Part shown: piece by piece, positions 1-64,000 of the stretch
How the letters are laid out: each line of letters starts with the position of its first letter
Position numbering within the stretch: the first letter of the stretch is position 1
The notes under the pieces: model-generated
Database searches by the model: none
What the model was told of the DNA's origin: nothing
Seen by the model: only the letters and a program-made list of their open reading frames with translations
Translations under genes and position numbers: made by a program
Source: Natrinema sp. SYSU A 869
GTDB lineage: Archaea; Halobacteriota; Halobacteria; Halobacteriales; Natrialbaceae
DNA: 64,000 bases
Direction: 5' to 3'
Assembly: GCF_019879105.1 (NCBI RefSeq)
Contig: NZ_CP082249.1
Location: forward strand, 3,038,001 to 3,102,000

Positions 1-93
1 AAATCGCCCGGAAACCGAGCCTCGTCTGTGTCGACGGGACATTGGGTTCCGTAACCCGCGGATTTACGTCGGTGCATGGTCAACCCGCCATCT

Positions 94-555
94 ATGCTAG
101 ACACAGTATTACTCGCCGTCGGCCCCGGCGACGCCGACCGCAGCGACGAACTTGCCGAAGCAGTTCTCGAGGTAGCGAAACCAGCCGATGCGACCGTCGT
201 CCTCGCACACGTGTTCAACAGCAGCGAGTACGACGACGTGCTCGACCGCCTCGAGTTCGATCCCGAGATGGACGAGATCGATCCTGACGCGGTGGCAGCG
301 CGTCACGCGACGATCCACGATCTGCAGGATATCCTCGACCAGCACGATGTCGACTACGAGGTCCAGGGCGCGGTCGGCGAACACGGGCCGACGATCGTCG
401 ATCTGGCGGCCAGCACTGATGCGGACCGCGTTATCGTTGGCGGGCGACGCCGGTCGCCGACCGGCAAAGCCGTCTTCGGATCGACGGCACAGGAAGTGTT
501 GCTGTCGGCACCCTGTCCTGTCACGTTCGTCCGACACGACGAAGCAGCCGAGTAA
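94..555 (+). CDS. Universal stress protein (UspA family), first of a tandem pair
   Basis: A 153-residue single-domain Usp. Residues 3-10 form the opening beta strand (DTVLLAVG), and residues 116-130 carry the glycine-rich nucleotide loop (GGRRRSP, then GS at 129-130) typical of ATP-binding Usp proteins. The protein ends with the usual APCPVTFVR strand. An ATG at 76 would add six residues, but the start at 94 matches the start of the paralogue at 690, so I prefer it. The pair probably arose by tandem duplication. A cytoplasmic stress role is inferred from the family; no ligand or partner is visible. Confidence 0.9.
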   Translation: MLDTVLLAVGPGDADRSDELAEAVLEVAKPADATVVLAHVFNSSEYDDVLDRLEFDPEMDEIDPDAVAARHATIHDLQDILDQHDVDYEVQGAVGEHGPTIVDLAASTDADRVIVGGRRRSPTGKAVFGSTAQEVLLSAPCPVTFVRHDEAAE

Positions 556-689
556 CTCAGCAACCACTGAGTAGTATCGCTTGGCGGTTTGGTTTGCTAC
601 AATAGTGGCAACACCGCTCTATCGGCGCGATTTCCGCAATACTGCAACGACGAGAATACTTAAGCGGGTGGCCTCACCACTGTGACGGT

Positions 690-1154
690 ATGGCAATCGA
701 TACAGTACTCCTCGCAGTCGGACCGATGGACTCAGTACGTGCACCGGAACTCGCCGAGACGGCACTCGAAATCGCCGAGCCACTCGGTGCGACGGTCGTG
801 ATCGGCCACGCCTTCACGGAAGAGGAGTACGAGGATATCTACGATGACCTCGGATTCGATGCCCGCGTCGACGACGTCGACCCCGACGAGGTCGCTGCCC
901 AGCGCGCGCCGGTCCCCGAACTGGCCGACCGCTTCGAGGAGGCCAACATCGAGTACGAGATCAAGGGCGCGCTCGGCGAAGTCAGTACAAAAGTCGTCGA
1001 CATGGCGATCGACGTCGATGCGGACCGCATGATCGTCGGCGGTCGTCGCCGTTCGCCCGCCGAAAAGGCCGTTCTCGGCTCCGTCTCGCAGGAAATCATC
1101 CTACAGGCACCCTGTCCGGTCACCTACTTCCGCGATCTCGACGTGATGGAGTAG
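690..1154 (+). CDS. Universal stress protein (UspA family), second of a tandem pair
   Basis: A 154-residue paralogue of the preceding gene, alignable end to end: same DTVLLAVGP opening, same GGRRRSP loop near residue 118, same APCPVTYFR close. An AT-rich TATA-like stretch (tacttaag, about 656-663) lies roughly 30 bases upstream in the 134-base gap, so this copy probably has its own promoter. The ATP-binding loop is intact. Function beyond general stress or nucleotide sensing cannot be told from sequence. Confidence 0.92.
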   Translation: MAIDTVLLAVGPMDSVRAPELAETALEIAEPLGATVVIGHAFTEEEYEDIYDDLGFDARVDDVDPDEVAAQRAPVPELADRFEEANIEYEIKGALGEVSTKVVDMAIDVDADRMIVGGRRRSPAEKAVLGSVSQEIILQAPCPVTYFRDLDVME

Positions 1155-1218
1155 CGACGACGCGACGCTCTCGGACCCCGTGTTCCGTCCCCGACTCTCT
1201 CGTTTGCCCGCCGTCACC

Positions 1219-1653
1219 TCAGTCCTGCTCGTCAGCGTATCGCTTCCACTCCCGTTCCTGTCGGCGCTCGCGAACGTGGCGCTGACCGTCAGCTAGCTCC
1301 CGTCGGACCCGTCGCTCGAGCGATCGCGTCTCGGCCAACAGCGTCTCCTGGAAGTCCTCGAGGACATCGTAGGACCAGCGCTCCTCATCGACGACGCCGT
1401 GGGGAAGCAGTTCGGTTCGAATTTCGTCCGCGAACTTGTCGTGACCGGTCGCCCTGAGCAACTCCTCGGCCCGGTAGAGGTGGTCCATCCCGTGGCCCGT
1501 CGCGTGGTGAAACTCGAGCAGACAGCCCTGTGCCCGCTGGGCCCACTCGAGGCCGAGTTCGACTTCGTGGAGGGCCTCGCACTCCGCGTCGGACAGCACT
1601 GGTTCCGACTCGGCTGACGTGTCCGAATTCGGATGCGTGTCGTCGGTGGCCAT
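1219..1653 (-). CDS. Conserved hypothetical haloarchaeal protein
   Basis: A 144-residue soluble acidic protein with no membrane segment or signal. The middle is helical, with histidines in a stretch reading FHHATGHGMDHL, and the C-terminus is highly charged (RRVRRELADGQRHVRERRQEREW). I cannot place it in a named family. An upstream ATG at 1671 would add MSHSWR; the ATG at 1653 gives a more typical acidic start (MATDDTHPNSD). It is convergent with the stress-protein pair and divergent from the ROK kinase, so it is probably transcribed alone. Confidence 0.7.
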   Translation of the reverse strand: MATDDTHPNSDTSAESEPVLSDAECEALHEVELGLEWAQRAQGCLLEFHHATGHGMDHLYRAEELLRATGHDKFADEIRTELLPHGVVDEERWSYDVLEDFQETLLAETRSLERRVRRELADGQRHVRERRQEREWKRYADEQD

Positions 1654-1801
1654 ACGCCAACTATGAGACATGGTACCATACGTGTGTCGCCGACCGCTCG
1701 CTGTCGGTCACCTATCGGGTCCGTAACGTATCGAAATCGCTACTCGTTGTCGAGTATAATCTGGGTAGTTAAGTACGGCCGCGGTCGTCCCTTAGGATAG
1801 A

Positions 1802-2779
1802 ATGGTCTACTATGCGGGCGTCGATCTCGGCGCGACTAATGTCCGGGCCATCGTCGCCGAGGCCGACGGGACGACGATCGGCGTGAGCCGCCGATCCACA
1901 CCACGCGGACCGACGGGTATCGACGTGACGGAAGGAGTCCTTCGAACGCTTCGCGAGGCGTGTGGCGACGCCGGGGTCAATCCCGAGCGAATCGCCGCCA
2001 CCGGAATCGGTTCGATCGGCCCGTTCGATCTCGCGGAGGGAGCGGTGATCGATCCCGCCAACCTTCCTAACTCGATCGATCGGATCCCACTGACGGGACC
2101 GATCACGAAACTGATCGACAGCGAGGACGTCTACCTCCACAACGACACCGCTGCGGGCGTCATCGGCGAGCGCTTTCACGCCGCCAGCAACCCGGACGAC
2201 ATGGCCTACATCACCATCTCCTCGGGGATCGGTGCCGGCGTCTGCTGTGACGGGGCCGTGATGAACGGCTGGGACGGCAACGTCGGCGAGGTCGGCCACT
2301 GCGTCGTCGACCCGCAGGGTCGCCTGACCTGTGGCTGCGGCCGCGACGGCCACTGGGAGGCCTACTGTTCGGGCAACGCCATCCCCGACTACGCCCGCCT
2401 GCTCGCCGAAGACGACCCGACGATCTCGACGGCCCTCCCGCTCGAGGGGCCGGACTTCACGGCGAAGGATATCTTCGAACTGGCCGGCGAGGACGAACTG
2501 GCCGATTACGTCATCGAGCAACTCGCCCACTGGAACGCCATCGGCGTGACCAACGTCGTCCACTCCTTCGCCCCGATCGTCGTCTCCTTCGGCGGCGCGG
2601 TCGCCCTGCACAACGAGGAGCTCGTCGTCGACCCGATCCGCGAACGCGTGTCGGAGATGGTGATGACGAACGTCCCCGAGATCCGCGTCACCGACCTCGG
2701 CGACGATGTCGTCGTCGAAGGTGCGCTGGCGAGCGCCCTGACCGAGGGGACTGGGGATCGGCGACGACTACGGGGCTGA
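1802..2779 (+). CDS. ROK-family sugar kinase (glucokinase-like)
   Basis: A 325-residue ROK kinase, expected to use ATP to phosphorylate glucose or a related sugar. Visible motifs are the phosphate-1 loop DLGATN (8-13), the ND pair at 114-115 containing the catalytic Asp, and ExGH at 163-166 followed by the zinc motif. That motif reads CGCGRDGHWE (177-186): the third cysteine of the usual CxCGxxGCxE is histidine (H184), which could still bind zinc. Length is normal for the family. Glucokinase is the most likely role, but the substrate cannot be read from sequence. Confidence 0.88.
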   Translation: MVYYAGVDLGATNVRAIVAEADGTTIGVSRRSTPRGPTGIDVTEGVLRTLREACGDAGVNPERIAATGIGSIGPFDLAEGAVIDPANLPNSIDRIPLTGPITKLIDSEDVYLHNDTAAGVIGERFHAASNPDDMAYITISSGIGAGVCCDGAVMNGWDGNVGEVGHCVVDPQGRLTCGCGRDGHWEAYCSGNAIPDYARLLAEDDPTISTALPLEGPDFTAKDIFELAGEDELADYVIEQLAHWNAIGVTNVVHSFAPIVVSFGGAVALHNEELVVDPIRERVSEMVMTNVPEIRVTDLGDDVVVEGALASALTEGTGDRRRLRG

Positions 2780-2905
2780 CCCGCCCGCAATCCGATCGGC
2801 GTCCGGACTGCGAGACGCGCGACGCTCGGATACCGATCTGTCCGCCGAGCGGAATCTCCGGCTCGAGTGGCCACCTCTATATACCTGCGCTCCGGTGGCG
2901 TAATT

Positions 2906-4363
2906 ATGGAGCGGAGAGCGTTCCTCCGAGCGAGTAGTGTCGGCCTTGCCCTGTCCCTGCCGACCGCAGCGGCGGCGTCCCGATCGAGCGGTGCGGCCGT
3001 ACAGGGGGTGTACGAACCGCTCGGACAGGTCCCCGTTACCGGTGCCGCGGAAGCCGTCGTCGGCGACGACGGCGAGACCGCATACGTCGCTGCGACCACC
3101 GGATTCGCGTCCGTCGACGTGAGCGATCCCGCGGAGCCAACGGTTCTCGCCGAGGAACGCGACATCGAACTCAGCGGCGGGATCCTGTCTGAGGTCCTCG
3201 ACGTGACCGTTGATGGCGATCGACTGGTCGCCGCGGGGCCGGCGAACCCCGGTTTTTCGACGACGGGATTTTGCTGCTACGACGTCAGCGATCCCGCAAA
3301 TCCTGTCTCAACCGGTGCACACGATACCGGGTACCACATTCATAACTGCTATCTCGAGGACGATCTCTTGTTCGTCCCCGCGAACACAGGCGATCAGAAC
3401 CCGCTCGTGATCTTCGATGTCGGGGGCGACGAAATCACGCAACTCGGCTACTGGTCCCTTGTGGAACACGAGCCCGGGTGGCGGGATATCAACTGGCTTG
3501 CCCGCTACCTGCACGATGTCTACGTCCAGGACGAAACCGCATACCTTCCCTACTGGAACGCCGGAACCTATCTGATCGACGTCAGCGATCCGAACGACCC
3601 CGGCTACGTCTCCCATGTCTCGGACACCACGCTCGCGGAGCAACGCGAGATCGGCGGCCAGGAGGCCGTCTACGGGTTGCCGGGCAACGATCACTATGCC
3701 GCGGTCGATGACACCGGCGAGTTGCTGGCGGTCGGCCGGGAGGCCTGGGCAACCGGCGGCGAGGAGCCCGATCGGCCGGGCGGGATCGACCTCTACGACG
3801 TGAGCGACCCCGAACGGCCGGAGCACCGGGGATCGATCGATCCACCGCGGACGACCGACGAGTCCCGCAGTGGCGGGATGTGGACGACGTCGCACAACTT
3901 CGAGCTTCGCAACGGGCAACTCTACTCGTCGTGGTACCGAGCGGGCGTGCAGATCCACGATATCTCCGATCCTACTGCCCCCGAACGGCTCGCCTGGTGG
4001 CGTGACCCCGGAACGACGGGGTTTTGGACCGCACGCGTCGTCAAACCCGGGGAAACGTTCCTCGCGAGCAGTACGGAGGCGATCCCGAACACATCGATCG
4101 AGGGCGCTCTCTACACCTTCCCGATCGAGCCTGGCGAACAGGCCGACCCGCCGTCGCTTCAGGACCCCGCCGACTGGGAAATAAATGGGAACGAGACGGG
4201 CGGAAGCGACGGTGCGAACGGGTCCGAGGGCGGAACCGAATCCAGCGAGAACGAGACCGGAAACACCGACGACTCGATCCCCGGATTCACTGGCGTCGCC
4301 GGTCTCATCGGTAGCGGGGTCGCCCTCGAGCGGCTGCGTCGACGCGGAAACGTTCAGGATTAA
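2906..4363 (+). CDS. Tat-exported LVIVD-repeat beta-propeller with PGF-CTERM-like anchor
   Basis: 485 residues from the ATG at 2906. The start MERRAFLRASS is a twin-arginine signal followed by a hydrophobic, Ala-rich stretch, so Tat export is expected. The body has repeated YDVSDPxxP units of the LVIVD type, usually predicted to form a beta-propeller. A low-complexity Gly/Asn/Ser/Glu linker follows residue 425. The tail has PGF (about 459-461), a hydrophobic helix and RLRRR, the layout of archaeosortase-processed PGF-CTERM proteins. It probably ends as a lipid-anchored surface protein of unknown function. An earlier in-frame ATG at 2867 would bury the Tat motif and is rejected. Confidence 0.82.
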   Translation: MERRAFLRASSVGLALSLPTAAAASRSSGAAVQGVYEPLGQVPVTGAAEAVVGDDGETAYVAATTGFASVDVSDPAEPTVLAEERDIELSGGILSEVLDVTVDGDRLVAAGPANPGFSTTGFCCYDVSDPANPVSTGAHDTGYHIHNCYLEDDLLFVPANTGDQNPLVIFDVGGDEITQLGYWSLVEHEPGWRDINWLARYLHDVYVQDETAYLPYWNAGTYLIDVSDPNDPGYVSHVSDTTLAEQREIGGQEAVYGLPGNDHYAAVDDTGELLAVGREAWATGGEEPDRPGGIDLYDVSDPERPEHRGSIDPPRTTDESRSGGMWTTSHNFELRNGQLYSSWYRAGVQIHDISDPTAPERLAWWRDPGTTGFWTARVVKPGETFLASSTEAIPNTSIEGALYTFPIEPGEQADPPSLQDPADWEINGNETGGSDGANGSEGGTESSENETGNTDDSIPGFTGVAGLIGSGVALERLRRRGNVQD

Positions 4364-4423
4364 TTCGGCTGATTTCGGCCATGCAACCGAACTTATTCAC
4401 CGTTCCAGTGCCTAGCATAGCAC

Positions 4424-4789
4424 ATGACTGATTCCGAGGACGAGGCGTCGCTAAAAGAACGCGTCGAGCAGTGGATGGCGCGCGAGATGCCAATTATCCA
4501 AATGCACGGCGGGACCAGCGCGGTGCGGGCGGCCGACCCCGAGACCGGCGAGGTCATTATCGAACTCGGTGGCGGCTGTAAGGGCTGTTCGGTCAGCGGC
4601 GTGACGACGGGCAACATCGAGGCCGAACTCATCACTTGGCCCGAGATCGACGAGGTCACGGTACGGGTCCCCGACGCACGCGACAGCCTCGGCGGCCCCG
4701 ACCAGCCCGAAACGATCATGGGCGTCGACCGGACCGAAGGCGGCCGCGGCGACTGGGGCTCGTCGAACCCGGGGAAAGACCACCTCTGA
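4424..4789 (+). CDS. NifU-like C-terminal (Fe-S scaffold) domain protein
   Basis: 121 residues. The core resembles the NifU C-terminal domain: an amphipathic N-terminal helix (KERVEQWMAREMP), a strand, then the cluster-binding CxxC pair at C52 and C55 in GGGCKGCSVSG. These small proteins bind or transfer iron-sulfur clusters in the cytoplasm. The last 30 residues are charged and Gly-rich. It lies between two unrelated genes with its own upstream gap. The family call is good; the target apoprotein is unknown. Confidence 0.85.
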   Translation: MTDSEDEASLKERVEQWMAREMPIIQMHGGTSAVRAADPETGEVIIELGGGCKGCSVSGVTTGNIEAELITWPEIDEVTVRVPDARDSLGGPDQPETIMGVDRTEGGRGDWGSSNPGKDHL

Positions 4790-4943
4790 GTGCCCTCGAG
4801 TCCGTTCCCGTCTAGAAGCCCGCACCGTGTGGTCCCAGTTGACAGGGACGGATAGTTTTGGGAAGTCCTATATCCTTTTACGCGCCCATTACGGACATCA
4901 GATATCATGACGAGTAGACGCCTACAGGCAGGAGGTGTCGGCG

Positions 4944-5513
4944 ATGGGTAACGCGCCCGACCCTGGTGACAAGGACGAACTCGACACCGAGACCGACGGC
5001 GGCCTTCGGGCCTATACCGTCCGGCTCGAACTCGTCGATGAACCCGGCGAGTTGCTTCGCACGCTCGCCCCCATCGCTGACAACGGCGGTAATCTGTTGA
5101 GTATCCACCACGAGCGCGGCAATATCACGCCCCGCGGCCACATCCCCGTCGAGGTCGACCTAGAGTGTCCGCCGGATCGGTTCGACGACATCGTCGAAGG
5201 ACTCCGCGACGCTGGTGTGAACGTCATTCAGGCCGGCGCGGAGCACTACGGCGAGGAGGTAAACGTCGTGCTGATCGGTCACCTCGTCGAAACCGACCTC
5301 TCGAATACCCTCTCGCGGATCGAGGACGAGGCCGACGCCGTCGTACTGGACCTCTCACTGGCCGCGCCCGAGGGAACCGAGGGTATCTCGAGTGCGCGTG
5401 CGCGACTCGCGATCGACTCCGGTCGCGCCGAGGACGTACTCACAGCCATCCGATCGATCGGTGATGACAAGGACCTGACTCTCGTCGAACCATTGCTCGG
5501 AGGTGAGACCTGA
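4944..5513 (+). CDS. ACT domain regulatory protein upstream of homoserine dehydrogenase
   Basis: 189 residues. The N-terminal half has the ACT pattern (VRLELVDEPGELLRTLAPIADNGGNL) for amino-acid binding; the C-terminal half looks like a second, diverged regulatory module. A GTG at 4935 is possible, but GGAGGT at 4931-4936 sits seven bases before the ATG at 4944 and decides the start. The stop shares one base with the next start (TGATG at 5511-5515), so translation is coupled to homoserine dehydrogenase. I infer that it carries the allosteric amino-acid sensing for that enzyme, which has no ACT domain of its own. Confidence 0.85.
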   Translation: MGNAPDPGDKDELDTETDGGLRAYTVRLELVDEPGELLRTLAPIADNGGNLLSIHHERGNITPRGHIPVEVDLECPPDRFDDIVEGLRDAGVNVIQAGAEHYGEEVNVVLIGHLVETDLSNTLSRIEDEADAVVLDLSLAAPEGTEGISSARARLAIDSGRAEDVLTAIRSIGDDKDLTLVEPLLGGET

Positions 5514-6460
5514 TGCGACTCGCGATCCTCGGTGCTGGTGACGTCGGTCGGTCGGTCGCAGACCTCGCTGGCGAGTACGATCACGAGGTCGTCGCGCTCG
5601 CCGACTCTACCACCGCCGCGGTCGATCCCGACGGAATCGCCGTCAACGAGGTCCTCAAACGCAAGGTCGGCGGCAAGGCTGTCGGTCCCAGCGACCCCGA
5701 CGATGTCTTCGGAACTGAGTACGACGTGCTGATCGAGGCGACCCCGACGACGCTCGGCGACGCCGAACCCGGCTTCACGCACGTGAAACGTGCACTCAAG
5801 GCCGACCGCCACGTCGTACTGGCGAACAAGGGTCCGGTCGCAGAGCGCTACGAAGAACTCCGCGCGATCGAGGACGAGCACGCAGGCTCGATCCGATTCG
5901 AGGCGACCGTCGGCGGCGCGATTCCAGTGCTCTCGACGGTCGAGGACTGTACGCCACAGGCCGTTACCGCGGTCCGAGGCGTGCTCAACGGCACTGCGAA
6001 CTTCATCCTCACTCGGATGGCCGCCGAAGGGCTGGACTACGAACACGTCCTCGCGGAGGCCCAAGACCTGGGCGTCGCCGAGGCCGACCCGACCTTCGAC
6101 GTCGACGGCACCGACGCCGCGCTGAAGTTCGTCATCCTCGCGAACGTACTCGCCGACGGCGGGTTCACGCTCGAGGACGCGACTGTCGAGGGTATCCAGA
6201 ATATTCCGGGCAGCGCGCTCGATCTCGCCGCCGAGGACGGCCGCACGATCCGTCTCATCGGCGAGGCGACCCGCGACGGCGTCCGCGTCGGACCGCGGCT
6301 CGTCCCCGAAAACGGCGCGCTGGCCGTGACCGGCACGCGCAACATCGTTCAGATCGAAACGCGGAACGCGGGCTCGCTTCACTCGAGCGGCCGTGGTGCC
6401 GGTGGTCCGGAGACGGCGACGGCAGTGCTCTCGGACGTCGGTCGGCTGCCGCCGCTCTGA
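5513..6460 (+). CDS. hom: Homoserine dehydrogenase
   Basis: 315 residues. Residues 1-12 (MRLAILGAGDVG) are the Rossmann NAD(P) loop GxGxxG. A dehydrogenase segment with ANKGPVA follows, then the GGAIPVL and NGTANFILTRM stretches of the substrate domain, and EADPTFDVDGTDAALK near the dimerization region. It reduces aspartate semialdehyde to homoserine in Thr/Met synthesis. It has no C-terminal ACT domain, consistent with the separate ACT gene upstream. Its TGA stop is also the first three bases of an 85-bp palindromic repeat. Confidence 0.93.
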   Translation: MRLAILGAGDVGRSVADLAGEYDHEVVALADSTTAAVDPDGIAVNEVLKRKVGGKAVGPSDPDDVFGTEYDVLIEATPTTLGDAEPGFTHVKRALKADRHVVLANKGPVAERYEELRAIEDEHAGSIRFEATVGGAIPVLSTVEDCTPQAVTAVRGVLNGTANFILTRMAAEGLDYEHVLAEAQDLGVAEADPTFDVDGTDAALKFVILANVLADGGFTLEDATVEGIQNIPGSALDLAAEDGRTIRLIGEATRDGVRVGPRLVPENGALAVTGTRNIVQIETRNAGSLHSSGRGAGGPETATAVLSDVGRLPPL

Positions 6461-6542
6461 TACGGATTACTGTAACGATTTACCGGCGCAACCCCAGAGC
6501 GGACGGGGTTGCGCCGGCAATGACTTACAGTAGACCGTATGA
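6458..6542. repeat. 85-bp nested palindromic repeat, copy 1
   Basis: Bounded by TGATACGG and CCGTATGA. The imperfect 18-bp ends (left TGATACGGATTACTGTAA) pair with three mismatches, and a perfect 13-bp inner hairpin CCGGCGCAACCCC/GGGGTTGCGCCGG has a nine-base loop. The copy at 20069-20153 differs at only two bases. The first TGA is the stop codon of hom. It looks like a MITE or REP-type element, and could also act as a transcript 3' hairpin for hom. Confidence 0.85.
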
Positions 6543-6880
6543 GATCGCTCGACTACTTCTGTGGCTCGCTCCATTTCTCGTCTCGCTCGAATGCCGTCTC
6601 TTGTCTCCGCATGTTGCACCTCGGTACGACCAGTTGAAATCGAGACCGGCGTCGTCGAGCGGCGGGTCGCCTCTGCCGGGCGAGACCGTCGATCGGACGC
6701 GCGTCGGAATTTCGGTGCACTTCGGCGGGTTCTCACTGCTCTCGTGGCCGTTTCCTCACCGACAGTCGGCGTCTCTCGAACGTTCCGTGGCGTGTGAATG
6801 CTAGCCAAACCGCAAGAGGGCGTCGGGATCACCAGAATACGCTTTCGAAATGGTTTTAACCGCAACGAGCCAAAGGGACC
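6543..6880. other. Gene-free stretch between the repeat and tuf
   Basis: About 340 bases in which neither strand has an open frame with haloarchaeal codon bias or a recognisable protein. It probably carries the distal promoter region of the tuf-rpsJ operon. Confidence 0.6.
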
Positions 6881-6888
6881 GATATAAG
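6881..6888 (+). promoter_or_regulatory. Probable TATA box for tuf
   Basis: GATATAAG lies 25-32 bases before the tuf ATG. With a usual archaeal spacing of about 25 bases to the transcription start, the mRNA would be nearly leaderless. A second candidate, TTTTAACC at 6854-6861, would give a leader of about 30 bases. Confidence 0.45.
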
Positions 6889-6912
6889 CGCCTCTGCGCG
6901 TGAGCTACAACA

Positions 6913-8178
6913 ATGAGCGACCAACACCAGAACCTGGCCATCATCGGTCACGTTGACCACGGCAAGAGTACGCTCGTGGGACGACTCCTCTACGAGACGG
7001 GGAGCGTACCCGAGCACGTCATCGAACAGCACCGCGAAGAAGCGGAAGAGAAGGGCAAGGGCGGCTTCGAGTTCGCCTACGTCATGGACAACCTCGCCGA
7101 GGAACGAGAGCGTGGTGTCACCATCGACATCGCCCACCAGGAGTTCTCAACCGACGAGTACGACTTCACCATCGTCGACTGTCCTGGCCACCGCGACTTC
7201 GTGAAGAACATGATCACGGGCGCATCCCAGGCGGACAACGCCGTCCTCGTCGTCGCCGCTGACGACGGTGTCGCGCCCCAGACCCAGGAGCACGTTTTCC
7301 TGGCTCGAACCCTCGGTATCGACGAACTCATCATCGGCATCAACAAGATGGACATCGTCGACTACAAAGAGTCGACGTACGATGATGTCGTCGAAGAAGT
7401 CAATCAGCTGCTCAAGCAGGTCCAGTTCAACACCGAGGACGCCTCGTTCATCCCGATCTCGGCGTTCGAAGGCGACAACATCGCCGAGGAGTCCGACAAC
7501 ACGTCGTGGTACGACGGCGAAATCCTGCTCGAGGCCCTGAACAGCCTGCCAGAGCCGGAGCCACCGACGGACGCGCCGCTTCGACTCCCGATTCAGGACG
7601 TCTACACCATCTCCGGTATCGGTACCGTCCCCGTCGGACGTATCGAGACCGGCATCCTGAACACCGGCGACAACGTCTCCTTCCAGCCCAGCGACGTGGG
7701 CGGTGAGGTCAAGACGATCGAGATGCACCACGAAGAGGTGCCCAAAGCAGATCCCGGTGACAACGTCGGATTCAACGTCCGCGGCATCGGTAAGGACGAC
7801 ATCCGCCGCGGTGACGTCTGTGGCCCCGCCGACGACCCGCCAAGCGTCGCCGAGACGTTCCAGGCCCAGGTCGTCGTCATGCAGCACCCATCCGTGATCA
7901 CGGCTGGCTACACGCCAGTCTTCCACGCACACACGGCTCAGGTTGCCTGTACGATCGAGTCCATCGACAAGAAAATGGACCCCTCGAGCGGCGAGGTCGC
8001 CGAGGAGAACCCAGACTTCATCCAGTCGGGTGACGCTGCCGTGGTCACTATCCGACCACAAAAACCCCTCAGCATCGAGCCATCCAGTGAAATCCCCGAA
8101 CTCGGGAGCTTCGCCATCCGCGACATGGGTCAGACCATCGCCGCCGGAAAGGTCCTCGAAGTTCACGAGAAACAATAA
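6913..8178 (+). CDS. tuf: Translation elongation factor EF-1 alpha (aEF1A)
   Basis: 421 residues. All GTPase motifs are present: G1 GHVDHGKST near residue 12, the switch region with [18 protein letters not shown], and NKMD. Domains 2 and 3 follow ([25 protein letters not shown]). It delivers aminoacyl-tRNA to the ribosome as a GTP complex. The stop is followed directly by the rpsJ ATG (TAAATG), the conserved archaeal tuf-rpsJ pair. Haloarchaeal-style acidic composition, normal length, nothing missing. Confidence 0.98.
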
Positions 8179-8487
8179 ATGCAGCAGGCACGCGTTCGAC
8201 TCGCGGGCACGAGTCCAGACGACCTCGACGATATCTGTGACGACGTCCGCGAGATCGCGAACAACACCGGCGTCAACCTGAGCGGGCCCATCCCGCTGCC
8301 GACGAAAACCCTCGAAGTGCCGACCCGGAAGTCGCCTGACGGCGAGGGTACTGCAACGTGGGAGCACTGGGAGATGCGCGTCCACAAGCGCCTGATCGAT
8401 CTGGACGCCGACGAACGCGCACTCCGACAGCTCATGCGCATTCAGGTGCCAAACGACGTCTCGATCGAGATCGTCCTCGAAGACTAA
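8179..8487 (+). CDS. rpsJ: Ribosomal protein uS10
   Basis: 102 residues, directly after tuf with no gap, so co-transcribed. Family signatures include GPIPLPTK and the end pattern [13 protein letters not shown]; the conserved [19 protein letters not shown] helix is intact. It is a component of the small ribosomal subunit head and binds 16S rRNA. Confidence 0.97.
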
Positions 8488-8525
8488 TCGCTCATCGAGG
8501 CCGTTCTGATCGACTCGGATACGAG

Positions 8526-8541
8526 TTATTTACCGTTTTTA
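8526..8541 (+). terminator. Possible T-rich terminator of the tuf-rpsJ operon
   Basis: TATTTACCGTTTTTAC lies about 40 bases after the rpsJ stop. Archaeal termination is often directed by oligo-T runs of this kind. No hairpin is needed and none is obvious. Confidence 0.35.
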
Positions 8542-8829
8542 CAGCCGGCGAACACGATTCAGCGAGCAACAGCTGAGCGACTCGAAACAGTCACGAGTTC
8601 TTCTGTCCGTCGTCCCGTTGGACAACGGTTTCACCGTCCCGCATACCCGTGAGTAGAACTCGGCTGCGGTGAGTGTGGGCTGCCCCTCGCCACCACGATC
8701 GCAGCCCACTCGAGCCCGGTCGTCAGAACTCCCCATTCGGACCTCATCAGTACTCTACTCGAGCCCGCATCAGAGTTCCCTCCACCAGAAGTGCTGGGAC
8801 TTTTGACGTTCGCCATCGCAGTCATTCGT

Positions 8830-9531
8830 ATGGCGAGGCGCTCGCAGTCACGAACGCAGTCGGAACTCGACATGCGATCCGATTCCAGTGGCGACGGCGG
8901 GGCAGAGACGGGCTCAGGGAGCCCCATTCTCGAGGTGCTCGTCGTCTTCGCAGTCGTCTACGTCGCCAAGGAAATTACCGCGTTTGCGGGCGTGATGGGC
9001 ACATTCTTCGTTCTCGCGCCACCGCTGACGACGAACCCGTGGACGATCGTGACGAGCGTCTACGCCCACAGCGGGCTGGGCCATCTCGTCTCGAACACCC
9101 TCGCGCTGCTCGTCTTCGGCTGGCCGGTCGCGCGAGCCACGACGCGACTCCGTTTCCACGCCTTCTTCGCGATCATGGGTGCGATCGCGGGGATTTCCCA
9201 GGTCGTTCTGACGGGCGCCCTCGCGGCGATGCCGTTCGTCCCCGTCGCGTCGACATCCGTCCTCGGGGCCAGTGGTGCCGTCTTCGCCCTGCTGGGCTAT
9301 CTCGTCACGTCGAACCGTCTCTCGAACGGGCTGGCCTCGTTCGTCGACATCCCTGACTGGCTGGCGCTCCTCGTCTTCGTCGGGCTCGCGATCGCGGTCA
9401 CCCTCGCCACCGCCTCGCCCGGCGTCGCGCTGATCGCCCACTTCACCGGGTTCCTGGTCGGGGCCGTCGGCGGGCGTGCTCGAGTCCTCGCCGTCGGCTC
9501 GAGCGCTCGGTCGGACTCCGCGGGAATCTGA
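8830..9531 (+). CDS. Rhomboid-family intramembrane serine protease
   Basis: 233 residues from the ATG at 8830, with about six membrane segments after a 45-residue polar N-terminus. The catalytic serine lies in GASGAVFALLGY and the paired histidine in AHFTGFLVG near the last helix. HSGLGHLVSN gives the conserved residues of an earlier helix. Rhomboids cut membrane proteins within or next to their transmembrane helix. The upstream in-frame ATG at 8791 is less likely. Substrates are unknown. Confidence 0.88.
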   Translation: MARRSQSRTQSELDMRSDSSGDGGAETGSGSPILEVLVVFAVVYVAKEITAFAGVMGTFFVLAPPLTTNPWTIVTSVYAHSGLGHLVSNTLALLVFGWPVARATTRLRFHAFFAIMGAIAGISQVVLTGALAAMPFVPVASTSVLGASGAVFALLGYLVTSNRLSNGLASFVDIPDWLALLVFVGLAIAVTLATASPGVALIAHFTGFLVGAVGGRARVLAVGSSARSDSAGI

Positions 9532-9754
9532 GCGCTCGATGGGAGACGACGGACCATGGATCACTCAGACGATCGTTTCGCGGCGGTTCACCGATATTCA
9601 GACGCGTATCTCAATCGCGATTTTACTACTCACGATTGTACTATCTACATTCGTCGATCGGCGACCCGTCTCGAGTCCAGTCCCCGTGGTGTCGTGTCCC
9701 GATCCGTCCCCGAAACACAAGCTACAAATAGAAACCGGGGTTAGGAACGTGCGA

Positions 9755-9826
9755 GGGCTCGTAGATCAGTGGTAGATCGCTTCCTTCGCAAGGAAGAGGC
9801 CCCGGGTTCAAATCCCGGCGAGTCCA
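9755..9826 (+). tRNA. tRNA-Ala (CGC)
   Basis: A 72-base cloverleaf. Acceptor stem GGGCTCG pairs with CGAGTCC, including one G-T pair. The anticodon arm is CTTCC-TTCGCAA-GGAAG with anticodon CGC, which reads the Ala codon GCG. The T arm is CCGGG-TTCAAAT-CCCGG, and the discriminator base is A at 9826. CCA is not encoded and there is no intron. Its 3' end borders an accessory region, with partial copies of the same 3' sequence just downstream. Confidence 0.95.
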
Positions 9827-9882
9827 CTATTCTGCGCCGCGAGCAAATTCACGAGCGGTGCGAATCGTCGTCGAAGGCGGGA

Positions 9883-10016
9883 TTTGAAGCCCTCTGAGTT
9901 CAGCTTGCGAAGCGAGTAGAACGAGCGAGCAGGAACGTCACATTTCGGATTCAAATCCTGGTGAGTCCGCTCCTTCACGTCGCTTCGCTCGCGTGACTTC
10001 CGGCGAGTCCTGTTTC
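9883..10016 (+). other. Fragments of tRNA 3' ends downstream of tRNA-Ala (att-site-like)
   Basis: CGGATTCAAATCCTGGTGAG (from 9946, continuing to 9970) matches the last 25 bases of the tRNA region (from 9804) at 21 positions. A shorter echo, CCGGCGAGTCC, lies near 10004-10014. Around 9883, GGCGGGATTTGAAGCCC looks like the reverse complement of a T arm. Such debris is what repeated integration and excision at a tRNA 3' end leaves behind. No integrase gene lies in the window. Confidence 0.5.
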
Positions 10017-10215
10017 GTGCGGATACAGTTCTCTGCTGAAGGTGGAAGCTTTGAGAACGTCGCCACGGTCGTCAGCGAAGCCCTCGAGAAGTGGTCGAAG
10101 TCAAAGCACGATCCACTACGGCGGCTGCGGTCGGTTTCACGCTGCGCGGGAACCATCTTTGGTCCGCCGGATGCTGTTCTCAGAACGGGTTCCAGACAGT
10201 GTGCCAGTTCCACAA

Positions 10216-11001
10216 TTAGTCTTCTATCACCGATTGCAGTTCTTCGATACGCGTCTCGAGTGAGGGATGTGTCGACCAGAGATGACCAGCAGTTCGCTCG
10301 GGGGTGATCGTCGGAACGAAATTGACAGCATTCGTCACTTGGGCATGGTTTCGAAGGTCTTCAGATGGCCGTTGTGGTTCGGACTCGTAGAGTCGTTCGA
10401 GTGCGGCTGCGAGTTGCGCTGGGTTCCCGGTCACAATCGCAGCGGCTCGATCTGCTGCCACCTCTCGAGAAAACACGCCGACGCCGATCGCGGCAACGGT
10501 TGCAAGGAGATACCCGATGAGATCGAGGGGGTCCGACGGGGACGTCCCCTCGTACAGAAGCTCAGCAGTCATGAGTGGGACGAGGATAGCTGTGATCAGC
10601 CTGAGATCGTCATTGACGATATGCGCGAGTTCGTGTGCGAGGATGGCCTCGAGTTCCGCCGGTGACACGGTTTCGATGAGTCCGGTCGAGAGAACCACGA
10701 CCGGAGTATTCGCGGTCCCCGTTCTCACGAGGGGAGCTGCCGGTCGGGAGGTCGTATATGCTACTGGCGTGTTGATCGGTTGCACTCGCAACGCAGGCGT
10801 TGGAACATCGAACTGGGTGGCAAGTCGTCTGACTGTCGCCTCGAGTTCTACTGCGTCCGTCTCTGCGACGTGTCTCGTCTTCTCGAGGAGGTACCGGCGC
10901 TCGTTTCGGATCGTCCGTGGAATCCACCAGGCGACGGTGAGCAAACCGAGGATGCCACCGAGTGCAGCGATGGCGGTCCAGTCCAGGAGTTGGTTCGGCA
11001 C
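10216..11001 (-). CDS. M48-family (HtpX-like) membrane zinc metalloprotease
   Basis: 261 residues from a GTG at 11001. A membrane segment spans about residues 8-28. The zinc site is HELAH (123-127) with the third ligand in SREVAADRAA (E180), and a hydrophobic stretch at 160-178 lies between them. The C-terminal STHPSLETRIEEL is typical of M48. These enzymes degrade misfolded membrane proteins. The N-terminus is uncertain: the same frame stays open about 100 bases upstream and encodes another hydrophobic segment (LNTAIFALSFLCLLVALSLF) but has no usual start codon. It may therefore have lost its true start through an indel. Confidence 0.8.
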   Translation of the reverse strand: MPNQLLDWTAIAALGGILGLLTVAWWIPRTIRNERRYLLEKTRHVAETDAVELEATVRRLATQFDVPTPALRVQPINTPVAYTTSRPAAPLVRTGTANTPVVVLSTGLIETVSPAELEAILAHELAHIVNDDLRLITAILVPLMTAELLYEGTSPSDPLDLIGYLLATVAAIGVGVFSREVAADRAAAIVTGNPAQLAAALERLYESEPQRPSEDLRNHAQVTNAVNFVPTITPERTAGHLWSTHPSLETRIEELQSVIED

Positions 11002-11075
11002 GATCGAGGAGACGAAGAGGCTCAGCGCGACGAGCAGGCATAAAAAGCTGAGAGCGAATATCGCGGTGTTGAGTA

Positions 11076-11246
11076 CTACTGCGGTGAGTGCTCGAGTAGT
11101 GTGAGTTCATGCTCGCCTGCGAGATCGGCGGCGAGTTGCCACGCCTGGGTGGCTCGGTTCGAATTAGTGTCCTCAAACTCATGGCCATAGTAAATGAGCA
11201 CTTCCACTATCAGTAGGTCATCCTGCGGATCTTGCGGAGAGACCAT
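11076..11246 (-). CDS. Small acidic hypothetical protein upstream of the M48 protease
   Basis: 56 residues: a short acidic start (MVSPQDPQDDLLIVEVLIYYGHEF), then a helix with RATQAWQLAADLAGEHEL. There are no cysteines and no membrane segment. It lies upstream of the M48 gene on the same strand and could be co-transcribed. Its GC content and codons match the chromosome, unlike the AT-rich ORFs next to it. I do not recognise the family. Confidence 0.5.
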   Translation of the reverse strand: MVSPQDPQDDLLIVEVLIYYGHEFEDTNSNRATQAWQLAADLAGEHELTLLEHSPQ

Positions 11247-11296
11247 CGCTGTCTTTGGCCTCCCGATCCTACATAAAGACACCATATAAAACCAAA

Positions 11297-11512
11297 TCAC
11301 ATTCTTTTATATTCTCTGAAATGGGCTATTCGACTATACAGATAATAAAATGCTGGGAGGACTATCGCTAAGTAGCAGCCAATCATTTGATATTTATAGC
11401 GATCTGTGATTTGGACAGAATCCACCACCGAAACATAGCCGGTAGCTATAAGAAAGAATAAAATAACAAAAATGAAGTATAATAATAGATAGAAAGAGGT
11501 TCTGAATTCCAT
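11297..11512 (-). CDS. AT-rich two-helix membrane ORF
   Basis: 71 residues with two hydrophobic segments (about 6-26 and 44-60) and a basic tail (HFREYKRM). It is strongly AT-rich, unlike the flanking genes. Its first 66 bases overlap the end of the next upstream ORF in another frame, and both frames are hydrophobic there. It may be a separate small gene or the displaced C-terminus of the same membrane protein after a frameshift. No family recognised. Confidence 0.4.
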   Translation of the reverse strand: MEFRTSFYLLLYFIFVILFFLIATGYVSVVDSVQITDRYKYQMIGCYLAIVLPAFYYLYSRIAHFREYKRM

Positions 11513-12141
11513 TCATAGGACACATATGATACATAGTCTGAATCTTTAAATATGCCAGAGATTACCCCAATAGGGGAGCTTAGGAATAACAGAAGTGACG
11601 CAAAATCAAGCATATATGAATAACTGTTGTTGAAGTCATACCATATTATGGACATTGTCGCAGTCATCACCATTAAATAAGAAATAATGAATGGAAGATG
11701 GCTCGAAACTAGTCTCTTATCTACTATAGGATCTCTTTCAACTACAGATTCTATTTCTTCTTTCTTAGTAAAGCCATTCTCATCTATAGAATTGATCCCT
11801 TCTCCGACTACCCTTTTGAACGTCTTTAGATAGTTCTCATCATTCCTCTCAGAGATTGCCTGAATCTTTTTCAGTATTCTGAGTGAACGCCAAATTGACG
11901 ATGTTACAGACTTAATCTCCTTTCTTGGATCTTTACAATTAGACATTACGTATATAATCTGTAATATAAATCTTGATAGCCCATTTATCGCTATACCAGC
12001 ATTTATTGATAAGAGCCCTGTGAGAAATATCACCCATGGGAGATAGATAATCGGATTTTCAGGCGAAGATGAACTGTAATAGTTAAAAATTCTACCGTAT
12101 ATCACCCATGATGCTCCTGTTATCAAAATCCAAAAACGCAT
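11446..12141 (-). CDS. AT-rich multi-pass membrane protein, probably part of a broken gene
   Basis: About 231 residues from the ATG at 12141. The first two segments are hydrophobic (MRFWILITGASWVIYG and IIYLPWVIFLTGLLS). A charged cytoplasmic-looking middle follows (RRSLRILKKIQAISERNDENYLKTFKRV), then two or three more membrane segments. Codon use is AT-rich and Lys/Ile/Ser-rich, foreign to this genome. Reading upstream in the same frame, only one TAA (12184-12186) separates it from the 83-residue ORF before it. No homologue recognised; function unknown. Confidence 0.45.
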   Translation of the reverse strand: MRFWILITGASWVIYGRIFNYYSSSSPENPIIYLPWVIFLTGLLSINAGIAINGLSRFILQIIYVMSNCKDPRKEIKSVTSSIWRSLRILKKIQAISERNDENYLKTFKRVVGEGINSIDENGFTKKEEIESVVERDPIVDKRLVSSHLPFIISYLMVMTATMSIIWYDFNNSYSYMLDFASLLLFLSSPIGVISGIFKDSDYVSYVSYEWNSEPLSIYYYTSFLLFYSFL

Positions 12142-12183
12142 CAATATATCGAAACTGAGATGGTTTTGTTGGAATACCGCGGT

Positions 12184-12435
12184 TTAACTTATCAAAAATA
12201 TGAAAGAGGCAGTTAGTATGATTTGCAGTATACTTTCTCCTAGCGCAGATGGGATTTCAGAATAGATTGAAAACAATGAGTCCCCATCTGTTAGAACACC
12301 GCCAAGTACATAACCAAGTATTACGAATAAGACTGATATCTTACATATATTATATCCATTTGATATGAGATGATATGACTGAGTGAGCCCCCATTCTAAT
12401 CGGTAGTCACTTTTTCCTAGTATTCGTCCAGACAT
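12184..12435 (-). CDS. AT-rich membrane ORF, likely N-terminal piece of the same broken gene
   Basis: 83 residues. A polar start (MSGRILGKSDYRLEWGLTQ) is followed by two hydrophobic segments (ISVLFVILGYVLGGVL and ESILQIILTASFIFLIS). It ends at a TAA at 12184-12186; the next 14 codons in the same frame are open and lead directly into the 231-residue ORF. A single nonsense mutation in one larger membrane-protein gene explains the arrangement. Base composition matches the AT-rich patch and not the chromosome. Confidence 0.4.
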   Translation of the reverse strand: MSGRILGKSDYRLEWGLTQSYHLISNGYNICKISVLFVILGYVLGGVLTDGDSLFSIYSEIPSALGESILQIILTASFIFLIS

Positions 12436-12607
12436 TAATTGTCATCTGAACTGTCTATCTCTAAATCCCCTTTAAGATATCGGCGTCCTTTTTTCGTGAT
12501 TGAATAAAAGGGGTTGCTCCGTTAGCATCTTTTTCTAAAAGACCTGAGTGAGCCATCCAGACACAGCGCCGTGCGCGATTCGTCCGCGGTCCCATTACAC
12601 TGAGACC

Positions 12608-12744
12608 ATGCTTGAATGCGCGCTATGCCACGGTAAGAGTACCGAATTCAACCATTTCGTTGACAATCCTGAGGTGAGTCGATGAGCGACGACCTCAAAA
12701 AAGAACCCAAACCAATCCCATCATCCAACAGTAGATATAAGTAA
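12608..12744 (+). other. Two tiny overlapping ORFs
   Basis: A 25-codon ORF (12608-12685, with a CxxC in MLECALCHGK) overlaps by ATGA a 20-codon ORF (12682-12744, MSDDLKKEPKPIP). The coupling is gene-like, but both are very short and may be truncated N-termini left in a degraded element. No family recognised. Confidence 0.2.
12733..12740 (+). promoter_or_regulatory. Possible TATA box before the inverted-repeat cluster
   Basis: AGATATAAG (about 12732-12740) resembles the tuf TATA box. A start 25-30 bases downstream would fall at about 12762-12768, where the outer stem of the structured element begins (12766). Confidence 0.35.
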
Positions 12745-12765
12745 CTAACAGTTAGAAACTATAAC

Positions 12766-12865
12766 GGAAGCCACTCTCCGCGAGACACAGGGGGCACGCA
12801 ACGAAATGCCCCGGGTGTTGCACCACCCGAGACGTGGCTTCCAAGCCGACGAGGCTTCGAAAGCC
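12766..12865 (+). ncRNA. Candidate structured RNA (nested inverted repeats)
   Basis: A perfect 9-bp stem GGAAGCCAC (12766-12774) / GTGGCTTCC (12834-12842) encloses two hairpins: GGGGCA/TGCCCC (12791-12796 with 12807-12812) and CGGGTG/CACCCG (12812-12817 with 12824-12829), which share base 12812. Their loops contain GCAA (12798-12801) and TTGC (12818-12821), which could pair. A third hairpin GGCTT-CGA-AAGCC lies at 12853-12865. AAGCC occurs three times and GGCTT twice, so alternative folds exist. It could equally be the start of a 59-codon reading frame. No known RNA family was recognised. Confidence 0.35.
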
Positions 12866-12985
12866 ATGATTCCGTACATTCTACCGGGATATAAACGTCC
12901 CGCACGACCGCTGAATCACCCGACAGAAACACCTGCGGTGCCCGTCATCGAGACCGCTGCTACCCTCGAGCGGAGGCCACGATGA
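12806..12985 (+). CDS. Possible 59-codon ORF coupled to the zinc-finger gene
   Basis: An ATG frame starting inside the inverted-repeat cluster (MPRVLHHPRRGFQADEASKA). It is basic and Pro/Arg-rich, and its stop overlaps the next start (ATGA at 12982-12985). Third-position GC is only moderate, which argues against strong coding selection. Either a small basic protein translated with the zinc-finger gene, or a chance frame through a structured leader. Confidence 0.3.
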   Translation: MPRVLHHPRRGFQADEASKAMIPYILPGYKRPARPLNHPTETPAVPVIETAATLERRPR

Positions 12986-13176
12986 CGAACGATGCCTCAA
13001 GCGCGAGTGAACCCACGAACGAACAGGACCCGGACGACTCGAGCGTGCTGCCGGACTGCCCGAGCTGCGGGGAGCCGATCATCACGACGACCGTCGTCGG
13101 GCCGATGGACGCCTACGCGGCTCCCTGTGGCTGCCGCGTGTCGCCCGCCGCGCTCCCGGGTTTGGGCGATGAGTAA
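12982..13176 (+). CDS. Small zinc-ribbon-like protein
   Basis: 64 residues. After an acidic, Ser-rich 24-residue start, CPSCG (C26, C29) and CGC (C49, C51) form a probable four-cysteine zinc site around a beta hairpin (EPIITTTVVGPMDAYAAP). Such proteins are common near mobile or plasmid-like genes in haloarchaea and may bind nucleic acid or protein. The start overlaps the preceding candidate ORF. No specific function can be assigned. Confidence 0.7.
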   Translation: MTNDASSASEPTNEQDPDDSSVLPDCPSCGEPIITTTVVGPMDAYAAPCGCRVSPAALPGLGDE

Positions 13177-13359
13177 TGACCCTTTCGGCGGGCGCAGTGC
13201 CCACCGTCGGGGTTGTTCGGAACGGCCGCCTCGAGTCGGCGAGACAGGATCGCGTCCGAGAGAGCCTCTCGGCCGTCGTTTCGCTCGTTCGTACTATCAC
13301 CCACAAAACACATTGGGGGAACGTTGATCATCGTTTATCCATATATTTCACACGGCTTT

Positions 13360-13686
13360 ATGAACGACTTCCAGTATCACGATGACTGCAGAGCCGATGG
13401 TGGCACCCCGTTCGTGACGGAACGGAAATTGGATGAAACGATGGTAGAGGCCATCATCCGGAGCATCGCTACGATAACTGGCGTCGACGAAACCGATCTC
13501 GAGCCCCTCTACGACACTGTGGAGGTCGACGCGCTGGCGGAGATCGTCACCCACGCCGAACAACGCGACCGGTCGGTGAGCGTGTCGTTCGGATACGAGG
13601 GCCACACCGTTGTCGTCGACGGAGCCGGATCGATACGGATCGTCGACGATCCCCCGCGGAAACCGTCGGTGGGCTCCGACCGATAG
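13360..13686 (+). CDS. HalOD1 output-domain protein
   Basis: 108 residues from the ATG at 13360. The protein matches the HalOD1 layout: an amphipathic helix (VEAIIRSIATITGVDETDLEPLYDTVEVDALAEIV), then strands with SVSVSFGYEGHTVVVDG. HalOD1 is a small haloarchaeal domain found alone or as the output of two-component regulators. A TATA-like stretch (catatattt, about 13339) lies just upstream, so the message is probably nearly leaderless. The frame extends further upstream, but that part does not look like protein. Confidence 0.75.
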   Translation: MNDFQYHDDCRADGGTPFVTERKLDETMVEAIIRSIATITGVDETDLEPLYDTVEVDALAEIVTHAEQRDRSVSVSFGYEGHTVVVDGAGSIRIVDDPPRKPSVGSDR

Positions 13687-13972
13687 GAGCCGGTATCGGT
13701 CCGATCCGCATCCGTCTCGAGCGCCGGCGAGAGGCCGGACTCGAGTTCGGCCCCGAACGCGAGCGCGTTAGCGGCTGTAGCCGGCATATCGACCCCGATG
13801 ATTAGGGTCGGCCACGTGCGGCGACGACCGGAACCGCCGCCTCGAGAACCCGTTATCTGGTTGCTACCCACCAAACAGCTTCGGCCTCGAATCGGTTGGG
13901 TGCCGTTACCGTCAGCGACCCGGGAAGGAATGGACGGACTACCAAATAGGGAACCCCTCTTGAGAGGGAACA

Positions 13973-15088
13973 ATGGCACAAAAGACCGGCGGCAACACTC
14001 GCTCCAGAGTCCATCGTATCGGGTCGCTGTTCGCGAACCGCTACGGGCAATCCGCGAGGAACGGGGAATCGAGTCTCGAGGTGACCGTCGTCGACTCGAT
14101 ACGGGACGTGGGGAAAGCGGAGTGGAACGGGATCGTCGAGCGCTCGAGCCGCGGCAGCGTGTTCCATCGCTACGAGTGGCTCAACGCGATCGAGACGGGA
14201 CTCGGCTACACGCCCCGCCACCTCGAGGTCACCAAGGACGGGAACACGATCGGGGGGATGCCAAACTTCGTGGTCGAAATCGAGAAGACGCCGTTCAACC
14301 GGCTCTCGTCGCTGTACCCGGGATTTGGCGGACCATTGCTCCCGACGGATACGACGGAGTCCCTCGAGCGTGTCAGCAAGGCCATCCCGAAACTCTGTCG
14401 CGGGCGGACAATCGTCCACCAGATCCGGGGGCTGGACATGAGCTATCTCCGATACAACGACACGCTCCAGTCCAACGGCTACCAACCCTACCGCCGTGAG
14501 TGCCGGTTCCTGCTCGATCTCACGAAGGGGCGCGACGAAATCCTCGCCGACATGAGCCGGACCCGGCGGCGGGGAATCGAACACGGACAGGACGTCGATT
14601 ACGAAATCGTCGAGGAGGAGATCACTCGAGAGAACCTACAGCGATTCTACAGCACCTACGAACGCGTCATGGACCGCGTCGGCGGGGAGGTGTACCCGTT
14701 CTCGTTCTTCGAGGCGCTCCAGACGATGGATGACCGACTCCTCTTGTTGACCATTCGGATCGACGGCGAGTACGCCGGCGGAATGCTCGAGTTGCTCGAC
14801 GAGGAGCGCGACTCGATTCACGGCTTTTTCGCCGCCGTTCCGCGGGAGTATTTCGACGATCACGCCTCGGAACTGCTCTACGATCACGTGTTCCAGTGGG
14901 GGATCGACCACGGATACGAGACCTACGACTTCGGGAGTACGAACACGGACTTCGAGGATGGCGTCTTCCGATTCAAGGAGGGGTTCGGCGGTCGGGCCGT
15001 CCCGATCCTCATCTGGGAACGCGGGTGTAGTCCCCTCTGGCCGCTAGTAAAGGCCGGACGAGCGCTATACTGGCCGTATTATACGTAA
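13973..15088 (+). CDS. FemAB/GNAT-like aminoacyl- or acyltransferase
   Basis: 371 residues. The fold resembles the tandem-GNAT FemAB family. The N-terminal part has HRYEWLNAIETGLGYTPRHLEV, the middle part RDEILADMSRTRRRGIEHG, and the C-terminal signature reads YDFGSTNTDFEDGVFRFKEG. In bacteria FemAB builds peptidoglycan cross-bridges. Archaea lack peptidoglycan, so the haloarchaeal versions probably modify surface polymers or glycans. No membrane segment or signal is visible. The neighbours are regulators, not glycan genes, so the substrate is open. Confidence 0.8.
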   Translation: MAQKTGGNTRSRVHRIGSLFANRYGQSARNGESSLEVTVVDSIRDVGKAEWNGIVERSSRGSVFHRYEWLNAIETGLGYTPRHLEVTKDGNTIGGMPNFVVEIEKTPFNRLSSLYPGFGGPLLPTDTTESLERVSKAIPKLCRGRTIVHQIRGLDMSYLRYNDTLQSNGYQPYRRECRFLLDLTKGRDEILADMSRTRRRGIEHGQDVDYEIVEEEITRENLQRFYSTYERVMDRVGGEVYPFSFFEALQTMDDRLLLLTIRIDGEYAGGMLELLDEERDSIHGFFAAVPREYFDDHASELLYDHVFQWGIDHGYETYDFGSTNTDFEDGVFRFKEGFGGRAVPILIWERGCSPLWPLVKAGRALYWPYYT

Positions 15089-15347
15089 TCTGTCTCGAGA
15101 GGAGTGGACGTTGCACTCGTCGTCGCATTGCGCTGACGCCCGATCGATCGAAAATAACCGGTCGGAGCAGCGAATACTACCAATCCTGTCGTTATTTACA
15201 ATGGTAAGGGATCCCGTTCGAGCGTTCGATTGCGGCGCGGATATCAGCCTGTAGACGCGATCCAAATTCGTACCACTTACGTTCGTTATTTAATTAACCG
15301 ATAAACAGTCACAACTGTTTTCTGTGATAAACCAGTCATTCGGTTGC

Positions 15348-16066
15348 ATGCGATACGTGACATACGCTCTCACACCAACACGGGGATACTTCGATCAGGG
15401 CGCAGAACGACTCCGTGAGCGAGGCATTACGTTCGAGTCCATTCAAAATATCGATCAGCTCACCGACGAGACGATCATCACTCAAAAGGTGATACGGGGA
15501 GAGCGGACGGCCGTCCAGAGTGCGCTCGAGGAAACGGGGCCGACGGTCGTCGACTATCAGCTCACCAATGACGGCGAGACGACGATCCTCCAGTTGCACT
15601 ATCGGCCCAGCGACCTCACGCGCGAGCTTCTCGCGATCCATCGTCGACACGCAGTGTTGCTGAACTATCCCCTCGAGTATACGGGGCCGGAGAACCGGAG
15701 CCTTCGCGTCTCGGAGATCGGCCGTGAGGAGGCGTTACGCCGGGTCATCGAGGAGACACAGGCGATCGTCGACGTCGAAATAGAGCGCCTCGGTAACTAC
15801 GACCCGTCTGAGGAGCAGCCCTTCACCGCCCTGACGGCCCGCCAGCGAGAGGTCCTGCGCGTTGCGGTCAGAGAGGGCTACTACGAGGAGCCCCGTCAGG
15901 TGACCTACGGGACATCGCTGCCCGGCTCGATTGTTCCGCGGGGACTGTCGGCCAACACCTCCGCCGGATCGAAGCCCGGCTCATGTCGACGCTCGTCACT
16001 GGCGACGACCGGCAGACCGAAACCGACCGTGAGCGGGGCCCGACACCGACCGGCCCGTCTCGATAA
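15348..16066 (+). pseudogene. Bat-type HTH regulator with a single-base frameshift
   Basis: The first frame encodes a bat-type sensor region from MRYVTYALTPTRGYFDQG, ending in LTARQREVLRVAVREGYYEEPRQVTYG. At 15909-15911 (GGG) the frame breaks. Reading one base earlier from 15911 gives DIAARLDCSAGTVGQHLRRI, exactly the expected HTH_10 helix-turn-helix, then a normal stop at 16064-16066. One missing G explains everything, and the length plus one is divisible by three. Intact, it would be a 239-residue DNA-binding regulator. Either a sequencing error or a recent inactivation. Confidence 0.82.
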
Positions 16067-16170
16067 CCGTCTCCGCTCGTGGCGACTGCAAGGACCGACT
16101 GTCGAATCAGTCGTCCTCGCAAGTAGACCTTGTGCGACAGTATATTCGTTGGGATCCCGTTAGCTTTCGT

Positions 16171-17232
16171 ATGGTACGGGTAAGTATCGCACTCCGAGAT
16201 CGTTTGCTCGTCTGTACGGGCGACGAGACCGAACCTGGCGACTGGACGACGAAGACGCGACTCGAGGGCCGCAACCTCGAGTGCGTCACAGCGGTCCCCG
16301 ACGCGCCGGCCCGCTACTACGTCGGGACCGTCGCGGACGGCCTGTTCCGAAGCACCGACGGCGGCGAGACGTTCGTCCGCCTCGAGACCGAGTTCGCAGC
16401 CGGGACGCGGACACCAACGGGCGGAACCGAATCCGATGAGCCCCTCGAGAGCGATCGCGTGACGGCAGTGACGATCAGCCCGCGCGGACGACAAGTCGTC
16501 TACGCCGGCACCGAGCCCAGCCGAATCTACCGGTCTCGCGACGGCGGCGAAACGTGGGCCCATCTCGAGGGACTGACCGATCTCCCCTCCGAAGCCGAGT
16601 GGTTGTTCCCGCCGCGGCCACAGACCCACCACGTCCGCTGGCTCGAGGTCGATCCGTACGATCCCGACCGACTGTACGTCGGGATCGAGGCGGGCGCGTT
16701 CGTGTACACGCCCGACGGCGGCGAGACCTGGCACGAACGACCGCCGGGATCGCGCCGGGATAACCACAGTCTGGCGACCCATCCCGACCGCGAGGGACGG
16801 CTCTACGCTGCAGCCGGCGACGGCTACGCCGAGAGCGACGACGGCGGCGAAACGTGGCGGCGGCCACAGACGGGGCTCGACCACCGATACTGTTGGAGCG
16901 TCGTCCCCGACCCCGGTGATCCGGACCGCGTGCTCGTCTCGAGCGCACGCAGCGCATCAACGGCCCACACGGAAAGCAGGGCGGAGTCGTACGTCTACCG
17001 TCGTACGGGCGACACCTCGTGGGATCGACTCGACGGACGTGGCCTCCCGACCGGCGAGGGCGTCGTCCGAGCGGTGTTCGCGACGACGGGTGAGCCGGGT
17101 CTCGTCTACGCTGTGACCAACCGTGGCCTCTTCGTCACGCGTGACTTCGGCGACTCGTGGGATGGGATCGATATCGACTGGCCGGCAGGACTCGAGTCAC
17201 AGACACCGCGCGGATTGGTCGCACTCCCGTGA
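16171..17232 (+). CDS. BNR/sialidase-like beta-propeller protein
   Basis: 353 residues from the ATG at 16171. At least four DGGETW or DGGETF units (Asp-box/BNR repeats) are spaced through the protein, along with repeated LYVG/VYAG strands, giving a predicted propeller. No signal peptide is seen (start MVRVSIALRDRLLVCTGDE), so it is probably cytoplasmic. Similar haloarchaeal proteins are annotated only as exo-alpha-sialidase-like or glycosyl-hydrolase-like. I see no catalytic residues to support enzyme activity. Confidence 0.75.
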   Translation: MVRVSIALRDRLLVCTGDETEPGDWTTKTRLEGRNLECVTAVPDAPARYYVGTVADGLFRSTDGGETFVRLETEFAAGTRTPTGGTESDEPLESDRVTAVTISPRGRQVVYAGTEPSRIYRSRDGGETWAHLEGLTDLPSEAEWLFPPRPQTHHVRWLEVDPYDPDRLYVGIEAGAFVYTPDGGETWHERPPGSRRDNHSLATHPDREGRLYAAAGDGYAESDDGGETWRRPQTGLDHRYCWSVVPDPGDPDRVLVSSARSASTAHTESRAESYVYRRTGDTSWDRLDGRGLPTGEGVVRAVFATTGEPGLVYAVTNRGLFVTRDFGDSWDGIDIDWPAGLESQTPRGLVALP

Positions 17233-17358
17233 GCCAATTCGACCGCTGAATTCGACGTACTGCCGGTTCCCTCGGTGGTCGATCACGTCGAAGCGGGTGG
17301 GCCGCTTCGAAATCCTTTTAGGCGCTACACGGGGATAGTAAGGTAACTGAGTGATATC

Positions 17359-17673
17359 ATGGACGTCGACATCATCTCCGAAACGGAGAACCCCATGTTG
17401 CATCGAACGGACGTGACCTTCGAACTCGTCCACGAGGACGCCACGCCCTCCCGTCTGCAGGTCCGTGACAGCCTCGCGGCGAAGCTGAACAAGGACGCCG
17501 ACGAGGTCGTCATCCGCAAACTCGACACCAAGTTCGGGATGCGCAAGACCGTTGGTCAGGCGAAAGTCTACGAGACCGACGACTACGCCCGCGAAGTCGA
17601 GCAAGACCACATGCTCGAGCGAAACAAGATCGGCGCGGACGACGAGGCCGAAGCCGAGGCGGAGGAAGCATAA
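17359..17673 (+). CDS. rps24e: Ribosomal protein eS24
   Basis: 104 residues. The eS24 pattern is clear: MDVDIISETENPMLHRTDVTFEL, then LAAKLNKDADEVVIRKLDTKFGMRKTVGQAKVY. An acidic Glu/Ala tail follows. The TAA is followed at once by the S27ae ATG, and the Kae1-Bud32 gene comes soon after, a conserved archaeal cluster. Small-subunit protein. Confidence 0.96.
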   Translation: MDVDIISETENPMLHRTDVTFELVHEDATPSRLQVRDSLAAKLNKDADEVVIRKLDTKFGMRKTVGQAKVYETDDYAREVEQDHMLERNKIGADDEAEAEAEEA

Positions 17674-17808
17674 ATGGCACGACACGAACTCTACGGCGAC
17701 GACGGCAGCACCGAGGGCGAACTGTGCCCCCGCTGTGGTGACGTCTTCCTCGCCGATCACGGCGACCGCAAGCACTGCGGGAAGTGCAGTTATACTGAGT
17801 GGGAGTAA
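17674..17808 (+). CDS. rps27ae: Ribosomal protein eS31 (S27ae), zinc-ribbon type
   Basis: 44 residues directly after S24e. Start [11 protein letters not shown]; four cysteines in CPRCG (C18, C21) and CGKC (C35, C38) form the zinc ribbon. This is the normal short archaeal form without ubiquitin. Co-transcribed with S24e (no gap). Confidence 0.95.
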
Positions 17809-17879
17809 CCTCCGACCGATGGGCGACGTGCCGAATACGGATGTGGCACGTCGAACGCCGGTAGCAGCCGTTTTTATCC

Positions 17880-19700
17880 GTGACTGATACCCTCCGGATC
17901 CTCGGGATCGAAGGCACTGCGTGGGCCGCCAGCGCAGCGGTCTTCGACGCCGAGCACGACGACGTGTTTATCGAGAGCGACGCCTACCAGCCCGAGAGCG
18001 GTGGCATTCACCCTCGTGAAGCCGCCGAACACATGCACGACGCCGTTCCGCGTGTCGTCGAACAGGCCCTCGAGCACGCCCGCGAAATCCACGAGGGCCC
18101 GGCGACGGAGTCGCCAGTCGATGCGATCGCCTTCTCCCGCGGCCCGGGACTCGGTCCCTGCCTTCGCATCGTCGGCACGGCCGCTCGAGCGCTGAGCCAG
18201 GCCCTCGACGTGCCGCTGGTCGGCGTGAACCACATGGTGGCCCACCTCGAGATCGGTCGCCATACCTCCGGCTTCGACTCGCCGGTGTGTCTCAACGCCA
18301 GCGGAGCGAACGCGCACCTGTTGGCCTACCGCAACGGGCGCTATCGCGTGCTCGGTGAGACGATGGATACCGGCGTCGGCAACGCAATCGACAAGTTCAC
18401 GCGCCACGTCGGCTGGTCCCACCCTGGCGGGCCAAAGGTCGAAGCAGCGGCGGCAGACGGCGAGTACGTCGACCTCCCTTACGTCGTCAAGGGGATGGAC
18501 TTCTCCTTCTCGGGGATCATGAGCGCCGCCAAACAGGCCTACGACGGCGTCTCCGCGAACAACGCGAGCGGAGGCTCGTCGGACGAGCGGAGCGAGTCCG
18601 ACGGTGGCGTGCCGGTTGAGGACATCTGCTACTCCCTGCAGGAGAACATTTTCGGCATGCTGACCGAAGTTTCCGAGCGCGCGCTCTCATTGACGGGCAG
18701 CGACGAACTCGTCCTCGGCGGCGGCGTCGGACAAAACGACCGCCTACGCGAGATGTTAGAAGAGATGTGTGCCCAGCGCGGGGCCGAGTTCCACGCGCCT
18801 GAGCCCCGTTTCCTGCGGGACAACGCGGGAATGATCGCGGTATTGGGTGCGAAGATGTACGAAGCCGGTGATACGATCGCGCTCGAGGACTCACGGGTCG
18901 ACTCCGATTTCCGGCCCGATCAGGTTCCAGTGACGTGGCGGACGAGCTCCGAGCGAAGCGAGGACCTTGGAATTGCGAGCGGTGACGCGAGGAACTGCGA
19001 TCACACGGACGAGCCAGAACTCGCAGCCGGCCGCGGCGGGGCACAGGAGGACGACCGGCAGGTCCGCGGGGCCGAAGCGGTCGTCGACATAGCGCCCGAC
19101 GCCGGCCGTGTGACAAAGCGCCGCGAGGCAAAGACCTATCGTCACCCCGAACTCGACGATCGACTCCGTCGCGAACGGACGACGCTCGAGGCCCGACTGA
19201 CCAGCCTGGCACGCCGCGAAGGGGTCCCAACACCCGTGCTCTCGGACATCGATCTGCATGAAGCGCGCCTCGAACTCGAATACGTCGGCGAGCGGGACCT
19301 GCGGGAGGGGCTGACGGTTGAGGGTGTCCGCGATGTCGGTCGTCACCTCGCGCGGCTCCACCACGCGGGATTCGTCCACGGTGATCCGACGACGCGGAAT
19401 ATCCGGGTAGGGCGCGCGGGACGTGACGCCCCACCGAACGAGCAAGCGGCCGACGGCCGCGAGCACGATTCCGAGCGGACCTCCCTCATCGACTTCGGCC
19501 TCGGCTATCACACCGACCACGTCGAGGACTATGCGATGGACCTCCACGTCTTCGACCAGAGCCTCGTCGGGACCGCCGATGATCCCGAGCCGCTCCGCGA
19601 GGCGGTCCGAGAGGGGTATCGCGAGGTCGGCGAACAACGGGTGCTCAAGCGCCTGCGAGACGTTGAGGGACGCGGGCGGTATCAATCGAACGGCAAGTAG
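17880..19700 (+). CDS. Kae1-Bud32 fusion: tRNA threonylcarbamoyladenosine synthase and kinase
   Basis: 606 residues from a GTG. Kae1 (about 1-340) has the metal histidines in HMVAH (H118, H122) and the SRGPGLGPCLRIV and GMDFSFSG motifs. Bud32 (about 405-600) has the RxxKxYRHPELD lysine region, FVHGDPTTRNI and IDFG. Together they make the t6A modification at tRNA position 37 as part of the KEOPS complex. The fusion is a known archaeal form. Two low-complexity stretches are unusual: a Ser/Asp/Glu insert in Kae1 (about residues 230-245) and a long interdomain linker (about 345-405). Both are encoded by GAGCG-rich palindromic DNA. Confidence 0.95.
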   Translation: MTDTLRILGIEGTAWAASAAVFDAEHDDVFIESDAYQPESGGIHPREAAEHMHDAVPRVVEQALEHAREIHEGPATESPVDAIAFSRGPGLGPCLRIVGTAARALSQALDVPLVGVNHMVAHLEIGRHTSGFDSPVCLNASGANAHLLAYRNGRYRVLGETMDTGVGNAIDKFTRHVGWSHPGGPKVEAAAADGEYVDLPYVVKGMDFSFSGIMSAAKQAYDGVSANNASGGSSDERSESDGGVPVEDICYSLQENIFGMLTEVSERALSLTGSDELVLGGGVGQNDRLREMLEEMCAQRGAEFHAPEPRFLRDNAGMIAVLGAKMYEAGDTIALEDSRVDSDFRPDQVPVTWRTSSERSEDLGIASGDARNCDHTDEPELAAGRGGAQEDDRQVRGAEAVVDIAPDAGRVTKRREAKTYRHPELDDRLRRERTTLEARLTSLARREGVPTPVLSDIDLHEARLELEYVGERDLREGLTVEGVRDVGRHLARLHHAGFVHGDPTTRNIRVGRAGRDAPPNEQAADGREHDSERTSLIDFGLGYHTDHVEDYAMDLHVFDQSLVGTADDPEPLREAVREGYREVGEQRVLKRLRDVEGRGRYQSNGK

Positions 19701-19786
19701 CTTCTCGTTCGACCGACCGCGGTTGGCCGATTGCAGCGATCGTCACAGCACACAATACTCTTATCAGGGAGGACGTATCACCTGCC

Positions 19787-20071
19787 ATGGCAGAGAAGCC
19801 GACTTCCGGTGAGATTCTTGGGGTCCCGTACAACTTCGAACGACCGAGCATCAGTCGCATGCTCTCGTCGTACTGGCAGCCCGGCGAAGGGATGCTCGTC
19901 GAGAAACCCTTCGGTGTCGGCTACACCCTGAACCTCGCTAACTGGCGCTCGTGGGTCGTCGTCGCCGTCGCCGGCGCGCTCCTCTGGCAACAGGAGCAGG
20001 GCGCGACGGCGGAAAGCGACGACACCGCGGACGAACCTGTCGAAGTCATCGTCGACGACAGCGACGACTGA
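19787..20071 (+). CDS. DUF5808-type small membrane protein
   Basis: 94 residues. A conserved LGVPYNFERPS block and WQPGEGMLVEKPFGVGYTLNLANW are followed by one hydrophobic segment (SWVVVAVAGALLWQ) and an acidic tail. The pattern matches haloarchaeal DUF5808 proteins of unknown function. A TATA-like CAATACTCTTATC lies about 35 bases upstream. The TGA stop is the first triplet of the second 85-bp palindromic repeat. Confidence 0.8.
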   Translation: MAEKPTSGEILGVPYNFERPSISRMLSSYWQPGEGMLVEKPFGVGYTLNLANWRSWVVVAVAGALLWQQEQGATAESDDTADEPVEVIVDDSDD

Positions 20072-20153
20072 TACGGATTACTGTAACGATTTACCGGCGC
20101 AACCCCAGAGCGGACGGGATTGCGCCGGAAATGACTTACAGTAGACCGTATGA
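20069..20153. repeat. 85-bp nested palindromic repeat, copy 2
   Basis: 83 of 85 bases match copy 1 at 6458-6542. The two differences are a G-to-A in the right arm of the inner hairpin (GGGATTGCGCCGG), which breaks one pair, and a C-to-A just after it. As in copy 1, the first TGA is the stop codon of the upstream gene and the element ends with ...CCGTATGA. Confidence 0.85.
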
Positions 20154-20264
20154 ACGACGCGACCTGCGCTTTTTCGAGTGATATCACGGACCGCCGACCA
20201 GCTACTCTGCAATCCACCGATCCGTAATCCGCCAACCTGCTGACCCCCAGTCAACAATCACCGA

Positions 20265-21935
20265 TCAGCGGTCGACTTCGCCCATGATACAGTCGAGGCT
20301 CCCGATCGACGCGATCAGATCGGCGACGTACTCGCCGCGGGCGATTTCGGGCAGCGCGGAGAGGTTCGAGAAACACGGGCTGCGGATCTTGAACCGCACC
20401 GGCGTGTCGGTGCCGTCAGCGCGGATGTAGATTCCGAGTTCGCCCTTCGCCCCCTCGACGGCGCGGTAGATCTCTGCGTCGGCGTCGGGTTTGAGCGTTC
20501 TGGGGACGTTGCTCTGGATCTCTCGCTCGTCGTCCGGCCAGTCGGCGAGCAGATCCAGACACTGATCGACGATCTTCGCGGACTCCTCGATTTCCCGCAG
20601 TCGAACGAGCAGCCGGGCATAGTTGTCGCCGTCGGGTTCGGTGACGACATCCCATTCGAGGTTCGGATAGTAGCCGTAGGGATCGTCTCGCCGGAGGTCG
20701 TAGTCGATCCCGGAGCCGCGGGCGACGGGGCCGGTACAGCCGTACTGTTTCGCCGCGTCGGGCTCGAGGACCCCGGTGTCGATGCAGCGGCGCTGGAAGA
20801 TCTCGTTGGTGACCAGCAGGTCGTGATACTCGTCGATCTTGGCGGGGAAGCTATCGAGGACGTCTCGGACGCCAGTGATGAAGTCCTCGCGTGGTTCGGG
20901 CAGGTCCCAGGCGACCCCGCCCAGCCGGAAGTAGTTGAACATCATCCGCTGGCCGGTCAGTTCCTCGAGGCAGTCGAGGACGAGTTCGCGGTCGCGGATG
21001 GCGTACTGAAAGGCGGCACAGAACTCGCCCACGATGTCCAGTGCGTAGGTGCCGACGGCGATGAAGTGAGAGGCCAACCGTGAGAGTTCAGCACCCATTG
21101 TCCGGACGACCTGCGCGTAGTCGGGGATCTCGATATCGGCCAGATCCTCCACAGCGCGGGCGTAAGCCCACTCGTTCAGGAGCCCCGAGGACACCCAGTC
21201 CCAGCGGTCCGGGTAGGGCATGATCTGGTGGCGGTAGGTGCTCTGCTGACACATCTGTTCCTCGCAGCGGTGGATGTAGCCGATATCGGGGTCGACATCG
21301 ACGACCGTCTCGCCGTCGAGTATCGCCTTCACGTGGAGCACGCCGTGGGTAGAGGGATGATGCGGGCCGATATTCAAGAACATCGTCTCCGACGCGGCGT
21401 CGTGCTCGTCGCCCGCGATAGGATTCGCGTGCTCCGAGAGGGTGACGACCTGTGGCTGTTCCTGGTCGTAGTCCCGCGAAAGTGGATGTCCCTGCCATGT
21501 TTCGGGTAGTAAAATCCGCCGCAAGTCGGGATGGTCGTCGTACTCAATCCCGACGAGGTCATAGGCCTCGCGCTCGTGCCAGTCGGCCGTCTCGAAGACC
21601 GGCGTCGCCGACTCGCTGACCGGCTCGTCGATCGGCGTCGGGACCACGACGCTCACCTCGCGCGTCGGGTCAGCGTAGGACTTCAGGTGGTAAATCGTCT
21701 CGAACCGGTCGGGGTACTGCTGGGCTGTCACGCAGGAACAGTGGTCGAATCCCGCCTCGTCTCGCAGCGTCGTGAGGACATCCTGAACCTCGTCCGGCCG
21801 GATCACGAACGCGGGTGCGTTCTCGTGGTCGTCCCGATCGAGGACCGCGTCGCCGAGCAGACTCTCGAGGTCGATATTCCCCTCCGAACCCCCTGCCCCG
21901 GTCATCCGGGACTCGAGCGTCGAACCTGGTGTCAT
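20265..21935 (-). CDS. NuoC-NuoD fusion subunit, stand-alone copy
   Basis: 556 residues. The NuoC part (about 20-170) has TADWHEREAYDLVGIEY and HPDLRRILLP. The NuoD part (about 185-556) has MFLNIGPHHPSTHGVLH, GYIHRCEEQMC, NYFRLGGVAWDLP, TGPVARGSG and the C-terminal IASIGSLDCIMGEVDR. In complex I, NuoD contributes to the quinone site. No other nuo gene is next to it, whereas haloarchaea normally keep nuoCD inside an operon. It is full length with intact motifs, so it is probably a second, orphan paralogue. An internal ATG at about 21905 is an alternative start. Confidence 0.9.
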   Translation of the reverse strand: MTPGSTLESRMTGAGGSEGNIDLESLLGDAVLDRDDHENAPAFVIRPDEVQDVLTTLRDEAGFDHCSCVTAQQYPDRFETIYHLKSYADPTREVSVVVPTPIDEPVSESATPVFETADWHEREAYDLVGIEYDDHPDLRRILLPETWQGHPLSRDYDQEQPQVVTLSEHANPIAGDEHDAASETMFLNIGPHHPSTHGVLHVKAILDGETVVDVDPDIGYIHRCEEQMCQQSTYRHQIMPYPDRWDWVSSGLLNEWAYARAVEDLADIEIPDYAQVVRTMGAELSRLASHFIAVGTYALDIVGEFCAAFQYAIRDRELVLDCLEELTGQRMMFNYFRLGGVAWDLPEPREDFITGVRDVLDSFPAKIDEYHDLLVTNEIFQRRCIDTGVLEPDAAKQYGCTGPVARGSGIDYDLRRDDPYGYYPNLEWDVVTEPDGDNYARLLVRLREIEESAKIVDQCLDLLADWPDDEREIQSNVPRTLKPDADAEIYRAVEGAKGELGIYIRADGTDTPVRFKIRSPCFSNLSALPEIARGEYVADLIASIGSLDCIMGEVDR

Positions 21936-21986
21936 ACTCCGCTATTCGGAGACGGGAGACGAGTCGATTCTGCGTCACGGGCTAGG

Positions 21987-21998
21987 CTATTTATATAT
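21987..21998 (+). promoter_or_regulatory. TATA box for the HTH gene at 22019
   Basis: CTATTTATATAT is centred about 26 bases before the GTG start, so the transcript is predicted to be leaderless. It lies in the 83-base divergent gap shared with nuoCD, where the HTH protein could regulate both directions. Confidence 0.55.
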
Positions 21999-22018
21999 GC
22001 AGACCGGACCCTCCGGCC

Positions 22019-22669
22019 GTGAAGACGGTTCGACTCACGCTGCGCTACGACGCGGCGACGATCCATCCGATGCACCGGTTCGTCGCCGAGAGCGACGCGT
22101 TCGATGCCTATCGGATGGTCCACGGAAACTTCGACGGGGGTGACGACAACGCCTTCATCTTCCATGTCGTCGGCGATCCGGATGTCTACGAAGCCGCACT
22201 CGAGGACACCGTCCGGGTGAGCGAGTACGAACTCACGCGGACCGGCGATCGGACGTTCACTGTCTACGTGCGCGATGCTCCCGAAGGCGTCGACGAACGT
22301 CTCCTCGAGCTCTTTACCCGGCGGAGTCTCGTCGTGTTACCACCCCTGGAGTACCGGTCGGACTGGACGGTCCGGTTCTCGGTCGTCGGCGAATCGAACG
22401 ACCTCCAGCGAGCGCTCGAGGGGGTGCCTGATGGCATCGAGACGACCGTCGACCGTATCGGCGAGTACGATGGGGGCGACGCCGCGGTCGGTGCGCTGAC
22501 AGCGCGCCAGCGCGAGGCCCTGCGAGTCGCTCGCGGCCTCGGGTATTTCGACGTTCCCCGCTCGGCGAGCGTCGAGGATATCGCCGCAGAACTTGACTGT
22601 GCGCCCGGCACGGCTGCCGAACACCTCCGAAAGGCGGAGGCAACCGTGATGGACGCCCTCGACCTATAG
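22019..22669 (+). CDS. Bat-type HTH transcriptional regulator
   Basis: 216 residues from GTG. The N-terminal 150 residues form the bacterioopsin-activator-like sensor region, including HGNFDGGDDNAFIFHVVGD. The C-terminal HTH_10 starts at LTARQREALRVARGLGYFDVPR and contains VEDIAAELDCAPGTAAEHLRKAE. It is predicted to bind DNA. Divergent from the orphan nuoCD with a shared short promoter region, so nuoCD is a plausible target (inference). Confidence 0.88.
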   Translation: MKTVRLTLRYDAATIHPMHRFVAESDAFDAYRMVHGNFDGGDDNAFIFHVVGDPDVYEAALEDTVRVSEYELTRTGDRTFTVYVRDAPEGVDERLLELFTRRSLVVLPPLEYRSDWTVRFSVVGESNDLQRALEGVPDGIETTVDRIGEYDGGDAAVGALTARQREALRVARGLGYFDVPRSASVEDIAAELDCAPGTAAEHLRKAEATVMDALDL

Positions 22670-22694
22670 TGAGAGCCTGCCGCGGACGCGATCG

Positions 22695-23024
22695 CTACTC
22701 AGACCGATACGTCTCGAGCGGCGGTGTGAACGCGTCGATGACGCGACAGGCCTCGAGGGCTCGCACGCCGTGTACCGTTCCCGGTGGGACGACGTACGAA
22801 TCGCCCGCCTCGAGGGTCCGTGAGCGCTCGCCGCGGAGCTCGAGCGTCCCCTCGATGACGAACGTCGCCTGCGTCGTCTCGTCGTGAGCGTGTGGCTCCC
22901 CCTCTGCGCCCGCCTCGAGCGAGTAGTGAACGAGCATCAGTTCGTCAGTGGCAGACAGCACGCGACGTTCGCCGCCTGCAAGGTCGTCGATTCGGTTGGG
23001 ATCGTCCCACTCGGTGATGTCCAT
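22695..23024 (-). CDS. Small cupin-domain protein
   Basis: 109 residues forming one cupin barrel. Motif 1 is about GAEGEPHAHDETTQATFVIEGTL, with metal-ligand-type His and Glu residues; motif 2 is about GDSYVVPPGTVHGVRAL. Cupins of this size bind a metal and may be isomerases, dioxygenases or sugar-binding proteins; nothing here decides. It sits between an HTH regulator and rdgB, convergent with the former. Confidence 0.85.
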   Translation of the reverse strand: MDITEWDDPNRIDDLAGGERRVLSATDELMLVHYSLEAGAEGEPHAHDETTQATFVIEGTLELRGERSRTLEAGDSYVVPPGTVHGVRALEACRVIDAFTPPLETYRSE

Positions 23025-23130
23025 ACATCGTGTTACTCCGACATCACCTTGTGGTTTTTTCGGGGACCGGACTTCGAGGGACGAACGGACAACCGACGCC
23101 TATTTTCCGTCCCGGGACACCGACTCGGAC

Positions 23131-23682
23131 ATGGCCATTCGATTCGTCACCGGCAATGAGGGGAAGGTCCGCGAGGCGCGGGACTACCTCGAGGGCATCG
23201 AGCCCGTCGAGCAGATCGAGTACGACTACACCGAGGTCCAGAGCGACTCGCTCGAAGAGATCGCGGCCCACGGTGCACGGGAGGCCTTCGAGGAACTCGG
23301 GAGCGACGATCCGGTGCTCGTCGACGACGCGGGGCTGTTCGTCAACGCGCTGGGCGGGTTTCCGGGTCCGTACTCGGCGTACGTCGAGGACACCGTCGGC
23401 GTCGAGCGGCTCTGGCGGCTCGCGGAGGACGAGGAGAATCGCCGCGCGACGTTCCGGACCATCCTCGCGTACGCCGACGAGAACGGCACAGAGACGTTCG
23501 CGGGTTCGGTCGCCGGTACCCTCGTCGCGCCTCGCGGCGAGGGTGGGTTCGGCTACGACCCCATCTTCGAGTACAACGGCCAGACAATGGCTGAGATGAG
23601 CACCGAGGAGAAGAACGCGATTTCGCATCGCGGTCGCGCGCTGGCGGCATTTGCGGAGTGGTACGCCAGCCGCGACGAGTAG
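23131..23682 (+). CDS. rdgB: XTP/dITP pyrophosphatase (RdgB/HAM1)
   Basis: 183 residues. The HAM1 fold motifs are IRFVTGNEGKVREA at the start, DDAGLFVNALGGFPGPYSAYV in the middle, and FGYDPIFEYNG with AEMSTEEKNAISHRGRAL near the end. It hydrolyses non-canonical purine nucleoside triphosphates to keep them out of DNA and RNA. Convergent with the IMPDH/GMPR-type gene, which also works on inosine/xanthosine nucleotides. Confidence 0.93.
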   Translation: MAIRFVTGNEGKVREARDYLEGIEPVEQIEYDYTEVQSDSLEEIAAHGAREAFEELGSDDPVLVDDAGLFVNALGGFPGPYSAYVEDTVGVERLWRLAEDEENRRATFRTILAYADENGTETFAGSVAGTLVAPRGEGGFGYDPIFEYNGQTMAEMSTEEKNAISHRGRALAAFAEWYASRDE

Positions 23683-23704
23683 CTCGCCGGATCCTACTCG
23701 GCCG

Positions 23705-24835
23705 TCAGTCGTCTCCCTCTGCGGTGGTCCCGACCGTGTCGTCGTCCGCCGCGAGCTGTGCTTCGGTGACGGTCTTCACTTCGCTATCGACGCTGACGCC
23801 CTCCCAATCCTGATCCGCGTGGTAGCCCTCGCGTTCCTTCGCGCTGGGAGCGACGCGGATGAACTCGGCCTTCTCGCGGGCGTCGCGGATCGTCTCCCCG
23901 CCGCAGTATGAGAGCCCGGACTGGATGCCGGCACAGAACTCGGTGACGACGTCGGCGACCGGTCCCTTGTACGGCGTCAGCGCCTCGACGCCCTCGTCGG
24001 CGCGAACGTCGCTCTCCTTGTCGTCGCGGTTCTTGGCGGCCGTCGTAGTCGCCATCCCCCGCGAGCGTTTGTATCGAGCGCCGTCAACCTCGACGACCGC
24101 GCCCGGCGCTTCCTCGGTGCCAGCCAGCAGGCTCCCCAGCATCACGGTGTCGGCCCCCGCCATCAGGGCCTTGACTGCGTCGCCGGACGTTCGAATCCCG
24201 CCGTCGGCACAGATCGTTACGTCCAGGTCCTCTGCCGCCTCCGCGCAGTCGTCAACGGCGGTCAGCTGCGGGACGCCCGCGCCCGCCACCTTCCGGGTAG
24301 TACAGTGGGAGCCGGGACCGATGCCGACTTTCACGCAGTCCGCGCCGGCGGCTGCGAGGTCCTCGACGCCGGCGGGCGTCGCGACGTTGCCGGCGACGAG
24401 GTCGATATCTGGGAACTCCGCCCGGAGGGCCTCGACGGCCTCGATCGAACGCTCGAGGTGGCCGTGGGCCACGTCGACGACGAGCGCGTCGACGCCGGCG
24501 TCGATCAGCGCGGCGCTACGGCCGACGTAGTCTTCGTTGATACCTACTGCGGCAGCCACCTGTTCGTCGGCGGCGGTCACCCGTTCGACCTGTTCGGCCT
24601 GTTCGTCCGGCGTGAGAAACCGATGGATGACACCGATCCCGCCGGCGCGCGAAAGTTCGATCGCCAGTTCAGCCTCCGTGACGGTGTCCATCGCGGCGGA
24701 GACCAGCGGCGTGTCTAGTTCGATGGTTGGCGTGAGCCTCGTCGAGAGCGTCACGTCGCTGCGGCTATCGACTGGCGAGCGCTTCGGAACGAGGAGCACG
24801 TCACCGTAGCTCAACCCTGTTCGTAGATCGTTCAT
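23705..24835 (-). CDS. IMP dehydrogenase / GMP reductase family enzyme without CBS domains
   Basis: 376 residues. Catalytic loop GIGPGSHCTTR with nucleophile C178, DGGIRTSGD, and YKGPVADVV with GIQSGLSYCGG near the end. Typical IMPDH has a CBS pair inserted after about residue 90; here RVTAADEQVAAAVGI runs straight through, so the CBS pair is absent. The size then resembles GMP reductase. No IMPDH-style flap Arg-Tyr (RYF) is visible. The reaction could be IMP to XMP or GMP to IMP. Confidence 0.85.
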   Translation of the reverse strand: MNDLRTGLSYGDVLLVPKRSPVDSRSDVTLSTRLTPTIELDTPLVSAAMDTVTEAELAIELSRAGGIGVIHRFLTPDEQAEQVERVTAADEQVAAAVGINEDYVGRSAALIDAGVDALVVDVAHGHLERSIEAVEALRAEFPDIDLVAGNVATPAGVEDLAAAGADCVKVGIGPGSHCTTRKVAGAGVPQLTAVDDCAEAAEDLDVTICADGGIRTSGDAVKALMAGADTVMLGSLLAGTEEAPGAVVEVDGARYKRSRGMATTTAAKNRDDKESDVRADEGVEALTPYKGPVADVVTEFCAGIQSGLSYCGGETIRDAREKAEFIRVAPSAKEREGYHADQDWEGVSVDSEVKTVTEAQLAADDDTVGTTAEGDD

Positions 24836-24944
24836 TACCCCTTACCATCCACGCGTCCCCGGCTGATAAGGCTCCCGGCCCGCTCGCAGATTCTGCGAGG
24901 AGGGTCACCGCGGGTCCGCTATCGCGTTATCGCCGCGACCGCCG

Positions 24945-25424
24945 TCAGGCTCGCGGGTCCCGATCCGGGCCCGGATACTCGCCGCCCTCGACGGCCTCGT
25001 ACAGGCTCGCAGGATCGAACAGGCGGGCGAACGCGTCCGGCGGGCGGACACTGACAGAGATTCGGGGCTGCAGGGTCAGGCCGGCCGTCGCCGATTGAAG
25101 TCGGTCGTCATACGACAGTAGGTGGGCCGCCTCGCCCTGATAGGCCGACGCCAGTCCGGGATGGTCGCCCTCGGGCTGGTCGACCGCAACGCGCTCGGCC
25201 TCGAGCCGTTCGCGGTGGTCCGCGGCCAGGTCGGCGTCGGCGAGCGCCGTTACGAGCCGTTCCGTCTGCTCGAGCAGCGGGTCGCTCACAATCAGTTCGA
25301 CCCAGGAGTGGCGGCGAACGTGATCCAGCGCCTCGCGTGCGTCGCCGCCGACGAGCAGGTCCGCCGCGAGCACGTCGGCGTCGGCGACGATTCGGGCGGG
25401 GTTCGGTTCGTCGCGTTCAGGCAT
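24945..25424 (-). CDS. PIN-like domain protein
   Basis: 159 residues. VADADVLAADLLVGGDARE and later VDQPEGDHPGLASAYQGEAAHLLSYDDRL carry the spaced acidic residues expected of PIN-type RNases. It resembles haloarchaeal PIN-like proteins of unknown target. The start overlaps by eight bases the end of a 35-codon ORF, an arrangement reminiscent of, but not proof of, a toxin-antitoxin pair. Confidence 0.6.
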   Translation of the reverse strand: MPERDEPNPARIVADADVLAADLLVGGDAREALDHVRRHSWVELIVSDPLLEQTERLVTALADADLAADHRERLEAERVAVDQPEGDHPGLASAYQGEAAHLLSYDDRLQSATAGLTLQPRISVSVRPPDAFARLFDPASLYEAVEGGEYPGPDRDPRA

Positions 25425-25524
25425 CGGTTTCCTCTCGGATCGCCTCGAGTTCGTCCCGGATCGCCTTGCAGTCGCCGTCGTACTCCGCCCCGCGGTCGAA
25501 CAGGTCAGCCCAACTCGCGCTCAT
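25417..25524 (-). CDS. 35-residue acidic protein overlapping the PIN-like gene
   Basis: MSASWADLFDRGAEYDGD followed by a charged helix (KAIRDELEAIREETDA). It is very short but has haloarchaeal codon bias and an 8-base overlap with the PIN-like start, implying coupled translation. Helical and acidic, so it could be a partner or antitoxin. No family recognised. Confidence 0.5.
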   Translation of the reverse strand: MSASWADLFDRGAEYDGDCKAIRDELEAIREETDA

Positions 25525-25592
25525 CGGTGGCGGTTGGGACTACGGGATCAAAGGTCGTCCGGCTCGCGGTTGTCGACCGCCCGCTCGGACGC

Positions 25593-26696
25593 TTACGACC
25601 GCCGCGAGAGCAGCCAGAACGCGACGGTGCCGAGGACGAACGCGACGCCGACGTTGCCCAAAAGGCCGACGACCCCGACGGCGGCGACGAGTGCAAGCGA
25701 CCGGCGATCGTCGACGGGTGCGAACGCCGCGCGAGCCAACTCGAGTGCGACGACGACGAGCAGGACTCCCAGAATCGCCATCGGGAAGGCGGTGAGTACG
25801 GCCCCAGCGGCGACCAACGCGAGCGCGAGGTAGCCGATCCCCAGCAGCACGTTCGCGCCGCCGGTTCGCGCGCCGAAAGCGTACTTCCCGGCGAGGCCGC
25901 CGCTTCCGTGACACATCGGCACGCCACCCAGCGGGATCGCCGTGAGGCAGGTGATGCCCATGCTCGTCGAGAGCGCGTCCGCCGAAATATCCCGGTCGTA
26001 GAGATCGCCACAGAGCAGGGCGGTCGCGATTGCGGCGTTGCCGACCGTCATCCCCAACTGGGCGACGGTCCCCTTGAGCGCGGCCCCGCTGAACGACGGC
26101 GACCCGGCGGGGAAGGCCGTGAGTTCCGGAACCGTCGGCGTCGGAACGCCGGCCATCGCGACGGCCGCAACTGCGCCGAGCCCGAGCACGACCAGCACGC
26201 TTGCCTCCCGGTAGCCCGCGAGCGCCAGCAAGCCGACCACGGCGAGCCCGCCCGCCGCTACCGGCGGGTTCCCGATCGAGAGGTCGACGGCCGCCTCGAG
26301 CAAGAGCAAGGCCACGGCGAGTTGCACGCCGCGGATGACCGGCTCGCCGACTACCCGCTGAAGACGACCGACGAGCCCCAGTTGCCCGACTGCGAGGAGA
26401 GCGCCGCCGGCGAGCAATCCGGCGGCGGCGAGTTCGGCGTACGACAATGTCCCGACGATGGCCAGCCCGATCAGGGCCTTCATCGGTTCGACCGAGAGCG
26501 GCAGCCCGTAGTACACTCCCCAGACGATCTGGAAGACGCCGAAGCCGACCAGCACGTGGGATAGCGAGACGCTCGTCGTCGCCCCCAGCGCTACGAGTAG
26601 CGGCAGGACAGTAACCGAATCACCTAGCGCACCCGCGAGTTCGTTCGCGGAGAACTCGAGGTCGGAATCGGTCCGTGACCGGAACGAGTACGCCAT
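25593..26696 (-). CDS. Putative sulfate/molybdate transporter (MOT1-like)
   Basis: 367 residues with about ten to eleven hydrophobic helices and short loops. The conserved opening ELAGALGDSVTVLPLLVALG and the pattern GLPLSVEPMKALIGLAI match the MOT1 branch of SulP-like transporters without a STAS domain. It is expected in the cytoplasmic membrane, moving molybdate or sulfate. A perfect 6-bp inverted repeat lies five to twenty bases before its start codon. Confidence 0.82.
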   Translation of the reverse strand: MAYSFRSRTDSDLEFSANELAGALGDSVTVLPLLVALGATTSVSLSHVLVGFGVFQIVWGVYYGLPLSVEPMKALIGLAIVGTLSYAELAAAGLLAGGALLAVGQLGLVGRLQRVVGEPVIRGVQLAVALLLLEAAVDLSIGNPPVAAGGLAVVGLLALAGYREASVLVVLGLGAVAAVAMAGVPTPTVPELTAFPAGSPSFSGAALKGTVAQLGMTVGNAAIATALLCGDLYDRDISADALSTSMGITCLTAIPLGGVPMCHGSGGLAGKYAFGARTGGANVLLGIGYLALALVAAGAVLTAFPMAILGVLLVVVALELARAAFAPVDDRRSLALVAAVGVVGLLGNVGVAFVLGTVAFWLLSRRS

Positions 26697-26700
26697 CTAT

Positions 26701-26716
26701 CCCCGATAATTCGGGG
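26701..26716 (-). promoter_or_regulatory. Inverted repeat immediately upstream of the MOT1-like gene
   Basis: CCCCGA-TAAT-TCGGGG, four bases from the start codon at 26696. As RNA it would be a hairpin over the ribosome-binding region; as DNA it is a 16-bp near-palindromic operator candidate. Confidence 0.45.
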
Positions 26717-27063
26717 CCAAACTTGACTCTTGTCTGTAACCGTTCGCCGTTGATATTCTCGGTCAATGGTACTGAAAATGGTTACGTGACCGGACCGGAT
26801 TCGGGCAACGACATCGGTCGCCGGCTCCCGGTTCCACAATTTGTTCCGGACATATCGGATTCCACGGTTATCTTCTCAGACTGAATCCAGTTATCCACCT
26901 ACTCTTCATTGCTGGGGGAGGGGGGTTGAACCGACGTATGAGTGCCTGAATCGGACCAATACACCGATATCGGCCGAGAGTACGCTCCCACCTGATCGCG
27001 GCCTGATCCCGATTGCACCGTCGAATCAGCACGGATAAGGCCGCTGACTAGTATCGATCAATC
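26717..27063. other. Divergent intergenic region, no gene seen
   Basis: About 350 bases between the transporter and the AIR-synthase-like gene. No convincing coding frame on either strand. It is less GC-rich than its surroundings, as expected for divergent promoters. Confidence 0.6.
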
Positions 27064-28091
27064 GTGAGCGACCTCGGAAAATCGATCGTGCGTTCTTCGA
27101 CCGACACATCGCACCGAACCTCGGTGCCGACCGCGACGACGTCGCCGTCGGACCCACCCACGGCGTCGACTTCGGCGTCCTCGATATCGGCGGTCAGGCG
27201 CTGGTCACTGCCACCGACCCGCTGTCGATCCTCCCCGCACTGGGCCTCGAGCGAGCCGCACGCTTCGCCCTCGACCTCGTCCTCGCCGACGTGGCCGTCA
27301 GCGGCGTGGCCCCGTCGCATCTCTCGATTTGTTTCACGCTCCCCGAGGGGATGACCGACGATGAGTTCGCGACGGTCTGGGAGACGATCCACGCGGAGTG
27401 TGCGGATCTCGGGGTTGCGGTCGTGACGGGCCATACGGCCCGCTATACGGACGTCTCTCACCCGTGGGTCGGCGCTGCGACCGCGATGGGCGTCGGTGAG
27501 CACGACGATATCGTCCGCCCTGACGGTGCCCGTCCCGGCGACCGTCTCCTCCTGACGAACGGCCCCGCCGTCGAATCGGTCGGCCTCTTGAGCGCCCTCT
27601 TCGGCGAACAGCTCGATCTCCCGGAGGGCGTGATCGCGGACGCACAGGACCGACTCGAGGAGGTTTTTTCCGTCCGCGATGCACTCACCGCGGCCGCCGC
27701 GGGACCGGTACGAGCGATGCACGACGTGACCGAAGGCGGCCTCGCCGGCGCGTTAACCGAGATGGCCGACGGTGCAGGCGTTCGGTTCGCGGTCGACCGC
27801 GCGGCCGTCCCGCTGCGTCCCGGCGTCCGCGAGGTCTGTGATCATCTCGAGTTCGACCCCTGGGCGGCGACCAGTTGCGGCTCGCTCCTGATCGCGGTCG
27901 ACCCTGCCGGCGTCGGTGACGTGCGCGCAGCACTCGAGGATCGAGGCACTCCGGTCACCGAAATCGGCCGCGTCGAAGCCACTGAGGCTGAGGATGGCGA
28001 GGTGCTCGTCGATGGAACCCGACTCGAGCATCCGACCGTCGATCCGTCGTGGGACGCATACGCTGCACTGGCGGAAGAAGCGACCGAGTAG
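27064..28091 (+). pseudogene. AIR-synthase-related (HypE/PurM-like) protein with an N-terminal frameshift
   Basis: The GTG at 27064 starts MSDLGK and the frame is then lost. One base later the frame encodes DRAFFDRHIAPNLGADRDDVAVGPTHGVDF and continues through GHTARYTDVSHPWVGAATAMG, MHDVTEGGLAGAL and VDPAGV to the stop at 28091. One more A in the A4 run at 27078-27081 would give GKIDRAFF and one 342-residue frame. The second frame has no usual start before a GTG at 27291. The family is ATP-binding PurM/HypE-like; some members act in metal-cofactor maturation. Probably a sequence error or a young pseudogene. Confidence 0.8.
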
Positions 28092-28285
28092 ATCGATTCG
28101 CAACGCAGTTCGGTGGTTCGCGCTCGATGGCCTCAAGCGATCGCGCCCCGTCGTGAGTGGGATAGTGTCGATGGCGGCATGCGACTGAATACTCAAATAG
28201 TGAGACTCGCCGCCGCGGATACGGATGGGGACGACAATACGGGGCAAGGGATACCCGTATCGAGGGAGTAGCGGCGTTGAGAGCG

Positions 28286-28483
28286 ATGAGCGACCCCGAA
28301 CTTCTGAAGGAGGCGATCGTCGACGAACTCGAGCGGGAGCGACACACCCACAAGTCACTCAGGCAGACGATTTCGGACGAGCACGATTGCAGCGAGGAAG
28401 CCGTCAGTCATGCGATCTCGGCGCTCAACGACGCAGGCGTGATCAAACACGAACGCGGGTTCTTCGAGCTCACCACTGACTGA
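28286..28483 (+). CDS. Small winged-helix DNA-binding protein
   Basis: 65 residues from MSDPELLKEAIVDELERERHTHKSLRQTI. Helix-turn-helix pattern with EEAVSHAISALNDAGVIKHERGFFEL as recognition helix and wing. No sensor domain and no cysteines. It could be a small repressor for a neighbouring gene such as thiD downstream (inference only). Confidence 0.6.
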   Translation: MSDPELLKEAIVDELERERHTHKSLRQTISDEHDCSEEAVSHAISALNDAGVIKHERGFFELTTD

Positions 28484-28566
28484 CTCCGCGTGCGCGACTC
28501 CACTGAGGACGATTCTCAGCTTCGCTGACCATCATCGCTTAGTATAATCCGGGAATACGATTTCGT

Positions 28567-29928
28567 ATGCGAATACCAGCACCCGATAGCCGGCCTGTCG
28601 CACTGACGATCGCCGGCAGTGACTCCGGTGGCGGCGCGGGAATCCAAGCCGACCTCGCGACGATGGCCGCCCACGGCGTCTTCGGCACGTCGGCGATCAC
28701 CGCCGTCACAGCCCAGAACACCCGCGGCGTCGAGTCCTCGTTCGTTCTCCCGATCGAGGAGCTCGAGGCCCAACTCGCGGCCGTCACGGACGACTTCGCG
28801 GTCGGTGCGGCGAAGACGGGAATGCTCGCGACAACCGACGTCATCGAGACTGTCACCGAGTACGCTCAGGCGTTCGACTTCCCGCTGGTCGTCGACCCCG
28901 TGATGGTCGCGACCTCGGGCGACCGGCTGCTCGAGCCCGAAGCGGAACGCGCCTACGAGGACCTGCTCGACCAGACGACGCTGGCAACGCCCAACGCCGA
29001 CGAAGCCGAGGTGCTGACGGACATCGCCGTCACCGACGAGGAGACCGCCCGCGAGGCCGGTGAAGCACTCCTCGAGACGGGCGTCGACGCCGTCCTCGTC
29101 AAGGGTGGCCACGTCCCCGGCGAGACGGTTCGGGACACCCTCGTCACCGACGAAAGCGTCCGGACGTTCGAGCACCCACGGGTCGGCACCGAGGCGACCC
29201 ACGGCTCGGGCTGTACGCTGGGATCGGCGATCACTGCCCGCCTCGCGAAGGGCGAACCGCTCGAAACGGCCGTCGAGGGCTCCACGGAGTTCCTCGCCCG
29301 CGCGGTCCGCTACTACTACGACGTCGGCAAGGGTCACGGCGCGGTCAATCACATGGTCCCGCTGCGAAACGAGGCCGCTAGGGAGTTGACGGCCGAAGAA
29401 GTCCAGGCGGTCGTCGACCGGTTCGTCGACGCCGACGTGTCGACGCTGGTCCCCGAAGTCGGGATGAACGTCGTCGGCGCGACGCCCTACGCCGAATCCG
29501 TCGCCGAAACCGCCGCCGTCGAGGGTCGAATCACGCGCACGCTCTCGGGCGTCCAGCCGAACCGCGGCGTTCGGTTCGGGGCCTCGAGTCACGTCGCCCG
29601 TTTCCTCTTATCGGCCCGAGAATTTGTCCCCGACCTCCGATTCGCCGTTAACTGCCGGTTCGACGCGGACGTCGAGGCGGCGCTCGAGGCTCTCGAATGG
29701 TCGATCGCGGAGTACGACCGCGACCGACAGCCGGACGAGATCAGGGAGACGGAAGACAGCACGATGGGCTGGGGAGCCCGGCAGGCCCTCGAGGGCCGCG
29801 ACGAACCCCCCGTCGCCGTCATCGACCGCGGAGAGGTCGGGAAGGAAGCGCTCGTCAAAATCGTCGCGAGCGATCCTGAGACGCTCGCCGATCGAACGCT
29901 GGCCCTCGACCGAGAGGTAACCGAATGA
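28567..29928 (+). CDS. thiD: ThiD-ThiN fusion: HMP(-P) kinase with thiamine phosphate synthase domain
   Basis: 453 residues. ThiD (about 1-265) has [32 protein letters not shown] and [13 protein letters not shown]. The C-terminal part (about 285-453) matches ThiN ([25 protein letters not shown] and later [18 protein letters not shown]), which replaces ThiE for thiamine phosphate synthesis in many archaea. The stop overlaps the next start by ATGA. The 83-base upstream gap is too short for a TPP riboswitch. Confidence 0.95.
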
Positions 29929-30920
29929 GCGCCGACGAGTCAGGGTCCGCGACCGACCTCGACGTCGGGCTCATCCTCCCGCAGTACGGCACTGAGATGG
30001 GAACGGTTCGGGACGCCGCACTCGAGGCCGAATCGCTCGGCTACGACGCGGTCTGGCTCGAGGACCACTTCCAGTCGTGGATCGGCGACCCACGACGGGG
30101 AGTCAACGAGTGCTGGACGACGCTCAGCGCGGTCGCCGAGGCCACCGACCGAATTCGACTCGGCACGCTCGTCACGAGCCAGTCCTACCGCCATCCCGCG
30201 TTGCTGGCGAAGATGGCAGCACAGGTCGACCGCATCAGCGACGGCCGGCTCGAGATCGGGCTCGGCGGCGGCTGGTACGCGGACGAGTACGACCGCTTCG
30301 GCTACGAATTTCGGGAGCCGCCGGCCGAACGGCTCCGGCGGCTTGCCGAGACGGTCGAGATCCTGCAGGGGCTCTGGACTGAGGAGACGTACAGTCACGA
30401 GGGCGAGCATCTCGAGATCGATCTCAAGGAGGCGTTCTGTGAACCCCAGCCGGTTCAGGAGCCCCATCCGCCGATCTGGATCGGTGGCGGCGGCGAGGAC
30501 TTTACCTTGCGCTACACCGCCGACCTGGCCGACGGCTGGAACTACGGGACCCTCGAGCCGGCGGACTTCGCCGAGAAGCTCGATGTGCTCCGGGAACACT
30601 GCGAGAGCGAGGATCGATACGACGAGATCCGCAAGTCTGCCGAGCTGTTCGTTTTTGTCGGCGAGACGACTGACGCGGCCGAAGACAAGCGTGAGGCCTT
30701 CCGGAGCGAGTTCCTTCCCGACGACGGTCCGAGCGAGCCCCGCGAGTTCTTCCTCGCGGGCTACCTCGAGACGGCTCCTACGGGAACGCCGGCGGACGTC
30801 CGCGAGTCGCTCGCGGACTACGCCGACGCCGGTATCGAAGAGGTCATGCTCGCGGTTCCGGACGCAGCCGCCGACGAGGACGAGAGCCTGTCACTGCTGG
30901 CCGAGGAACTGCTCGCGTAG
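29925..30920 (+). CDS. LLM-class flavin-dependent oxidoreductase
   Basis: 331 residues of luciferase-like (beta/alpha)8 type: [65 protein letters not shown], and PPIWIGGGG. It binds FMN or F420. It shares an ATGA overlap with the thiamine gene, but a role in thiamine metabolism is not implied. The substrate is unknown. Confidence 0.88.
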
Positions 30921-31135
30921 CCGGCTCGAGAACCGGCAGCTGTCTCAGAACGTTGGTCTCTCGATGGGCAGTTGTCTCGGCGGCGCTGGTCCCTCGGTGG
31001 CCGCTCGAGGGCCCGTTTGATGCGGTGCTCGCGGTCGGAGAGGGACAGCGGACCCGCCGGTTGCGGTGTCGTCCCGACGACAGTCACCCGGACGTGACAG
31101 TAGTACTAACTCTCTGGCGAGAGTCGTGTTATCAT

Positions 31136-32560
31136 ATGGGTAGTTCGCCGTCGTCGGCCGGTGGATCTAACCTCGAGGGAGAGTCGCCGCAGGTCGAGCC
31201 GACGGTCGAGACTGACGACGCGACGATCACCGACGACGCCGAACTCGAGCGGACGCTCGGGCTCTCCGGTGGGCTCGCCATCGGAATCGGAACGATGATC
31301 GGGGCCGGCATTTTCGTCTTTCCGGGGCTGGCGGCCGGACAGGCCGGTCCCGCGGCGGCGGCATCGTTCGCTCTCGGCGCGCTCGTCGCCTTGCTCGTCG
31401 CGCTGCCGACCTCCGAACTCGCGACGGCGATGCCGAGGAGCGGTGGCGGCTACTACTATATCTCCCGCGCACTGGGCGCGCTCGCGGGGACCGTCGTCGG
31501 GCTGTCGTTGTGGTTCGGGCTGGTGTTCGCGACGGCGTTTTACCTCGTCGGCTTCGGCTACTACGCCGTCGACACGCTCGCCGAACTCGGCATTGCAGTC
31601 GGCAACGGCCTCGTCATCCCGCTGGCACTGCTGTTCGGCGCGGGCTTTACCGTATTGAACGTCACGGGGACGGAAAACGCGGCGAAACTGCAGAACGGTA
31701 TCGTTGCGTTGCTGCTCTCGATTCTGGTATGCTTCCTCGGATACGGTGGCCTCGACGCGGTGGGCCTCCTCGGCGAACCGGCCGGCCCCGAACGGTTCGT
31801 GCCGTTCGGTCCGATGTCCGTCCTGACGACGGCCGCGCTCGTGTTCACCTCGTATCTCGGCTTCGCGCAGGTGGCGACCGTCGCCGGGGAGATGAACGAT
31901 CCCGGGCGGAACCTGCCGCGCGCGATGGTCGGCTCCGTACTCGTCGTCGGACTCCTCTACGTGGTGACCATCTTCGTTGCGACGAGCGCGTTCGGGAGCG
32001 AGCGACTCTCCGAATTCGGTGAGACGGCGATGGTCGAGGTCGGCCGCCACTACCTCGGCGCAGCCGGGGCGTTCGCGATCGTCTTCGGTGGCCTGCTCGC
32101 GACGATGTCGAGTGCCAACGCATCGGTTCTCAGCACGTCTCGAGCCATCTATGCCGTCTCGAGGGACGCCCTGTTACCGCGGCGGGCGAGCCACATCAAT
32201 CTCCGGTACGGCACGCCCCACATCGCGCTGGGGATGGCCGGCGGGCCGATCCTCGTGCTGGTCGCGACCGGCCGCGTAGAACTGCTCGCGGAGGTCGCCT
32301 CGTTCCTCCATCTCGTCATGTATGGACTGATCTGCGTAGCGCTACTCGTCCTGCGCCGAAACGAACCGGAGTGGTACGATCCCGACTTCCGAGTCCCCGG
32401 CTATCCCGTCGTCCCGATACTCGGCGCGCTCGCCAGTTTCGCCCTGATCGGCTTCATGCGGCCCGTCTCACAGCTCGTCGGCATCGCGATCATGATCGCA
32501 ACCGCCGGGTGGTACGCCTATTACGCCCGGAACGTGACCCTGAATGGAGGGCTCCAATGA
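31136..32560 (+). CDS. APC-family amino acid permease
   Basis: 474 residues with about 12 membrane helices after a 45-residue acidic N-terminus. The family motif [26 protein letters not shown] lies in helix 1 and [16 protein letters not shown] in the middle. It is expected to move amino acids or amines across the membrane. The stop overlaps the next start (ATGA at 32557-32560), so a stress-protein domain protein is made from the same message, a recurring haloarchaeal pairing thought to regulate the transporter. Confidence 0.88.
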
Positions 32561-33315
32561 CACGCATCCTCGTTCCGCTGGCGATACTCGAGGGCGAATC
32601 AGTCTCCGCCGGACTGCCAACGCTGCTCGCACCCGTGGACGTGACCGTGCTCGGGTATCACGTCCTGCCCGAACAGACGCCGCCGGACCAGGCACGATTG
32701 CAGTACGAGGATCGGGCGACCGACGCCCTCGACAGTCTCGCGGCGGAGTTTGAGGCGGCCGGCGGACACGCCGATCATCGCCTCGTGTTCACCCACGATC
32801 GGGAGCAAACTGTCGACCGAGTTGCCGCGGAGGTGGCGGCGGACGCCTACGCCATCACGGGCGTCACCGGGCCGGTCGATCGCTTCCTCGTGACGCTGAC
32901 GGGCGAAGTCGCCGTCGATCGAATCTGCTCGTTCGTCACCGAACTGGTCGGCGACCGCGAGATTGGCATTACGCTCTTTCTCGCGACCAACGACGAAGCC
33001 GGTGGCCGGGAATCACTCGAGGCAGCCACAATGATCCTCTCCGAGCGCGGCATTGACGTGGAGACCGAACTCGCGGTCGGTGACTCCTCGTTCGAGGCGC
33101 TCATCGAGGCCGCACCCGGTCACGACGCCATCGTCATGGGCGAACAGGCTCCGTCGCTCCGGTCGCTCGTCTTCGGGGAGAGGGCCGACCACGTCGCCGC
33201 CGAATCGGTCGGACCGGTGCTCGTCGTTCGATCCCTCGAGGAACGTGACGCTGGGGCAGAACGCAGTGATCGACCGTCGGATACAGACCGAATCGCGAGT
33301 CTCGAGGACTCGTAA
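32557..33315 (+). CDS. Two-domain Usp-like protein coupled to the APC permease
   Basis: 252 residues. Two Usp-like halves: [17 protein letters not shown] with a degenerate ligand loop, and a second from about residue 135 ending in [34 protein letters not shown]. The pattern GEQAPSxRSLVFG replaces the usual G2xG9xG(S/T) loop. Probably a cytoplasmic partner of the permease. A close paralogue lies on the minus strand at 34720-35486. Confidence 0.82.
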
Positions 33316-33464
33316 TCGCTGCCTTACGGCTCCATTTCGGGGCGGTAACTCTATTCGGGATCCGGATCGATCCGGGTTGACTTCTCGTTGTGTCCCTGCA
33401 GCTTCTGGGATTCGTCCGAGCCGCGGAGACGTGTCGCCGAGCCCCGCAAACGATCGGGCATGGA

Positions 33465-33808
33465 TCAGACGTGTAGTGTCTGCTCGGTGCCGTCCAGCTG
33501 TTCGAGTAGCTCCTCGACCGTCTCAAATTTCGGCCCCTTCCTCACCTGATCCCGCTCTCGATCCCACTCGACGAATCCCGCGTCGTCGAGTTTCGGCAGA
33601 TGGATGTGATACATCTCAATCCGCACCGATTCCGATTCCGCGTCCGGTCCCGCGTCATCGGAGACGGGAGCGATGATGGCTTCCCGTGGATTCCGTTCGC
33701 GTAAGGCCTTCAAAGCCGAAACCGATGGACGTGGGAGAGTGCCTCGAGGGCCGCGTCAGGCGTCTCACGTCGATTGAGGCTGCTCGGTTCGGACTGTGTG
33801 TCACTCAT
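33465..33808 (-). pseudogene. DUF7344-type winged-helix protein with a single-base frameshift
   Basis: The start MSDTQSEPSSLNRRETPDAALEALSHVHRFRL is followed by an immediate TGA. One base over, the frame gives LKALRERNPREAIIAPVSDDAG and then IRIEMYHIHLPKLDDAGFVEWDRERDQVRKGP, the DUF7344 core. A further T in the TTT run (plus-strand AAA at 33712-33714) restores one 114-residue protein; the length plus one is divisible by three. Small haloarchaeal regulators of this family are probable winged-helix DNA-binding proteins. Confidence 0.8.
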
Positions 33809-33882
33809 TATATACATTAGGGCATCCGGTCGGATGCAATTGCGCCCCGCCATGTCTGGTCTTTAAATATTTTCAGTGATAG

Positions 33883-34563
33883 TCAGCGGCCAGCGTCGCC
33901 GGAACGCGACTGATCGTCGGCAGCAGTCGTCACGAGATGGGAACTGACGAGGTTTTCCGTCCCTCGGCGGAGGAGTTCCGAGACGGATTGATGAGCCATG
34001 TCGAGTTCGTCCGCGAGTTCCCGGATGGAAATCGCGCGTGGCACCTCGTAGTAGCCGAGTTCGACAGCGGTTGCGAGGGCGTCTCGTTGGCTTGGCGTCA
34101 CGCTACCCGCTGTTTGACGCGGTGAACCTGGCTCGTAGATGTTCAACAGCTCGAACGTGTTCCCCTGCTCTCGCACCGTCTCCCGAAACGTATCGAACTG
34201 ATCGCGGCCGACGAAGCGAATCTCCAACTCCCAGCCGTCGTCAGTCGCGTCCGCCTCGAGAATTGCCCCTTCGCGATCGACGTAGGCGGTGATCCGGTCG
34301 ATGACCTCCTCGTTCCAGTCGAGATGGTAGTATCTCTCGTCGCCGAACTCGTCGGTCTCGATAACCGTATCCACGGATGGATCGGCTGCGAGCGCGTCGG
34401 TGACCGCGTCGAAGTCGTCGGCAGCGACCCACAGGCACGGCATCGTCCATTCGGTGCTGTGTGCGGCGATGCGTTCGGCTTCGATCGACATTCCTGGCAC
34501 CGAATCGAAGGCCTGGTCGAGCGCGACGGCGTCAAGATCGAGTCGGACGGTAGCGATCAGCAT
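33883..34563 (-). CDS. Bat-type HTH transcriptional regulator
   Basis: 226 residues. N-terminal sensor region MLIATVRLDLDAVALDQAF, then VTPSQRDALATAVELGYYEVPRAISIRELADELDMAHQSVSELLRRG, the HTH_10 domain. The frame is intact, unlike the relative at 15348. It probably controls nearby membrane or stress genes; no operator is visible. Confidence 0.88.
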   Translation of the reverse strand: MLIATVRLDLDAVALDQAFDSVPGMSIEAERIAAHSTEWTMPCLWVAADDFDAVTDALAADPSVDTVIETDEFGDERYYHLDWNEEVIDRITAYVDREGAILEADATDDGWELEIRFVGRDQFDTFRETVREQGNTFELLNIYEPGSPRQTAGSVTPSQRDALATAVELGYYEVPRAISIRELADELDMAHQSVSELLRRGTENLVSSHLVTTAADDQSRSGDAGR

Positions 34564-34719
34564 AGCTGAGCTAGGCGTCCGAGGCTGAAGAAGGGGCAGT
34601 GAGCCAGCGGGATCGATACGCTCCGGTGACTGCTTCTCTACGACTGCACGGGATGCTCGAGGTGACTCTGAACGACGAAAATCGGGCCCCTGACTGCTGC
34701 TGAACGACCGCCCGGTCAG

Positions 34720-35486
34720 TCAGCCGTCGGCCTCGCCGTCGACGGGTTCCCCGTCGCTCTCCGATTCGAGGTACTCCCCGCGAATCACGAGGACCGGATC
34801 GACCGTTCGCTTAGCGAGCCGTTCGGCGCGATCCCGGAAGACGAAGCGACGGATCGACGGCCGGCTCTCGCCCGCGACGAGGAGGTCGTGCTCGGCCGCA
34901 GCCTCGAGGATGGCGTCCGTCGGCGAGTCGTCGACGACGACCGTACTGTCGATCCGATCCGCATCGACTCCCGCGGCCACCAGTTCCGAGCGCGCCTGCT
35001 CGAGTAGTTCCGCGCCCGCGTCTCGACTTGCCTCGTCGGACGCGACGTGAACAGCGTGAGCTCGAGGTCAGTGCCGGTGAGGATCGTGTGGAGCAGACGG
35101 GCAATGTGCTCGACGGTGACGTCGCTCCGGAGCGCGACGAGCACTGTCTCGAGGACGGGTGCCGGATTGAGCAGCAAGATGGCGTCGCATGATTCGTCGA
35201 CGGCGACGCGTTCGAACGTCGCCAACCGGTCGTGGGTGAACGCGAGCCGCGACGTGACGTCACAGCCGGCGTCTTCGAACACTGTCCGGAGTTCCGCGAG
35301 TTCAGCCTGCGCGCGGTCGCCGTACTGGTCGCGCGCCTGATCCGGCCCGGTCTGGTCGGGGAGTTCACGATACCCAAGCAGGACGACCGGGATCGACGCG
35401 AACGCGTCGATGATCGTTTGTGGAACGGGCTGGCCCTCGAGAACGTCGACCGGAATCAACACGCGATGATCGCGAGGGTCTGGCAT
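34720..35486 (-). pseudogene. Two-domain Usp-like protein with a single-base frameshift
   Basis: Paralogue of the gene at 32557. The first frame runs from MPDPRDHRVLIPVDVLEGQPVPQ to LLHTILTGTDLELTLF and then goes wrong (TSRPTRQVETRARNY). One base over, HVASDEASRDAGAELLEQARSEL continues into the second domain, ending VLVIRGEYLESESDG. One extra base at about 35048-35050 (GTGA for GTGGA on the plus strand) restores a 255-residue protein; the length plus one is divisible by three. The function would match its paralogue. Confidence 0.8.
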
Positions 35487-35591
35487 GGCTGGGGTTCGGT
35501 TGGTCCTCCCACGGGACGCGTGATATACCCTTGCCGGACGCGTCGGTTCGCGAACCGATACCTAATTTTCGGTGCAGCGATATCACGGCAC

Positions 35592-35915
35592 ATGGTCGAG
35601 AGTCCGTTCAACACCAACATCGAGGTCGGTGAAGTGATCAACGCCGAATCGTTCCCTGAAGCCGAGAAGCCGGAGATGACGAAACTCTGGATCGACCTCG
35701 GCGACGAGGAGATCCAGTCCGCTGGCCAACTCGATTACCACTACGACGCCGACGAACTCGTCGGTCGGCAGGTACTCTGTGCGACGAACCTGGGTTCAGT
35801 ACGGATCGCCGGGTTCAAATCCGAGGCACTGACGGTCGGTGTCCCCAGCGAGGAGGGGTATCCCGTACTGGTATCGCCGGATGAGGCGGTCCCATTGGGT
35901 GGCCCGCTGTACTAA
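35592..35915 (+). CDS. Stand-alone tRNA-binding (EMAP-II/CsaA-like) domain protein
   Basis: 107 residues of OB-fold tRNA-binding type: NIEVGEVINAESFPEAEKPEMTKLWIDLGDEEIQSAGQL, LVGRQVLCATNLGSVRIAGFKSEALTVGV. The family covers Arc1p, the C-terminus of MetG and free CsaA, the latter with reported chaperone-like or tRNA-binding roles. It stands alone here with its own promoter gap. Confidence 0.85.
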   Translation: MVESPFNTNIEVGEVINAESFPEAEKPEMTKLWIDLGDEEIQSAGQLDYHYDADELVGRQVLCATNLGSVRIAGFKSEALTVGVPSEEGYPVLVSPDEAVPLGGPLY

Positions 35916-36230
35916 TCCGTCACCGATTCGCTCCGGTCGAACCGTCTCCGAGAGCAATGATCCGAAGACGCATCACTGGACAGTGTTACTCGTTGTCTGA
36001 ACCAGCGGACAGTCCTCCTCGAGAGCAGTATCATCTCTCGGTTTTCCTCGCCGGCTGTGAAGGCAGTACCGAGCCCAGGGACGGAAGTGACAGACGGAAA
36101 CGGGAAGCCAACTCGAAGGCCGAGACGACGTTCGGAGCGGGGAGTTGTCGGGACCCCGATCCGGTCATTGACAGACCACTTTCACCGCGGATCCCGCAGG
36201 GTTTTTGCGGTGGAAGGACAGTCTCCGGAT
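35916..36230. other. Intergenic region before mutS, no gene seen
   Basis: About 315 bases. The frame upstream of mutS stays open but its residues (Arg-rich, no family pattern) do not look like protein, so the mutS start at 36231 is preferred. Confidence 0.6.
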
Positions 36231-38972
36231 ATGACCGAGGCGACGGGTATCGTCGGAGAGTTCTTCTCCCTGAAAGAGGAAACCGACGCCGACTTACTGG
36301 CGATGCAGTGTGGTGATTTCTACGAGTTCTTCGGCGAGGACGCCGAGACCGTCAGCGACGAACTCGATCTCAAAGTCTCACAGAAGTCCTCACACGGCTC
36401 GTCCTACCCCATGGCTGGCGTGCCGCTCGACGATCTGACGCCCTATCTCAAGGCCGTCGTCGAACGCGGCTACCGAGTCGCCGTCGCCGACCAGTACGAG
36501 ACCGACTCCGGTCACGCGCGGGAGATCGTCCGCGTCGTGACACCCGGAACGCTCCTCGAGACCAGTGACGCCGACGCCCAGTACCTCGCGGCGGTCGTCG
36601 ACGGTGGGATCGCCGGCGGCTCGAGCGACGGTGAATCCGAGTATGGGCTGGCCTTCGCCGACGTGACGACTGGCCGGTTTCTTGTCGCGGATGCCGCGGA
36701 CGACGACGACGCGCTGACGGAACTCTACCGGTTCGATCCGGTCGAAGTCCTGCCGGGGCCTGACGCGCGGACCGACGACGAACTGCTGAACAACATCCGT
36801 GAACGGGTCGACGCCACGCTCACCCTCCACGAGACCGAATCGTTCGCGCCCAAGCGCGCTGACCACACCGTGCGCGAGCAGTTCGGCACCGAGACCGTCG
36901 ACCGGCTGTCGGTCGGGGAGCCGACCATCGCAGCGGCCGGCGCGATCCTCTCGTACGTCGAGGAAACCGGCGCAGGCGTGCTCGCCTCGATGACCCGCAT
37001 TCAGGCCCACCACGGCGACGATCACGTCACGATGGACGCGACCACCCAGCGCAACCTCGAGTTGACCGAGACGATGCAGGGCGAGCGCGACGGCTCGCTG
37101 TTCGCGACAATCGATCACACCAAGACCAGCGCTGGCGGCCGCCTGTTGAAGGAGTGGCTCCAGCGCCCGCGGCGCTCGCTCGCAACACTCGAGGAACGTC
37201 AGGAGAGCGTCGCTGCGCTCTCGACGGCGGCGCTCGCCCGTGACGAGATCCAGGACGGACTCGGCGAGGCCTATGACCTGGCGCGACTCGCCTCGAAGGC
37301 GACCCACGGCAGCGCGGACGCGCGGGACCTGCTCGCGGTCGGGGAGACGCTTTCGGTGCTGCCCGCGCTGGCCGAGACGATCGAATCGAATCCGGATCTG
37401 GCTGACTCGCCGCTCTCGGAGATCGTCGACCGGCCGGATTTGGACGCCGCTCGGGAACTCTGGGGGACCCTCGAGGACGCGATCGCTGAGGATCCGCCAT
37501 CGACGGTAACGCAGGGGGAGCTCCTCCAGCGGGGGTACGACGACGAACTCGACGAGGTGATCGAGCGCCACGAAGCAGTCATGGAGTGGCTCGACGCCCT
37601 CGACGAACGCGAGAAGGGCCAGTATGGCCTCTCTCACGTGACGGTCGACCGGAACAAGACCGACGGCTACTACATTCAGGTTGGCAAGTCCGCGGCCGAC
37701 GGCGTTCCCGACCACTACGAGGAGATCAAGACGCTCAAGAACTCCAAACGGTTCACCACCGACGAACTCGAGGAGAAGGAACGCGAAATTCTACGCCTCG
37801 AGGAACGGCGCGGCGACCTCGAGTACGACCTCTTCGAGGACCTCCGCGACGAAGTCGCCGCGCGGGCCGAACTGCTCCAGGACGTGGGGCGGGCGCTGGC
37901 GACGGTCGACGCGCTCGCGAGTCTGGCGACCCACGCGGCCGAAAATCGCTGGGTCCAGCCCGAACTGCATCGGGGCGATCGGCTCACGATCGAGCAGGGT
38001 CGCCATCCAGTCGTCGAGCAGACGACGGAGTTTGTACCCAACGACGTACGGATGGGGCCGGCGGCTGGAGCCGCCAGCCAAGAACGCGCCAGCGGACGCA
38101 CAGACGGGGATCGCGGCTTCCTCGTGGTCACCGGTCCCAACATGTCCGGGAAGTCGACGTATATGCGACAGGTCGCCTGTATCGTCCTGTTAGCTCAGGT
38201 TGGCAGTTTCGTCCCCGCAAAGGAGGCTGAGATCGGGCTGGTCGACGGCATCTTCACCCGCGTCGGCGCGCTGGACGAACTCGCACAGGGGCGCTCGACG
38301 TTCATGGTCGAGATGAGCGAGCTCTCGAACATCCTCCACACCGCGACCGAGGAGTCGCTGGTCATCTTGGACGAGGTGGGCCGTGGGACGGCGACCTACG
38401 ACGGGATTTCAATTGCCTGGGCCGCGACCGAGTATCTCCACAACGAAGTCAAGGCGAAGACGCTCTTTGCGACTCACTACCACGAACTGACTGGACTCGC
38501 GGAGAACCTCCCGCGCGTCGCCAACGTCCACGTCGCGGCGGACGAACGCGACGGCGAGGTGACGTTCCTCCGGACGGTTCGCGACGGCCCGACGGATCGC
38601 TCCTACGGGATCCACGTCGCCGACCTCGCTGGCGTCCCCGATCCCGTCGTCGACCGCTCGAGAGACGTCTTAGAGCGCCTGCGCGAGGAGAAAGCCATCG
38701 AGGCGAAGGGCGGGGCCTCGAGCGAGCCCGTTCAGGCCACGTTCGATCTGGGCAGCGGGACGATGCAGACGCAGGGAACGGAACAGGGACAGTCCCAGGC
38801 CCAGTCGACGTCGACCGATGGTGGTCCGACAGAGACCGAATCGGACGGGCAGGCGATCGATCCCGAGACCGAGGCCGTCCTCGAGGATTTCGAGTCGATC
38901 GACGTGAATACGACGCCGCCGATCGAACTCGTCTCGAAAGTCCAGAAGCTACAGGAGCGACTCGAGGAGTAA
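36231..38972 (+). CDS. mutS: DNA mismatch repair protein MutS
   Basis: 913 residues from the ATG at 36231. The mismatch-wedge F-x-E is F30-Y31-E32 in CGDFYEFFG. Walker A is GPNMSGKST near 635-643, with EMSELSNILHTA and VILDEVGRGTATYDG (Walker B and signature) after it, then ATHYHELTGLAENL. A low-complexity Gln/Ser/Thr stretch (about 835-875) precedes the final helices. It binds mismatches and loads MutL. The gene is monocistronic, with mutL about 4.5 kb downstream. Confidence 0.96.
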   Translation: MTEATGIVGEFFSLKEETDADLLAMQCGDFYEFFGEDAETVSDELDLKVSQKSSHGSSYPMAGVPLDDLTPYLKAVVERGYRVAVADQYETDSGHAREIVRVVTPGTLLETSDADAQYLAAVVDGGIAGGSSDGESEYGLAFADVTTGRFLVADAADDDDALTELYRFDPVEVLPGPDARTDDELLNNIRERVDATLTLHETESFAPKRADHTVREQFGTETVDRLSVGEPTIAAAGAILSYVEETGAGVLASMTRIQAHHGDDHVTMDATTQRNLELTETMQGERDGSLFATIDHTKTSAGGRLLKEWLQRPRRSLATLEERQESVAALSTAALARDEIQDGLGEAYDLARLASKATHGSADARDLLAVGETLSVLPALAETIESNPDLADSPLSEIVDRPDLDAARELWGTLEDAIAEDPPSTVTQGELLQRGYDDELDEVIERHEAVMEWLDALDEREKGQYGLSHVTVDRNKTDGYYIQVGKSAADGVPDHYEEIKTLKNSKRFTTDELEEKEREILRLEERRGDLEYDLFEDLRDEVAARAELLQDVGRALATVDALASLATHAAENRWVQPELHRGDRLTIEQGRHPVVEQTTEFVPNDVRMGPAAGAASQERASGRTDGDRGFLVVTGPNMSGKSTYMRQVACIVLLAQVGSFVPAKEAEIGLVDGIFTRVGALDELAQGRSTFMVEMSELSNILHTATEESLVILDEVGRGTATYDGISIAWAATEYLHNEVKAKTLFATHYHELTGLAENLPRVANVHVAADERDGEVTFLRTVRDGPTDRSYGIHVADLAGVPDPVVDRSRDVLERLREEKAIEAKGGASSEPVQATFDLGSGTMQTQGTEQGQSQAQSTSTDGGPTETESDGQAIDPETEAVLEDFESIDVNTTPPIELVSKVQKLQERLEE

Positions 38973-39376
38973 TCGCGTGCGATGTCGGTCGACTCTCCGC
39001 TCGAGTCTGCCGAAATCGCGGTGTCGGTGATGGACGATAGCGTCTCCTCTTCCCTCCCCTTAGCTACCGATTGACACACCACGTTTCCGGTGAATGCCGA
39101 CTGCCGATGCCGGAGTGGTTCGGTCGCCGTAACCTCCCGTCTGCCTGCGGATTTCACTGAATCGACTGCGGAGGTCCGCTGCGTTGTCGAGAGCGAATCC
39201 GACAGCGACCACCTTCACTTTCACTGTGCTTGGCTCCCCTTACCTTCGAGCCGCGCGTTCCATGGATACGGCAATTGCGTCGCGCTCACGACGACCGTAC
39301 CGCGACGGGAGACCCCGGTCGGCGTACCACGGATCGTCCCCGTGGCGGGGCTTCGGGCGACCAGCTGAGACACATC
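38973..39376. other. Intergenic region, no gene seen
   Basis: About 400 bases between mutS and the DUF5806 gene. Short open frames on both strands lack protein-like composition. Nothing palindromic or repeated stands out. Confidence 0.55.
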
Positions 39377-40027
39377 ATGTCCGACGAAACCACCACTACG
39401 AACGACGGATCGGCGAGCAAGTACGCCGGCAATCCGGACGGCAAGCGATTTACGAAGATCCGCGGGGCCGAGTACGACCGCGTCAACGAGTTCCTCAAAG
39501 ACAGGACCGCGTTCACCGCGCGCGAGTGGGCGATCGCCCGCGCCTGTCAGGATTTCCGCACCCCGACGGGCGTACCGATGCAAACGGTCGGCGAGAATCT
39601 CCCTGATCTGATCCCGTTTATGGATGACACGTACTCGGGGCAGTCCGTCAGCAGTGCGAAGCATCGGTTCGATGAGAAGGTACAGAAGGCGGCGAACACG
39701 ACGATGTACGGCGCACTCTCCGGGTTTTACACGGCCGACGAACTCGATGCGATCCTCTACGAAGCCGTCGAGACCGCGAAGCTCCTGATCGAAACCGAGG
39801 GCGGCACGATCGACCTCGAGACCGAACAGCGCGTCGAGACTCAACTCGCCGAGTACATGAACGAGGTTCGCGCGACGAGCCAAGCGGTCTCGGCTGAACT
39901 CGCCGCCGAGAGTGACACTGACGAGAGCGAGTCCGAAGAACGCGGGGCCGAAGCGAGCGAAACCCAAGAACGCGAGGCCGAAGCGAACGAGCCCCAAGAC
40001 CGCGAGTCTGAAGCGAGCGAGGACTGA
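39377..40027 (+). CDS. DUF5806-type haloarchaeal protein
   Basis: 216 residues from the ATG at 39377. The conserved core runs YDRVNEFLKDRTAFTAREWAIARACQDFRTPTGV, GENLPDLIPFMDDTYS, and YGALSGFYTADELDAILYEA, matching a family of unknown function restricted to haloarchaea. The last 45 residues are an acidic low-complexity tail built from repeated ESE/REAEAxExQ units. No cysteines, no membrane segment. Confidence 0.82.
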   Translation: MSDETTTTNDGSASKYAGNPDGKRFTKIRGAEYDRVNEFLKDRTAFTAREWAIARACQDFRTPTGVPMQTVGENLPDLIPFMDDTYSGQSVSSAKHRFDEKVQKAANTTMYGALSGFYTADELDAILYEAVETAKLLIETEGGTIDLETEQRVETQLAEYMNEVRATSQAVSAELAAESDTDESESEERGAEASETQEREAEANEPQDRESEASED

Positions 40028-40117
40028 GCACCCACTCGAGCGACGGACTCGAGAGTGAGCCTGTGCGTAGCCGTGCCCGCTGGCCCGTTTAGGGGATCGT
40101 TCGAGATCGAATTGCGA

Positions 40118-40312
40118 TCAGCACCGCTCGCATAGATCCCGCCAGTCGTAACAATCGCGGAGATCCAGTTCAATCTCGAGGCCACAGCGCTCGCAGTAGA
40201 ACGCGACGGTTCGATACCCCGGTTGGAACTCCTCCCATTCACCGTGGTCGTCACATTCGATTCGAATCCCGCGTTCCGCCCCGTCGGGTACGTCGACAGT
40301 GTAGTTGCTCAT
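40118..40312 (-). CDS. Small cysteine-containing protein, possible zinc ribbon
   Basis: 64 residues. Two CxxC pairs lie late in the protein (YCERCGLEIELDLRDCYDWRDLCERC), with a further Cys-Asp-Asp-His near residue 20. A four-cysteine zinc site is likely. Acidic otherwise. It may be a nucleic-acid or protein-binding ribbon; no family identified. Confidence 0.65.
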   Translation of the reverse strand: MSNYTVDVPDGAERGIRIECDDHGEWEEFQPGYRTVAFYCERCGLEIELDLRDCYDWRDLCERC

Positions 40313-40436
40313 GATATTGGAACGCTCCGTCTCCGAATTCGACAGTGGTCTTGACTATCGGACAGTCCTTAGCTCTTTCACCGATTTACGGGACGAATTG
40401 GATCGGTCCCGACAGAGCGGGTCGGTATCGGTCCGG

Positions 40437-41267
40437 CTACCCGTGAACGGATTCGGTCGATTCCCGTTCGTTGCTGTCTGCGGGGCCTGCTTCGGGGTGG
40501 TACTCCCCGATCACGACGTTCACCGCCACGCCGACCAGAAGGACGAACGCAGTGCCGTAGAGCCAGATGAGCAGGAGGATGACCGCACCAAACGTGTCGA
40601 ACGTCCCAACGGTGTTCACGAGGTCCGCGTAAATCCCGAACAGCGCCTCGAGGATGACCCAGCCCGCGGCGGCGATGAGGGACCCGGGCAGGGCCTCCCG
40701 AGCCGAGACGTCCGGTTCCGGGAAGACGTAGTACATGGGGAAGAACGCGACGACTAGCCCACAGAACAGGACGAGCGGAGTCACCGCGACGACGGCGGGA
40801 TGGGCCACTATTGCCAGTGTCGCCGTCGCGAAACTGACACCGGTGGTGGCGATCACGATGGCGAGAAAGACCACGATGCCGTCGACGAACTTGCCCAAAA
40901 CGGAGCGCTCTCCCTCGCCGTACAGTTCGTCGAATGCAGTGTTCAACCCTCGAAAAATGCGCAGCATGCCCCATAGCAGTGAAACGATACCGATGAGCGA
41001 CGCCCCGGCCCGCTTGGACGCGTGGGTCAACGCCTCGTAGACGAGCCCCTGGCCGGCGGGACTGAGGTGGTCTCGAGCTACCGCGACGATCTGCTCGGTC
41101 AGGTACTCGTTGCCGACTGCACCGGCGACGATAAAGAGAAGGAGCAAGAGCGGTAGCAGGGAGAGGAACGCGGCGTGGGCGATGCTCCCCGCCATGAACG
41201 TCACGTTGTGCTCATCGACGATGACCACAACGTCTCGAGCGACGGAGCGGATCCGTCGCAGGTCCAT
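40437..41267 (-). CDS. YihY/BrkB-family membrane protein
   Basis: 276 residues from the ATG at 41267. About six membrane segments and the family patterns FMAGSIAHAAFLSLLPLLLLLFIVAG, LIGIVSLLWGMLRIFRGLNTAFDELYG and LLLIWLYGTAFVLLVGVAVN. The family was once called ribonuclease BN but is now regarded as membrane proteins of uncertain function. The upstream in-frame start at 41426 adds an Arg-rich stretch that does not look like protein. Confidence 0.85.
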   Translation of the reverse strand: MDLRRIRSVARDVVVIVDEHNVTFMAGSIAHAAFLSLLPLLLLLFIVAGAVGNEYLTEQIVAVARDHLSPAGQGLVYEALTHASKRAGASLIGIVSLLWGMLRIFRGLNTAFDELYGEGERSVLGKFVDGIVVFLAIVIATTGVSFATATLAIVAHPAVVAVTPLVLFCGLVVAFFPMYYVFPEPDVSAREALPGSLIAAAGWVILEALFGIYADLVNTVGTFDTFGAVILLLIWLYGTAFVLLVGVAVNVVIGEYHPEAGPADSNERESTESVHG

Positions 41268-41437
41268 AGTGACCGGACGGCTGCGGTCACGAAAAGGGCG
41301 GCGCTGGCAGTCGCCGCCGTCGCCGACGCGACGGGTGTCGATTCGAGACGAACGCCGGAGTCCGGACTCGAGGCCGACGACGGCCCGATCGACGACCATC
41401 GGTAGAATTTTGATCTGGTAGGGCACCCGTTAGCACG

Positions 41438-42238
41438 ATGCACGAAGCAGACTTCGACGTCGCGGGGCAGACCGCGATCGTCACCGGCGCGAGCCAGGGA
41501 ATCGGACAGGCGATCGCGGAGACGCTCGCAGCGAACGGCGCGAACGTCGCGATCTGTTCGCGGTCGATAGATCGCGTCGGTCCGGTCGCCGAGGGGATCA
41601 ACGAGGCCGAAGACGCGGGTGACGCCATCGCCGTCGAGTGCAACGTCCGCGAGCGCGAGCAGGTCCAGACTTTCGTCGACGAGACGGTCGAGGAGTTCGG
41701 CGACGTCGATATCCTCGTCAATAACGCCGGCGGGGAGTTCGTCGCACCGTTCGAGGACATCTCCGAAAACGGCTGGAAGACCATCGTCGATCTGAACCTC
41801 AACAGCACCGTTCACTGCACGCAACTCGCCGGCGAGGTCATGCGCGAGGGGTCGGGCGGCGTCATCATCAACCTCTCGAGCGTGAACGGCCAGCACGCCG
41901 CGCCCGGCGAGAGCCACTACGGCGCGTCGAAGGCGGCGATCATCCGCCTGACCGAAACGCTGGCCGTCGAGTGGGCCGAGGACGGTATCCGCGTCAACTG
42001 CATCGCACCCGGCCTGATTCAGACGCCCGGCGTCGCGGAGACGCTGGGCATCGACAGCGAGGACATGCCGCCCCGTGAGGAGACCGACCGACGCATCGGC
42101 CACGCCGAGGAGATCGCCGACGCCGTCCAGTTCCTCTCGAGTCCCGCCGCCTCGTTCATGAACGGCGAGACGATCACCGTCAAGGGCGTGCCCCGCGCCG
42201 GCAACTCGATGTCGCAGGATCTCGGCCTCGAGGACTGA
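41438..42238 (+). CDS. SDR-family oxidoreductase
   Basis: 266 residues. Cofactor loop TGASQGIG (17-24), NNAG in the middle, catalytic SxxN/S and YGASK in GESHYGASKAAI, and IRVNCIAPGLIQTP. Classic SDR of the 3-oxoacyl-ACP reductase or glucose dehydrogenase type; the substrate cannot be told from sequence. Divergent from the YihY gene. Confidence 0.92.
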   Translation: MHEADFDVAGQTAIVTGASQGIGQAIAETLAANGANVAICSRSIDRVGPVAEGINEAEDAGDAIAVECNVREREQVQTFVDETVEEFGDVDILVNNAGGEFVAPFEDISENGWKTIVDLNLNSTVHCTQLAGEVMREGSGGVIINLSSVNGQHAAPGESHYGASKAAIIRLTETLAVEWAEDGIRVNCIAPGLIQTPGVAETLGIDSEDMPPREETDRRIGHAEEIADAVQFLSSPAASFMNGETITVKGVPRAGNSMSQDLGLED

Positions 42239-42348
42239 GGGCGGTCACGCACTTCGCGAGCGCGCACGGATCGAGGCGGTCGCGACCCGAAACCCGCTTG
42301 GGCGGCACCGGGAAACGGATATGTCGGTCGAGTACCAATTGTCGAGTG

Positions 42349-43284
42349 ATGATGACCGACCCGGATGTGAGCGTCGACACGTCCGCTGCCACGGGACTGT
42401 ACGTCGCCACAGTCGCGATCGGTCTCGTCTCGCTGCTCGCGGTCACTGCGGGAGTCTCGAGCGACGCGATCCTCGCGCTCATCCCGACCCTGTTCACGGC
42501 CGGGGTGCTCTGTGGGACCATCGCCGCGCGTGTCAACGCCGCGTTCACGGTCCGGTTCGGTGCCCGACGGTGGCGGACCGCCATCCTCTGCGTCCCGGCG
42601 CTGGCCGTCGCGATGGGGACGGCTGCCCTCGTCGCGACCGATACCGTCTCGAGGGACTGGGTCGCCGTCGTGCTCGGCGTCTCGGTGGGTGGCATCGTCG
42701 CCTCGGCCCGGCTGCTGTCGTTGGCCACGCATGACGCCTTCGTCGGCGCGGCGATCGATGTCGGCGAATCGCTCGCGGACTGGACGTGGTTCCAGTCCGG
42801 AACCAACGCGTCCATGATCGGGACCGGCATCACGCTGTTCTCGTTCGCTATCGTACTTGTCGGTTTCACCGGTGTTACCCGACTCTCCGTCGTCCTGATC
42901 CTGGCTTCGATCACCTTCGTCGCGCTCGGGTGGGCACCAACGCTCTCGCTCCCGAGACCGGACGGCACTGCGGTCACCCTGCTTTCGGTGTCCGGGCTCG
43001 AGTACGCCCGGGCTGACGTTCACGCGTACGACGCCGGCGTCGTCGTCGGACCGCGGTTCGTTCCGTCGTACAGACGATTCATTCCCTGGAACCGGATTAC
43101 TGATGTCCGGCTCACTGACGACCGACTCGTCCTCGAGCGGCGGTGGCGGCCAGATATCCGCTGTGATCAGTCGGCAATCGAGGATCTCGACACCGTCGTC
43201 GACGCCATCGAGGCGGCACGACACGGAACGGTGGGTTCCGTCGGGACGAACCCCGAGCAGCGCGAATCGTGTTCGGCACCGTAG
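42349..43284 (+). CDS. Membrane protein with a soluble C-terminal domain
   Basis: 311 residues. Five or six hydrophobic helices cover residues 15-205 (for example LYVATVAIGLVSLLAVTAGV and TLFTAGVLCGTIAARV). A soluble domain follows (about 215-290), DGTAVTLLSVSGLEYARADVHAYDAGVVV then IPWNRITDVRLTDDRLVLERRW, reminiscent of the PH-like bPH_2 domains of bacterial membrane proteins. Function unknown. Confidence 0.65.
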   Translation: MMTDPDVSVDTSAATGLYVATVAIGLVSLLAVTAGVSSDAILALIPTLFTAGVLCGTIAARVNAAFTVRFGARRWRTAILCVPALAVAMGTAALVATDTVSRDWVAVVLGVSVGGIVASARLLSLATHDAFVGAAIDVGESLADWTWFQSGTNASMIGTGITLFSFAIVLVGFTGVTRLSVVLILASITFVALGWAPTLSLPRPDGTAVTLLSVSGLEYARADVHAYDAGVVVGPRFVPSYRRFIPWNRITDVRLTDDRLVLERRWRPDIRCDQSAIEDLDTVVDAIEAARHGTVGSVGTNPEQRESCSAP

Positions 43285-43355
43285 GCGGCCGTACGACCGA
43301 ATTGACGTCGATCACCAAACCACAATTTAACGACGCTCGAACACGAGTAGAAACT

Positions 43356-43472
43356 ATGAGCGGAACGATCGGGACCAAGCGTCGATCGACGGACGAGCTG
43401 TCAGAACGGCTCCGAGCGAGGGGCACACGCCCCGCTTCCGACGGGCACAACCACGAGCGGACGGACCAATGA
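43356..43472 (+). CDS. Possible 38-residue ORF overlapping mutL
   Basis: MSGTIGTKRRSTDELSERLRARG..., basic and hydrophilic, with its stop overlapping the mutL start (ATGA at 43469-43472). A TATA-like CACAATTTAACG lies about 30 bases before its ATG, so the mutL message probably includes it. It may be a translated leader or a small protein; no homologue recognised. Confidence 0.4.
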   Translation: MSGTIGTKRRSTDELSERLRARGTRPASDGHNHERTDQ

Positions 43473-45670
43473 CGACGGAACGGCAACCCCGAGACGACAC
43501 CGAAATCCACCAGTTAGACGAGGACACCGTCGCGCGCATCGCCGCCGGCGAGGTCGTCGAGCGACCCGCGAGCGCGGTGAAGGAACTCGTCGAGAACAGC
43601 TTAGACGCCGACGCCGACAGCGTCGACGTCACCGTTGAGGACGGCGGCACGGAGCTGATTCGCGTCGCCGACGACGGGCAGGGTATGTCCGAGGCGGACG
43701 TCAGCGCGGCCGTCCGCGAGCACACGACCAGCAAGATCGATGGGCTCGAGGACTTGGAGTCCGGCGTCACCACGCTGGGATTCCGCGGCGAGGCGCTGCA
43801 CACCATCGGCTCGGTGTCGCGGATGATTATCCGCTCGCGGCCCCGCGGTGGGGACGGCGCGGGGACGGAACTCGTCTACGAGGGCGGCGACGTCGTCTCA
43901 GTTGAGCCGACGGGCTGTCCGGCGGGGACGACTGTCGAAATCGAGGACCTGTTCTACAACACGCCCGCCCGCCGGAAATTCCTCAAGACGACCGCGACGG
44001 AGTTCGCCCACGTCAACCGCGTCGTCACCCGCTACGCCCTCGCGAACCCGGACGTGGCGGTCACGCTGACCCACGACGGCCGCGAGGTGTTTTCGACGAC
44101 GGGTCAGGGCGACCTGCAGGCCGCCGTTCTGGCAGTCTATGGCCGCGAGGTCGCCTCGGCGATGATCCCCGTCGAGGCCGACAGCGACGAACTCCCGCCC
44201 GGCCCGCTCGAGTCCGTCTCAGGACTGGTCTCCCATCCCGAAACGAACCGCTCGAGTCGGGACTACCTCGCGACATACGTCAACGGTCGCGCCGTGACCG
44301 CCGACGCCGTTCGCGAGGGGATCATGGGTGCCTACGGCACGCAACTGGGCGGCGACCGCTACCCCTTTGTCACCCTCTTCCTCGCGGTGCCCGGCGACGC
44401 GGTCGACGTGAACGTTCACCCCCGCAAGCGAGAGGTGCGCTTCGACGATGACGACGCGGTCCGCCGGCAGGTTGACGCCGCGGTCGAGAGCGCCCTGCTC
44501 GAGCACGGCCTCCTTCGATCCCGCGCGCCCCGTGGCCGGTCGGCACCGGGCGAGGCGCGAGTCGATCCCGGGGATCGCGGGACCGAGAGCCAGTCGTCCG
44601 GAGAGACCGGCAGGGAGTCCCCGACCCTCGAAAGTAGTGTTGAGGCGTCGACCGCTGACGACCCAAACGACAGCGGAAACGAACCGGCGGCCCCGGATGC
44701 GGGGTCCCAAACGGGCGACCGGTCATCGACCGGTGAGTCCGCGAACGCAAGTTCTGGAACCGACTCGAGCGGCTCGGACCCTGCTGTCGACGAGCGATCC
44801 GCGAGCCCGGAATCTCGCTCGAGTCGCCCGGACGAACCGTCGACGAACGCGACCGTGTCCAGCGCCAAGGCGGAACCGAAGACGGACAGTGATGTCGCAG
44901 CCGATTCGACGGCGACGCCCGCCGACTCGAGTCGGTCCGATCCGGAACGGGACCCCGACTCGACTGCGGATCGCGACCACGGTCCCGGACACAAGTTCGA
45001 CGCCGCGACCGAACAGCGGACGCTGTCCGGTGAGGCCGCGACGGGCGAGGAAACCGAGTTCGACTCGCTGCCTGCCCTGCGGGTGCTCGGCCAGCTCCGC
45101 GACACCTATCTGGTCTGTGAGACCCCCGACGGGCTCGTCTTGATCGACCAGCACGCCGCCGACGAGCGGGTCAACTATGAGCGCCTGCAGGAGGCGTTCG
45201 CGGACGACCCGACCGCACAGGCGCTCGCTGACGCCGTCGAACTCGAGTTGACCGCGGCCGAAGCGGAGGCCTTCGACCACTACAGCGAGGCCCTCTCACG
45301 ACTCGGCTTCTATGCCGACCGCGTTGACGACCGGACCGTCGCGGTGACGACCGTGCCCGCAGTGCTCGAGGAGACGCTCGAGCCCGAACGGTTGCGAGAC
45401 GTGCTCGCCTCCTTCGTCGAGGGTGACCGCGAGGCCGGTGCTGAGACCGTCGACGCGCTGGCCGACGAGTTCCTCGGGGATCTGGCCTGTTATCCGTCGA
45501 TCACCGGGAACACGTCGCTGACGGAGGGATCGGTTGTCGACCTGCTGGCGGCGTTAGACGACTGCGAAAACCCCTACTCCTGTCCACACGGGCGGCCGGT
45601 AGTCGTCCAGTTCGATGAGGGTGAGATCGAGGATCGGTTCGAGCGGGATTATCCCGGTCACGGCGGGTAG
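43469..45670 (+). CDS. mutL: DNA mismatch repair protein MutL (endonuclease type)
   Basis: 733 residues. GHKL ATPase motifs: IAAGEVVERPASAVKELVENSLDADA, DDGQGM, and TLGFRGEALHTIGSV. A long disordered Ser/Asp/Glu/Thr linker covers about 350-525. The C-terminal domain has the metal-binding nuclease motif DQHAADERVNYE (starting at D560) and CPHGRP near the end, so it should nick DNA itself. This fits the absence of MutH in archaea. Confidence 0.96.
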   Translation: MTTERQPRDDTEIHQLDEDTVARIAAGEVVERPASAVKELVENSLDADADSVDVTVEDGGTELIRVADDGQGMSEADVSAAVREHTTSKIDGLEDLESGVTTLGFRGEALHTIGSVSRMIIRSRPRGGDGAGTELVYEGGDVVSVEPTGCPAGTTVEIEDLFYNTPARRKFLKTTATEFAHVNRVVTRYALANPDVAVTLTHDGREVFSTTGQGDLQAAVLAVYGREVASAMIPVEADSDELPPGPLESVSGLVSHPETNRSSRDYLATYVNGRAVTADAVREGIMGAYGTQLGGDRYPFVTLFLAVPGDAVDVNVHPRKREVRFDDDDAVRRQVDAAVESALLEHGLLRSRAPRGRSAPGEARVDPGDRGTESQSSGETGRESPTLESSVEASTADDPNDSGNEPAAPDAGSQTGDRSSTGESANASSGTDSSGSDPAVDERSASPESRSSRPDEPSTNATVSSAKAEPKTDSDVAADSTATPADSSRSDPERDPDSTADRDHGPGHKFDAATEQRTLSGEAATGEETEFDSLPALRVLGQLRDTYLVCETPDGLVLIDQHAADERVNYERLQEAFADDPTAQALADAVELELTAAEAEAFDHYSEALSRLGFYADRVDDRTVAVTTVPAVLEETLEPERLRDVLASFVEGDREAGAETVDALADEFLGDLACYPSITGNTSLTEGSVVDLLAALDDCENPYSCPHGRPVVVQFDEGEIEDRFERDYPGHGG

Positions 45671-45727
45671 GCCGCCACTCGAGGGTTGGTCTCGAAATCA
45701 ATCGGTCTCTTTCTCTCTCGTCGTTCG

Positions 45728-47050
45728 TTACTCGCTGCTCGCGCCCTCGAGGCTCGGCCCGTCCGGATCCGGAGCCGCCGCACAATCGCGTCTGTAGAGC
45801 CAGACGGTACAGCCAAAGGCGATCACGCCGGCGACGGTGGCGATACCGAACGCGATCCGATAGCCGGTCTCCGAGTACACCCGGACGCCGCCGACGAGGT
45901 CGCCGGTCCAGTAGGCGTCCAGAGCTCGGCCCATCAGGGTCGGGAGGATCGCTGCGCCGAAGAAGGCCGCGGCGTTGGCCGTCCCAGTCGAGATCCCGCT
46001 CGCGCTGCTGGGGTGGCGTTCCTGGATGACCGAGTAGCCCAGAACGAACGCCCCGAGCATGATCCCGGCCAGCAGGAACACCGCGCCGACGACCGGCAGC
46101 GGCGGGTTCCCGACAACCGCGATCAGGGCGAGACAGCAGACGTAACACGCGCCGCCGGCGACCATCAGCTCGATCCGACTGTCGAGTCGGTCCGACAGCC
46201 AGCCGACCGCGGGCGGGCCGATCATCAGGCCGACGCCACCCAGCAAGGTCAGCGTCGAGGCTCTGGTCACCGAGACGTCGTAGGTCTGGACGACGTAGGG
46301 CACGCCCCACAGGCCGAAGAGCGTGATGTTCACCCCGGTCGAACAGAACAGCATGACGCTGACGACCCAGAGCCAGCGATCCCCGAGGACGCTCGAGAGG
46401 TGTCCTTCCAGCTGGGCGTTCGTGAGGATCTCCTGTCCCGGCACGCCCTCGATGCGGTCGAACCCGGCGTCGACAGGGGAGTCCCGGACGAGCGCGAACA
46501 TGACGATGGCTATCGCGAGGCCGACGACGCCGAGCGCGCCGATCGTCGATCGCCAACCGAATGCCGCGACTGCGACCGCGAGCGGCGTCGTAGCGAAGAC
46601 GCCGCCGAACCCAGCGACGGCGAAGGTCGCACCGCTCATCGTCGCGAACTCGTCGTCACGGTACCAGTTGGCACAGAAGCGGAGGATACAGACGAAGATC
46701 ACGCTCCCGCCGAGGCCGACCAGCCCGCGTGCAAGCGTCGCTGTAAGGTAGCTGTCCGCGATCGCGAAGCCGATGACGCCGACGTTCATCACCGCCGCAC
46801 CGACTGTGGCCGTTAGTCGGGGGCCGATCCGATCGGCAAGGATGCCCGACGGGATCTGCATCACTGCATAGACCCAGAAGAAGACGGCGTGTAGCGTGCC
46901 GAGTTGTGCGCCGGTCGTCCCGAACGCCGCCATGAGGTCCTCGGAGAGGACCGCTGTTGAGAGGCGGTTGACGTTAACCAGCAGGAAGAGGACCCCCATC
47001 ACCGCCCACAGGACCCATCGCCGCCGGAGCGGATCACGCCAAAGTCGCAT
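45728..47050 (-). CDS. MFS transporter
   Basis: 440 residues from the ATG at 47050. Twelve predicted helices. MFS signatures include RLSTAVLSEDLMAAFGTTGAQLG, GILADRIGPR in loop 2-3 and GWLSDRLDSR in loop 8-9. Substrate unknown; the family covers sugars, organic acids and drugs. It is convergent with mutL. An earlier in-frame start at 47185 adds a non-hydrophobic Arg-rich stretch. Confidence 0.88.
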   Translation of the reverse strand: MRLWRDPLRRRWVLWAVMGVLFLLVNVNRLSTAVLSEDLMAAFGTTGAQLGTLHAVFFWVYAVMQIPSGILADRIGPRLTATVGAAVMNVGVIGFAIADSYLTATLARGLVGLGGSVIFVCILRFCANWYRDDEFATMSGATFAVAGFGGVFATTPLAVAVAAFGWRSTIGALGVVGLAIAIVMFALVRDSPVDAGFDRIEGVPGQEILTNAQLEGHLSSVLGDRWLWVVSVMLFCSTGVNITLFGLWGVPYVVQTYDVSVTRASTLTLLGGVGLMIGPPAVGWLSDRLDSRIELMVAGGACYVCCLALIAVVGNPPLPVVGAVFLLAGIMLGAFVLGYSVIQERHPSSASGISTGTANAAAFFGAAILPTLMGRALDAYWTGDLVGGVRVYSETGYRIAFGIATVAGVIAFGCTVWLYRRDCAAAPDPDGPSLEGASSE

Positions 47051-47317
47051 GGTAACACGACTCTTCCGCGGAGCACCGAAAAGGTTCACCAACCGGAAAT
47101 AGCGGGGTCGATGCACGAGGCCGTATCGTCGGTACAGTCCGTCGCCGGGCAGTACAGGTGACCGATGTGACTTCAGACTGATCAACCGTCATGCGGTGGC
47201 GCGCACTGTCGGCTGGCCGAACGTCGCGAGGTGTGAGCCACGCGAGCACCTCGGAAAGCAAACGGTGACCGCAGGGAACCGGAAGCAGAGTGAGGCCAGC
47301 TGACGATATCGTGCGAG

Positions 47318-47553
47318 GTCTTTGCGAGCCTGCGAGCAAAGGCTTGTCAGAGCAAGCTCTGACAGTGGATGTGCGACCGACCGAAGGGAGCGAGCGTTAG
47401 CGCGGAACCAAAGGTTCCGCGAACCATGCGAATAGTGCGGGACCGGCGGTCCCGCATACCGTGCGAACGGGCCGTCGGCCCGTGAGCAGAGGGCGCTACG
47501 CGCCCGTGAGCAGAAATCGGCTGGGGAGGGCGTGGCGATTCCCTGTTGCCACG
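47318..47553. repeat. Array of seven short hairpins
   Basis: Hairpins at 47318-47343 (GTCTTTGC/GCAAAGGC, one wobble), 47345-47364 (TGTCAGAG/CTCTGACA), 47401-47421 (CGCGGAACC/GGTTCCGCG), 47436-47456 (TGCGGGACC/GGTCCCGCA), 47467-47483 (ACGGGCC/GGCCCGT), 47491-47505 (GGGCGC/GCGCCC) and 47531-47553 (CGTGGC/GCCACG). The middle four all have 3-base loops and 7-14 base spacers. GTGCGA-like sequence precedes several and GTGAGCAG follows the last of the four. Stem sequences differ, so pairing rather than sequence is conserved. Not a CRISPR. Confidence 0.8.
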
Positions 47554-47707
47554 ATAGCAGGACGCATGTCGTCGCCGTTTCCACGCTACCGCTTCGTCGT
47601 TCCAATTAGATGGCTACTGAACGACTCACTCGTCGCGGACGAACCCGATACCCTCGAGACGAACCGGTGTCGGCACTGGTAGGTGACTCGAGGCCATACC
47701 CTACCCC

Positions 47708-48751
47708 ATGACGCCCCCTCGCGAACTCGACGGCTCAAGCGCCGGCGGGCAATTTCTTCGGACCGCGCTCGCGCTGTCGATCCTCGAGAACGAACCGGTC
47801 CGGCTGGAGAATGTCCGTGGCGATCGATCGACGCCCGGGCTCCGCAATCAGCATTTGGCGGTCCTCGAGACGATGGCGGAGCTCTGCGACGCCAACATGT
47901 CGGGTGCCGAACTAGGTGCGGAGACTGTCGAATTCGACCCAGGGAACCCGACGGGCGGAGAGTACGCCGTTGACATTGGAACTGCCGGCAGCGCGACGCT
48001 GCTGTGCAACGCCTTGCTACCGCTGGCGACGGTCCTCGAGTCCCCGCTGTCGGTGACGGTCACCGGCGGGACGGACGTGGCGTGGTCGCCGCCGCTGGAC
48101 TACTTCCGCTACGTGAAGCTCCCGATTGTCCGCCGATTCGGCATCGAGGCGACTTGCGAGGTCGATCGTCGCGGATTCTATCCCGACGGCGGTGGCGAGG
48201 TTACACTTCAGCTTGAGCCCTCGCGTCCCGAGCGGATCGAGATCGTCGAACAGGGACCGCTCGAGGGACTCCGACTCTACTCGATCGAATCGGAGTCGCT
48301 GGCGGATCGCGACGTCGCCGAACGGCAGGCCGAAGGGGCACTCGAGCGGCTGGATCGGGAGCTGGCGCTCGAACTCATGGAGCGCAGCGAAATCACGGCA
48401 GAAAGCCCCTCTCCGGGCTCCGCGCTGGTGCTTCGCATCGATCACGGAACCGGCATCGCCGGCTTCTCCGCCCTCGGCGAGCGCGGCAAGCCCGCGGAGC
48501 GCGTCGGCGAAGACGCCGCGGACGCCACGAACCGATTCCTTGAGGGAACGGCCCCGGTCGACCGGCACATGGCCGACCAGTTGCTCATGTTCCTCGCGCT
48601 CGCTGGCGGCCGGGTTCGCGTGCCGGCCGTGACTGAGCACGTCGAAACGCGGTGTGAACTGCTCGAGGCGTTCGGAGTCAGGGTGGATCTCGAGGCCGGC
48701 AGCGAGACGACGGTCGTCTCGGTCGCGTCACCGCTCCGCAGTGGCGAGTAG
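47708..48751 (+). CDS. rtcA: RNA 3'-terminal phosphate cyclase
   Basis: 347 residues. Opening SAGGQFLRTALALSILENEP, LRNQHLAVLETMAELC, the GSATLLCNALLPL and FYPDGGGEV blocks, and the active-site His in PVDRHMADQLLMFLALAGG. It converts RNA 3'-phosphate to a 2',3'-cyclic phosphate using ATP, acting in RNA repair or processing. No rtcB nearby. Confidence 0.94.
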   Translation: MTPPRELDGSSAGGQFLRTALALSILENEPVRLENVRGDRSTPGLRNQHLAVLETMAELCDANMSGAELGAETVEFDPGNPTGGEYAVDIGTAGSATLLCNALLPLATVLESPLSVTVTGGTDVAWSPPLDYFRYVKLPIVRRFGIEATCEVDRRGFYPDGGGEVTLQLEPSRPERIEIVEQGPLEGLRLYSIESESLADRDVAERQAEGALERLDRELALELMERSEITAESPSPGSALVLRIDHGTGIAGFSALGERGKPAERVGEDAADATNRFLEGTAPVDRHMADQLLMFLALAGGRVRVPAVTEHVETRCELLEAFGVRVDLEAGSETTVVSVASPLRSGE

Positions 48752-49019
48752 CGTCTCGGAGGCAGTCGGGCGGATTTCACGGTGACGAGAAGGAGCCGGT
48801 TCCGTTCCGTCTTCGCTTCTGAATGGTATCGTCACAATCGAGCCACAGGAGTGACTCCGCCAGCGGGTACTCGACGGCGATCTTTCCCCGTCACCGCGAT
48901 CCGTCGAGCGTGGTCGGGCGTCGATAACCGCCACAACTTATAGCAGCGCCGTCCCTTGGCCCGAGTATGGCCGACAGAGTGACTGCCGTTCACCGCAGAG
49001 CGATCCGAGGTGTCGAGCC

Positions 49020-49979
49020 GTGAGCCAGAGCGACATCGTCACCTTCGGAGAGACGATGCTCCGGCTGTCGCCGCCGGACAGCGAACGCCTCGAGAACGCC
49101 GACGAGTTCGAGGTACGGGCCGCCGGGGCCGAAAGCAACGTCGCAATCGCAGCGAATCGACTGGGCGCGTCGGCGACCTGGATGTCAAAAGTGCCCGAGA
49201 CGGCGCTCGGACGGCGGGTCGTTGGCGAACTCCGCGGACACGGCATCGAGACTGACATCGTCTGGAGCCACCGCGGCCGTCAGGGAACCTACTACCTCGA
49301 GCACGCGGGCAAACCCCGCGGGACGAACGTGATCTACGACCGGGACAACACCGCCGTCGCGACGGCGGAGGCCCGCGAGTTCAATATCGACCGGATTCAG
49401 GACGCGAAGGTCTTCTTTACGACTGGGATCACGCCTGCGCTCTCCTCGACGCTCCGGGACACGACATTGAACCTGCTCAAAGCAGCCCGCAAGGGCGGGA
49501 CGACGACCGCCTTCGACTTCAACTACCGGCGCAAGCTTTGGTCACCCGACGAGGCCAAGGAGACGCTGACGAAACTGTTCCCCGGTATCGACGTCCTCAT
49601 CATTGCCGCCCGCGACGCGCGAACGGTCCTCGGATTCGAGGGCGACCCGCGACAGCTCGCACACAAGCTCGGCTCGCAGTACGAGTTCACGACCGTCGTC
49701 GTCACCCGCGGCTCGGAAGGTGCGGTCGGCTGGCACGATAGCGTCGTCCACGGCCATGACGCCTACGAGACCGAGACCATCGATCCGATTGGCACCGGCG
49801 ACGCCTTCTCCGGCGCGTTCATCGCTCGCCGACTCGACGGCGACGACGTGCCGACCGCCCTCGAGTACGCCGCGGCGACCGCATCGCTCAAGCGGACGAT
49901 CCCCGGCGACGTCGCGCTCGTCACCGCGGACGAGGTCGAGAGCGTCGTCAAAAACCAGGGCGAGGATATTTCGCGGTAG
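49020..49979 (+). CDS. kdgK: PfkB-family sugar kinase, probably 2-keto-3-deoxygluconate kinase
   Basis: 319 residues from GTG. FGETMLRLSPPDSERLENADEF at the start, AGAESNVAIAANRLG, FDFNYRRKLW, and the PfkB signature DPIGTGDAFSGAF. The pattern matches haloarchaeal KDG kinases of the semi-phosphorylative Entner-Doudoroff pathway. Other carbohydrate kinases of the family are possible, but the KDG call is most likely. Confidence 0.85.
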   Translation: MSQSDIVTFGETMLRLSPPDSERLENADEFEVRAAGAESNVAIAANRLGASATWMSKVPETALGRRVVGELRGHGIETDIVWSHRGRQGTYYLEHAGKPRGTNVIYDRDNTAVATAEAREFNIDRIQDAKVFFTTGITPALSSTLRDTTLNLLKAARKGGTTTAFDFNYRRKLWSPDEAKETLTKLFPGIDVLIIAARDARTVLGFEGDPRQLAHKLGSQYEFTTVVVTRGSEGAVGWHDSVVHGHDAYETETIDPIGTGDAFSGAFIARRLDGDDVPTALEYAAATASLKRTIPGDVALVTADEVESVVKNQGEDISR

Positions 49980-50087
49980 TTCGTCCAGGTGGTGTCAACG
50001 GTTGGGCACGACTCGAGACGGCTGCGGTGACGATTGGACGGGTTTGCCAGAAGCTGTTTTATCGACCCATCAAAAGCAATGGGTGTA

Positions 50088-51668
50088 ATGAATCGTGGAG
50101 CCACACTACTGGTTGCACTGCTCGTGGTCGCGAGTACGGTGACGATGGCCGCGGCCGCCGGTGCAACGACGACGCAGGTAGAATCGGAGACAACCACTCA
50201 GACCGAAACCGAGGCGAATACGACCGCCGACGCCGACTCGGACGGCGAACTCGACTCGAGTACGCAGGTCGACTCGGAGACGAGTACTGACTCGAGTACG
50301 TCGAGGGAAATGGAGTCGACCGCCCACTCTGATTCGGAGACGAGCGTTGAGGGCGAGTCCGAGACGGAGACTGAGGGTGAGTCCGAAACGAGTGTTGAAG
50401 GCGAGTCCGAAACGTCCGTCGACATCGACTCGAATACGACCGCGGACGCGGAGTCGAAAACGTCCGTCGAGGCCGAGGCTGAGGCCGAAGTCGAGGCCAA
50501 CACCACGGCCGAGTCGGACTCGGACGAGACGACTGACGACGAGTCGAACAGGACCGCAGAGGGTGACGCCTACGCGGGCACCCACGTCGGGTTCGACATG
50601 CAAGGCGACGCCATCACCGACTACCGCGTCGACGGCGACCAGCCGTTTGCGTCCGTCGCCGTCCAGTCCCAGAGCGAGGCCGAGTCCGAGACGACGCTTG
50701 AGACCGGTGCGGAGCTGGACGCGGTGACGCAGCTAAACGGCGCAGCATTGTCCGTGACGACGCAGACGGAGACGAGCGCGCAGGCCCGGACTGAAAGCGA
50801 TGCGACGGTATCGGCCCACGATACCCGGCACGGCACGCTGGTCGTCGAAAGCGGCAACGAGTCCCAGTACGTCGAAGCCGAGCTCGGGGCCAGCGCTGAG
50901 GCCCGCACCGACGGCGACCGCGTCGTCGTCGAAACCGAGGACCGCGAGGGAGTCTTCCTTGTCGCCGGCGACGGCGAGGTGACCGTCACCGGCGACGGCA
51001 ACGTGTCGGCGGCACTGAGCGAGAACGCGACGCTCGCGTTCCGTTCCTACGAGGAGGGCGAACGCGATGAGAGCGACGAATACGAGGAGTCGCTGATCGC
51101 TGAGGGCAACGCAGCCGTCGAAGCGACTGCCGAGCATCGCAACGGCGAGACAGCTACGAACGCCGTCACCTACGGTCAGGAGACCACCGCGAACGTGAGC
51201 CAGAGCGCCGAAAATCGCGTCAACGTCACCGTTGACCGCGCCACGCACGAGGGAACAGTCGTGATGACGACCGTCTCAGAAGAAGCCGTCGGCAGCCTCG
51301 AGGACCTGTCAGTAACAATCGACGGCGAGGCCGCGGCCGAAGTCGACTCGAAGAGCGAGGTCGAAGGCGCAATCGGCAGCGACGAGACCCGATACATGGT
51401 CGCACAGAACGCTCAGGCGGAGGGGCAGGCGACGGTCTACATCGGCGTCAACCACTTCTCCGAGCGGACGGCAACGATCCAGGGTGCGACCGCCGAGGAT
51501 GGCAGTACGAGCGACGGAGATAATTCCGAGAGCAACGAGGAGAACAGCGAGATCACCAGCGAGGACGACACCGGTGACGCAAACGGCGACAGCGTTCCCG
51601 GCTTCGGCGCCGGCATTGCCGTCGTTGCGATCTCGACCACCGGACTGCTCGCTCGAGTCCGAAACTAG
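50088..51668 (+). CDS. Secreted PGF-CTERM surface protein with acidic stalk
   Basis: 526 residues. Start MNRGATLLVALLVVASTVTMAAAA is a signal peptide; the ATG at 50088 aligns with the start of the tandem paralogue. About 25-155 is a Ser/Thr/Glu/Asp repeat region with many ESET and SETSVEGE units, stalk-like and probably glycosylated. The globular region from AYAGTHVGFDMQGDAITDYRVDG to HFSERTATIQG is shared with the next gene. The tail VPGFGAGIAVVAISTTGLLARVRN is PGF-CTERM. Surface-anchored, function unknown. Confidence 0.82.
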   Translation: MNRGATLLVALLVVASTVTMAAAAGATTTQVESETTTQTETEANTTADADSDGELDSSTQVDSETSTDSSTSREMESTAHSDSETSVEGESETETEGESETSVEGESETSVDIDSNTTADAESKTSVEAEAEAEVEANTTAESDSDETTDDESNRTAEGDAYAGTHVGFDMQGDAITDYRVDGDQPFASVAVQSQSEAESETTLETGAELDAVTQLNGAALSVTTQTETSAQARTESDATVSAHDTRHGTLVVESGNESQYVEAELGASAEARTDGDRVVVETEDREGVFLVAGDGEVTVTGDGNVSAALSENATLAFRSYEEGERDESDEYEESLIAEGNAAVEATAEHRNGETATNAVTYGQETTANVSQSAENRVNVTVDRATHEGTVVMTTVSEEAVGSLEDLSVTIDGEAAAEVDSKSEVEGAIGSDETRYMVAQNAQAEGQATVYIGVNHFSERTATIQGATAEDGSTSDGDNSESNEENSEITSEDDTGDANGDSVPGFGAGIAVVAISTTGLLARVRN

Positions 51669-52169
51669 ACGGTGGTGTCAGTACTCGATCACTGCCCGCT
51701 ACTTTTCGACGGCACTCGATGCAAACGGCGATGGCTGTCACCACGCAGCGATACACCATTTGATCGCAGTGCTCCCGTGCCGTACCATCGATCCCTCTCG
51801 TCGTCGAGAACAGCGACGGAGAACGGCGCGAGGGAACCTCCGGCTATCGGTGTGGGCTGTGTGACGTGATTGTGACTTTCGGGGAATCGCTGTAGAGATG
51901 GATCGCTGTACTGTGCTGGTTCTTTTCCGATCCTCATTTGCGTAGTCGCGTGTCCGCTGGCGGTTAGTCGGTAAAATCGATGTTAGCACATCACCGAGAT
52001 AGTGGTTCAAACGACCGGCGCGACCCGACACTCTACTCGTGCCGTTACGGACCTCACACGATCGGGGACTGCTCTGTGCAATCTCTCCGATCGCGTACGC
52101 TATTCTCACACACAATTGGATGGCTCTGTCAGAAGGACCTTTATGCCCCACTGTCACCGGACGAGTGCA
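51669..52169. other. Intergenic region between the PGF-CTERM paralogues, no gene seen
   Basis: About 500 bases; neither strand has a convincing gene. The last 100 bases are probably the promoter of the second paralogue, with a TTTATG stretch just upstream of the start, as in the first gene (TTTTATCG). Confidence 0.55.
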
Positions 52170-53342
52170 ATGAATCGAATTACAGTCGTTGCACTCGCTT
52201 TCCTTGTCACGACGGCGGCCCTTCCGGCCGCCGCCGTCGGCGCGGGTGCGAGCGCAGCATCGCCCTCCCAACAGAGCGACGGCAGTGCCGATGCGAGTGC
52301 CTACACGGGCACTCACGTCGCATTCGACGCCTCGAGCAACGCTCTCGTCGACTACCGTGTCGACGGCCAGCAGGTGTTCGACAACGTGACCGTCGCGTCC
52401 CAGAGCGAACACCACAGTCGGACCGGTCTCGGTTCGAACGTCGGACTCGACGCCGTGGTGAACCTCTCCGGACTCGGACTCGACCTCCGAGCCCAGTCCG
52501 AGACGCGCGCCGAGATCGCGACCGACGGATCCGCGTCGATGACCGCTCACGACAGCGAGCGCGGGATCCTAACCGTTGATGCCGGCAACGAGGCCCAGTA
52601 CGTCGAAGTAGACCTTGCCGCCGACAGCACGGCCAACGCCGAAAGCGACGACCGCGTCGTCGTCAACGGCAGCGAACGCACCGGTGCGTTCGTCGTGGTC
52701 GGCGACGGCGAGGTAGCCGTCACCGAGAACGGAAACGTGACCGCGGACCTCGAGAGCGACTCGACGCTGGTCTTCCGCTCGTATGCGGATGGCGAGCGCG
52801 ACGAGAACGCCGCGGAACAGGAACAACTGATCGCCAACGGCACGGCGACCGCCGAGGTCTACGCCGAGGAGCGCGACGGCGAGCGCGTCACCGACGTCGC
52901 GACCTACGGCCAGGACATCGCCGTGAATACGTCCGAGGAGAGCCGGGATCGCCTCGAGATGTCGGTCGAACGCACCCACGGCGAGGGGACGGTCGTCATC
53001 GCGAGCGTCTCCGAGGCCGCCGTCGCCGGTGCCGAGAGCGCCGACGACCTCGCGGTGACCGTCGACGGCGAGGCCGCCGCACAGGCATCGTCCTACAGCG
53101 AACTCGAGGGCGGCATCGGCGAGGAGCCCCGCTACATGGTGACCCAGTCGAGCGACGCGTCGGCCGCCGCCGACGTGCTCGTGGCGATCGACCACTTCTC
53201 GGAGCGAGACGTGGTCATCCAGAGCGCCGACGGTAGCGGTGAAGACGGCGGGAGTGACGGCGAAGATAGCGTCCCCGGCTTCGGTGTCGGCGGTGCGCTG
53301 GTCGCCCTGCTGATCGGTACCGCCGCCCGCGTCCGACGGTAG
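52170..53342 (+). CDS. Secreted PGF-CTERM surface protein, tandem paralogue without stalk
   Basis: 390 residues from the ATG at 52170 (MNRITVVALAFLVTTAALPAAAVGA, signal peptide). It lacks the long acidic repeat but shares the whole globular part with the preceding gene, from AYTGTHVAFDASSNALVDYRVDG through VFRSYADGERDE and YGQDIAVNTSE to HFSERDVVIQ. The end GEDSVPGFGVGGALVALLIGTAARVRR is PGF-CTERM. The pair looks like a duplicated cell-surface protein of unknown function. Confidence 0.82.
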   Translation: MNRITVVALAFLVTTAALPAAAVGAGASAASPSQQSDGSADASAYTGTHVAFDASSNALVDYRVDGQQVFDNVTVASQSEHHSRTGLGSNVGLDAVVNLSGLGLDLRAQSETRAEIATDGSASMTAHDSERGILTVDAGNEAQYVEVDLAADSTANAESDDRVVVNGSERTGAFVVVGDGEVAVTENGNVTADLESDSTLVFRSYADGERDENAAEQEQLIANGTATAEVYAEERDGERVTDVATYGQDIAVNTSEESRDRLEMSVERTHGEGTVVIASVSEAAVAGAESADDLAVTVDGEAAAQASSYSELEGGIGEEPRYMVTQSSDASAAADVLVAIDHFSERDVVIQSADGSGEDGGSDGEDSVPGFGVGGALVALLIGTAARVRR

Positions 53343-53798
53343 CGAACCGTCCTCCGGTCTTTCTGCGTTTTCGATCACTGTCGGATAGCCACACCGAACG
53401 ACCGTCTTTTCGCGTCAGTATCGAGTCCCGGAATCCGATGCAGTGTGACCGTCGGGTTCGAGCGAACTGGTCACAGTGCACGCCATCTCGAGTGATGTGT
53501 CACGTCTGTCAGTTCTCTGTGACACGCTGATCGGTGACTTCGGCGGTCTGAACACGAGCGACCGCAATGGGGACCGGAAGCGGGAAGATCATGGCGGGCA
53601 GGACTATGGAGCCGCTTTCAGGGAACGGATGGGTTCGCCCGCCGTCAAATCGCTCGGACACCAGTGCCATGTTACTACTGACAAAACCGCGCGAAAGCAA
53701 TCCGTTCCGGCACGGGTCCCGCGACGCTCGTCCGCTCTGTGCCGGATTCATCGTGCAACGAACGTACCGGATCGATGGCGGTCGGGTGTCGCTTTTTG
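53343..53798. other. Intergenic region before the GNAT gene, no gene seen
   Basis: About 450 bases. A minus-strand frame around 53509-53751 is open, but its product is Pro/Ser/Arg-rich with no family pattern. I do not call a gene. Confidence 0.5.
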
Positions 53799-54365
53799 AT
53801 GAGTGCTGTGATACCGTCTAGTGTGACTCGAGACGTCCGACGAGCGACGGTCGACGACGTCTGGGCCGTCCACCAGGTCGCACGCGAGAGTTGGCACGCC
53901 GCCTACGACGGTATCCTCGGCCCCGAGACGGTCAACGACGTCGTCGACGAGTGGTACGCAATCGGTGACCTCGAGTCGTCGATTACGGAGGCGAGCGGCC
54001 GCAGTGACGCCGCGTTTCTCGTCGCAACGGAATCGCTTGCCACCAGTCCCGGGTTCGATCCCGACTACTACGGCTTTGCACACGCCGTCCCCTGGCCGGA
54101 GGACTCGTCGGTCGCGTTTCTCGCCCGTCTCTACGTTCGACCCGACAACTGGAACGAGGGGATCGGAACCGCGTTGCTCGAGGACCTCGAGACTGAGTTC
54201 GCGACGGAGTTCGATCGCCTCCGGTTGGCTGTCCTCGCCACCAACGATGTCGGCATTTCCTTCTACGAATCTCGAGAATTCGAACGCATCGGGACCCGAG
54301 AGTCCGATCTGGCGGCAGGGCTCGAGGAACACGTCTACGAGAAATCGGTTTCGGATTCTGACTAG
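53799..54365 (+). CDS. GNAT-family N-acetyltransferase
   Basis: 188 residues from the ATG at 53799; a GTG at 53823 (VTRDVRRATVDD) may be the real start. GNAT motifs: VRRATVDDVWAVHQVARESWHAAY, then FLARLYVRPDNWNEGIGTALLEDLE (acetyl-CoA loop) and LRLAVLATNDVGISFYESREFERIG. The first half resembles RimI/YhbS-type acetyltransferases. Substrate unknown. Confidence 0.88.
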   Translation: MSAVIPSSVTRDVRRATVDDVWAVHQVARESWHAAYDGILGPETVNDVVDEWYAIGDLESSITEASGRSDAAFLVATESLATSPGFDPDYYGFAHAVPWPEDSSVAFLARLYVRPDNWNEGIGTALLEDLETEFATEFDRLRLAVLATNDVGISFYESREFERIGTRESDLAAGLEEHVYEKSVSDSD

Positions 54366-54461
54366 TCCGACCGGACGGCGGGGCGGCCGAATCGGACGCG
54401 TGGCGGCGAAGCCAACACCGTACTGACGTTCCTCAAGCGAGAGGGGCTGTAGAAGAGACCG

Positions 54462-55760
54462 TTATAACGTTTTGTCTGCTTCCGCGTCGTCGACAACTTC
54501 GATCCCGCGGTTGTTGACCGCCATCGGATCGAGACCGACCTCTTGGAGGAAGGTCTTGTACTCGCGTTCGCACTGCTCAGCGTCTTTCTGCTTATCGCTG
54601 GCGCGGTCGCAGAGTTCAACGAGGTTCTCGGGAACGTCGTTCTGGTAGACGATCCAGTGGTTGATCAGGTCCGAGAGCCGCCGGATGGGGCTCGTGAAGT
54701 GGCCGTAGATCTCGAAGTTCAGCGCGTGGTGACCGCCGAAGGGGTCGTTCATATACCGCGCACGGGGCATCACCTTCATCACCGCCCACTGGATCTTGTC
54801 CAGTTGGCGGCTGGGCGCTTCCTCGAGCGTCGCGTTGACGGCCTTCCGCGGGTCGTCCCAGGTGCTGCCAGGGATCGAGACGCCATCGAGATCCTGAATT
54901 TCTCGCAGCGCTTCGGACCACTCGTCGGGGCTGGGCTGGGGGTGAACTCGGTACATGGCCGAGACGCCGCGGTTCCACATGAGTACGTGCGTGACGGCCT
55001 TGTTGGCCTTCAGCATGCACTCCTCGATGATGGTGTGGGCCCGGTCGCGGCTCGGGTTCAGGACGAGCGAGCCGTCCTCCTTGCGCTGTTCGTGCATCTG
55101 CTCGGCGAGGTCGTAGACCAGCGCGTTCTCGTCGTGGAGCGGCGCGTCGGGGTCCTCGAGGCGGTTCTCGGCCTGCGAGTAGGTGAGTCGTTCGTCGGAC
55201 TGGATGACCGACTTGTAGATCTCGATGTTCTCATAGCTCAAGTTCTCCTTGTCGAGGTGCATCTCGACGGTGTGGGCGAGCCGGTCCTCGTTGGCGACTA
55301 GCGAACAGACCGTCTCGGCGAGTACCGGCGGCAGCATGTGGACCGTGTAGCCGGGGAGATAGACCGTATTTCCGCGCTCGACGGCCTCGTCCCACATCGC
55401 CGTGTCAGGGTTGACGTAGTGGGTAACGTCGGCGATGTGTACCCAGAGGACGTACTCGTCGTCTCGTTCCTCGATCGAAATTGCGTCGTCGAAGTCCTGG
55501 GCGTCGATCGGGTCCGTCGTCCAGGTCGTCAGATCCCGCAGATCCTTCCGCTCGTCGATCTCATCGCTGATTTCGGCCGTCACGCCCTCCGTTCGGGCTT
55601 TGGCTTCCTCTAAGACCTCGGGCGGGAACTCGTCGCGGAGTTCGAACTTCTCGAATAATTCCTCGCGCTTGTTCTCGAGATGGCGCGCGAGATCCTCCGA
55701 GACCTCGACGGGTCCCTGGCCTTCGACCGTACCGGCGTCGGCCTGTGCGTCGTCACTCAT
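54462..55760 (-). CDS. RNB-domain exoribonuclease (RNase II/R-like)
   Basis: 432 residues from the ATG at 55760. The catalytic aspartates are D83, D89, D91 and D92 in DPIDAQDFDDAIS. Further RNB motifs: HIADVTHYVNPDTAMWDEAVERGNTVYLPGYTVHMLP, NRGVSAMYRVHPQPS, and YGHFTSPIRRLSDLINHW. There are no cold-shock or S1 domains, so this is the short haloarchaeal form. A 3'-to-5' RNase is expected. Confidence 0.9.
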   Translation of the reverse strand: MSDDAQADAGTVEGQGPVEVSEDLARHLENKREELFEKFELRDEFPPEVLEEAKARTEGVTAEISDEIDERKDLRDLTTWTTDPIDAQDFDDAISIEERDDEYVLWVHIADVTHYVNPDTAMWDEAVERGNTVYLPGYTVHMLPPVLAETVCSLVANEDRLAHTVEMHLDKENLSYENIEIYKSVIQSDERLTYSQAENRLEDPDAPLHDENALVYDLAEQMHEQRKEDGSLVLNPSRDRAHTIIEECMLKANKAVTHVLMWNRGVSAMYRVHPQPSPDEWSEALREIQDLDGVSIPGSTWDDPRKAVNATLEEAPSRQLDKIQWAVMKVMPRARYMNDPFGGHHALNFEIYGHFTSPIRRLSDLINHWIVYQNDVPENLVELCDRASDKQKDAEQCEREYKTFLQEVGLDPMAVNNRGIEVVDDAEADKTL

Positions 55761-55901
55761 GGCGAGGGCTACGCACGTAAGAGTGAAAGTCGTGTCGGGA
55801 CGCGAATCCGTCCGATCGCGAGCGCCCGGACCGCCGATATCGCGGGGCAGCACGTACTCGATCAGAAAGATACATTTTGTATCTAACATAACTGTGGGTG
55901 A

Positions 55902-56810
55902 ATGCCCGCGATATCCCTCCGGGACGTCACCAAGCGCTTCGGTGACGTTCATGCCCTCCGCGGTATCGATATGACCGTCGAGTCCGGCGAAGTGTTCGGC
56001 TTCCTGGGACCGAACGGTGCCGGCAAGTCGACGACCATCGATATCCTGTTGCACTATACGCACCCCTCGAGCGGTTCGGTCGACGTGCTCGGACGCGACG
56101 TTACCGAAGCGCCGGTCGCCGTCCGGAAACGTGTCGGTATCCTTCCCGAGGGCTTCGCACCGTTCGAAACGATGACCGGCCGCCAGCACCTCGTATACGC
56201 GATCGAGGCCGCCGACGCCGACGACGATCCGGCGGCCCTGCTCGAGCGTGTCGGCCTCGCCGATGCCGCCGACCGGTCCGCCGCGGACTACTCGACGGGG
56301 ATGACACAGCGCCTCGCGCTCGCGATGGCTCTGGTCGGCGAGCCCGACATGTTGATCTTAGACGAACCCTCGACCGGGCTCGACCCCCACGGCGTCCGAC
56401 GAATGCGCGAGATCGTCCGCGCGGAACGCGACCGCGGTGCCACTGTCTTCTTCTCGAGTCACATCCTGGCACAGGTCGAGGCGGTCGCCGACCGCGTCGC
56501 CATTCTCCGGGCGGGCAATCTCGTTGCCGTCGACACGATCGACGGGCTCCGCGAGACGGCCGACGCCGGTGCGGAGCTGACTGTCGACCTGGCCGACGAG
56601 CCGGCCGCGGTCGCGTCCGTCGTCGCGTCCGTTGACGGGGTCTCGACGGTCGACGAACGCGACGACGCCCTCGTCGTCGGCTGTACTGCCGACGCGAAAC
56701 TCCGGGTACTCGACGAGATCCGGGCCGCCGGTGCGACGATCCGAGACTTCTCGACCGGTGAGGCATCGCTCGAGGAGCTATTCGTTTCCTACACGGAGGG
56801 GTCGGCGTGA
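55902..56810 (+). CDS. ABC transporter ATP-binding protein
   Basis: 302 residues. Walker A GPNGAGKST (36-44), signature DYSTGMTQRLALAMAL, Walker B LILDEPSTGLDP, and the switch histidine in SSHIL. The C-terminal 80 residues form the regulatory extension common in ABC-2 exporters. The next gene overlaps by ATGA-type coupling (GTGAACTGG at 56807) and encodes the permease, so this is an exporter-type pair. Confidence 0.93.
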   Translation: MPAISLRDVTKRFGDVHALRGIDMTVESGEVFGFLGPNGAGKSTTIDILLHYTHPSSGSVDVLGRDVTEAPVAVRKRVGILPEGFAPFETMTGRQHLVYAIEAADADDDPAALLERVGLADAADRSAADYSTGMTQRLALAMALVGEPDMLILDEPSTGLDPHGVRRMREIVRAERDRGATVFFSSHILAQVEAVADRVAILRAGNLVAVDTIDGLRETADAGAELTVDLADEPAAVASVVASVDGVSTVDERDDALVVGCTADAKLRVLDEIRAAGATIRDFSTGEASLEELFVSYTEGSA

Positions 56811-57598
56811 ACTGGCAGCTGATCGCCCGAAAGGAGATCGGCGACGCGATCCGCAACCGGCAGTTGTACGCGCTCGCCGCGACGTTCGCGCTGGTCTTCG
56901 CCGTCATGGCCGAACTCCACGTCAGGCAGGTCAACCAGGGGTACGCCGTTTCCGGCGACCTCGTCGGCCAATTCGCGCTTCCCGGCATGCTCCTCGTGCC
57001 GGTGACCGGACTGCTGCTCGCCTCCAGCGCGATCGTCAGGCGGCGTTCGAACGGTCAGCTGACGCTCTTGCTCGGACTTCCACATGACCGACGCGATATC
57101 GTCCTCGGGACGTATGCCGGTCGATACGCGATCTTTCTCGCTTCCCTGCTCGCGGGCGTCCTCGCCGGCGTCGCCGTCGTCTTTGTTACCGGACACGCGG
57201 TCCCGACGACCGCTGTCCTCGCGTATCTCCTCGCCAGTGCCTGGCTGGGGCTCGCGTACCTTGCCATCGCGATTGGCATCTCGGCAACGGTCCGCACCCA
57301 GACGTGGGCGACGTTCGCCGTCTTCGGCGCGTTGCTTCTCCTCCTGTTCGTCTGGCGGGTCGTGCCCGAGGGCCTCGCCTACGCCGCGGCCGGCTTCGAA
57401 GAGCCGGCGACGCGACCGTGGTGGATGTCGTACGTCGGCGCGCTCTCTCCGAGCCTCGCCTACGAACAGTTGCTGGAACCCGTGACCGGCTCGGAAGCCG
57501 ATCGCTCTTTGGTCTGGTTCAGCGCCGCCGTCCTGCTGGGGTGGGGAGTGCTCGCCCCCCTCGTCGGCTACTGGCGGTTCGTGACGGCCGACCTCTAG
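56807..57598 (+). CDS. ABC-2-type transporter permease
   Basis: 263 residues from GTG, with about six membrane helices. The start NWQLIARKEIGDAIRNRQLYALAATFALVFA is typical of NosY/ABC-2 permeases. It overlaps the ATPase gene by four bases and probably forms the export channel with it. Substrate unknown; no accessory gene is adjacent. Confidence 0.88.
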   Translation: MNWQLIARKEIGDAIRNRQLYALAATFALVFAVMAELHVRQVNQGYAVSGDLVGQFALPGMLLVPVTGLLLASSAIVRRRSNGQLTLLLGLPHDRRDIVLGTYAGRYAIFLASLLAGVLAGVAVVFVTGHAVPTTAVLAYLLASAWLGLAYLAIAIGISATVRTQTWATFAVFGALLLLLFVWRVVPEGLAYAAAGFEEPATRPWWMSYVGALSPSLAYEQLLEPVTGSEADRSLVWFSAAVLLGWGVLAPLVGYWRFVTADL

Positions 57599-57601
57599 CG
57601 A

Positions 57602-57910
57602 TTATCGCTCTCGCTCCCTCCCCCGCTCCTCGAGCGTGCCGTACCGCTCCTCGACCGTCGAGAGATAGCTCGCGAGAAAGACGTCTCGATCCCGCTTGCC
57701 GGCTTCGAGATCGACCAGCAGTCCCTCGAGTTCGTCGCGAGGGTGGTGACAGAGGTCGCTGTGACAGGACTTACAGAGGTGTTCGAAGGTCTTGCCGTCG
57801 CGATCCCAGCGGTCACCGTGCTTGTCGTACTCGCGAGCCTCGTCGCGCGGGCGCTCGGTACCACAGGCGAGACAGGTGACCGTCTCCGTCCGGTTCCGAG
57901 AGGGCCACAT
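57602..57910 (-). CDS. Small four-cysteine zinc-finger protein
   Basis: 102 residues from MWPSRNRTETVTCLACGTERP. Cysteine pairs CLAC and CKSC, with HSDLCHHP after, form a likely zinc site around a basic, charged loop (EYDKHGDRWDRDGKTFEHL). The C-terminal half is a long charged helix with KRDRDVFLASYLSTVEERYG. It resembles haloarchaeal DUF7562-type proteins (tentative). Convergent with the ABC genes. Confidence 0.7.
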   Translation of the reverse strand: MWPSRNRTETVTCLACGTERPRDEAREYDKHGDRWDRDGKTFEHLCKSCHSDLCHHPRDELEGLLVDLEAGKRDRDVFLASYLSTVEERYGTLEERGRERER

Positions 57911-57984
57911 ACGCGATCCGACGGTGTGGTCATACTTAGCGATTGTCACACATTTCCCCCGTCCTGACGGTCAGGACGATCGAT

Positions 57985-59412
57985 CTACCGGGATCGCTCG
58001 CGCTCCCGGTCAGCGCGGTCGCTCTCGTCCGCCGATGCGTCGTCTCCGGCGACGGGCGCAGAGTGCTGCCCGGTATCACGGTCGAGGTCGGAATCGGAGT
58101 CGGACGTGTCCGGGTGCTCGAGTCGGCCGTCGGGATCGATCACCGTTCGTGCCGGGATCGGGTCCGGCGATGGCGGGTGACGCGCGACCAGTCGCTGGAA
58201 GCGGGTGAGGTCGATCGACCCTTCGGTTTTGATCTCCTCGCACTCGACGACGATCCGATCCCCCTCGCCGAAGATCCGAACGTAGGTCAGGCGAAACGAG
58301 GGGTAGTACACCCCCGGAAGCCGCGAGAACCAGGTCTCGACGTGCCGGAGCTTTTTCAGCCAGGTGCCCGTGTTGACGACGACTCGGTCGCCCCATCTCG
58401 TGAGCGACGCCCGGTGAGTGTGTCCGTAGACGAAGACGGCGACGTCGGGGTGGGACTCGAATACTGCTTTGGCCGCGTTCAGAAAGGGCTGGTCGCCCTG
58501 TCCGATGCGAACGCCCGAGAGCATGACGCCGAAGCGCTCGAGTGTGCGTCTGAGATCCCGTCTGAAGAACCACAGCGGTACCGCGAGCAACAGCAGGACG
58601 GCGATGATCACAAGGTTGACGGTGACGATAACCTCGAGGACGATCGCGGCGATGCCAAGCGCGTGGACGACGGCGTTGTCGGTGAAAAACCGCGCCGGGA
58701 GGATACCCAGCACCTCGAGGACGGTCCCGAACAGGTAGAGCAGCGTCAGGTTGAAAAACAGCAACAGCGGCACGACGACCGCCCGCAAGTACGGACTCAT
58801 CTCCCGATAGAAGTAGTTCGAGAGGAGCCACCGCGGGAGTTCCTCCATCGGCGCGACCGACTGGATATCGCGCAGCCAGTCGCCCCTGGCCCGTTCGGAG
58901 TAGCGGCCGGCGGCGGCGACGATCCGCTGGACGATAAAGTAGCCGACAGGGAGCGCGTCGGGATTCCCCCAGTCCGGCAGCCGATTGTTCGCGTCGTGTT
59001 GCTGGCCGTGTTCGATCCAGATCCGTCCATCGCCGACCTCGCGGGTGATCGAAATTTCCTGTTCCAGGGTGACGTTGAACTCGGCGAGGCGATCGACGTG
59101 GGCGTCGTAGCAGGCGAGATCGTAGTCGTGGTTGCCCGGAATGAGCGTGATGTCAATCTCCTCGCCGGTCGCGCGGAGCTGCTCGAAGACCCGCGGGTGA
59201 TCGTCGATGACTCGCTCGAGTTTCGCCGGTCCGGTCACTTCGGCGTACTCCCACAGCCCGAACGCGTCGCCGTTGATAATCAACTCGACGTCGCCGCCGC
59301 GGTCCTCGAGGTCCGCAAGAAAGGAGAGAAGCTCCGCCTCGAAATCGAGCGCTGTCAGCTGTTCGTCGCCGCCCATGTGGAGGTCGCTGATGAAGACGTA
59401 CTCGCTGGCCAT
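57985..59412 (-). CDS. Membrane-anchored metallophosphoesterase
   Basis: 475 residues. Calcineurin-like metal ligands: D10 and H12 (SDLHMGG), D49 (NGDAF), N94/H95/D96 (GNHD), H135 (IEHGQQHD), and H331/H333 (GHTHRA). Between the fourth and last motifs, residues about 210-285 form two hydrophobic hairpins, so the catalytic domain is split by membrane segments. The C-terminal 90 residues are acidic low complexity. The substrate is unknown. Confidence 0.88.
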   Translation of the reverse strand: MASEYVFISDLHMGGDEQLTALDFEAELLSFLADLEDRGGDVELIINGDAFGLWEYAEVTGPAKLERVIDDHPRVFEQLRATGEEIDITLIPGNHDYDLACYDAHVDRLAEFNVTLEQEISITREVGDGRIWIEHGQQHDANNRLPDWGNPDALPVGYFIVQRIVAAAGRYSERARGDWLRDIQSVAPMEELPRWLLSNYFYREMSPYLRAVVVPLLLFFNLTLLYLFGTVLEVLGILPARFFTDNAVVHALGIAAIVLEVIVTVNLVIIAVLLLLAVPLWFFRRDLRRTLERFGVMLSGVRIGQGDQPFLNAAKAVFESHPDVAVFVYGHTHRASLTRWGDRVVVNTGTWLKKLRHVETWFSRLPGVYYPSFRLTYVRIFGEGDRIVVECEEIKTEGSIDLTRFQRLVARHPPSPDPIPARTVIDPDGRLEHPDTSDSDSDLDRDTGQHSAPVAGDDASADESDRADRERERSR

Positions 59413-59554
59413 CGGCGCAGTCCGGCGTACTACCAGACGGGCCGGGATAGTGGTTTCCCCGACTGCACTCGCGTCTCGGACTTACGCGACCCTGTCACCC
59501 GACGCGCGGCTTCAAATCTATTCTATTAAATGCGTACGGGGCGGTAGCACGAGT

Positions 59555-60034
59555 ATGCAGGTCAAGTCTCGACATCACCTCCGTAGCGACGCGGTGTCCG
59601 ATCTCGAGGAGGTCCTCGAGGAGCAACTCGGCGTCTCGCCCGACGGCGACGCCTACGAGCGCGTCGAGTTCGAGGACACCGACTGGGAGGTCGTCCTCAT
59701 CGACGGCGAGCCACAGGTCGCGTACTTCGACGAGGGCCCGTTCCTGACGGTCCGTGGAGCAAACGCCTACGAGCCCGAGAAACGACTGGTCACCGTCGAC
59801 GCAGGAGCCGTCTCGTTCGTCAGCGACGGGGCCGACGTGATGCGTCCGGGGATCACCGAGGCGACTGACGAAATCTCGCCGAACGATCTGGTCGTCATCG
59901 CGGAGGAATCTCACGGCAAAGTGCTCGCGGTCGGCCGTGCTCGCGTCGACGGCACGGAGATGGCCGGCGACGAAGGGAAAGTCGTCGATTCGCTGCACCA
60001 CGTCGGCGACGAACTCTACGAGTTCACCGGCTAA
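59555..60034 (+). CDS. PUA-domain RNA-binding protein
   Basis: 159 residues. The C-terminal half is a PUA domain (LVTVDAGAVSFVSDGADVMRPGITEATDEISPNDLVVIAEESHGKVLAVGRARV). The N-terminal half (MQVKSRHHLRSDAVSDLEEVLEEQLGV) is an alpha-beta pre-PUA module. Archaeal proteins of this type are related to the MCT-1/Tma20 group that bind ribosomal or tRNA elements. A TATA-like ATTCTATTAAATG lies about 30 bases upstream. Confidence 0.9.
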   Translation: MQVKSRHHLRSDAVSDLEEVLEEQLGVSPDGDAYERVEFEDTDWEVVLIDGEPQVAYFDEGPFLTVRGANAYEPEKRLVTVDAGAVSFVSDGADVMRPGITEATDEISPNDLVVIAEESHGKVLAVGRARVDGTEMAGDEGKVVDSLHHVGDELYEFTG

Positions 60035-60132
60035 TTCGCTTGCAAACGGCGAATCAATCGATTCTGATCGAGTCGCGCTCGCTCGAGTGACCGCGCCGTC
60101 GGAGCGCGGGCCGTACGAGTCGATCGAACGCC

Positions 60133-60897
60133 TCACTCCGAGGCCGCGTCCAGCGAATCCGCTTCGAACGCGCCTTCGTACTGTGCGAGAGTGTCCCTGT
60201 AGCCCTGTTCCGCGAGTTCGTAGGTCTCTCTGAGATCCGTGATCGGTGTCTCGGTTGCGTCGAGCCGCAGGTCGTTGTACGGCGGCTCGACGGCGTGTGA
60301 CTCCGTCGTCTCGACGACCACCGCCGCGCTCTGGACCGACAGCTCCTCGCGTTTATCTCCTCCCTCGAGGTCGCCGGCCGCCAGCGCGTCGATCAGTCGC
60401 TTCGCGAGCGGGTCGGTATCGACGTCTTCCGTGACGGCACTCGGACCGGTCGAGTAGTCCGTCGTGTCGTGGACCGCATTCGCCGCGTAGGCGTCGGCTG
60501 CCGCCTCGAGGACGACCTCACCAGTCAGCATGTTTCCCGCGACGGTGTAGTGGTCGCCCTCGCGGTGGCCGAACTCATCGACGCACTCGTCGCCGGAGAA
60601 GGCGAAGGTCGTCTCATCGTCGACGCCGTGTAGCTGGCGCTGAGGCGCGCCGTCGTCGGCGTTGAGCAGGGCCTGAAGAGCGTCGTCGACCGCGAGGCCG
60701 TCGTCGATGTACTCGATGCCGCGCTCGCCGAGTTCGACGTTGACGAGGCTCTGGGTCGCGACGGCACCCCGATCGCTGACGAACGGGCAGAGCGTCCCCA
60801 CGCCCGGCAACCGCGTCGTGACCGCGACGCCGAATCGGCGGTGCTGGTCGCCGCTCTCGGTCTCGTACTCCTCGCGGACGCAGATGCTGAATGTCAT
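60133..60897 (-). CDS. DUF1028-type (Ntn-hydrolase-like) protein
   Basis: 254 residues. MTFSICVREE and GVAVTTRLPGVGTLCPFVSDRGAVATQSLVNVELGERGIEYID match the DUF1028 N-terminus, and TVAGNMLTGEVVLEAAADAY the conserved GN-L block. The family is predicted to have an Ntn-hydrolase fold; function unknown. Soluble, cytoplasmic. Its own promoter lies in the AT-rich stretch at 60900-60935. Confidence 0.85.
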   Translation of the reverse strand: MTFSICVREEYETESGDQHRRFGVAVTTRLPGVGTLCPFVSDRGAVATQSLVNVELGERGIEYIDDGLAVDDALQALLNADDGAPQRQLHGVDDETTFAFSGDECVDEFGHREGDHYTVAGNMLTGEVVLEAAADAYAANAVHDTTDYSTGPSAVTEDVDTDPLAKRLIDALAAGDLEGGDKREELSVQSAAVVVETTESHAVEPPYNDLRLDATETPITDLRETYELAEQGYRDTLAQYEGAFEADSLDAASE

Positions 60898-60951
60898 CGA
60901 TTACACAATTTCCGTCTGAAAATAAAAACCTGACCGTCGTTTCGATGGGCG

Positions 60952-61962
60952 TTATTCGAGATAGCCGAGCGCCGAAAGCCGATCCTCGACGACATCCTCG
61001 TCGGCATCGCCCTCCGTATCGGCGGGACTATCGTCGTCAGTATCCTCGACGGCCACCGAGTCAGCAACCGAATCGACCGGCTCCGACCGCACGATCGGTT
61101 TCCGCTCGGAGTACGACGGGACGTACCAAGGGACGGTGTTCAGGACCGGAATCCGGATATTACTCGGATGGAAGTATACCGGGACCGGGAACGGCGTTGC
61201 CCACTCGCCGACCGCGTTCCCGTGATCGGCCGTGATTGCCGTCTTCCCGGGGAGGCGGTCAGCCAATGGGAGCGCTTCGTCGAGTACCCGATGCAAATTA
61301 TCCCGGTAAGATTCCCAGAAGACACCGGCTTTGACCTCGCCCTCGCGTAGCGCCTGCCAGACCGACTCGAACTCGATATCACTGTCGTCCTCGAGCACGG
61401 CCCCGCGGAGTCCCTCCATGAGACCGCTCTCCGCGTCGAGTCGCGTGTCGCCGATGAAGGGGGCGTGTGGCTGCATGAAGTGGACGATCAGTCGCTTGTT
61501 CGGGTGGGACTCGTGAGCAGCCAGCGCGCAGTCGGCGAGGTCCTCCGGGAGCACGACGCCTTCGTCATCGCTCCACTCGTCGATCCAGGCGCGGTCGGTG
61601 TGATAGAACGTCTCGTCGAGGATCCGCTTCTCGTGGGGGTTTGCAGTGACGTAGACAGTGTCGTTGTATGTCCGCCCAGCGAAGTTCTCCGTGAGGAACT
61701 CCGGCGATGAACTGCCACGCGACCGGAACTCGCTCACCTCACCCTCCAGCGATCGATTGGCGTAGAGCTGCATGAAGAGGTCGTACCGACAGCCGTCCAG
61801 AATGAGGAGGTTGTCCCAATCTGCATCCATGATGTACTCCCCGTCGTTGCCGTGAATGCGCTTCTGAACGGGGCCGATAATCGACGACAGGAGCAGTTGG
61901 CGGCGCAGAAAGTCGTTGCCGAGCGCGGCTTTCGCCATCGCCGCTTTCTCCGTGAGTTCCAT
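60952..61962 (-). CDS. Sulfatase/alkaline-phosphatase-like hydrolase
   Basis: 336 residues from the ATG at 61962 (MELTEKAAMAKAALGND). LLILDGCRYDLFMQL and ITADHGNAVGEW give metal-ligand aspartates and the DHG motif of the alkaline-phosphatase superfamily, and HFMQPHAPFIGD is typical of the sulfatase branch. The C-terminus is an acidic tail. No signal peptide. Such proteins in haloarchaea often lie near glycosylation genes, but none is adjacent here, so the substrate is unknown. Confidence 0.8.
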   Translation of the reverse strand: MELTEKAAMAKAALGNDFLRRQLLLSSIIGPVQKRIHGNDGEYIMDADWDNLLILDGCRYDLFMQLYANRSLEGEVSEFRSRGSSSPEFLTENFAGRTYNDTVYVTANPHEKRILDETFYHTDRAWIDEWSDDEGVVLPEDLADCALAAHESHPNKRLIVHFMQPHAPFIGDTRLDAESGLMEGLRGAVLEDDSDIEFESVWQALREGEVKAGVFWESYRDNLHRVLDEALPLADRLPGKTAITADHGNAVGEWATPFPVPVYFHPSNIRIPVLNTVPWYVPSYSERKPIVRSEPVDSVADSVAVEDTDDDSPADTEGDADEDVVEDRLSALGYLE

Positions 61963-62209
61963 GAATGAACATTCATTGCTACCCGTGATAAAATTACTCC
62001 GCCGAAAACACATATAAAACATGAATATGGTAGAATATTTCCGACGATGAGGGCTTTCGACGGCGATCGTGCCGTTGCGGCCGAGCCGGCCGAACCAATA
62101 TCGCTCGCTGCTCGCGCTCGATGACCGGCCCTGCCCGCTTGCGTTTGCCTCGATTGAACGGTCACGTCTGACGTAAGAACTATACTGACGGCGGCGCTGG
62201 ATACCGCCA

Positions 62210-62572
62210 ATGGGACTCATGAGCAAAATTCTCGGCGGGAACCAGTCCAGATCCGTCGAGGACTACGCAGAACTGAATCTCGAGGATGTCTCGACGGACT
62301 CTGCCGGAGCAGCGATGCAGGTACACATCGCGGAAGTGGGAAGCCAGGCGGACGCGATTGACATCAAGGACGCCGTCTACGACGGCGACATTGTCATCGC
62401 GGATATCACGCGCCTGCGAACCGAAGACAGTACTGTCGAACACATCGTCGACGAACTCCGGCAGGTCGCCGAGGAGGTCGACGGCGATATCGTCCGAAAG
62501 GGTGACGATCAGATGATTATCACGCCGACCGGCGTCCATATCAGCCGCGAAAAGCTGGGCCAGAAATTATAG
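62210..62572 (+). CDS. sepF: SepF-like cell division protein
   Basis: 120 residues. Start MGLMSKILGGNQSRS is a short amphipathic membrane-targeting helix. The SepF core is MQVHIAEVGSQADAIDIKDAVYDGDIVIADITRLRTEDS and VDGDIVRKGDDQMIITPTGVHISREKL. In haloarchaea SepF anchors FtsZ to the membrane at the division site. Normal archaeal length; no ftsZ nearby. Confidence 0.92.
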   Translation: MGLMSKILGGNQSRSVEDYAELNLEDVSTDSAGAAMQVHIAEVGSQADAIDIKDAVYDGDIVIADITRLRTEDSTVEHIVDELRQVAEEVDGDIVRKGDDQMIITPTGVHISREKLGQKL

Positions 62573-62832
62573 CGGCAGTTATCGGCCGGTCGTTCGCTCC
62601 TCGATTGACTTCTGATTCGATGCTACCGGTAGAAGCTGCTAGCCGTCTCGATAGATAGAACACGGCCGACCGGGAGCCGAATCCGTTGTTCTTTTTCGCT
62701 CGGTAGTTACTGCTCCCGGTCGGTTCTGGTGAGCTGAACTGATGATGTCGCTCGTACTGGTCGTCTGCTCTCCGAAAAATGAACTGCTATTGGTATTGTC
62801 GCGTCGCCGTTAGCAACGCATTGAACTCGAGT

Positions 62833-63027
62833 TTACGTGCGCGTGACGTTCTTCGCGCGCGGGCCCTTGGGAGCCTGTTCGATATCGAATTCGATGTCTG
62901 TGCCTTCTTCGAGATCCGGACCGCCGATATCTTCCATGTGGAAGAAAACGTCGTCGTCTGCGTCGTCCGTCTCAATGAAACCGTAGCCGCCTGTGTCGTT
63001 GAAGAAATCAACGCTTCCTTTCGCCAT
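62833..63027 (-). CDS. cspA: Cold-shock-domain protein
   Basis: 64 residues. RNA-binding motifs GGYGFIET (RNP1-like) and DDVFFHMEDI (RNP2-like), one beta-barrel. Acidic haloarchaeal version. Single-stranded nucleic-acid binding protein, probably a translation or RNA chaperone. Confidence 0.94.
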   Translation of the reverse strand: MAKGSVDFFNDTGGYGFIETDDADDDVFFHMEDIGGPDLEEGTDIEFDIEQAPKGPRAKNVTRT

Positions 63028-63251
63028 TACAAACAAATGTAGGGCCGATCGGGGGATAAGACTTCCGAGAGTCTCGGTATCACGACCGTCGGAGTTGTTC
63101 GCACGATACATAGATTCGGTCTTCCTTGCCGTATTCTGTGACGATCCTGACCTGTTGTGGCTCTCGTGCGAGCGGTCCGTTCCGTCTCGAGGGACGAATA
63201 AAGGTGGGCCATACGAATGGTGACAAATATGTTAGAAATTCCGACGCCCGT

Positions 63252-63600
63252 ATGCAGGTAATCGCTCGAGAGTCCCGATCTCGGGATCGTCTCACCGTCG
63301 TGGCTCGCAGCCCACCGTGACGCGGACTCGGTCACAGTCGTCGACGTCCGCGAGGCGCGAAACTGTAGTAGCAACTGAAAGTCAATGCATACCTGATCGC
63401 ATGAAAGCTGTGCGATCAGTGTGTAAATCGTTTCAGTGGCTACTATAGAACAACTGGGTCACGTCCGGGCGCAGTCAGCGTTCCGGCTGACCGCTTTCGC
63501 GATCCGCGCAGCGTCGCCGACGGGAAGCTACCGGCCTCCGACGCCTTGGCAGACCTGTTAGGCGAGGCCGGAATCGCTGAACCCGGCCCGGTCCACCAGT
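63252..63600 (+). pseudogene. Remnant of a rhodanese-type sulfurtransferase, split by a MITE-like element
   Basis: The frame from 63286 reads IVSPSWLAAHRDADSVTVVDVREA, the start of a rhodanese domain, and runs into the element at 63363. After it, GHV is followed, one base out of frame, by PGAVSVPADRFRDPRSVADGKLPASDALADLLGEAGIA, the next rhodanese segment. The remaining half of the domain is missing. The N-terminal start is also out of frame (possible ATG at 63252). The gene has thus suffered an insertion, at least one indel and a truncation. No active-site loop remains. Confidence 0.7.
63363..63448. mobile_element. 86-bp MITE-like element in the sulfurtransferase remnant
   Basis: Terminal inverted repeats CTGTAGTAGCAACTGAAA and TTTCAGTGGCTACTATAG (complementary at 16 of 18 positions). 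Inside, a perfect 9-bp inverted repeat CTGATCGCA/TGCGATCAG (63393-63401 and 63411-63419) has a nine-base loop. No coding capacity. It lies inside a recognisable rhodanese frame at the point where the WEYDGI-like segment is expected. No clear target-site duplication seen. Confidence 0.75.
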
Positions 63601-63749
63601 ACGAGGAGTGGTGTTGGGACGGCAATATCGCGTCAGGGCGAGCGCTGCCGCCCTCGCCGATTCGCCGACTGCCCCGCCTGTATGTGGAATTTTCACCCGG
63701 CGGGAATTCCCGTTCGCCGTTATCCCGCGTGCGGACGTACGAACACGAT

Positions 63750-63971
63750 ATGACGGGCTTTCGTGCAACTGTCGTCGTCGACGAACCGGCGGACTGTCCG
63801 GTGGCCGACGTCTCCGCCTCCCTCGAGAAATCGGTCGACTCGGTCTCTCGGTCGTTTCAGGCGACGGCCGAGGGAACGGTCGTTGAGGAGTTCGGCGTCG
63901 CCCGATCGACGTTCACCGAACACTTGGCGGCGGCCCAGACGAAGCTGATGGACGCGATTCTCGAGTCCTGA
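63750..63971 (+). pseudogene. Bat-type HTH regulator with a large internal deletion
   Basis: 73 residues. The N-terminal 48 (MTGFRATVVVDEPADCPVADVSASL...GTVVEEF) match the start of bat-type regulators. The last 25 (GVARSTFTEHLAAAQTKLMDAI) are the end of the HTH_10 helix. The normal proteins have about 150 more residues between these blocks, including the sensor region and first HTH helices. The junction is in frame at about 63894. Probably nonfunctional, next to the decayed sulfurtransferase gene. Confidence 0.72.
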
Positions 63972-64000
63972 TCGACGGACCGCCTGATCAGTTCGATTCG

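Follow-up and report, generated by a model that had tools for sequence, protein, structure and literature searches.

Two adjacent genes with export and sorting signals

The window that we analysed, a stretch of 64,000 nucleotides, contains two adjacent genes on its forward strand, which are both present at the coordinates given in the initial annotation. The first, gene A (50088..51668, +), was defined by its open frame and its homologues and encodes a PGF-CTERM surface protein of 526 aa. Its parts, all read on the + strand, are a signal peptide region (residues 1-25; 50088..50162), which was recognised by inspection as a hydrophobic N-terminus and is kept among A orthologues, an acidic extension rich in E, T, S and D (residues 26-160; 50163..50567) with a net charge of -41, a conserved core (residues 162-465; 50571..51482) and a PGF-CTERM sorting signal (residues 500-526; 51585..51665) that scores 30.6 bits against TIGR04126. 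The second open frame, gene B (52170..53342, +), encodes a PGF-CTERM surface protein of 390 aa that lacks the extension and consists of a hydrophobic N-terminal signal, a conserved core (residues 45-352; 52302..53225, +) and a sorting signal (residues 365-390; 53262..53339, +). For gene B, TIGR04126 returned 30.2 bits in the genome search and 24.4 bits in the protein scan, the latter just below the cut-off of 24.5 bits. Both tails feature the PGF motif, a hydrophobic stretch and a basic end, which together with the hydrophobic N-termini bears out the earlier description of A and B as surface proteins with a signal peptide and a PGF-CTERM tail. The whole genome carries about nine PGF-CTERM tails and no further copy of the A/B family, and it also encodes archaeosortase A (ArtA; TIGR04125, 311 bits). 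In Haloferax volcanii, ArtA-mediated lipid anchoring of the C-terminus is established (PMC7157517). Both proteins would thus be exported via the signal peptide, and ArtA would putatively cut them at the PGF motif, with the new C-terminus tied to a membrane lipid.

The globular region that the two genes were said to share, at roughly 330 residues, is real but shorter, as the cores of A and B align over about 305 residues with 46% identity (E 1e-94). Compared with the sister species, the dN/dS ratio is 0.19 for the core of gene A and 0.25 for that of gene B, and both cores are under purifying selection. Each gene is also preceded by a TATA-like box: TTTTAT lies at -31 to -26 from the ATG of gene A (50057..50062, +, read from the sequence), and TTTAT at -30 to -26 from the ATG of gene B (52140..52144, +). 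Such a motif occurs at -34..-23 in 58/115 family genes, compared with 1-2/115 in each of three control windows, which suggests that A and B very probably each have their own promoter and a leaderless transcript. We also considered read-through from the upstream kinase gene as the sole promoter and rejected it on account of the TATA-like boxes ahead of family genes.

The core family, its predicted fold and its neighbours

Apart from S-layer proteins, pilins and archaellins, few archaeal surface proteins have, to our knowledge, a known role. Scans of A, B and 78 homologues with Pfam and NCBIfam returned nothing beyond PGF-CTERM, weak MAST and chance matches, and the core reached none of the curated cut-offs. 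Long matches to the family are present in about 97 of 391 class genomes, or about a quarter of the haloarchaeal species sampled, by a hand count; the automatic figure of 104 takes in tail-only matches. A PGF-CTERM match accompanies 71 of the 78 aligned members. A phylum-wide profile search found methanogen relatives that align across the core, and hhalign of the 78 haloarchaeal against 8 methanogen sequences gave a probability of 99.4% (E 5.5e-21) over 321 columns. The gene B core has in common with the methanogens the residues H127-D128, R203, E229, Y246, D299-G300 and F343-S344. One methanogen relative (L179) matches TIGR04204, the MAST domain, with 177 bits against a curated cut-off of 150 bits. 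The family scan gave no match to TIGR04204 for the A or B proteins and weak matches for 11 of the 78 haloarchaeal members (best E 7.5e-5), and the cut-off was reached in 0/194 class genomes, whereas it was reached in the control Methanosarcina acetivorans. These alignments indicate that the haloarchaeal core is clearly related to the MAST proteins and would share descent with them; by the curated cut-off, its members are not MAST proteins. Among the methanogens, the Methanosarcina-type relatives (L176-L182) are longer at the N-terminus, where an additional region contains Met/Gly-rich stretches and short repeats (MTFEEVCNNFGIP, LTILEVEEQYGVSGQEI).

Searches of the PDB by sequence, with the family profile and with a methanogen homologue, yielded no meaningful match. 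The viral contigs searched held no relative and the plasmids searched held one, L216 (2698-4083 on NZ_CP119994.1, Halomarina), which is annotated as a hypothetical protein. Polysaccharide biosynthesis genes lie two to three genes away from this plasmid member. A literature search found no paper on TIGR04204 or on the A/B family. The earlier proposal that the shared region belongs to no recognised family therefore holds, as the core stays under all Pfam and NCBIfam cut-offs, profile searches with it matched no characterised domain, and its link is a remote one to the uncharacterised TIGR04204 only. We conclude that the A/B family represents a new branch within a surface family about which little is known. 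It is widespread in haloarchaea, has methanogen relatives, conserved polar residues and its own promoter-like elements, and falls under the curated cut-offs, which makes it a defined target for deletion and structural work.

Structure models of the core give a tentative view of its fold. The model of full-length B was poor (pLDDT 42), and that of the core alone was weak (6 sequences), with a mean pLDDT of 56.6 and a pTM of 0.63. The structural neighbours of these two weak models are nearly all galactose-mutarotase-like supersandwich domains of carbohydrate enzymes; the best match, for a weak model and against a background Z of 7-8, has a Z of 9.0 with an rmsd of 3.6 over 163 residues, and Foldseek TM-scores are about 0.2. 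The core showed no identifiable catalytic or sugar-binding motif. From the neighbours we tentatively assign the core a galactose-mutarotase-like beta-supersandwich fold and, with modest confidence, a role in binding surface glycans or ordering the envelope.

The gene upstream of A (49020..49979, +) encodes a PfkB-like protein that we take to be a 2-keto-3-deoxygluconate (KDG) kinase, from sequence likeness and general knowledge of PfkB kinases. It is a conserved neighbour: at 70 of 103 family loci, in Natrialbaceae and several other families, an orthologue precedes the surface gene on the same strand at a distance of no more than 600 bp. This arrangement directly upstream, the carbohydrate-enzyme-like fold suggested by the weak models and the Halomarina plasmid copy near polysaccharide genes would all suit a partnership in which the surface protein binds or converts sugars that, with the kinase, feed the semi-phosphorylative Entner-Doudoroff pathway. 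We consider such a partnership quite unlikely. Also frequent in the same block are the unrelated mutL, which lies farther upstream, and, on the downstream side, a gene for an FAD/NAD oxidoreductase, so the kinase linkage may be plain conservation of gene order. Furthermore, a promoter-like element precedes the surface gene itself, the kinase is found in 29/29 species of the genus whereas the surface gene has been lost in many, and the link is mostly absent in family f4. In the loci of family f4 (L112, L124 4518-5747 (-), L109, L134, L137), the surface gene is often paired; the gene that follows it encodes a further PGF-CTERM protein, whose repetitive, beta-rich sequence is different.

The acidic extension of gene A

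A repeat stalk of about 130 residues had been described for the first gene only. Between A and B, the extension is indeed confined to gene A, at 135 residues, but its repeats are just partly regular: ESET/SETSVEGE units make up part of it, and the remainder is irregular and rich in E, T, S and D. The repetition itself is well above expectation, with 17 repeated 5-mers compared with a mean of 0.5 and a maximum of 5 in 2000 shuffles, and a longest perfect repeat of 11 aa (SETSVEGESET) compared with a shuffle maximum of 8. At the DNA level, Tandem Repeats Finder reported two arrays in the window, both short and of 2.8 copies, one of which is a 24-bp repeat within the extension (50348..50414, +). 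Among family members, the long extension is found only in this species and in the sister species G011, where it spans 171 residues; the acidic extensions of G006 and G024 are shorter. We also considered the long open frames ahead of other A orthologues as hidden stalks, but they proved to be shadow frames without E/S/T repeats. A 48-bp unit that is present three times in G011, at 94%, occurs once in gene A of the window, which indicates that the repeats do expand, as the initial annotation had proposed; the expansion is visible by comparison with the sister species and not from this genome alone. The dN/dS ratio of the extension is 0.34, compared with 0.19 for the gene A core.

The position of the extension bears on what it could do. 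Substrates of ArtA are anchored via the C-terminus (PMC7157517) and the extension is N-terminal of the core, which places it at the free outer end of the protein. From there it cannot lift the core beyond the cell wall, which overturns the earlier suggestion of a stalk; the actual spacer of the A and B proteins is the C-terminal linker, of 43 residues in A and 22 in B. Given its restriction to two species, the long form is also not the basis of a conserved system.

These observations weigh on the possibility that A is an adhesin in which a stalk of repeats holds the shared domain out past the S-layer for attachment. Repeat number does vary between species, and the extension has a low-complexity likeness to the SD-repeat adhesins of staphylococci (E ~3e-8), which is far under the cut-offs, as the MSCRAMM SD-repeat models score 30-32 bits where the cut-offs are at least 999. 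That match, however, is compositional, and the long form occurs in two species only. In staphylococcal adhesins, the SD repeats sit between the binding domain and the anchor, whereas in A the domain itself separates the extension from the C-terminal anchor. We therefore regard an adhesin with such a repeat stalk as very improbable. We favour instead a putative brush at the outer tip of A, recent and still growing, which would probably be disordered and glycosylated. Gene A thus offers a natural case of a low-complexity extension that grows via the gain of repeats.

History of the pair and comparison with known systems

For the homologues, start codons were assigned by a simple rule. In a tree of 118 cores, A and B fall into distinct, supported clades, both of which include orthologues from other Natrialbaceae genera, and the tandem pairs of other families are of separate origin. 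On this tree, the paralogy of A and B within Natrialbaceae is old, which excludes a recent duplication as the origin of the duplicated surface system that had been suggested earlier. The pair is conserved, being present in 8 of the Natrialbaceae genomes sampled, although many genomes retain one gene.

The tails of the A genes suggest how B is lost. All 8 paired A genes have an A-type tail, whereas 11 of 14 A-clade genes without a B partner end in a B-type tail (Fisher p 5e-4, with relatedness ignored). A-type cores with B-type PGF tails and no B are seen at L091 (G372), L101 (G216), L056, L057, L058, L061, L094 and L080. In G372, the A gene runs into sequence that is 96% identical over 785 bp to the B end and flank of a sister species. 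The tails and the G372 junction fit deletion by recombination between the 3' ends of A and B, in which an exchange near the PGF motif would fuse A to the tail of B and delete B. The pair thus appears often to be lost by fusion, and A/B pairs provide a clear natural case of this route of paralogue loss. Outright loss is seen as well, in some species of the genus, some of which have kdgK adjoining an acetyltransferase gene. Two species of the genus retain remnants of the surface gene downstream of kdgK (L199 1222-1425 (-) and L211 894-1307 (-)), namely a fragment of the PGF tail and part of the N-terminal core.

Loss of the gene in many species indicates that it is dispensable. This dispensability, the lineage-specific growth of low-complexity sequence and the generic haloarchaeal surface-protein features would agree with a minor structural component of the envelope, an S-layer scaffold or spacer without a ligand, in which the extension adds only surface charge and hydration. 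We judge this unlikely, as H127, D128, R203, E229, Y246, D299 and S344 are kept from haloarchaea to methanogens and look like a functional site. A broader proposal, also an unlikely one, is that of an undescribed euryarchaeal family of lipid-anchored surface proteins that would use a mutarotase-like core to bind or modify surface glycans of the cell itself; in this lineage, repeats would be building an acidic outer brush onto one of the two paralogues, and recombination within the pair would continue to produce hybrid surface proteins. The explanation that we prefer, and to which we give an even chance, is that A and B are an old paralogous pair of lipid-anchored proteins with a supersandwich glycan-binding core, a recent outer brush on A and an unstable tandem arrangement. 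In such a pair, the beta-rich core of about 305 residues would stand just outside the membrane on its acidic linker, under or within the S-layer, where it may bind a surface glycan and help to order the envelope.

Several known systems resemble the pair in part. The staphylococcal MSCRAMM proteins Clf and Sdr share with A a repetitive segment rich in Ser, Asp, Glu and Thr on an anchored surface protein, but they have an LPXTG anchor with the repeats between domain and anchor, whereas A has no LPXTG motif and carries its extension at the free end. The supersandwich domains of GH95, GH92, GH139, GH36, GH81 and PL15/PL17 are the top neighbours of the weak model, but they have no sequence similarity to the core, their Z-scores are at most 9.0, and their catalytic residues were not identified in it. 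ArtA-sorted PGF-CTERM proteins such as the S-layer glycoprotein of Haloferax volcanii have the same tripartite tail, signal peptide and ArtA in the genome, but the A/B core is unrelated by sequence to S-layer glycoprotein models, as TIGR04216 and NF041335 gave no match for A or B and a weak one for 1 of the 78 members. The TIGR04204 proteins of Methanosarcina (MAST_ArtA_sort) have an N-terminal region of about 170 residues that is absent from the haloarchaeal members, their tail reads PAF instead of PGF, and they differ from gene A by its acidic extension. They are nevertheless homologous along the whole core, the C-terminal half of which corresponds to the MAST model, and they have in common with it an archaeosortase-type tail and the HD, R, E, Y, DG and FS residues.
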